A stretch of DNA of 26,916 bases from a virus. The notes under the pieces are model-generated. The model searched no databases. It was not told the origin of the DNA and saw only the letters and a program-made list of their open reading frames with translations. Below are positions 1 to 26,916 of the stretch, in pieces. The stretch is taken from the IMG/VR virus record IMGVR_UViG_3300032308_002408, positions 1 through 26,916 of that record; one strand, written 5' to 3'. Position 1 is the first letter of the stretch. The number at the start of each line of letters is the position of its first letter. The position numbers and the translations under genes were made by a program.

Positions 1-146
1 CAAATACAAAAACAACCCTAACCATAAAAATAGACGCAGACATCAAGAATTTGATGGTTGATCAGGCGGATGCTTTTGATTTGTCTTTGTCTGAGTATTT
101 GTCTATGTTGGTTGTTCGGGATTGGGGTGGTGTTGATGGGGTTTGA
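1..146 (+). CDS. Partial small protein, ribbon-helix-helix-like C-terminus
   Basis: The reading frame is open from base 3 to a TGA at 144-146 and has no start inside the window, so this is the 3' part of a gene that begins upstream. The visible 47 residues begin with an alternating hydrophobic strand (TLTIKIDADIKN) followed by two short helices (VDQADAFDLSLSEYLSMLVV). That is the usual order of a ribbon-helix-helix DNA-binding or plasmid/phage copy-control domain. The next gene starts inside its end (11-bp overlap), which suggests coupled translation. The family assignment is inference from the strand-helix-helix pattern only; no diagnostic residue is seen. Confidence 0.5.
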   Translation, partial: NTKTTLTIKIDADIKNLMVDQADAFDLSLSEYLSMLVVRDWGGVDGV

Positions 147-471
147 GGCTAGGCGTGCTCGTGATGGGGACACGGTGTATTTGACTGTTCCTGTGCCGGG
201 GTGGTTGAAGAATGATTTGGTGGATTTGGCTGTGTTGCGGGAGTTGTCGTTTCAGAGACTTGTGGGCTTGTTGCTTGTGAATGGTGTTCGGGATGCGGAG
301 GGTCGGGCTTTGTTGGAGGTTTCGGATCCTGTTGAGCCTTTGTCTGGGGTTGTGGCTTATTTGCGGGGTGAGCGGAGGTTGGAGCCTTGTGGTTTGCCGT
401 CTTGTGATAAGAAGCCTGTTGAGGTTTTGGGGTCTTCTTTTTGTGATACTTGTGGGGTTTGTTTAAGATAG
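136..471 (+). CDS. Small protein with RHH-like segment and C-terminal cysteine cluster
   Basis: This 111-residue protein starts at ATG 136, inside the end of the preceding gene. The open frame extends further upstream, but that stretch overlaps the other gene and encodes an unlikely Leu/Cys-rich leader, so I chose the internal start. Residues about 13-45 (VYLTVPVPGWLKNDL, then a helical SFQRLVGLLLVNG) repeat the strand-helix-helix logic of the gene before it. The C-terminus carries four cysteines as CGLPSC and CDTC, spaced like a small zinc site. It may be a regulator that pairs with its neighbour. The gene runs convergently into the WhiB gene, with which it shares 9 bp. I do not recognise a named family. 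Confidence 0.6.
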   Translation: MGFEARRARDGDTVYLTVPVPGWLKNDLVDLAVLRELSFQRLVGLLLVNGVRDAEGRALLEVSDPVEPLSGVVAYLRGERRLEPCGLPSCDKKPVEVLGSSFCDTCGVCLR

Positions 472-777
472 GTCCCACATTTGGGAGATGGATGGGCGTT
501 TTGGTTTGATGCCTCGGCGTTTTTGTTCTGCGGCTAACTGTCTGCTTGTTAAGCCTGCCCATACTCCGTGCATGTCTATCGGGTGATATTCTAAGGCTTC
601 TTTGAGGCATTGTGGGCGTACGGTGCAGTGTGCGCATATTTCTCTTGCTTGGAGGATGTAGGTGATGTCTTTGTGGTGTTGGGGGAACATGAGGTTTGTT
701 TTTCCTCGGCAGGCTGCTTGGTTTTGCCAGCGTTTTGTTTGTGTATCGTCTTGGGGTTTGTGGTTTTGTTGTTTCAT
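463..777 (-). CDS. whiB-like: WhiB-family iron-sulfur transcription factor
   Basis: This 104-residue protein has the full WhiB signature. C23 lies in ACRGK, followed by C48-x2-C51-x5-C57, which together bind a 4Fe-4S cluster. The G[VI]WAG turn is at 71-75 (GVWAG), and a basic tail (KRRGIKPKRP) would contact DNA. WhiB proteins are confined to Actinobacteria and their phages, where they bind the primary sigma factor and redirect host transcription. Phage versions such as WhiB of TM4 act against their host counterpart and can cause superinfection exclusion. Its ATG overlaps the stop of the proteasome-like gene by 4 bp (ATGA), so the two are translated together. Family assignment is firm; its regulatory target here is unknown. 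Confidence 0.95.
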   Translation of the reverse strand: MKQQNHKPQDDTQTKRWQNQAACRGKTNLMFPQHHKDITYILQAREICAHCTVRPQCLKEALEYHPIDMHGVWAGLTSRQLAAEQKRRGIKPKRPSISQMWDLS

Positions 778-1397
778 TTAGGTTTATCCGTTTTTTGTTG
801 TGTTTGTTGGATGTGGGTGTGGTACGGGTTGCCTGTGTTGGGGTCGTATTTGCTGGCTGTTGCGAGTGCTTTGATGGCATGTTTTTTGGCTTGGGCAGGG
901 TTTTTGGCTGGTGGCATGTTGTGTAATGCCCCTAACGCATAGGCTGATCCTGTGCCGAGGGCGTAGATTCCTGTGGTGTCTGTGAACCATGAATAGTCGC
1001 CGTCTATCAAATAGATGGTTTGGTTGACTGCTACGAGCATTTCGGAGTCATGTTCGGCTTTGTTGCTGTTGGTGTTTGCTTCGTTTACGGTGTACCCGTT
1101 TTGTTCAAACATTTGTCGGATAGCGGGGATCAGTTTGTTGGTAACAAACTCATCAAGTTTCTTACCCCTCAAGGTGGGTGGGCAGACTGGTGGGGTGAGA
1201 GTATGGGTCAGTAAGTTAATAGCCCTTAGATCTCCTGCTGTACCGATCAGATACTTCCCGTTCACAGCAATCTTAGAAGTCTCAGGTTTTAGCGTATTCA
1301 CCTGATAACCCACCCCATTACTATCCACAGAAGTAATACGAGTATCCCCCGCTATAAGACAATAACCATCACCTTGGATACCTACGATTGTTGTCAT
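774..1397 (-). CDS. Proteasome beta-subunit-like Ntn hydrolase
   Basis: This 207-residue protein begins Met-Thr-Thr-Ile-Val-Gly, so removing Met exposes a threonine nucleophile without a propeptide. In mature numbering D17 is in place (AGDTRIT). The Lys33 equivalent is probably K41 (ETSKIAV), displaced by about eight residues. Further landmarks are GTAGD after the next strand, GTGSAYALGAL for the Ser129 loop, and a YDPNTGNP segment for the Asp166 loop. The length matches HslV and 20S beta subunits. Actinobacteria often have a 20S proteasome, so a phage copy could form its own barrel, join host rings or compete with them. No unfoldase (HslU, Mpa/ARC) is visible here. The start has no clear Shine-Dalgarno. 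It is followed by whiB with a 4-bp overlap. Family confidence is high; function is inferred. Confidence 0.9.
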   Translation of the reverse strand: MTTIVGIQGDGYCLIAGDTRITSVDSNGVGYQVNTLKPETSKIAVNGKYLIGTAGDLRAINLLTHTLTPPVCPPTLRGKKLDEFVTNKLIPAIRQMFEQNGYTVNEANTNSNKAEHDSEMLVAVNQTIYLIDGDYSWFTDTTGIYALGTGSAYALGALHNMPPAKNPAQAKKHAIKALATASKYDPNTGNPYHTHIQQTQQKTDKPK

Positions 1398-1462
1398 AAA
1401 GAGGGTTCAGGCTTTCTTGCTATTCCGTTGATTGAACTGTGCGGCTTTTGTGCAGAGAAGGG

Positions 1463-1747
1463 TTAAAGGTTGATCGGATGGATAATGATCGGGGTTTGTT
1501 CCCCAACCCAAGCCCCTGCAACATTGAAGTCAATGTATTCTTCGGCTTCTTCATAGGACATTCCGTCTCGGAGCATGAGGGTTTCAGCCATAAGTGGGTA
1601 CGAGTACACCGCTAATGGTGGTTCGTTCATTCGTTGTGTGGTTCCGAGGAACGCATGTTCAAAGCCGTCCGCTAGGAGCACTCCTTGATCCATGGCTTCA
1701 AGGTAGGTTTGGATGTCATCTACCGTGTAGTTGGGTTGCCAGTTCAT
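1463..1747 (-). CDS. Conserved small phage protein with GAWVGEQTP motif
   Basis: This 94-residue acidic protein starts at ATG 1747, which overlaps the stop of the metallophosphoesterase gene as ATGA. A start seven codons earlier is possible but would lengthen the overlap. The segment LADGFEHAFLGTTQRMNEPPLAVY, then METLMLRDGMSYEEAEEYI, then FNVAGAWVGEQTPIII-like residues, matches a pattern I remember in many phage early-region hypothetical proteins (a target, then a GMxxEEAxE helix, then GAWVGExTP). No catalytic motif is visible and no function is known to me. It sits between a nuclease-like protein and the proteasome-like peptidase, with 65 bp before the latter. Confidence 0.8.
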   Translation of the reverse strand: MNWQPNYTVDDIQTYLEAMDQGVLLADGFEHAFLGTTQRMNEPPLAVYSYPLMAETLMLRDGMSYEEAEEYIDFNVAGAWVGEQTPIIIHPINL

Positions 1748-2952
1748 AGGACTGCCATATCTGACCAACCCTTGGGGTCATGGTTTCCTACAAGGAATGT
1801 GAGTGTTCCCGGTGTTGACCAGTTGCCACTCATGTCTGTATACCATTTGGAGCCACCGTCATTTGATGGGCATTGGAAACGGTACCAGGGTCCGAAGTCT
1901 TGAACTTGGAGGTGATGTTTGTGGGCTGTAACCCAAATATCGGGTTCGCGTCCTTCTTCACGGAGGATCTTGATTGACTGTCCGCGTAGCCATTCTACTT
2001 CTTTGCCACTGATCTTGTGCCCATGAGTGAAAGCCACTTTGACTCCTGACAGGACTGAGGTGGTGATCATCTCGTCATGGGGAATATTCCATTTAAGTTT
2101 ATCTGTTTCTGGTCTGCCGTCTAATACTCGTTTGACAGCATCGGTGAGGAAACCGCCTGCGTTATCAGAGTCACTTGTTACGGCTTTACCGCCTCTTCGC
2201 ATCCATTCGCCATGGTTACAAAGAACGCTGATGAACTCTGCCTCTTCGGCTAAAGGAGATAACTGTCGGATTCCTTGCGCCCAAAGGTCAATAGCCAACA
2301 ACAATTGTTGACGTTGTGTGAGTTCTACCGTGAATAACTGGCTGGCATAGTTTCCATCGCATCCTTCAACAGGGTCACCCATGTTGACGATGGCGATCTT
2401 TTCAATGTTGCGCCCGATCTTGCGTAAGTCTTTGACTCGTTGGATCGTTGCCTGATAACTATCTATGATTCTTTCAACTGTGGCATCAGTTCCACCGCCA
2501 GCGGATTTGCCTAACTGCTGATCTGCCCAACAGACCACAAGGGTTGAACCTTTTTCTGTTGATATCGGTGTAACAGTTTTGGGGACAGACTTCCATTTTT
2601 GAACATATGTTCGTATGTTGTCTATCTCAGTGTCGGGTAAAGCGGTCAAGTTTTTGCGTTTAAAGCGTGCCTTATATGAGTAAAGCCAGATGATATCGCG
2701 GTCACCGTTTTCTAGTCTTTTGGATGACTGCCATTTGGACATTCGGACTGTGTCGTCAACTATCTCAAAAATGTCTGGATCTAAACCGAATCCTCGGAGT
2801 ACAGCATTCCAGTCGCCACCCATTTCTGTTGGCATTGCCCCTGTGGATAACTCTCCGCCGTCTAAGCCGATTTCTGCCCAAGCGGTTTCGCCTTTCGGGT
2901 TGCCGTTGGCATCATGGGAGATGTCGTTGAGTTTGCTTCCGAGGTTGCTCAT
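1744..2952 (-). CDS. Metallophosphoesterase-like phosphatase or nuclease
   Basis: This 402-residue protein has an N-terminal DNA-binding-like region (about 1-130) and a calcineurin-type phosphoesterase core. Metal-binding motifs appear in order: D144-x-Q146 in WADQQLGK, G192-D193 in GDPVEG, N246-H247 in CNHGE, H310-G-H312 in THGHK, and the AHKHH segment at 343-347. The first motif has Gln where the usual D-x-H histidine stands, which may change metal binding. Relatives in actinobacteriophages are usually annotated only as metallophosphoesterase, and an Mre11/SbcD-like role on DNA is possible. It is in the middle of an operon, with ATGA overlaps on both sides. Fold assignment is strong; substrate is unknown. 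Confidence 0.85.
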   Translation of the reverse strand: MSNLGSKLNDISHDANGNPKGETAWAEIGLDGGELSTGAMPTEMGGDWNAVLRGFGLDPDIFEIVDDTVRMSKWQSSKRLENGDRDIIWLYSYKARFKRKNLTALPDTEIDNIRTYVQKWKSVPKTVTPISTEKGSTLVVCWADQQLGKSAGGGTDATVERIIDSYQATIQRVKDLRKIGRNIEKIAIVNMGDPVEGCDGNYASQLFTVELTQRQQLLLAIDLWAQGIRQLSPLAEEAEFISVLCNHGEWMRRGGKAVTSDSDNAGGFLTDAVKRVLDGRPETDKLKWNIPHDEMITTSVLSGVKVAFTHGHKISGKEVEWLRGQSIKILREEGREPDIWVTAHKHHLQVQDFGPWYRFQCPSNDGGSKWYTDMSGNWSTPGTLTFLVGNHDPKGWSDMAVL

Positions 2953-3245
2953 TTGCTTGCTCCTAAATTGTTAGGGAAACAGAAACATGCTGTGTGTCCT
3001 TCTTGTCGGAAACATTCACGCTTTTGGTTGATGGTTGTTCTTGATATTGAGAAACCTTCATCTATTAGTGCTCTGTGTATTGCAGAGTTTGATGCAGGTG
3101 ATTGAAGTGCGTTGATGAGCGCTACTTGTGTTTCGGGCTCTAATTGCTTGTGTATTTTGCCTATTGGGCATGGTGCGCTTACTGTTTTGGATAACTGTGC
3201 GAGCGTGCCGAGCAGGTTGCTTTTGGACTTCTCTTGACTAGCCAT
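2949..3245 (-). CDS. Small helix-turn-helix DNA-binding protein
   Basis: This 98-residue protein is the first gene of the minus-strand operon. A good ribosome site (GACAGGAGAACAC) precedes the ATG at 3245. The core at about 36-78 (LEPETQVALINALQSP, then SNSAIHRALIDEGFSISRTTINQKR) reads as helices ending in a recognition helix. It resembles small phage proteins that discriminate an 'elongated versus compact' HTH and some terminase-small-like or RuvC-associated DNA-binding proteins. Four cysteines (residues 26, 78, 86, 88) are present but not in a clean zinc pattern. It may regulate its own divergent promoter. Its stop overlaps the next ATG by 4 bp. Confidence 0.7.
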   Translation of the reverse strand: MASQEKSKSNLLGTLAQLSKTVSAPCPIGKIHKQLEPETQVALINALQSPASNSAIHRALIDEGFSISRTTINQKRECFRQEGHTACFCFPNNLGASK

Positions 3246-3399
3246 GTGTTCTCCTGTCTTTCTAGTATGACATATTTGTACCTATTTTTACTTGTGTCAA
3301 GCACTTGACGTGGTATTAGCAAATACAAAAGTAAAGTAATAAATGATTAATGAATATTCTTTGAAAACAGTCGTGATATCACCGTGCTAACCTGTCCCC
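3246..3399. promoter_or_regulatory. Divergent promoter region with 14-bp inverted repeat
   Basis: This gap separates the minus-strand operon from the plus-strand regulator gene. At 3296-3309 there is a perfect interrupted palindrome, GTCAAG-CA-CTTGAC. Read leftwards it includes the consensus -35 hexamer TTGACA (3300-3295), and read rightwards TTGACG (3305-3310), so the two possible -35 boxes are back to back. A weak -10 (AAATAT on the minus strand) lies 17 bp from the left-hand TTGACA. The right-hand -10 is not clear. The simplest reading is an operator that controls both transcription units at once. Confidence 0.5.
3373..3382. promoter_or_regulatory. Palindrome GTGATATCAC, candidate operator copy 1
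   Basis: This perfect 10-bp palindrome ends 17 bp before the GTG start of the winged-helix gene. Near-copies lie at 3765-3774 (GAGATATCAC) and 3829-3838 (GTGATATCGC), the latter just before the oxygenase start. Three copies around one regulator gene suggest autoregulation, which is inference. Confidence 0.4.
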
Positions 3400-3870
3400 G
3401 TGGTATCAGCACACGACAACAGACGCGACCACGCAATACGAGGACCATTAGAAAGAGTTGTCAAAGAAGCCCAATCCAAGAACCATTCAGCAAAACAACT
3501 TGTTGAATCAATCCTTGAAGAATTAGACGAACAGAACATCATCGCCTACACCCCTAAAAGCAATGTAAACCTTTTAACCCCAGCAGGGCGGATACTTATC
3601 TACCTGATAGAGACACCGGGCTTGACAGTGCGCGAGTTGTCAACCACATTGGGGGTAACGAGCACGGCGGTTATTAAAGCCTTATCCCTATTGACCAAAA
3701 GCAAACTCATAGCAAGAACAAAATCCAAAGGTCGCTATGAATATCGTATAAATTTAAATAACACGAGATATCACCCTGATCTTCGGAGACTGATACGCAC
3801 CATTTCAGCAGTGCTTGAATCTAGTAGCGTGATATCGCACCATGAGTTGGACACTAACCAAGAAGATTGA
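3400..3870 (+). CDS. Winged-helix (MarR-like) transcriptional regulator
   Basis: This 156-residue protein starts at GTG 3400; a TAA lies in frame 9 bp upstream, so no longer start exists. No Shine-Dalgarno is seen and the message may be nearly leaderless. An N-terminal helical part (about 1-50) precedes a winged helix at about 58-120: GRILIYLIETPGLTVREL (helices 1-2), STTLGVTSTAVIKALSLLTK (turn and recognition helix), then SKLIARTKSKGRYEYRINL (the wing). This order fits MarR-type or other DNA-binding dimers. It overlaps the oxygenase gene by 29 bp and is flanked by GTGATATCAC-like sites. Its ligand, if any, is unknown. Confidence 0.75.
   Translation: MVSAHDNRRDHAIRGPLERVVKEAQSKNHSAKQLVESILEELDEQNIIAYTPKSNVNLLTPAGRILIYLIETPGLTVRELSTTLGVTSTAVIKALSLLTKSKLIARTKSKGRYEYRINLNNTRYHPDLRRLIRTISAVLESSSVISHHELDTNQED
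3829..3838. promoter_or_regulatory. Near-palindrome GTGATATCGC, candidate operator copy 3
   Basis: This one-mismatch copy of the site at 3373-3382 lies 3 bp before the ATG of the oxygenase gene and inside the end of the regulator gene. A third copy (GAGATATCAC) is inside the coding region at 3765-3774. The position would allow the regulator to block transcription entering the oxygenase. Confidence 0.35.
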
Positions 3871-4615
3871 CATAGGTCAGATACCGCCGACACCGACGGA
3901 AAACATCTATGACACAAGCATCGTGGCTCAAGCCTGTGCGCAGTTAAAAAAACATGCCTACAAGTACGGCATCCCCACAGGGTACAAACAGGAACAAGAC
4001 GGAAGACTTATCCACAGCGTCCTTCCAAACCCCACAACAGAATTCCAACAAATATCGTCGTCGTCAAAAGTAAATTTAGAGTTACACACAGAAACCGCTT
4101 TCCACCCATACAAACCATCCCATGTTCTACTTCTGTGTTTGAGAGGGGATCACCAAGCCCCAACAACATTTGCCATAGTTGACGAGATCGTTGAATCGTT
4201 AGACGAAGAAACGGTCACATTACTTAAACAACCATTATATATCACAGCAATAGATGACAGTTTCAGGACTCATGGGGAACCAAACAAATCCATTGTGATG
4301 CCAATACTCAAAGAAGACAAGCATGGTTTATCTATTTGTTTTGATGAGTTCTTTATGCGCGGGAAAACATTCCAAGCACAAGAGGCTTTGGATAAGTTGA
4401 AAATTGCCATTACCGAAAAAACTCGGGAAATAGTTCTGCAAGATGGCGACCTGTTCGTTCTTGACAACAGGAAAACTATCCACGGAAGAAAACCATTCTC
4501 CCCTAGATATGATGGAACAGACAGATGGGTTCTGCGATGTTTAGTTGTTGACAGAATGCCACCTGAAACACATGTGATCTTTAAAGACCACATGATCATT
4601 ACTACAGAAATGTAA
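3842..4615 (+). CDS. Fe(II)/2-oxoglutarate oxygenase, clavaminate synthase/AsnO-like
   Basis: This 257-residue protein has the HxE metal motif of the clavaminate synthase branch: H82-T-E84 within LELHTETAFHPYKP, not the more common HxD. The distal histidine is H214 (TIHGRKPFSPRYDG), and R228 lies exactly 14 residues on, the position that binds the 2-oxoglutarate carboxylate. Characterised relatives hydroxylate free arginine, asparagine or lysine. The substrate cannot be read from sequence. The start is fixed by a TGA in frame 9 bp upstream of ATG 3842; no ribosome site is seen, so translation probably depends on the overlapping upstream gene. The pairing with a regulator suggests conditional expression. 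I am confident of the family, not of the reaction. Confidence 0.88.
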   Translation: MSWTLTKKIDIGQIPPTPTENIYDTSIVAQACAQLKKHAYKYGIPTGYKQEQDGRLIHSVLPNPTTEFQQISSSSKVNLELHTETAFHPYKPSHVLLLCLRGDHQAPTTFAIVDEIVESLDEETVTLLKQPLYITAIDDSFRTHGEPNKSIVMPILKEDKHGLSICFDEFFMRGKTFQAQEALDKLKIAITEKTREIVLQDGDLFVLDNRKTIHGRKPFSPRYDGTDRWVLRCLVVDRMPPETHVIFKDHMIITTEM

Positions 4616-4618
4616 AAC

Positions 4619-5089
4619 ATGTTTAAGATTATTGAAAGATTCTTCCGCGGTTTCGTTAACCAAGCGCCTCTCGCATGGCAGGATGAGAACGATGATGCTG
4701 TGACCGCTGATTTTGGTGTGGAACCGATAAAACAAAACATCTACCCATACTTTGGTAAAGGTTGGGAAAATAGCATTTGGTGTGACGACGGCTGGATCAA
4801 CATCATCGCGGAATGTCACAGCGAACTACTAAACATTGACAAAAACTACAAGATTTATCAAATCAAAGAAAAGTTTGGGACTCTCCGCTACTACTGCGAG
4901 CCATCACATTCAAAGCATAAAGAACAGTTCGGTGCGATCGTTGATAAGTATGAGCGCATGTCAATCAAAACATGTGAGATTAGTGGTGCATCTGGTGTGC
5001 TCATGAAAAAAGACGGACACTTCAAAACATTAAATCCGACACTTGGCAAAACCCTTGGATACGAAAAATGCAAGGCTAATCAAAAATGA
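4619..5089 (+). CDS. Conserved phage protein with KEKFGTLRYY motif
   Basis: This 156-residue protein belongs to a widespread phage family recognised by a GWxxII helix (59-64), then QIKEKFGTLRYY at 81-92, and usually a C-terminal zinc-ribbon-like CExCGxxG followed by a second Cys/His pair. Here the first pair reads C119-EISGASG, so the second cysteine is a serine and the later Cys-His pair is missing. Metal binding is therefore probably lost. The function of the family is unknown to me. The gene follows the oxygenase after only 3 bp and its stop overlaps a mini-ORF start. Confidence 0.75.
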   Translation: MFKIIERFFRGFVNQAPLAWQDENDDAVTADFGVEPIKQNIYPYFGKGWENSIWCDDGWINIIAECHSELLNIDKNYKIYQIKEKFGTLRYYCEPSHSKHKEQFGAIVDKYERMSIKTCEISGASGVLMKKDGHFKTLNPTLGKTLGYEKCKANQK

Positions 5090-5184
5090 CGGTTATTGGT
5101 GTACGAGGTTACTTGTGTCCTTGCAAAACACCAGTACCTCGCAACCCTGAATGTGGTGATAAGGGCGTAGAAGACGACGACTAA
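5086..5184 (+). CDS. Mini-ORF, 32 residues, cysteine-bearing
   Basis: The ATG at 5086 overlaps the preceding stop as ATGA, the same coupling used elsewhere in this genome. The peptide has three cysteines (LCPC and PEC) and an acidic end (VEDDD). It ends 6 bp before the stop of the convergent minus-strand gene. The coupling and lack of other sequence in the gap argue for a real gene, but length and lack of homology recognition keep confidence low. Confidence 0.4.
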   Translation: MTVIGVRGYLCPCKTPVPRNPECGDKGVEDDD

Positions 5185-5190
5185 GAATCG

Positions 5191-5529
5191 TTAAACGCTT
5201 TGTGTTGCAATCCAAGCAGAGAAAGCCTCATCTTGTGTAGGTATCACCCACACTTGACAAACACCAAGGTCTTTATGTTTGTCACCAACTAAAGCCCAAG
5301 CGATTTGCATTTCCCCTGATGGTTCAACAACACCAACATTGCATTCAAGACCAAACATTTGCAAAAAGAATTCAACTACGCACGGAGCATCATCATGCGA
5401 ACAAGATGAATCTTCTTTATCTTTGTTCGGGCAGGTGACACCAACAATTTCAAGATTCGCTTTGTTTAACTGCATCAAAACGACATGACCGTCGTTGTGC
5501 CATTTGATCTCTTGGTCTGTATCTACCAT
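5191..5529 (-). CDS. Hypothetical protein, 112 residues
   Basis: This is an acidic, soluble protein with no signal peptide or membrane helix. Five cysteines occur at about residues 33, 43, 50, 63 and 91; C33 and C43 flank a charged loop (NKDKEDSS). The alternation of beta-like segments (VVLMQL, LEIVGVTC, VVEFFLQMF, CNVGVVEP, QIAWALVGD, VCQVWVIP) suggests a small alpha/beta fold. It is the last gene of the minus-strand lysis-region operon, 96 bp after the ferredoxin stop. I do not recognise the family. Confidence 0.65.
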   Translation of the reverse strand: MVDTDQEIKWHNDGHVVLMQLNKANLEIVGVTCPNKDKEDSSCSHDDAPCVVEFFLQMFGLECNVGVVEPSGEMQIAWALVGDKHKDLGVCQVWVIPTQDEAFSAWIATQSV

Positions 5530-5625
5530 GGCGTTAAGACTACCTTATACAAACTACAAAAAATAGACTCAGCACTCCCACGCAAAAAATGCTGAAGGAA
5601 CCTTTCCTAACTATTTTACCACCAA

Positions 5626-5871
5626 TTATGGCTCAATAAAAATGCATTCCCCCGGGCATTCCTCAGCAGCCTCAATCACATCACTAAGACGATCTTCTGC
5701 GAAAGAAGCCAAACCATCGGCTCCTTGTGGGTTCCCCACAGCGTCCGCATAAATCTTGTCCCCTTCTTTCACATACGCAAGACCGTCGGGCATCATGTGG
5801 AAAACATCTGGGGCTATCTCTGCGCATAGACCATCTCCCGTACACAAGTCCTGATCAATCCAAACTCGCAT
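5626..5871 (-). CDS. Small ferredoxin, 3Fe-4S type
   Basis: This 81-residue protein has the layout of actinobacterial 3Fe-4S ferredoxins. C10-x5-C16 lies in CTGDGLC, followed by APDVF, a beta-rich middle, and C72-P73 in a helix (EAAEECPGECIFIE). C76 is an extra cysteine four residues later. Such ferredoxins pass electrons to cytochrome P450s or oxygenases. No P450 or reductase gene is in this window, so a host partner is likely if the protein is active. Its ATG shares bases with the stop of the preceding membrane-protein gene (TAATG). A phage ferredoxin may serve as an auxiliary metabolic gene; that is inference. Confidence 0.88.
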   Translation of the reverse strand: MRVWIDQDLCTGDGLCAEIAPDVFHMMPDGLAYVKEGDKIYADAVGNPQGADGLASFAEDRLSDVIEAAEECPGECIFIEP

Positions 5872-6158
5872 TACTTACCTTCTAGATGATCGGGGATTCC
5901 GTTCCCATCTTTATCTTCAGCGTTTCTTCCTGTAGAAATCATCAACCCTGCAAGAGTGCCAGTGATAAATGTTGCTACAGAGGAAAGAACACCAAAGAAC
6001 ATTTTGTCGTTTTCTGCTTGAGCACCGATTGGTTGTGTAACAAATACGAGTGCCCACAAAACACCGATCGTTGTGATCATCAAAACGAAACCAAGCATGC
6101 AACCGATAACGAACTTTAGGCGTGCATCTAGTTCTGCTGGTGTGAGACGCTTTTTCAT
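5871..6158 (-). CDS. Two-helix membrane protein, holin-like candidate
   Basis: I start this gene at ATG 6158, which overlaps the lipoprotein stop as ATGA; the longer frame adds 32 arginine-rich residues that overlap the lipoprotein gene. The 95-residue product has two membrane helices (about 15-38 VIGCMLGFVLMITTIGVLWA and 58-76 VLSSVATFITGTLAGLMIS) and an acidic tail ending DKDGNGIPDHLEG, which resembles a calcium-binding loop. The NDKMFF turn between helices is shared, from memory, with small actinophage membrane proteins near lysis genes. It could be a holin, antiholin or unrelated membrane protein. Confidence 0.7.
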   Translation of the reverse strand: MKKRLTPAELDARLKFVIGCMLGFVLMITTIGVLWALVFVTQPIGAQAENDKMFFGVLSSVATFITGTLAGLMISTGRNAEDKDGNGIPDHLEGK

Positions 6159-6379
6159 GGGGCGACTGTCTCCTCTGTTGGAATTGTTTCTACGCTTGTT
6201 TCTTTCGGATCCCATCCAAGAAGCGCGTCCGTGCATGCTCCATCTACTTCGCATTCTGGCGGCTCACATTCTGTCTTACCCCAATTTTCAGGGTCTTGAC
6301 ATGGGTATCTGTAATAACCGTCATAACCACAAGAAGCAAGAGCAAGTATGGATATGAGAACAAGGCTAAACCGCTTCAT
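6155..6379 (-). CDS. Small phage lipoprotein with CQDPENW motif
   Basis: The start chosen is ATG 6379 (MKRFSLVLIS), because it gives a normal signal peptide; the longer frame would bury it. The lipobox L14-A15-S16-C17 predicts lipid attachment at C17. The mature part reads GYDGYYRYPCQDPENW, then paired cysteines (TECEPPECEVDGAC) and an acidic Thr/Glu tail. I recall this YRYPCQDPxNW pattern from many phage lysis-region proteins of unknown role. A spanin-like role is not expected in a cell without an outer membrane. It overlaps the preceding holin-like gene by 14 bp. Confidence 0.75.
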   Translation of the reverse strand: MKRFSLVLISILALASCGYDGYYRYPCQDPENWGKTECEPPECEVDGACTDALLGWDPKETSVETIPTEETVAP

Positions 6380-6638
6380 TCGCCTTTGCCTTTGCAGGTG
6401 CTTTTTTATCAACCTTGTTGAAAACATCGTTGATTTCAGAACTTGAAAGTTTTCCATCTTCAAGAAATGCGCGTGACAAGCCTTCAATCACGACTGCAAC
6501 CCCTGCAATTCCAGCCATGAAGACAGCCTTGAGTACCGGAACACCAGCGATAGTTCCTGCACCGATAACACCAAGACCAGATGCGGCGAAAGTAGCAAGA
6601 ATTCTAAGCAGGACATTGACTAGTAATTCCTTTTTCAT
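6366..6638 (-). CDS. Phage holin-like membrane protein
   Basis: This 90-residue protein has two hydrophobic helices, about 8-31 (NVLLRILATFAASGLGVIGA) and 33-54 (GVPVLKAVFMAGIAGVAVVI), followed by a charged soluble tail (LEDGKLSSSEINDVF) and a Lys/Ala-rich end. This matches small class II or r1t-type holins of actinobacteriophages. It lies 613 bp downstream of the endolysin in the same operon. Position and topology support holin; two other small membrane proteins in the cluster compete for that role. ATGA overlap with the upstream zinc-ribbon gene. Confidence 0.72.
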   Translation of the reverse strand: MKKELLVNVLLRILATFAASGLGVIGAGTIAGVPVLKAVFMAGIAGVAVVIEGLSRAFLEDGKLSSSEINDVFNKVDKKAPAKAKANEAV

Positions 6639-6865
6639 TGTTGAACCTCGTTAATTCGCTTATGTGAAAGAACGCATCCAACACCACAGTAAAGAACAGA
6701 TTTGTATTCACGAACCATTCCTTTGCCACGCGAACTACCACAAGAAGGGCAAGTGTGTTTTACGCCTTTGTAACCGATGTACATAACGTTGATCCCGGTA
6801 TCAACCTTTGGGGTTGGTGGAACAGCAGAAGATGATGCTGGTTTCTTCGCTGGTTTCTTGCTCAT
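6635..6865 (-). CDS. Small zinc-ribbon-like protein
   Basis: This 76-residue protein has a Lys/Pro/Ala-rich disordered N-terminus (about 1-20) and two cysteine knuckles, CPSCG at about 39-43 and YCGVGC at about 59-64, spaced to bind one zinc. A basic patch (SSRGKGMVREYK) sits between them. Short phage proteins of this kind are common and their function is not known. It is coupled by ATGA overlaps on both sides to membrane-protein genes, which is an unusual setting for a nucleic-acid-binding fold. Confidence 0.65.
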   Translation of the reverse strand: MSKKPAKKPASSSAVPPTPKVDTGINVMYIGYKGVKHTCPSCGSSRGKGMVREYKSVLYCGVGCVLSHKRINEVQQ

Positions 6866-7092
6866 TTTTTACCTTTTTTCAAAGATGCAGAAGCATGATC
6901 CGAAAGGTGTCCGTCTATTTTTAATTCAATTACAGTCAAATCGCTATCAATATCTGCGATGTCGTCTTTAATTGAATCTAAACGGTCTTTAACGAAACCG
7001 TGATCGCGAACATTTTCTCGTCGCCCTTTTTCAATTAGCAACATCAAAACGCCAAACGCACCAGTAACAGCAGAAGCCCACACGATTTCCAT
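6862..7092 (-). CDS. Small membrane protein with N-terminal helix and coiled coil
   Basis: This 76-residue protein has one membrane segment at about 4-21 (VWASAVTGAFGVLMLLIE), then a charged region (KGRRENVRDHGFVKDRLD) and an amphipathic helix with heptad-like spacing (IKDDIADIDSDLTVIELKID), ending in a lysine-rich tail. This organisation is typical of a second holin-type gene in actinobacteriophage lysis cassettes. The ribosome site AAAGGAG stands 8-9 bp before the ATG. It is coupled to the next gene by ATGA overlap. Confidence 0.7.
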   Translation of the reverse strand: MEIVWASAVTGAFGVLMLLIEKGRRENVRDHGFVKDRLDSIKDDIADIDSDLTVIELKIDGHLSDHASASLKKGKK

Positions 7093-7107
7093 ACAAAAAC
7101 TACTCCT

Positions 7108-7251
7108 TTATGCTTTCGTGGTTTTCTTTTTAGTTGACTTTGTTTTTGTATTTTTTGGTTTATCCTCAGCGATCAAAATTGAAGAAAAAAACGCCTCGTT
7201 GCGTGACTCAACAATTTTTGGTGCTTTATCAGAGGAGACGTAACGGCTCAT
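7108..7251 (-). CDS. Small lysine-rich protein, 47 residues
   Basis: Its ATG (7251-7249) shares one base with the endolysin stop (TAATG), and it ends 15 bp before the next start, so it fills an otherwise empty gap. The product has an N-terminal half of ordinary composition (RYVSSDKAPKIVESRNEAFF) and a C-terminal half of Lys/Thr (PKNTKTKSTKKKTTKA). The basic tail could bind nucleic acid or the cell envelope. Coupling and fit argue for a real gene; family unknown. Confidence 0.6.
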   Translation of the reverse strand: MSRYVSSDKAPKIVESRNEAFFSSILIAEDKPKNTKTKSTKKKTTKA

Positions 7252-8012
7252 TAGAGACCAAGTAACTCTTTCACTTTCGGTCCGACAATGTCGTCAGCCT
7301 GAAGTTTGTTGGCTACTTTGAATGCTTTGATTGATTCTTTCAGGGCATCAGACATCAAACCGTCAATTGTTCCTTTGTAGAAACCTTTAGCCTTCAATGC
7401 TTCTTGTAGCGCTTTGTGTTCACCTGAATCAGTTTTAGGTGCTGATGGTGTTGAAGCAAGCGTAGGGATTGCTCCGCCTTGGAACGCAAGTACAGCGGCA
7501 GGGACATCATCACCGCATACATAGCGCAAATGCCAAGGCTCACTTGGGACTACTTCCCATGAGAAACCAAATTCTTTAACATTTGCAATCAACCAGTTCA
7601 GACGCTTTGGCTCTGAAGCGTTAGCAACATCAACCGCCAAGCCGAGGTTATGCTGCGATTTACCCGGTGTGGCAAGCATCGCCATACCTTTTTTAAGGTA
7701 CCAAGTTTTTCCTTCAAAGGTTTTGGTGCTGGTTCCGATTACTGGTTCAAGTTGGTAGCGGGTAAGGAAGCCTTTTTTCTGGCTTTCGTAACTGCGGTAT
7801 AGGTCACCGGAACTGGTCGGTTTTAGTTGCACGCCTTCTGACTTTGCTTTTACACACATTGCTTCCCATGCATATGAAGCGAGATGGTGAAGTTTTCCGC
7901 CACCCTCAACGTTGCGTAGCAGTTTGTCAGGGAGTTCGCCGGGGTTAATGCCTTTTAGATCTTTTGGCAATTTGACAGGAACAATGTAATCCCACGCGAC
8001 TTTTGACATCAT
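7251..8012 (-). CDS. Endolysin: M15 L,D/D,D-peptidase with peptidoglycan-binding domain
   Basis: This 253-residue protein has a VanY-type M15 peptidase domain at about 40-170. The substrate-binding SSGDLYRSYESQ is at 67-78 (R73), the zinc ligands are H121 and D128 in SQHNLGLAVDV and H161 in EPWHLRY, and E158 is the catalytic base. After a Pro/Ser/Thr linker (182-195), a peptidoglycan-binding-1 domain (199-253) has the repeat ALKAKGFYKGTIDG and AFKVANKL. It cuts the peptide part of peptidoglycan at lysis. No signal peptide is present, so holin-dependent release is expected. The start has an AAAGGA ribosome site followed by two adjacent ATGs (8012 or 8009). It leads the lysis operon. Confidence 0.93.
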   Translation of the reverse strand: MMSKVAWDYIVPVKLPKDLKGINPGELPDKLLRNVEGGGKLHHLASYAWEAMCVKAKSEGVQLKPTSSGDLYRSYESQKKGFLTRYQLEPVIGTSTKTFEGKTWYLKKGMAMLATPGKSQHNLGLAVDVANASEPKRLNWLIANVKEFGFSWEVVPSEPWHLRYVCGDDVPAAVLAFQGGAIPTLASTPSAPKTDSGEHKALQEALKAKGFYKGTIDGLMSDALKESIKAFKVANKLQADDIVGPKVKELLGL

Positions 8013-8071
8013 TAATCCTTTATATCTTATGGTGAAGAACTTAAATATTGTACACCATAATATATATTACA
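8013..8071 (-). promoter_or_regulatory. Likely promoter gap ahead of the lysis operon
   Basis: This AT-rich 59-bp gap lies between the large surface-protein gene and the endolysin. It holds a perfect 12-bp palindrome TAATATATATTA at 8058-8069, a TGTACA at 8049-8054, and a minus-strand TATATT that could serve as a -10. An ATGGTG/CACCAT pair also flanks it. A promoter here would let lysis be timed separately from the upstream gene; no experimental support. Confidence 0.35.
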
Positions 8072-11000
8072 TTAATTGTTGTCAGGTTCCCGCATGTGTA
8101 GATACATTGCACTGAATAGCGCGATAACGGATGAGATGCCAGCGATTCTCTGGATACCACCCGACAGCGTTAGGTAAACAACCAGCGATCCCGAAATTGT
8201 GAAGCCCAAATTCATGAGACCGAATGTAAACTTTTTCATAAAAAGACCCCAATCCAAAATTTTAACTCCATTATTATACCTGAAAACAGAAAGTTGTTTT
8301 ATCCACTCCACGCCATCGCCCGCGATTTCGCCATTCATCTCTTCTTCTTCAGGCTTACGAGTGACATTGTTCCCTGAACTAGGTGAACCACCGGCACCAG
8401 AACTACCACCAGAACCGCCACCAGAGCCTCCGACAGCCCCAACAGCGCCAACTATGGCTACAGCAGCCCCAACAGCAATAACCGTTCTACGATCGCCAAC
8501 ATCAATATTTGAACCCAAAGCGACATAGGTATCAAACACGCCAGCAAACACATTGATCTCTTCTTCAAAAGATTCTTTTACATCTGTTCCCGCGTCCGCA
8601 AGTGCCTCGGCAATTTGAGCACCCGCTTCTTCCGAGACCTCGGCAACAACGATTGCGGCAAACACTTCCGTTGCTTGCTCACCGTCAATGCTTTCAAGCA
8701 CCTTGGGGCTCGTTGCCAATTCCGTCGCTTGTTCACCAGAGACACCCCCATCTTGGTTGACGATCAAATCAACCACTTGTGAAACCTGATCATTTGTAAT
8801 TGAATCTGACTCAAGAACATCCACGATGACACCAACAGACTCGGCGTCTAGTTCATTACCCAAGACGGCGGTAAAGGTTTTAATCAAAACCTCGTTGCTT
8901 ACTTCTTCGTCAAAGACCGCACCAAGAACAGTGTTCAACAACTCTGAGGTGAGTTCGTCCGCCAATACATCAACGATGAGTTCAATGGTTTCTGCATCGG
9001 AAAGGTCACTGTCAAACACACTGTCAAATATTGCTTCTGTTTCTGACATGCTCAAGTTTGTTTCAAGCAAGTCCCCAAGAACCGTCATGGTGTCCGCAAC
9101 CGAAATATCTTCGTCAAACACTGCACTCATAACTGTGTCTAGGTCGCCAGAACTAAGCGGACCATCAAAGATTGACACCAAAGCCGAAACCATGTTCTCA
9201 GCAGAAGTATCTTCCGAGAACGCCGAATCCAAAACTGCCGTCAACTGTGCGCTAGTGATTTCTGCATCCAGCATCGTCGTTAGTGCTTCGGTGAACACAT
9301 CTACCGAAACATCCTCGGAGAACACGGCATCAAGAACTTTCGTAAACTCTTTGTCGCTCAGATCTGCATCTAGGAATGTGTCAAGAACAGAACCGACATC
9401 AGCACCCGGCTCATCAAGCGAACCAAGAGTTGCATCAATAACAGCATCAAACTGTTTACCAGTTAGTTCCGTATCCAACAAACCATCAAGCACCGCAGTG
9501 ATTTCTTCCGTGGATGCATCAGGCGTAAAAGTTGTATCCAAAATGTCTGTGAGATCACCAGTTGTTATTGGTTCACCAGCGTCAGGCATCTCAGGAAGAA
9601 TGATTGGTTCATCTACAGGGGCGGTATAATCAGGGAATGGGTCTAAGTCTGTTTCTGTCACTGTTGGCAGAATCATGGGATCTGTTCCGCCTGTTACTGG
9701 TGTTTCTGGCAACGGCATCACCGGGCTGGTTTCTATTGGCATTTCTGGCAGTGATGTCCCCGTTGGCACTTCTACGACTGGTGGGTAGTCGGGAACAGTG
9801 GTAACCACAGGGATGCTTGTAGTAGTAGTAGAACTGCTAGATGTTGTAGTACTTGAAGAGATGCCAACTTGAATAGATACTGTGTTTGAGTTGGCTGAAT
9901 ACTTTGAAAATGTGTCGTTATCTGAACGAATATGGAATTGGAATGTTTCCCCTGCTTCACCAAATGAGTAGATGGTTGAATAGGGGATTTCAATAGATGT
10001 GTTTAAAGCGTTCGCTCCACCAACATTCCCTGTCGCGATTCCTCCACCACCAAGACTTCCAGACCAACTAATGGCATAACGCTCAGGAAGGTATCCGCCT
10101 GATGTGGGGGCATCCCAATCAAGAAGAATTCCTGAACCAGTATCAGTTGCAGTCAGATTAGATGGAGCGCCAATTGTGTTTGGAAATGTATTAGAACTTT
10201 GTGTAAACACTGTTCCAGTTGTGTATGGGCGAGCAGTCCCTTCAACCTGTGCTGTCCCATTCCATTGATAGTGACGAATCCAGACACCTGAAGCATCCCA
10301 TGAGTTACCAGTTACGGTTGACCAACTTTGGTTCTTTTGACCATTATTGTATGTATCATCAAGGTAAATGGCGATTCCGTTTGTTGTAAATGTATTGCCA
10401 CTAATGAGACGGTTGTCGGTTCCCATGTTGAATGTGGTTGGAATCCAACCGTTATGATAAACGCCGATTCCATTGTTTGTAAATGTTGAATTTAGAACCT
10501 GACCACGATTCAAGCCTTGGATGTTTACTCCATAAGAGTTATCTGTAAATGTTGAGTTTTGCACTTTTGTAAAGCGCTGTGTGTTTATACCAGAACCGTT
10601 ATTGCTAAATACGCAATTATTTACATATGTTTTGTTTTGGAAAGCAGTATCTGTTTGGTCTGCCCATGTTGTAACTCCAGCAGGGAGTTGTGGGGTTGAG
10701 CCATGGTCTCCACCAATACCAATGCTTAGGTAGTCAAATGTACAGTTGGTGTATGTTGCTGTTGAGCCAGCAGCATTATTCCAAACAGCGCTACCACCAG
10801 TCATTGCTGTGAATCTTATATTTGTTGCAACAACCGTTCCTTGAGAGTTGTAGATAAGACCACCGTAAACATTCTGCCCTTGTTTTAGAGTCATGTTGGA
10901 GATAGTCAGGCTTCTGCCAGATGGAACATTAAATATTCGGTACAGGTTGTTCCCATCAATAATGGTTTGGGTTCTGCCGTTACCAGTAATTGTCACATTT

Positions 11001-12742
11001 TGAGTTATCTGGGGTAGAGCACTAGCAAGAGTTATTGTTCCATCAACATTAAATGTAATTGAGTCGTATATGCCACCAGAAGTGGCGTTTGCCTGCGTGA
11101 TAGCCCAACGAAGAGTACCGTTTGCGGTCGTATCATCAAGGCTTGTCACTACTAGAGATGTTGGCACAGGTATGTCATTAGGGACAAACGAAAGAGTTGA
11201 ACCATACGCCGAACCCGAAGCATTGGTTACTTTCAACCTGAAGTAATAAGTGGTTGAGCCAGTCAAGCCAGAAACAACAGTTGACACAGTTGAAAGCGAA
11301 GTTCCAGTGAATGTTCCTGATACCGGAATATCAATGATGGTTCCAGAGAAGTCTGATGTAGTGCTGTATTGGAATGTTGCGGTAGAACTAAAGCCGTTAG
11401 GGTTTAGCGTTCCCGAGAGAGTTACAGGACCGTCATCAACCGTTACTGTTGGTTCCTCCGAAGAAACAATCGGCGCAGTAGCCGCAAGGGTTTCAAATTC
11501 AAATACCGCGGATTCCGTTTCACCAGTCTCGTTGGTTGCAACAATTTTTGCATAGTAGATTTCACTTGGATCAAGACCAGTGATTTCAGCATCAATCGCT
11601 AGTTCGTCAGCGCCAGTGAATGTACCCATTGACACAGATTCCGAAGTAGCGAAAGTTGAGTCAGTTGAGTAAATCAGTTCTGCTGTTGTGGAGAAGCCCT
11701 TTGGATTTACCGTTGAGGTAACGGTTGCGGAAGTTTGACCAATACCGCTAACTACTGGTGCACCTAGAACTGGAGCATTATTTCCTTCTGCTGAGAGTAC
11801 ATAACTAATACGGAATGATGTTGAAGCACCAGCACCAAGTGTTGGCACATTCAAAGCAACATAGATTCCTGCGTCCGCATACATTTCCCCAACATTGCCA
11901 AGATATGTTCCGCTAGTTGCGAGCGTATTGCCAGCATTCCAAATGTCAGCAGGATCAGGGGAAGAAAATCCGCCACTTTGTCGTGCTACACGAGCACGAG
12001 CATCAAACGACTGAAGAGCAATAAAGGCGTTGTTCCCCCATCGCGCTGTTGCCTGTGCCTCTGTCCCTTGACCAGTTACAGCGTTACACGACTGAAACAT
12101 GGATGTGCTAACAGTTCCGCTGGCACAAGTCATAGCGCCAGAACCAGTTGCATTGTCTGGGTCAAATCCACGACCAAAGAAAACATTGCTAATCGCAGAA
12201 CCAGTTGTGTTGGTGAGCGTCACATCCGTATGAAGCGCCTGACCTGCCGTTGGTACGCAATACCTCTGCGACACACTGACACCGTTGTACGGGCTTGCAC
12301 TAATCCAAGAAACACACTGCGAAGAACCTGAGTTCTGAACATCAGAAACAGCACCAGAAACACCAGTCTGGCTATGATCGTTCTTACCGATACTTGAACC
12401 GACCTTTACCTGCCAGCCTTCAAAAGGTGAGCCAGGACAGAAGTAGTCCCCGTCATCGGTAGTGGTTCCCCAACCATCCGTTTCACGGTCAACACGGAAA
12501 CCAAGGCAGTTAGGTGGGTTTGCGTGGAACCCTGAAGGAACGCTCGTTGAGCCAAACGCACCGTTCGCCCGTACGCCCACCTCAGCAAACTCGCCCTGAA
12601 GGAACCCTTGCCCGTTAGAGATCTGTGTATTAGTCGTAAATGTTGCTTGAGCGGCAGACACAGGGACAAAAAGGGCGAGCAGAACTACCGAAACAATGAG
12701 CGCTGACACGCGCTGAAATGCCAAAGTAGACCGTTGAAGCAA
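8072..12742 (-). CDS. Giant exported, membrane-anchored multidomain surface protein
   Basis: This 1556-residue protein starts at TTG 12742; a TAA in frame upstream and no ATG leave TTG as the best start. It has a signal peptide (1-33, cleavage near SAAQA), a Cys-bearing beta domain (about 34-320), two fibronectin-like domains (325-420, 420-525), a right-handed beta-helix (about 528-858), another fibronectin-like domain (860-958), a Ser/Thr then Pro-rich stalk (960-1058), an array of 17-residue acidic helical repeats (1059-1370), a hydrophobic helix (1420-1439), a Gly/Ser linker, and two C-terminal helices (1505-1528, 1533-1550). Signal peptide plus membrane helices indicate export to the host envelope rather than a virion part. 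I recall similar proteins in planktonic Acidimicrobiia. Capture from a host is likely. It lies between lysis and tail genes. Confidence 0.85.
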   Translation of the reverse strand: MLQRSTLAFQRVSALIVSVVLLALFVPVSAAQATFTTNTQISNGQGFLQGEFAEVGVRANGAFGSTSVPSGFHANPPNCLGFRVDRETDGWGTTTDDGDYFCPGSPFEGWQVKVGSSIGKNDHSQTGVSGAVSDVQNSGSSQCVSWISASPYNGVSVSQRYCVPTAGQALHTDVTLTNTTGSAISNVFFGRGFDPDNATGSGAMTCASGTVSTSMFQSCNAVTGQGTEAQATARWGNNAFIALQSFDARARVARQSGGFSSPDPADIWNAGNTLATSGTYLGNVGEMYADAGIYVALNVPTLGAGASTSFRISYVLSAEGNNAPVLGAPVVSGIGQTSATVTSTVNPKGFSTTAELIYSTDSTFATSESVSMGTFTGADELAIDAEITGLDPSEIYYAKIVATNETGETESAVFEFETLAATAPIVSSEEPTVTVDDGPVTLSGTLNPNGFSSTATFQYSTTSDFSGTIIDIPVSGTFTGTSLSTVSTVVSGLTGSTTYYFRLKVTNASGSAYGSTLSFVPNDIPVPTSLVVTSLDDTTANGTLRWAITQANATSGGIYDSITFNVDGTITLASALPQITQNVTITGNGRTQTIIDGNNLYRIFNVPSGRSLTISNMTLKQGQNVYGGLIYNSQGTVVATNIRFTAMTGGSAVWNNAAGSTATYTNCTFDYLSIGIGGDHGSTPQLPAGVTTWADQTDTAFQNKTYVNNCVFSNNGSGINTQRFTKVQNSTFTDNSYGVNIQGLNRGQVLNSTFTNNGIGVYHNGWIPTTFNMGTDNRLISGNTFTTNGIAIYLDDTYNNGQKNQSWSTVTGNSWDASGVWIRHYQWNGTAQVEGTARPYTTGTVFTQSSNTFPNTIGAPSNLTATDTGSGILLDWDAPTSGGYLPERYAISWSGSLGGGGIATGNVGGANALNTSIEIPYSTIYSFGEAGETFQFHIRSDNDTFSKYSANSNTVSIQVGISSSTTTSSSSTTTTSIPVVTTVPDYPPVVEVPTGTSLPEMPIETSPVMPLPETPVTGGTDPMILPTVTETDLDPFPDYTAPVDEPIILPEMPDAGEPITTGDLTDILDTTFTPDASTEEITAVLDGLLDTELTGKQFDAVIDATLGSLDEPGADVGSVLDTFLDADLSDKEFTKVLDAVFSEDVSVDVFTEALTTMLDAEITSAQLTAVLDSAFSEDTSAENMVSALVSIFDGPLSSGDLDTVMSAVFDEDISVADTMTVLGDLLETNLSMSETEAIFDSVFDSDLSDAETIELIVDVLADELTSELLNTVLGAVFDEEVSNEVLIKTFTAVLGNELDAESVGVIVDVLESDSITNDQVSQVVDLIVNQDGGVSGEQATELATSPKVLESIDGEQATEVFAAIVVAEVSEEAGAQIAEALADAGTDVKESFEEEINVFAGVFDTYVALGSNIDVGDRRTVIAVGAAVAIVGAVGAVGGSGGGSGGSSGAGGSPSSGNNVTRKPEEEEMNGEIAGDGVEWIKQLSVFRYNNGVKILDWGLFMKKFTFGLMNLGFTISGSLVVYLTLSGGIQRIAGISSVIALFSAMYLHMREPDNN
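8633..9568 (-). repeat. Protein-level tandem 17-residue acidic helical repeats
   Basis: About 18 units of close to 17 residues cover residues 1059-1370 of the large surface protein. The consensus is roughly xxExTxVLDxVFDxDLS, with hydrophobic positions spaced for a helix and a conserved Asp/Leu-Ser or Leu-Thr at the end. Odd and even units differ (FSEDVS versus LDAEIT), giving a 34-residue super-repeat. The DNA copies have diverged, so this is an old array. Confidence 0.8.
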
Positions 12743-12846
12743 TGAAGAACCCCGACGATAATTTTACAACATTGCAGTCACATTAAAATAAACCCATTTT
12801 GATGTATAATTCAACAACGCAAAACACAAAATTGTGATGAGGTCAT
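12743..12846 (+). promoter_or_regulatory. Divergent intergenic region with extended -10 promoter
   Basis: The plus strand carries TGTATAAT at 12803-12810, a perfect TATAAT -10 with a nearby TG; no good -35 is seen. It lies 36 bp before the first fibre gene, whose ribosome site is the weak GATGAGG just before ATG 12847. The minus strand leads to the giant surface protein, with an AT-rich TTGTAAAATTATC that could be its -10. Confidence 0.45.
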
Positions 12847-13992
12847 ATGGCAGGTGCGGGAGTTCGTCTATTTACTGCTGGTAGCCAACTATTGGCTTCG
12901 CAGATAAATGACTATTTAATGGATCAGGTTGTCGCCTACTTCACGGACAGCGCTGCGCGTGATGCCGCTTTTGGCGGTGTTGGCGAACCGTCCTTAACCC
13001 CCGGAAAAATCTGCTACCTGTTTTCTGACAACAAACTTTACCTTTACGGCAACGATAATCAGTGGACTGAAATCGGTGCACAAATAGATGACCTAGAAGT
13101 GACCACAGGAAAACTTGCTGATGGTGCTGTAACTTCAGCAAAAATTCTTGACGGAACAATTGTTAACGTAGACATTAACGCTTCAGCCGCTATAGCGCTA
13201 ACAAAACTTGCCACAGGTACCATCGGTACGGTTGTCCTTCACAACGCTTCTGGTGTCCCCACCGCGACAGCCCTTTCGGGTGATGTGACAGTGAACTCTT
13301 CCGGTGTAACAGCGATTGGATCTGGAGTGGTAGTAAACGCAGATATAAACGCTTCTGCTGCAATTGATAAGACCAAGATTTCAGGAACTGCAATTACTGC
13401 TGGTGACACTGGAACCGTGACCTCAACGATGATTGCCGACGGAACAATCGTCAACGGGGATATCAATGCTTCTGCGGCGATTGCCCACAGCAAACTTGCC
13501 AACGCAACTGCTGGTCAGGTTCTCCTTGGTACTACAACAACTGGCGTCGTAACAGCAACAACGGTTACTGGTGATGTAACTATAACTGGTGCTGGTGTAA
13601 CCGCTATAGGCTCTGGAGTCGTCGTCAATGCCGACATCAGCACAACCGCTGCAATTGAACTAGGGAAATTAGCAGACGCAACAATTGACATCAAAACAGG
13701 AAACTACACACTTCAACTCACAGACAAGAACAAGTTCATCAAAATGAACGTAACAAGCACAGCAAATACTGTCACCGTTCCACTTGACTCAACAGTCACC
13801 TTCCCTGAAGGCGCACAAATTCATATTATTCAATACGGAACAGGCAAGACGCAAATTGTTGGTGCCTCGGGGTCGGTAATACTTTATTCAACTCCGGGCG
13901 CTTACTTGCGTGCACAATATTCATCGGCAACTTTATTGAAGTGCGCCGCGGCGAACACTTGGATGCTGATGGGTGACTTGAGTGCTTCATGA
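12847..13992 (+). CDS. Tail-fibre protein with repeated beta segments
   Basis: This 381-residue protein begins with a phage-tail attachment-like segment (VRLFTAGSQLLASQINDYL, then QVVAYFTDSAARDAAF), has a short Trp-containing motif (YGNDNQWTEIG), then a low-complexity region with repeated DGTIVNxDINASAAI and SGDVTVxxxGVTAIGSG units (about 90-280). A C-terminal beta domain (about 285-381: NYTLQLTDKNKFIKMNV to NTWMLMGDLSAS) resembles fibre tips of T4-like and other aquatic phages. Such repeats usually form trimeric fibre shafts. The next gene overlaps by 4 bp. It reads opposite to the main tail cluster. Confidence 0.82.
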   Translation: MAGAGVRLFTAGSQLLASQINDYLMDQVVAYFTDSAARDAAFGGVGEPSLTPGKICYLFSDNKLYLYGNDNQWTEIGAQIDDLEVTTGKLADGAVTSAKILDGTIVNVDINASAAIALTKLATGTIGTVVLHNASGVPTATALSGDVTVNSSGVTAIGSGVVVNADINASAAIDKTKISGTAITAGDTGTVTSTMIADGTIVNGDINASAAIAHSKLANATAGQVLLGTTTTGVVTATTVTGDVTITGAGVTAIGSGVVVNADISTTAAIELGKLADATIDIKTGNYTLQLTDKNKFIKMNVTSTANTVTVPLDSTVTFPEGAQIHIIQYGTGKTQIVGASGSVILYSTPGAYLRAQYSSATLLKCAAANTWMLMGDLSAS

Positions 13993-14645
13993 TCCCCGGC
14001 AATACTTCTAGTCAAGGCAAGTATTCCGACCAGCCAACATCTGTTTCGGCTACTGCGGGAAATGCGCAAGCAACAGTCTCGTTTACTCTCCCAGCATACG
14101 ACGGAAAAGGGGTTGCAACCTACGTGGCTACGGCATCCCCTGGGGGCGCAACAGCAAGCGGCAGTACTTCGCCAATAACAGTTACTGGTCTAAGCAACGG
14201 AACCGCTTACACATTCACTGTTACTACGGTTACTGGGTACGGAGTCAGTGCGGTTTCTAGTAGTTCTGGTTCAGTAACGCCAGTTGCACCGGGTCCTCCT
14301 CCTCCACCTCCGCCTCCACCGTGTTCTTGTGTCTCTCCAGCACCTGGTGCATGTACGAGAGTTTTCCCAGACACCTGCGATGGCGGTGGGTACAGATATG
14401 AGTATTACGATTGCGGATGCGCACAAACGTGTCCGGGAACAGGTGGCTATAATCCGGTCTATGACCCTGCATACTGTGGATACACTCCCCCTCCTCCTCC
14501 AGACGGCGGAGGAGGAACACCACCTCCTCCAGACGGCGGTGGCGGTACTCCTCCTCCTCCTGCTGGTGCATGTGATGCCTGCGGCGGCGGTGGTGGTTCT
14601 GGATGCATAGACCTCAAGGGAAATGGCGAGTTTGGATGCCTATAA
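13989..14645 (+). CDS. FN3-domain, proline/glycine/cysteine-rich fibre-tip protein
   Basis: This 218-residue protein overlaps the fibre gene by ATGA. Residues about 14-100 form one fibronectin type III domain (SVSATAGNAQATVSFTLP to VSAVSSSSGSVTP). A run of nine prolines follows (about 102-110), then a cysteine-rich stretch of about 60 residues with YDCGCAQTC, then PPPPPDGGGG repeated twice and a CDACGGGGG end. The mix of Pro, Gly and Cys suggests an extended, possibly disulfide-bound stalk exposed outside the cell. No catalytic motif is visible. It most likely belongs to the tail tip or binds the carbohydrate coat, because FN3 domains in phages often do; that is inference. Confidence 0.75.
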   Translation: MIPGNTSSQGKYSDQPTSVSATAGNAQATVSFTLPAYDGKGVATYVATASPGGATASGSTSPITVTGLSNGTAYTFTVTTVTGYGVSAVSSSSGSVTPVAPGPPPPPPPPPCSCVSPAPGACTRVFPDTCDGGGYRYEYYDCGCAQTCPGTGGYNPVYDPAYCGYTPPPPPDGGGGTPPPPDGGGGTPPPPAGACDACGGGGGSGCIDLKGNGEFGCL

Positions 14646-14702
14646 TGTGGTCGGTGAATAAAAATATACGACACAAAAAAGATGGGAGCGAATGATTGAC
14701 TT

Positions 14703-15167
14703 ATGATTAACAAAAATGAATCATGGCAAGATTTGCTGCCAACTATAGAAAGAACAGAAGAAAGTTTTTTCACTACATGGTCTTTCTTTGAAGCAAAATT
14801 TGGAGAATTTGGCACCCCGGGTTTCTCTAAACAAATACTTCCAGCAAGATTTCCTCATATTTTCGGTCACAATAATGAAATAAATGTAGAAACCTTCTTA
14901 TACCGAGGAGAAGATGGGAAACTTCTTTGTGTAGTAGCCATATACCATAACGAAGAACAGAATATAGATAAACCTTTTATTTTTGATGTTCACCCAGACC
15001 ATCAACGACAAGGTATAGGAACAAAAGTTGCCGACTACATTCTTGAACAAGTGGAAAATGAAGAAGGAGTAGATTTTGACTATACGACGTCATGGTCAGA
15101 CACTACTGTAACACTGGCAAGCGCTAATTTTGCAAATAAATATGTTAAAAAGTTTTCTACGGAATAA
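14703..15167 (+). CDS. GNAT-family N-acetyltransferase
   Basis: This 154-residue protein has the GNAT acetyl-CoA motif at 95-112: DVHPDHQRQGIGTKVADYI, with Q101-R-Q-G-I-G. Preceding beta strands (GKLLCVVAIYH) fit the N-terminal half of the fold; the C-terminus is short. The acceptor is unknown; a sugar amine or a protein amine are the usual choices. A GGGAG ribosome site lies close to an earlier ATG at 14692 that opens a 4-codon ORF (MIDL) whose stop overlaps this ATG, so the leader may drive coupled translation. It begins the modification-enzyme stretch after the two fibre genes and is AT-rich. Confidence 0.85.
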   Translation: MINKNESWQDLLPTIERTEESFFTTWSFFEAKFGEFGTPGFSKQILPARFPHIFGHNNEINVETFLYRGEDGKLLCVVAIYHNEEQNIDKPFIFDVHPDHQRQGIGTKVADYILEQVENEEGVDFDYTTSWSDTTVTLASANFANKYVKKFSTE

Positions 15168-15184
15168 AAATCACAAGGGGTAAA

Positions 15185-15412
15185 GTGTCCGCATATCAAG
15201 AGTGGAAGAAAAAAATTGGCGAGACAAGACCATGGGATGTAATAAATCCAAACATAGAACATGTGCCCGAAGAGGTCTCATCAAAACGCTACGGGATTTG
15301 CGAAGCGTGCCCCAGTCTTCTCAAACTCACAAAACAATGCAAGGAATGCGGTTGCTTCATGAAACTGAAAGTAAAACTCCCCGCAGCGGTTTGCCCATTG
15401 AGTAAGTGGTAG
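15185..15412 (+). CDS. Cysteine-rich small phage protein with CKECGCFM motif
   Basis: This 75-residue protein starts at GTG 15185 behind a good AGGGG ribosome site. The N-terminal half is ordinary (YQEWKKKIGETRPWDV). The C-terminal half has C39-x2-C42-P, C52-x2-C55-G-C57-FM and C70-PLSKW, which would bind zinc. I recall this CxxCP, QCKECGCFM, CPLxKW pattern from cyanophage and other aquatic phage small proteins; the role is unknown. A 51-residue paralogue lies at 16246-16401, so the pair brackets the oxygenase gene. Confidence 0.8.
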   Translation: MSAYQEWKKKIGETRPWDVINPNIEHVPEEVSSKRYGICEACPSLLKLTKQCKECGCFMKLKVKLPAAVCPLSKW

Positions 15413-15427
15413 CCACGAGACTGTTGT

Positions 15428-16183
15428 ATGTTTGATTTTCTTGACCCATCAATGAATGAACACATACAACACCGTGTGTTTGTAGACGAAAACACCAACA
15501 AGCCAAAAAAATTTAAAGATTTAGACCAAACACGATTTCCATATAAAATAGTTGAAAAACTAGAACCAGCAGAAATTTTTTATAAAGAAGAACTTCTTAG
15601 CGCAGATGAGTGCGAGTACTTGGTATGGCTGGCTGAAACCGAAAGCAACTGGCCGGTAAATATCGCTTACCCTTTTTGGAGCGAAAGAAATATTGGACTG
15701 CTCACCAATATCCCAAAACATAAACACCAAGGTCTAGAAACCATAAAATTGGTGCTAAGTGTGCATCAAAAAATAAAAGAATTTGTTTCAAAGTCTTTTA
15801 ATGTTGAATGCTATGCCGACCAAATGGGAGTAGTTAGGTGGCCGCCAAACAGTTTTCAAATGGTTCACATAGACGAAGTACCAGAATTGAGCAGGGTTGC
15901 TGGTTGTGTGGTGTATCTAAACGACGATTATGAGGGTGGACATACCTTCTACCCTTATTACGACAGGGAGCACACCCCAAAAACTGGTGCAATTTTTGCT
16001 CATAACTCAAACCATTCACATTTGCATGGTGTAACAAAAATTTTGGGAAAGACCCGTTACACGATTTCATCAACTTGGTCTACAAAAAAAGAACATTCCA
16101 CGTACGAAGCGCAACTATCAAAAATGAAGTCATACTTAGAAGAAGTAGGGCAACAAGAACTACCAGCCGACAAAAGGTGCTAG
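15428..16183 (+). CDS. 2OG-Fe(II) oxygenase, prolyl 4-hydroxylase-like
   Basis: This 251-residue protein carries the HxD...H triad H147-I-D149 and H200, with R210 ten residues later to hold 2-oxoglutarate. YLNDDYEGGHTFYP (163-176) is the strand pair that follows the first histidine in P4Hc-type enzymes. It is not closely like the HxE enzyme at 3842. Related phage enzymes are abundant in aquatic dsDNA phages, with substrates mostly unknown; protein prolines or lysines in fibre proteins are plausible because two proline-rich fibre genes lie just upstream. It is flanked by the two cysteine-rich mini-proteins. Confidence 0.9.
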   Translation: MFDFLDPSMNEHIQHRVFVDENTNKPKKFKDLDQTRFPYKIVEKLEPAEIFYKEELLSADECEYLVWLAETESNWPVNIAYPFWSERNIGLLTNIPKHKHQGLETIKLVLSVHQKIKEFVSKSFNVECYADQMGVVRWPPNSFQMVHIDEVPELSRVAGCVVYLNDDYEGGHTFYPYYDREHTPKTGAIFAHNSNHSHLHGVTKILGKTRYTISSTWSTKKEHSTYEAQLSKMKSYLEEVGQQELPADKRC

Positions 16184-16245
16184 CAATTACCCGCAACAAT
16201 CAAAGCAACAGATATGCCACCTAATTATTTTGGATAAAAAACTAC

Positions 16246-16401
16246 ATGGAAAACAAAAAACTTGAAGCACACGAAAGATACGCCATCTGTCTAGCATGCC
16301 CACGATTCTTCAAAATCACAGCACAATGCAAAGAATGCGGATGCTTCATGAAAATCAAAACCAAAATGCCCGACCAAGAATGCCCTTTAGGCAAATGGTG
16401 A
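16246..16401 (+). CDS. 51-residue cysteine-rich paralogue of the 15185 protein
   Basis: This gene is short and easy to miss. The product has the same motif order as its neighbour at 15185: C15-x2-C18-P, C28-x2-C31-G-C33-FM, then C46-PLGKW at the C-terminus. Spacings match exactly in this half, and 20 or so of the last 37 positions are identical. It lacks the N-terminal half of the longer copy. The ATG at 16246 is preceded only by a weak GGAT. It ends 27 bp before the convergent methyltransferase stop. Confidence 0.82.
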   Translation: MENKKLEAHERYAICLACPRFFKITAQCKECGCFMKIKTKMPDQECPLGKW

Positions 16402-16428
16402 AATCAACTATACGAACTGTAAGAAAAG

Positions 16429-17094
16429 TTATCCAACAACCTGTGTTGCCCCAGATGCAAAAATCCTTCGTTCTGGAATGAGCGGGTGTTTAGTTATGGA
16501 GACATCTTTCAACCCTGCCATCTCCATCATTGCTTTAACTCCGTTAAAATTGGGAACATTCCAATTTGAGTTGTCATTATTCAGAGAATCATCAGGTATC
16601 AAATAGAGTACTGGTTCGCTCAACCCATCATCTCTGTACTCGGTTTCTATAACAACTCTTTCAATTGAACGCTTACTTACTCGCTCAATTAGGGCAATTG
16701 GGTTCTTGACGTGGTAGGTCACCCCAAGGAGTAAAACAATGTCAAACTTTTCACCATCTGTTGGGAGTTCCTCTGCTTTGCAGATAAGTTCATCAACATT
16801 TGAATTAAGTTGATTTTTAACAAAATCAAATGATTCCTTTTTACCCCAACCAAAGTTCCCCCATGAGTGCCAGTCGCTTGCCACTACCCTCTTAGCCCCA
16901 TGCCGTTCAGCAGCAAATGAAAAATAACCATCCCACGCACCGACATCAAGAACAGTTTTACTCAAAAAATTGCAGTGTTCTAAAACAGCGGATTCCTCTG
17001 CTCTAAGTAGTTCAAGAGATTTTCCACCTGGGGTGACAGTCCCATCAGGGAGTTCAATTGAATGCCAAAAAGGTAAATCATTAGGGCTACTCAT
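16429..17094 (-). CDS. SAM-dependent methyltransferase, CmoB-like
   Basis: This 221-residue protein opens with FWHSIELPDGTVTPG (9-23), which I recall as the signature of the CmoB/mo5U34-methyltransferase-like branch (WyHxIxLPDGxxTPG). Motif I is LDVGAWDGYFSF (49-60). Acidic residue D74 (ASDWHSW) closes the second strand, and FDIVLLLGVTYHVKNP is the motif IV region. True CmoB uses carboxy-SAM on tRNA; many phage and cell-surface cluster members instead methylate sugars. Here it is the last gene of a glycan-enzyme run, coupled by ATGA to the fused glycosyltransferase, so a sugar acceptor is more likely. Confidence 0.87.
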   Translation of the reverse strand: MSSPNDLPFWHSIELPDGTVTPGGKSLELLRAEESAVLEHCNFLSKTVLDVGAWDGYFSFAAERHGAKRVVASDWHSWGNFGWGKKESFDFVKNQLNSNVDELICKAEELPTDGEKFDIVLLLGVTYHVKNPIALIERVSKRSIERVVIETEYRDDGLSEPVLYLIPDDSLNNDNSNWNVPNFNGVKAMMEMAGLKDVSITKHPLIPERRIFASGATQVVG

Positions 17095-18632
17095 CGCGTT
17101 CTGCTCACTTTCGCTAAAGGGTTGTCAGTCCATTTGTCGTAGTCGCCATCACCCCACGACAGACTTCCAAACAAATGTTTGACTGCGATTTCCCTAAACA
17201 TTTCCCAATTTTTACCAGAGTAACAAAAAAATCCAGCATCTGTTATCCTTGTATTTTCTGCGTATGTTTTCGCTTCGTTTTGAAGAGTCCCACAAAAACA
17301 GTTAAAGTGTTGATTCATACCTTCGCAATCGTGACTTATGTCTGGCAATCCAAAGTATCTCCGAATGCCTTCAGTGAAGGCATCTGGGCCAGTATGGTAG
17401 TGAACAAAATGCTTTCTTCCATAGTCAACATTTTGACACCGCTCTACCACCACATCTATGATGCTTTTGATTATGGGGCTTTTGGGCTCTGCTGCAAATG
17501 TCCACTGAATGTAGTGAAGACCATTTTCTGGGGCGACAACCATTTTGCTGTCGTGTGGAATCCATTCGTCTATTGGCTTATTGCATATTGTATCTATGTC
17601 GCAATAAATACCGCCGTATTTATAGATAACTAGGTATCTCCACAAATCAGCCTTCATAACAGGAACTTTAAAAGAATTCATCAGAGACAGCATCTCTTCG
17701 CCGTAATTATATTTTATAAATTTATAAATATCTCTATCGTTGAAATAATTATAGGAATAATCAGGGTTTAATTTTTTCCATGTTGCAGAAGCGTTTTTTG
17801 CTTGCTCTGGAAGGTCTTTGTAATCGGTTTTGTATGTTTGCCAAATAATTTTTGGTATTGGTTTTTTAATTACAAAACCATCTCCGTGTTGTATTAGCGC
17901 ATTATGAATTATGAATATTTTATCATAACCATTCTTTACAAAACTTTCGCATATGACAAATGTGTCGCAATCTGCAATACCAGTAACAGAACTAATATGT
18001 CCGTATCTTATACCTTTTTGAAAAGGTTCCGCCCTGTATAAGCAAATCCCATTAGATGTTGAATAGTACCTTCCGTAATCCGTTTCTTCCCAATTATCTA
18101 CTAGGTCAATGAATGGTTTGCCAGAACCTTTTTCGTTATATGTTTTTGCATCAGTTCGGCGTGTTGCCCATTTGTCATAAAGTTGAAATATCTCGTCCTC
18201 AATATGCCATGTGAATCCAGAAACAATGTCAAATTCTTGGGTTTTCCCAAAATTCAAAATCTTTGCCACTGCATCTATTCCGTACTTTACATCTGACTCA
18301 ATCATCATCACATGGTCAACTGTTCCCAAGAACCCTTTTGCAAGAATTGCCTTGTTCCTTGCTTCTGCTAGGTTTTTTACCCGTTGTTCTGAAATAACCG
18401 AAGCGAAATGCTCTGTATTGATGTCTTCTGTAACTATTGAATAATCTTTGAAAAATGACCAATCCTTACTTAGCAACATTTGCTTTGTTGAATCAGTTGA
18501 ATCATTTTCATACGCTGAGAAGTAGAAATCAATATCAGGAAATGAAAATACAATATTTCTAACTTGCAAATAATAAAGGTCAATTGTTTTTTCACAATTT
18601 CTAAATATTGTGTATATAAGAACTTTTTTCAT
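17091..18632 (-). CDS. Fused two-domain glycosyltransferase (GT-A plus GT32/OCH1-like)
   Basis: I start at ATG 18632 (MKKVLIYT), one base after the FkbM stop, because the frame that begins at 18677 would overlap that gene by 44 bp. The 513-residue product has two GT-A-like halves. The N-terminal half (about 1-250) resembles the CAP59-type mannosyltransferases: it has SAYENDSTDST and a DxD-like MIESDVKYG. The C-terminal half (about 258-513) matches GT32/OCH1: IPKIIWQTYKT, then KADLWRYLVIYKYGGIYCDIDT, where D345-I-D347 is the nucleotide-sugar DXD. Two transfer steps in one chain are likely. It couples with the CmoB-like gene by ATGA. Confidence 0.87.
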   Translation of the reverse strand: MKKVLIYTIFRNCEKTIDLYYLQVRNIVFSFPDIDFYFSAYENDSTDSTKQMLLSKDWSFFKDYSIVTEDINTEHFASVISEQRVKNLAEARNKAILAKGFLGTVDHVMMIESDVKYGIDAVAKILNFGKTQEFDIVSGFTWHIEDEIFQLYDKWATRRTDAKTYNEKGSGKPFIDLVDNWEETDYGRYYSTSNGICLYRAEPFQKGIRYGHISSVTGIADCDTFVICESFVKNGYDKIFIIHNALIQHGDGFVIKKPIPKIIWQTYKTDYKDLPEQAKNASATWKKLNPDYSYNYFNDRDIYKFIKYNYGEEMLSLMNSFKVPVMKADLWRYLVIYKYGGIYCDIDTICNKPIDEWIPHDSKMVVAPENGLHYIQWTFAAEPKSPIIKSIIDVVVERCQNVDYGRKHFVHYHTGPDAFTEGIRRYFGLPDISHDCEGMNQHFNCFCGTLQNEAKTYAENTRITDAGFFCYSGKNWEMFREIAVKHLFGSLSWGDGDYDKWTDNPLAKVSRTR

Positions 18633-18633
18633 T

Positions 18634-19446
18634 TCAGATATTCCGCAGATGCCCGTTTGCTGCTTCTTTATTTTCATCCATTGATACTCCCATTTCGGTC
18701 ATTTCAAAATTGAATTCAATCTGCGGATGTGAAACATGCTGTGCAATATTGTTTTCACCGATTTCAGTTATGTTGTACCCTAATGATTCCAAAAACTCAA
18801 TAAGTTCTTCTCTTCTCCTTTGGTACCAAGGTTTGTATGTCCATGCTTCAAAAATAATTGGGGGGAAGATGTTATCTTCAATAGTCTTTAATGCCCCTTT
18901 AAGAACTTCCATCTCAAGACCTTCAACATCAATTTTGATTAACTTTACATTGGTAAAATTTTGTTCGTCAAGAATTTTTACTTCAACCTCTTCCATCAGA
19001 CCTTTAGTTGCACACTCATACTGGTTGTCTTTGGTCTCTTGGTCAAGACTGAATGCGCCAATGTTGGTTTCGGTGGCATAATCTGGCATTACTGACATAA
19101 ACTTATCATTATGGTCTGATATTCCATAGTTATGCGAAATAACATTTTCCAAAGAGTTTATTACAATATTTGCGCAAAGTTGATAAAAGATAATTCTTTG
19201 AGGTTCAAACGCATGAAATGTGATATTTGGATATTTCTGCGCAAGGGGGATTGAGTAACTCCCCAAGTTTGACCCTATATCCAGAACCGTACCATCAGAA
19301 TGGTTATCTAAAAACTTTTCTGAAATAGTCTCTAAATGTTCTTCCCAGCCGCCGCTATACCTGATTCCACCTGTAACAATATCTAACGACTCAAACAACA
19401 TGTATTGCGTTTTATCTGTTTTGACAATTAAATAATTTGGAATCAT
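18634..19446 (-). CDS. FkbM-family SAM methyltransferase
   Basis: This 270-residue protein has the SAM site TVLDIGSNLGSYSIP (53-67), the ribose-binding AFEP (79-82), and the FkbM motif IKIDVEGLEMEVLKGA (170-185). FkbM enzymes O-methylate sugars or polyketides, and they are common in surface-glycan clusters. Its placement between a GT4 and a fused glycosyltransferase supports methylation of a glycan. The C-terminal 40 residues are acidic and probably flexible. The region is AT-rich compared with the structural genes nearby, which suggests separate acquisition. Confidence 0.9.
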   Translation of the reverse strand: MIPNYLIVKTDKTQYMLFESLDIVTGGIRYSGGWEEHLETISEKFLDNHSDGTVLDIGSNLGSYSIPLAQKYPNITFHAFEPQRIIFYQLCANIVINSLENVISHNYGISDHNDKFMSVMPDYATETNIGAFSLDQETKDNQYECATKGLMEEVEVKILDEQNFTNVKLIKIDVEGLEMEVLKGALKTIEDNIFPPIIFEAWTYKPWYQRRREELIEFLESLGYNITEIGENNIAQHVSHPQIEFNFEMTEMGVSMDENKEAANGHLRNI

Positions 19447-19500
19447 CTCACTACTTCTTTCTGCCCGCTATTTGCAAATGCGCTATGGATAAAATGTGTT

Positions 19501-20559
19501 TCATTTTAGATACATCAGATATGGATTAAACATTTCGGCTCCAACCCTTTTGAGCAAACTGTTCATTGCACCGTCTGTTCGTCGTTGCCAGTCATAGTCG
19601 GCGGAAACTTGTGGTGACTGTTCGTAAAATGATTTGGCTTTTGAATCAAAATTATCTGTAATATTTTTTAGTTGCTGAACAAATGAATCTAAATCGGGGA
19701 GTACGACATCCCCATATCTTTCGTAGGTTTCTACAGTTTTTGATTTTCCGAGCGTGGAGTCAATAACATGGTCAGAAAAATACTTTTCGTATGAGCACCA
19801 CCTAGATGTAGAAACAATAGGCATACCCGTTACCAAAGCCTGCAAAGGTATTAAACCAAAGCCTTCACCCTCTGATGGGTAGAGCAATACATCATGAAAA
19901 TGAAACAATGCAACCAATTCATCTAGAGTGACAGTCTCTTTAATATGCCTGATGTTTTTTGTACTCCACTCACCGTGAGTTTGCAGAGTTTTGAGGTCAG
20001 ACCAATCAGCACCGCTTGACGGATGGTGACTGTATTTTAAAGTTAATTCAAAATCAGGGTTGTCGCCAAAAGCAAGGCTGAATGCCTCAATCGCCAAGTC
20101 CGCCCTTTTCCTTGGCGAACCAGAATCTATGTGCAAGAACCTTATCTTCTTATTTAATCCACGAAGTTTTGGTGTCCATGTTTGCGAATCTACACCATGT
20201 TCGTATACGTGTATTTTCTCTTCTGGGATTCCACAATTCGCAAAAGCATCTGCCCCAAACTGATTTGCAGTCCACCACTCATCGTAGTTTTTTGAAAAAT
20301 CCAACCATGCCGGTGGAGCGAGGGTTGATTCCCACTGTGTCATCTGTATTTTGTATTGATGTGGGTAAAATGAGCCAGGTGGGGTTCCATAATGGAGTTG
20401 CATTTTTGATTTAGGAGAGTTTAAATCAACCTGTAGTTTCTTGCCGTCAATTTCGGTAAGCCGAATATGTTTTGATATTTCATTGAACGAGTATGAATAC
20501 CCGAAATTTGAGCCAGACGACCTAAGCCAAGGGTGTGCATGAATTGAGAACCTTGGCAT
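19501..20559 (-). CDS. GT4-family glycosyltransferase with altered EX7E
   Basis: This 352-residue protein has a GT-B fold layout. The N-terminal Rossmann half begins at about residue 1 and carries a TQWESTLAPPAW segment; the linker and C-terminal half start near FLHIDSGSPRKRADLAIEAF (141-160). The donor-binding loop reads YPSEGEGFGLIPLQAL (227-242), where the second Glu of the usual E-x7-E is Gln240. Several active GT4 enzymes tolerate this change, so loss of activity is not certain. It is the first of four glycan-enzyme genes after the S74 fibre, with 54 bp before it. Acceptor is unknown. Confidence 0.88.
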   Translation of the reverse strand: MPRFSIHAHPWLRSSGSNFGYSYSFNEISKHIRLTEIDGKKLQVDLNSPKSKMQLHYGTPPGSFYPHQYKIQMTQWESTLAPPAWLDFSKNYDEWWTANQFGADAFANCGIPEEKIHVYEHGVDSQTWTPKLRGLNKKIRFLHIDSGSPRKRADLAIEAFSLAFGDNPDFELTLKYSHHPSSGADWSDLKTLQTHGEWSTKNIRHIKETVTLDELVALFHFHDVLLYPSEGEGFGLIPLQALVTGMPIVSTSRWCSYEKYFSDHVIDSTLGKSKTVETYERYGDVVLPDLDSFVQQLKNITDNFDSKAKSFYEQSPQVSADYDWQRRTDGAMNSLLKRVGAEMFNPYLMYLK

Positions 20560-20613
20560 CAGAAAATATTAGCCCAAATCAATAAAGCACGACGACTACG
20601 GTGCAACTATTGG

Positions 20614-22092
20614 CTATTTATTCTCTTCTAGTTCTTTGACTCTCTGGGACAATTCTTGAATTGCTTTTACGAGAACTGGTACTAGGCGACCGTATGATGC
20701 TTCTAGTTTTTCTGGGTTTTCTCGGTATGTGAGGGCAAGAACATCATGGGCATCAAGTGCATCTTCTGCTTCAGCAAGTTCTTGAGCAATAAACCCAATA
20801 TCCTTAACGCCGACTTTGCCTCCGTCACGCATGTTCCAAGCGAATTGAACTGGACGCAACTCATTTATAAGGTCAAGACCAAAATTGATGTCTTCAACAT
20901 CTTGCTTGTCACGGCTATCGGAAAGCGATGTAATTGATGTAACTTGGCAACGGAGTGCTGTTACATTGTTGTCGCCTAATGTTATTTCATAGTCTACAGA
21001 TGCGGAAGATGGCTGTGCACCTGCACCAATTAAAACATTTCTTATACCAGTGGTAATGTTTAGACCTGCCTGATACCCAATCGCCGTATTGTTTTGACCA
21101 GTGGTCACACCATTAAGTGCTTGTGTCCCGACAGCGGTATTTCCGTCACCAGTTGTGTTCTGCCCAAGCGAACCAAAACCAATACCAACATTTGAAAAAC
21201 CAGTTGTGTTTGCAAGTAATGCGTATTGACCAAATGCACAGTTGGAACCACCAGTGGTATTGTTTTGAAGAGCAACTTCGCCCATAGCGGTATTATTTCC
21301 GCCTGTGGTGTTGTTTTGAAGCGCACGATTCCCAAGAGCGCTATTTTCTACTCCAGTCGTGTTTGAGTAAAGGGAAAGTTTACCAATCGCAGTGTTTTTT
21401 GCGCCAGTTGTATTAGAACTTAGGGAACTACTTCCAACAGCGGTATTGTCAATTCCAGTTGTGTTCAATGAAAGAGAACCACTTCCAACAGCGGTATTTT
21501 CACTTCCAGTGGTGTTAGTGGTTAAAGAAGAATTACCAACAGCAGTGTTGGAACTACCAGTTGTGTTTTTACTAAGAGAAGAATTACCAACAGCAGTGTT
21601 GGAACTACCAGTCGTATTAAGTTCAAGAGAACTCCAACCAAAGGCAGTACTATTATTTCCAGTTGTATTTTTAGAAAGCGAAGCCTGTCCAACAGCCGTA
21701 TTGTAACTACCTTCGGTGTTGAGTTGTAGAGAACCACTTCCAACAGCGGTATTTCCGCTTCCAATGGTGTTGAGACTTAATGAGGATGAACCAATTGCAG
21801 TATTGTCAAATGTAGTTGTGTGGCTAGATAACGAATAACTACCAACAGCGGTATTACGACCACCAGTTGTATTAGAACTTAGGGAACTCCTTCCAACAGC
21901 AGTATTGTTATTGCCAGTGGTGTTGTTTTGAAGAGAACTCAGCCCAACAGCAGTATTAGAAAGAGTGGTGGTTGTGCCAAAAACAGTTCCCCTCACTGTT
22001 GGCGTCGCCTCTGGAACCGAATCCTCTACAATTTGCTCAACATCTGCGGTCTGGCTTGCCGTCAGTTTCTCTGGTTTGATATTAAAACTCAT
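20614..22092 (-). CDS. Tail fibre with 17-residue repeats and S74 intramolecular chaperone
   Basis: This 492-residue protein has a short N-terminal region (1-45), then 18 tandem 17-residue repeats (NTAVGxxSLxxNTTGxx, residues 46-351), a beta segment, and a C-terminal S74 endosialidase-type chaperone domain from about 391. The auto-cleavage serine is in SDSRDK (S391-D-S-R-D-K), followed by GFIAQELAEA and an end helix YGRLVPVLVKAIQELSQRVKELE. S74 domains trimerise the fibre and are cleaved off. The repeat resembles head repeats of trimeric adhesins, so the shaft is probably a beta-roll. It overlaps the next gene by ATGA and ends the structural part of the operon. Confidence 0.93.
   Translation of the reverse strand: MSFNIKPEKLTASQTADVEQIVEDSVPEATPTVRGTVFGTTTTLSNTAVGLSSLQNNTTGNNNTAVGRSSLSSNTTGGRNTAVGSYSLSSHTTTFDNTAIGSSSLSLNTIGSGNTAVGSGSLQLNTEGSYNTAVGQASLSKNTTGNNSTAFGWSSLELNTTGSSNTAVGNSSLSKNTTGSSNTAVGNSSLTTNTTGSENTAVGSGSLSLNTTGIDNTAVGSSSLSSNTTGAKNTAIGKLSLYSNTTGVENSALGNRALQNNTTGGNNTAMGEVALQNNTTGGSNCAFGQYALLANTTGFSNVGIGFGSLGQNTTGDGNTAVGTQALNGVTTGQNNTAIGYQAGLNITTGIRNVLIGAGAQPSSASVDYEITLGDNNVTALRCQVTSITSLSDSRDKQDVEDINFGLDLINELRPVQFAWNMRDGGKVGVKDIGFIAQELAEAEDALDAHDVLALTYRENPEKLEASYGRLVPVLVKAIQELSQRVKELEENK
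21040..21957 (-). repeat. Protein-level tandem 17-residue fibre repeats (18 copies)
   Basis: Each 51-bp unit encodes NTAVGxxSLxxNTTGxx or a close variant. The first and the last five copies are more divergent; the middle ones are close enough at DNA level for recombination to change copy number. Confidence 0.88.
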
Positions 22093-22499
22093 TGCGAAAT
22101 CTCCGTTCCAAAAACAGTAAACCCAAACTTATCCGCAGTTGAAGGAAAAACATAAACTCTGTCACCAGCGGAAAGCGTAAACTTGTGGCTAATCATCTCA
22201 AAATCATTAGCCGAAACTGGCTGGTCCCATTTAACATGGTGTTTTAATCCAAGAGTTTCACCAAAAGGAACAATAGCGAGGTCATAGGTGCGCTCAACAA
22301 CATCGTGGTTAACAGCAAAAATTGATGAAACAATCGCTTGCTTGCCAGATGGAACGTTGTAGATAACCGTTGGCTCAAGTGTTTCAACAACAGTTTCACC
22401 ACCACCGCCGTAGTAGTAGCCACTACCACCACCACCTGGCACGGTTGTCTGCGTCAAACCGATATACATTTGACCCAAAATCTTGTATGCGAGGCTCAT
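22089..22499 (-). CDS. Small tail-tip protein, un-inserted form of the neighbouring propeller protein
   Basis: This 136-residue protein begins AYKILGQMYIGLTQTTVPGG, has a Gly/Tyr-rich loop (GSGYYYGGGGE), then YNVPSGKQAIVSSIFAVN, then an end domain (ISHKFTLSAGDRVYVF to GFTVFGTEIS). The same segments, in the same order, make the two ends of the next protein upstream (22496-24025), which carries a large insert in between. This is therefore the short, propeller-free version of the same scaffold. VPSGKQxxVSS is a pattern I recall from fibre-associated phage proteins. It is coupled by ATGA on both sides. Confidence 0.72.
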   Translation of the reverse strand: MSLAYKILGQMYIGLTQTTVPGGGGSGYYYGGGGETVVETLEPTVIYNVPSGKQAIVSSIFAVNHDVVERTYDLAIVPFGETLGLKHHVKWDQPVSANDFEMISHKFTLSAGDRVYVFPSTADKFGFTVFGTEISQ

Positions 22500-24025
22500 A
22501 AGGTTTCTACTCCGTAAACATTGATAACAACTGAATCATTCGTGGCTTTGAATACAAGTGCATCACTTTCTGACAGGGTTATACCGCCAGTTATTTCGTG
22601 ATGCTCACCAGACTCAATTGTCTTTGATTTTATGATTGCATGTTTTGGCAGTGGTGTTACAATCACTGACTGCGTGCTGTAATCGTAAACACGAACGTGT
22701 CCAGAGTTTTGACCGTTCCCACCGTTGTATGTAGCACCTGCTGCAAGAATTGTTCCGTCGGCAGACAGAGCCAATGACAAACCAAAAGAATCTCCTGCCG
22801 CTTCTCCATCAATGTCTGAACCTATTTGAACCCAAGCAGAACCATTCCATTGGTGAACACGAACATGTCCGGAGTTTTGCCCGTTGCCACTGTCTCCTGG
22901 TGCGCCTACTGCGAGAATTGTGCCATCAGCAGACAGCGCAACACTTTCGCCGCTATTCATGTTTGTTGCTTCTCCATCAATGTCTGAACCCAGTTGAACC
23001 CAAGCAGAACCAGACCATTGGTAGACACGAACACTTCCAAATTGGGACGAACCACCAAATGCCCCAACTGCAAGAATTGTTCCATTAGAAGAAAGAGAAA
23101 CAGAAACGCCAAGTCTGTCAAATTCTGCTTCACCATCAATATCCGAACCAAGTTGAAGCCAGGCTGAACCAGTCCATTCGTAGACACGAACATGACCAGA
23201 GTCGGAGCCATTGCCGTCGTTACTATATGTACCTATTGCAAGAATAGCGCCGTCAGCAGACAAAGAAATAGCGTAACCACTAAAGTCTCCTGCCGCTTCA
23301 CCATCAAAATCCGAACCAAGTTGAAGCCAGGCTGAACCAGTCCATTCGTAGACACGAACATGACCAGAACTGGAGCCATTGCCGTCGTTCCCTGTTGCCC
23401 CTATCGCAAGAATTGTTCCGTCGGAAGACAGAGCCAATGACGTACCACTAAAGTCTCCTGCCGCTTCTCCATCAATGTCTGAACCAAGTTGAACCCAAGC
23501 AGAACCAGTCCATTCGTAGACACGAACATGTCCGGAGTTAACACCGTTACCGTCATTCAGCCGCGCGCTTATCGCAACAACTGTCCCATCCGCAGACAAA
23601 GAAATAGCGAAACCACTTGCGTCACCAGCCGCTTCGCCGACAATGTCTGACCCTAATTGCACCCAAGCAGAACCGTTCCGTTGATAAACGCGAGTGAGTC
23701 CAGTTCCACTCGCGCCCGATGCTCCTATTGCAAGAATAGTGCCGTCCTCAGACAGTGAAACTTTACTACTAAATTCTCCTGCCGCTTCACCATCAATATC
23801 TGAACCGCGTTGTGTCCAAGCATAAGAATTGGGGTCAGGTACAAGTGTTGACTGATACTCACTAGCAGGAACAGCAAACAAAGAATAATCTGTAGTGCCC
23901 ACACCAGTGTTAGTTATCAATACGCTTGATACAGCGCTTTGTTTACCTGATGGAACAGTGTAGGCGTCAATGCTTGTATCTTCTACAGATACAACTTGTC
24001 CAAGAACTTTGTATGTGTCAGCCAT
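22496..24025 (-). CDS. Tail-tip protein with seven-bladed beta-propeller insert
   Basis: This 509-residue protein starts with a scaffold like that of its neighbour (TYKVLGQVVSVEDTS, then YTVPSGKQSAVSSVLITN, residues 1-66). It then has seven repeats of about 55 residues (67-453), each WVQLGSDIDGEAAGDxSG..., then LSxDGTILAIGA, then SGHVRVYEWTGSA, and ends in the second half of the scaffold (KHAIIKSKTIESG to NVYGVETL). Seven WD/FG-GAP-like blades fit a seven-bladed propeller, suitable for binding sugar or protein. The propeller has been inserted into a loop of the small scaffold. The next gene upstream is 19 bp away. Confidence 0.85.
   Translation of the reverse strand: MADTYKVLGQVVSVEDTSIDAYTVPSGKQSAVSSVLITNTGVGTTDYSLFAVPASEYQSTLVPDPNSYAWTQRGSDIDGEAAGEFSSKVSLSEDGTILAIGASGASGTGLTRVYQRNGSAWVQLGSDIVGEAAGDASGFAISLSADGTVVAISARLNDGNGVNSGHVRVYEWTGSAWVQLGSDIDGEAAGDFSGTSLALSSDGTILAIGATGNDGNGSSSGHVRVYEWTGSAWLQLGSDFDGEAAGDFSGYAISLSADGAILAIGTYSNDGNGSDSGHVRVYEWTGSAWLQLGSDIDGEAEFDRLGVSVSLSSNGTILAVGAFGGSSQFGSVRVYQWSGSAWVQLGSDIDGEATNMNSGESVALSADGTILAVGAPGDSGNGQNSGHVRVHQWNGSAWVQIGSDIDGEAAGDSFGLSLALSADGTILAAGATYNGGNGQNSGHVRVYDYSTQSVIVTPLPKHAIIKSKTIESGEHHEITGGITLSESDALVFKATNDSVVINVYGVETL
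22667..23827 (-). repeat. Protein-level seven propeller-blade repeats
   Basis: Seven units of about 55 residues encode a common core (GSDIDGEAAGDFSG, LSADGTILAIGA, SGHVRVYEWTGSA). The middle units are very similar at DNA level, which points to recent duplication. Blade 5 is shorter and blade 1 lacks the HVRV segment. Confidence 0.8.
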
Positions 24026-24044
24026 GTTGATATCCTAAAAGTTT

Positions 24045-24800
24045 TTATCCAAGTAGTGCAAACGGATGAGGGGTTGATGAAGAGGTGCCTCCACCATCGG
24101 TGTCGTTAATCCACGCGGAGCCGTTCCATTTAAGTACCTGACCCGTTGAAACGCTTGTTATTGTCACGTCGGAAAGATTATCTATTGAAGCATTCAACGA
24201 AAGCGTTGCTGTTGAACCTTCTCCTTGTGTGTGTGAAACAGAAATTCCTGTTCCAGCAGACACATTGGACATGTAGTTTCCAACAGTGTCGCTACCTAGG
24301 TCAATCGCGTCATTGACCCATGCCGTGCCATTCCATTTCAGAAATTGACCACTTGAAGCGCTTGTAATTGTTACATCGGTAATGTCGTCAATGGAGTTGA
24401 TTGTTGTTCCAGCGTTGTCCGTGGAGTTAACCCAAGCAGTTCCATTCCACTTCAAAACCTGACCCGATGAAACGCTCGTAATAGTTACATCTGCGATGTC
24501 ATCAATGGAGTTAATCGTTGTGCCAGCGTTATCTGTAGAGTTAATCCACGCTGAACCGTTCCACTTCAAAACCTGACCACTAGACGGGCTGGTAACCGTC
24601 ACATCAGACAACGCATCCACCGACGCGTTAGCAAGGTTGGCGTTAGAATACCCAAGGCTTGTCCAAGCCAAAACACCAGTACCTATCTTAAATTTACCTG
24701 TATCAGTCTCAAAACCCATCTCACCGCTAGAAAGCGTCGGGTTGGTTGAAGTCCATGCTGATGCGGTACCGCGCCGGATTGTTATCTTACGAACAGCCAT
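24045..24800 (-). CDS. Tail-fibre protein with Mtd-N-like domain and four short repeats
   Basis: The start at ATG 24800 (MAVRKITIRRGTAS) is preferred to a start four codons earlier because the domain begins here. Residues 1-50 match the N-terminal domain that attaches fibre proteins such as Mtd (RRGTASAWTSTNPTLSSGEMGFETDTGKFKIGTG). Then come four copies of an (S/D)DVTITSVSSGQVLKWNGTAWVN unit, at about 66, 104, 142 and 211, joined by Asn-Ser-Ile spacers. The rest is beta-rich (NYMSNVSAGTGISVSH). Total 251 residues. It lies between the propeller protein and a 58-residue protein and reads with them. No reverse transcriptase is nearby, so there is no sign of diversity-generating retroelement activity. 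Confidence 0.85.
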   Translation of the reverse strand: MAVRKITIRRGTASAWTSTNPTLSSGEMGFETDTGKFKIGTGVLAWTSLGYSNANLANASVDALSDVTVTSPSSGQVLKWNGSAWINSTDNAGTTINSIDDIADVTITSVSSGQVLKWNGTAWVNSTDNAGTTINSIDDITDVTITSASSGQFLKWNGTAWVNDAIDLGSDTVGNYMSNVSAGTGISVSHTQGEGSTATLSLNASIDNLSDVTITSVSTGQVLKWNGSAWINDTDGGGTSSSTPHPFALLG

Positions 24801-24840
24801 TTTCGGCACCATGTCGTGTGGCTATATTATGGACGCCCAT

Positions 24841-25017
24841 TTACGGTGTTCCTCCGTCAACTAGATATTCTAAATCGGTTTGCTCAGTGTTCTGAAATCC
24901 GCCATCAATTATGGCATATGATGTACGACCCCACCGTGAACCGTTCCATTTCCAAACTTTTCCTATAGCCACAAACTCTTGATTCAGGGAAGGCGAAGAG
25001 GGAAAAAGTACAGCCAT
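24841..25017 (-). CDS. Small tail protein, 58 residues
   Basis: This gene is in the 300-bp gap between two fibre genes. The product reads LNQEFVAIGKVWKWNGSRWG, then YAIIDGGFQNTEQ, then LEYLVDGGTP. I recall the WKWNGSRW and IDGGxxxT elements from small tail-associated proteins beside Mtd-N-type fibres. The ATG at 25017 has no clear ribosome site and the stop is TAA at 24841. Confidence 0.68.
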   Translation of the reverse strand: MAVLFPSSPSLNQEFVAIGKVWKWNGSRWGRTSYAIIDGGFQNTEQTDLEYLVDGGTP

Positions 25018-25117
25018 TTAACAATTGTACAATATTTTAGGGTGTACATTCCTTAAGTTTTTTCACAGTTTTTGCGTCAACGTTCGTGCAACGTTTTTTG
25101 AATTGCTGTACAAAAAA
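25018..25117. other. Gap with three TGTACA sites and a weak hairpin
   Basis: This 100-bp AT-rich gap holds TGTACA at 25026-25031, 25043-25048 and 25107-25112, plus a twelve-base TGTACAATATTT at 25026-25037 that also occurs on the minus strand at 8043-8054. An AACGTT...AACGTT hairpin (25079-25084, 25090-25095) is followed by a T-run at 25094-25099; it faces the plus strand, where no gene ends. A minus-strand promoter for the following fibre genes is possible but no clear -10 is seen. Confidence 0.3.
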
Positions 25118-25990
25118 TTACCCGATTGGGTATCTAATAATAACTATGCCTGAACCGCCAGCCTTGCCGTAGGTAAGATAGTTTTCAGCAATGTTTCCAC
25201 CGCCACCGCCACCTGTATTCACTGTTCCAGCAGTACCCTGAGCCCAAGAGCCAGAGTACATACCACCAGTTCCACCACCACCCAAACCGCCAGCACCTAC
25301 AGAACCATTGTTGTTGTAGGCATTGCCACCACCACCACCTGCATAATATGTTGATGTTCCACTAATACTGTTTGCAATTCCAACACCACCAGTTCCGCCC
25401 GAATTACCACCTGCTCCACCAGTCGCACCAGCCCCTCCACCACCGCCACCACCGTAGCCAGAACTGTTGGAACCGTTACCGCCAGAATTACCTTGACCCG
25501 AAGTTCCAGCACCAGCACCGGTGGTCTTTCCTCCACCGCCACCACCAGACCCACCTGCTAAGCCAGCAAGTGATTCACGACCACCCGTACCACCACCTAC
25601 AGCAGTCAATGAACCAAAAACAGAATTACTACCATTGTTCCCGGTGTCGTTGACAGTAACTAAAGCGCCACCAGCACCGATGGTAACGGTATGTGTTCCT
25701 GCGGATAAACGCATAGCCCCTGATAAATAGCCGCCAGCACCACCACCGCCACCGTGAGAACCACCACCAGACCCACCGCCTGCGACAACTAAATACTCAA
25801 CACTGGAAATGTCTGCTGACGGAACAACATAAACCGTACCAGTAGCCGTAAATGTATGAACCTTGTAAACCACACCAGAAATCGTGATAATGGATTCTGT
25901 ACCGCCAGACAAAAGATTTTGTTTACGGTTCAACCCCGACAAACTAGCAACATTTACATACTGTGAAGGACGAGTTCTACCACCACGCAT
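25118..25990 (-). CDS. Glycine-rich tail adhesin-like protein
   Basis: This 290-residue protein has a short N-terminal part (1-65) and a beta segment (VYKVHTFTATGTVYVVP), then a long glycine-rich core (about 72-280) in which GGG blocks alternate with beta-like segments (SVEYLVVAGGG, then HTVTIGAGG, then SVFGSLTAVGGG, then NSISGTSTYYAGGGGG). The order matches phage glycine-rich adhesin domains, and runs of this kind can pack as polyglycine-II layers as in the S16-type tail adhesin. The C-terminus closes with GSGIVIIRYPIG. It probably binds a host sugar or envelope protein. Its ATG shares one base with the preceding stop. Confidence 0.83.
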   Translation of the reverse strand: MRGGRTRPSQYVNVASLSGLNRKQNLLSGGTESIITISGVVYKVHTFTATGTVYVVPSADISSVEYLVVAGGGSGGGSHGGGGGAGGYLSGAMRLSAGTHTVTIGAGGALVTVNDTGNNGSNSVFGSLTAVGGGTGGRESLAGLAGGSGGGGGGKTTGAGAGTSGQGNSGGNGSNSSGYGGGGGGGAGATGGAGGNSGGTGGVGIANSISGTSTYYAGGGGGNAYNNNGSVGAGGLGGGGTGGMYSGSWAQGTAGTVNTGGGGGGNIAENYLTYGKAGGSGIVIIRYPIG

Positions 25991-26214
25991 TAGCCGACCA
26001 AAGCCTCCACCTCAGCATCAGACAAACCGAGTGCCTTGAGTTTTGCTTGTGCGGATGCTTTTGCTGATGCTTTAGCCTCAACTTCAGCCAAACGGGTTGC
26101 TTCTTGTTCGGCAAATGCTTCAGCGTCAGCCTCTCGTTGTGCGACCTCTTCTGCTGTTAATTCCACTTCGGTTTGTTCGCCCGTAGTGCAATTGATTACT
26201 AGTTTTGTTGCCAT
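25990..26214 (-). CDS. Small coiled-coil tail-fibre-associated protein
   Basis: This 74-residue protein begins with a strand (MATKLVINCTTGEQTEVELT) and then a long alanine/glutamate-rich helix (EEVAQREADAEAFAEQEATR to KALGLSDAEVEALVG). I recall this INCTTGEQTEVELT and ending pattern as partner of glycine-rich fibre proteins in many phages, where it may chaperone fibre assembly. It is coupled to the glycine-rich gene by a TAATG junction and follows a tail gene after 15 bp. Confidence 0.78.
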   Translation of the reverse strand: MATKLVINCTTGEQTEVELTAEEVAQREADAEAFAEQEATRLAEVEAKASAKASAQAKLKALGLSDAEVEALVG

Positions 26215-26229
26215 AGTTTTTCCTAACTG

Positions 26230-26748
26230 TTAATTGTTTTTGATTCCGTATAAGGTTGCTGAAGAATACTCTAACAATGTTGCACTTCCCCAAGATGTAA
26301 TCGTGACCGATGTTATTGCTGCCGTGTCAGACCACAAACCAGCACCAAAACCCATCTCGTTTCCGCTTGTGTTGTTTTCCCTAGTCGCATCAAGAGAATA
26401 GGATTTGTAATTGCTTGAGGTGTAATTTGGTATATACAAAGAACCATTAGAAAATACGCTTGCGGTTGAACTGTTTCCAACTACTTGCCCAACAATTCTT
26501 GAATCAGGAGAACTTGTATAAAAAGCACTAGACGCAGCAGAACCACTACCACTTAACACTCGCAAACTAAACGATGATGTTGATGAGTTGAAACTTACCG
26601 CTGCATAATCGGCAACCGATGCACGGCTTGTCCGTATAGACATGACCATCATTAGGTCTGTGTAGGTTTGTGGGATACCCGAAAACACGATGGTTGATGC
26701 ACCACCAGAACCGACAGTTGTAGTCGCAATCAAATTATAGGTAGCCAT
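26230..26748 (-). CDS. Tail protein with beta-sandwich, common phage family
   Basis: This 172-residue protein begins ATYNLIATTTVGSGGASTIV, then FSGIPQTYTDLMMVMSIRTS, then beta segments, and ends GLWSDTAAITSVTITSW then ATLYGIKNN. I recall the IPQTYTDLxMxxSxR segment from many aquatic phage tail proteins; it may form a fibre or baseplate-associated adhesin domain. A truncated gene immediately upstream (26748-26916) encodes the same C-terminal pattern. Their junction is TAATG. Confidence 0.83.
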   Translation of the reverse strand: MATYNLIATTTVGSGGASTIVFSGIPQTYTDLMMVMSIRTSRASVADYAAVSFNSSTSSFSLRVLSGSGSAASSAFYTSSPDSRIVGQVVGNSSTASVFSNGSLYIPNYTSSNYKSYSLDATRENNTSGNEMGFGAGLWSDTAAITSVTITSWGSATLLEYSSATLYGIKNN

Positions 26749-26916
26749 TATGCAGCCTTAATCCCGTACAAAGTAAATATTGAACCAACAGAGAAAGTTC
26801 GTGTTGAAGCCAAGTCAAAGGTCATAGAACTAATAGCAGCCGTTGAACCCCACATACCTACCGTTGCATCAATGCCAACAGCAGCAGCATTAGTCCGAGA
26901 AAGAACTGTTTTATAC
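26748..26916 (-). CDS. Partial paralogue of the preceding tail protein, cut by window edge
   Basis: The frame is open from the right edge of the window to TAA at 26748. The 55 visible residues (VGIDATVGMWGSTAAISSMT, then FSVGSIFTLYGIKAA) align with the last part of the 26230-26748 product (MGFGAGLWSDTAAITSVT, then YSSATLYGIKNN). It is a tandem paralogue that starts outside the window. Confidence 0.75.
   Translation of the reverse strand, partial: YKTVLSRTNAAAVGIDATVGMWGSTAAISSMTFDLASTRTFSVGSIFTLYGIKAA

Follow-up and report, generated by a model that had tools for sequence, protein, structure and literature searches.

Outside the 20S proteasome and HslV (ClpQ), neither substrate nor function is known for most proteasome homologues. 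BPH exposes its Thr1 through Met removal, has no known dedicated unfoldase and was inactive when given standard substrates (PMC5777263). Two group-I homologues, AAH and PPH, have been reported in phages (Fuchs, Alva and Lupas 2021, PMC8665760); PPH has about 140 aa and is devoid of helix H2, and no Actinobacteria-specific phage was found to carry AAH. Connectase bears an insertion at the S3/S4 segment and is devoid of helices H1/H2 (PMC8665760). The Dishui Lake actinomycetia phage DSL-LC01 (OQ999401) carries a gene labelled ‘ATP-dependent protease subunit HslV’ with a WhiB gene 24 bp downstream, of which the accompanying paper discusses WhiB and does not mention the protease (PMC10611076). Here we analyse a comparable locus in the window, i.e. 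the whole IMG/VR record of 26,916 bp (G+C 44%), and find that the phage branch of proteasome homologues is real, widespread in freshwater phages and so far little discussed.

Fold and family placement of the peptidase

An earlier note, made from the letters of the window, had proposed a proteasome-like peptidase encoded next to a WhiB protein in a phage (Table 1). With respect to the peptidase this reading is borne out by the open reading frame on the minus strand and by profile and model evidence. The product of 774-1397 matches the Pfam family Proteasome (PF00227, E 9.9e-6, above the cut-off) and, over residues 1-203, the phrog_1040 profile ‘peptidase HslV family’ (4e-25). Searching solved structures with the single sequence gave weak matches only, and hits to alphaRep, a repeat protein, were dismissed as due to chance. 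The AlphaFold model, computed with 56 diverse relatives as input, reached a pLDDT of 89.4 and a pTM of 0.85; an earlier run with 13 close sequences (pLDDT 46) was set aside. Foldseek placed BPH first (1.8e-11) and HslV next, and VIA-align likewise ranked BPH first (Z 20.2, rmsd 2.6 A, 176 residues aligned), with a lead over 20S beta subunits of <1 Z unit, which is in the range of a tie. The family profile searched against the PDB returned the same order (BPH 1.4e-8, HslV 4e-8). Both first helices, H1 and H2, are predicted (57-65 and 78-99). We are confident that the product is, as modelled, an alpha-beta-beta-alpha Ntn-hydrolase of the proteasome/HslV/BPH fold, and the structure prediction that the earlier note had suggested as a check matches the solved members of this type.

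Table 1. Features of the co-directional gene run in the window
Feature	Position	Strand	Evidence
98-aa protein (weak phrog_3979); opens the co-directional run and overlaps the phosphoesterase gene by 4 bp	2949..3245	-	ORF list, PHROG
Metallophosphoesterase/exonuclease-like protein (phrog_284), calcineurin-like, 402 aa	1744..2952	-	PHROG, neighbourhood comparison
101-aa protein, phrog_13182, between phosphoesterase and peptidase	1463..1768	-	ORF list, PHROG
Proteasome/HslV/BPH-like threonine peptidase, 207 aa, MTT start	774..1397	-	ORF list, Pfam, PHROG, AlphaFold model, alignment
ATGA stop/start overlap of peptidase and WhiB genes, 4 bp	774..777	-	Sequence; 6/7 near-clade clusters and L086
WhiB-family regulator, 104 aa, four cysteines, GVWAG turn	463..777	-	Pfam, paired-WhiB alignment

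The protein was rejected as an HslV or 20S beta subunit, since it scored far below the curated cut-offs (25-27 bits versus 137-158 for the NCBIfam HslV equivalog, 17-26 bits versus 192-224 for the bacterial and archaeal 20S beta equivalogs), and as PPH on account of its size (207 aa) and the presence of helix H2. When a tree was built together with E. coli HslV and bacterial homologues borne on plasmids, the actinophage clade stood apart (support 96/99). Rhizobial, Streptomyces, Bacillus and other phage proteins form a separate clade (100/98), which, judging from taxonomy, probably includes the AAH of PMC8665760.

Active site, maturation and selection

The proteasome landmarks named in the earlier note (T1, D17 and a displaced Lys33) could be confirmed: Thr1, Asp17, Lys41 and the oxyanion Gly47 are invariant in 56 of 56 peptidase sequences. 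Alignment and strand order suggest that Lys41 occupies the position of Lys33, which looks displaced because the S3/S4 segment is about 7 residues longer in the clade of the window than in the F5-type subfamily (20 versus 13). The other mature-chain equivalents are Thr148 for Ser129 and Asp184 for Asp166; among the 56 sequences the former position holds T or S and the latter D in 49 and N in 7, all of them of the F5-type subfamily. The H2-S7 loop of the family spans 15-22 residues and is on average mildly acidic (-2.3); the model shows it as poorly ordered. Comparison with seven relatives gave a dN/dS of 0.04-0.10, and the peptidase is therefore under strong constraint (purifying selection).

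Removal of Met before Thr is standard, and we infer that the initiator Met of the peptidase is removed so that Thr1 is exposed. This is in line with the Thr exposure expected in the earlier note, and BPH provides a precedent (PMC5777263). The same note had called the absence of a propeptide unusual; this does not hold, as among proteasome homologues propeptides are restricted to proteasome beta and HslV, and doing without one is the rule elsewhere (PMC8665760).

Relatives and host

Within IMG/VR, 530 stretches match the profile of close relatives, with further sets obtained from other seeds, and 34 deposited phage records contain a match. Further members of phrog_1040 come from Escherichia jumbo phage PBECO4, Microbacterium phage Pumpernickel, DSL-LC01 and the phage F5; a Pumpernickel-type query found no relatives in IMG/VR or plasmids. 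The assignment of the window to a phage agrees with its being a whole IMG/VR record and with a 144,873-bp relative that carries portal, HK97-type capsid and terminase genes. F5 (OX376641, registered as ct2KA10, labelled LanE43-AprF5, unannotated) was isolated on ‘Ca. Planktophila’ LanE-43; its peptidase has 178 aa and is encoded between portal and scaffold/capsid genes (L304 17155-17691). Because of the relatives DSL-LC01 and F5, the host of the window is most likely a freshwater actinobacterium. Contigs of lake phages that carry the clade number in the hundreds. A scan of bacterial genomes yielded one contig, in a gammaproteobacterial MAG (L049, JAURLY010000091.1); as it holds phage genes and the same phosphoesterase-peptidase-WhiB order, it was rejected as a bacterial locus and is taken as a mis-binned actinophage.

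Some side observations concern the window and its distant relatives. Pseudoalteromonas phage J2-1 encodes a 388-aa homologue with a C-terminal extension of about 190 aa (L045 4001-5167). The window itself also encodes a 4Fe-4S ferredoxin-like protein (5626-5871; Fer4_15, 4.3e-17) and, at 20614-22092, a protein with many tandem NTAVGSSSLSxNTTG-like repeats, whose C-terminus resembles, by eye, a tail-fibre intramolecular chaperone.

The WhiB gene and the gene neighbourhood

Peptidase and WhiB genes are the last two of five co-directional genes, preceded by a small gene, the phosphoesterase gene and the gene for the 101-aa protein. The WhiB reading, with all four cysteines, is confirmed by a Pfam match (1.7e-14) and a spacing of C-X24-C-X2-C-X5-C. 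The canonical WhiB turn motif is GVWGG; here it is GVWAG. A search of related records for sigma-70 region 4 gave matches over the cut-off in F5 and G008 only, leaving WhiB without an obvious phage sigma partner in the lineage of the window. A promoter scan was uninformative (1 found versus 4.6 expected). In the same relatives, synonymous divergence was clearly lower for WhiB than for the peptidase gene (e.g. dS 0.20 versus 0.76 for L003).

The 4-bp overlap of the two genes reported earlier is indeed present (ATGA) and is kept in all 67-98% identical relatives with DNA covering that spot, while in the L024 group (61-64% identical) the two genes stand 10 bp apart. In the window, however, such overlaps are routine, because eight adjacent gene pairs overlap by exactly 4 bp (774-777, 2949-2952, 6635-6638, 6862-6865, 13989-13992, 17091-17094, 22089-22092 and 22496-22499). 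For a broader comparison, 280 relatives with a recognised start were clustered at 85% identity into 69 clusters (67 in the tree), with 47 clusters in the clade holding the window. WhiB overlaps the peptidase gene by 4 bp in 7 of these 47, lies within 300 bp in 14 more (21/47 cumulatively) and within 1 kb in another 6 (27/47), and is not nearby in 20. The tree requires 10 changes between the paired and the unpaired state, and in phage F5 WhiB is found in another module, on the strand opposite to the peptidase. Conservation of the pair in related phages, as asked for in the earlier note, applies to the overlap among the 67-98% identical relatives; the L024 group lacks the overlap, and the 20 clusters lack a nearby WhiB. 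In most clusters the adjacent WhiB is of one subtype (HKDITYI...DMHGVWAG.TSRQL), and the neighbourhood is therefore real.

Within the clade, no neighbour accompanies the peptidase gene as constantly as the metallophosphoesterase (e.g. L028 2844-3998; L031 2811-4001), which was found upstream in 38/47 clusters, including lineages without WhiB, and often directly abuts or overlaps the peptidase gene (as in L028, L029, L266 and L085). Pairwise distances across the same 25 clusters correlated equally well for HslV-WhiB (r 0.48) and HslV-phosphoesterase (r 0.47), so that special co-evolution of peptidase and WhiB, in excess of that with the phosphoesterase, was rejected. Taken together, the coupling of peptidase and WhiB appears to be ordinary synteny, and a specific functional unit is weakly supported. 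In Ochrobactrum phage vB_OspM_OC (L048 3001-4379) the gene of a distant homologue, annotated as ‘proteosome component protein’, lies 5 bp upstream of one for a serine/threonine protein phosphatase, an arrangement that possibly represents the same kind of phosphoesterase association.

Search for an unfoldase

In 8 related records, which include fragments, nothing matched AAA_2 (HslU/ClpX) above the cut-off, and no unfoldase of the HslU/ClpX/ARC type was found in related phage records. A MoxR-like AAA_5 gene is present in G001, G002, G003, G006, G008 and DSL-LC01. Behind it lies a putative VWA gene in G001 (recognised by eye and without a Pfam match; the two genes together at G001 33986-36315, corresponding to L051 13986-16315) and a ‘cobalamin biosynthesis’ (CobT-like) gene in DSL-LC01 (the two together at L037 9222-12184). 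AAA_5 gave no match in G005, G007 (both fragments) or D'Alembert, all of which carry the peptidase. In F5 the AAA_5 match is sub-threshold; it and the match of the PF00004 search read as RecA-like, going by their sequence, and this is the only ATPase seen in F5. PF00004 had no match in G007 or in Arthrobacter phage Pitbull (complete, 41 kb), which encodes a distant peptidase homologue. The absence of an unfoldase pointed out in the earlier note thus stands for ATPases of the HslU/ClpX/ARC type, but not for AAA+ proteins as a whole, since some such phages encode a MoxR-like member, which could be a partner of the peptidase.

Possible functions

We favour, with moderate confidence, an actinophage group-I proteasome homologue on the HslV/BPH/AAH/PPH side, probably a BPH-like ring peptidase that is independent of an unfoldase and functionally separate from the co-transcribed WhiB. 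Met removal would bare Thr1, and the subunits would form a homo-oligomeric, self-compartmentalising ring that encloses the active sites and whose pore is lined by the loop following helix H2. Such a ring, without a dedicated unfoldase, may in the course of infection cleave peptides as well as proteins that are small or unfolded, be it for amino acid recycling or for the removal of particular host proteins. WhiB would share transcript and expression timing with the peptidase and exert its own, separate effect on transcription in the host. The mixed ring with host 20S subunits that the earlier note had considered was discarded: nothing supports it, and a proteasome of Nanopelagicales is not mentioned in the literature examined.

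Several other roles have to be weighed against this reading. The peptidase might depend on an AAA+ protein in the manner of HslV-HslU, its ATPase being the phage MoxR-like AAA_5 together with the VWA-like protein, or else an unfoldase of the host. The AAA_5 genes and the VWA- or CobT-like genes behind them would fit, as would the ATPase requirement of the group-I relative HslV, but in G001 some 10 kb separate the AAA_5 gene from that of the peptidase, which is on the opposite strand, peptidase carriers without an AAA_5 match exist, as does the RecA-like case of F5, and no MoxR-type ATPase is known to serve as a peptidase partner; we regard this dependence as unlikely. The earlier note had envisaged a takeover unit in which the peptidase remodels the host protein pool and WhiB rewires transcription. 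This is consistent with the overlap conserved in the near clade, with WhiB at ≤300 bp in almost half of the clusters and with the adjoining genes of DSL-LC01 (24-bp gap) at only 40% identity. Given the routine nature of the overlap, the clusters without a neighbouring WhiB, its separate location in F5, the more constant phosphoesterase and the lack of any excess in distance correlation, a special unit of this kind is not supported and seems distinctly improbable.

A capsid or scaffold maturation protease for virion morphogenesis is suggested by F5, where the gene lies among the head genes and no S78 protease was found, and by the L028 lineage, where the peptidase gene precedes portal and scaffold genes. 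For the lineage of the window this role was rejected, because the canonical S78 prohead protease is encoded by G001, the 98% relative, as well as by seven further records, and because some 50 kb lie between peptidase and head genes in G001. It is retained as a competing reading for F5-type phages and is rather a long shot overall. We give very little credence to a specialised transpeptidase or ligase like connectase in place of a protease: the longer S3/S4 segment of the window clade sits where connectase has its insertion, but it is short and modelled as beta strands, not as a two-helix lid, and the helix pair H1/H2 is present. A speculative extension, which we put forward as doubtful at best, is that phosphoesterase, unfoldase-free proteasome-like ring and often WhiB form a conserved infection operon of freshwater actinophages in which the ring destroys specific host regulators. 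If true, these viruses would possess a machine for targeted proteolysis that differs from both HslVU and 20S. As two phages isolated on a cultured ‘Ca. Planktophila’ strain, E7 and F5, hold relatives, the role of an unfoldase-free viral proteasome homologue is experimentally reachable, and this within a bacterial group that ranks among the most abundant in freshwater.

Comparison with known systems

By its profile match the peptidase of the window belongs to phrog_1040, from which its clade differs by the extra S3/S4 segment and a mostly basic C-terminal tail. BPH (PDB 5OVS/5OVT) is the top match in fold and in the PDB profile search, with 20S beta within 1 Z; the peptidase would share with it the baring of Thr1 by Met removal and the lack of a known dedicated unfoldase, and its long H2-S7 loop recalls the long pore loop of BPH. 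Unlike BPH, it is viral, its loop is only mildly acidic, and the two are about 20% identical. With HslV it has in common the fold, the MTT start with presumed Met removal and T1/D17/K33. It differs from HslV in its scores far below the equivalog cut-offs, in the lack of an HslU match in related phage records and in retaining D-x-x-T/S-G (Asp166, Ser169, Gly170), a motif of proteasome beta. DSL-LC01 shows the same arrangement of an HslV-annotated gene followed by WhiB, its peptidase being 40% identical to the protein of the window.
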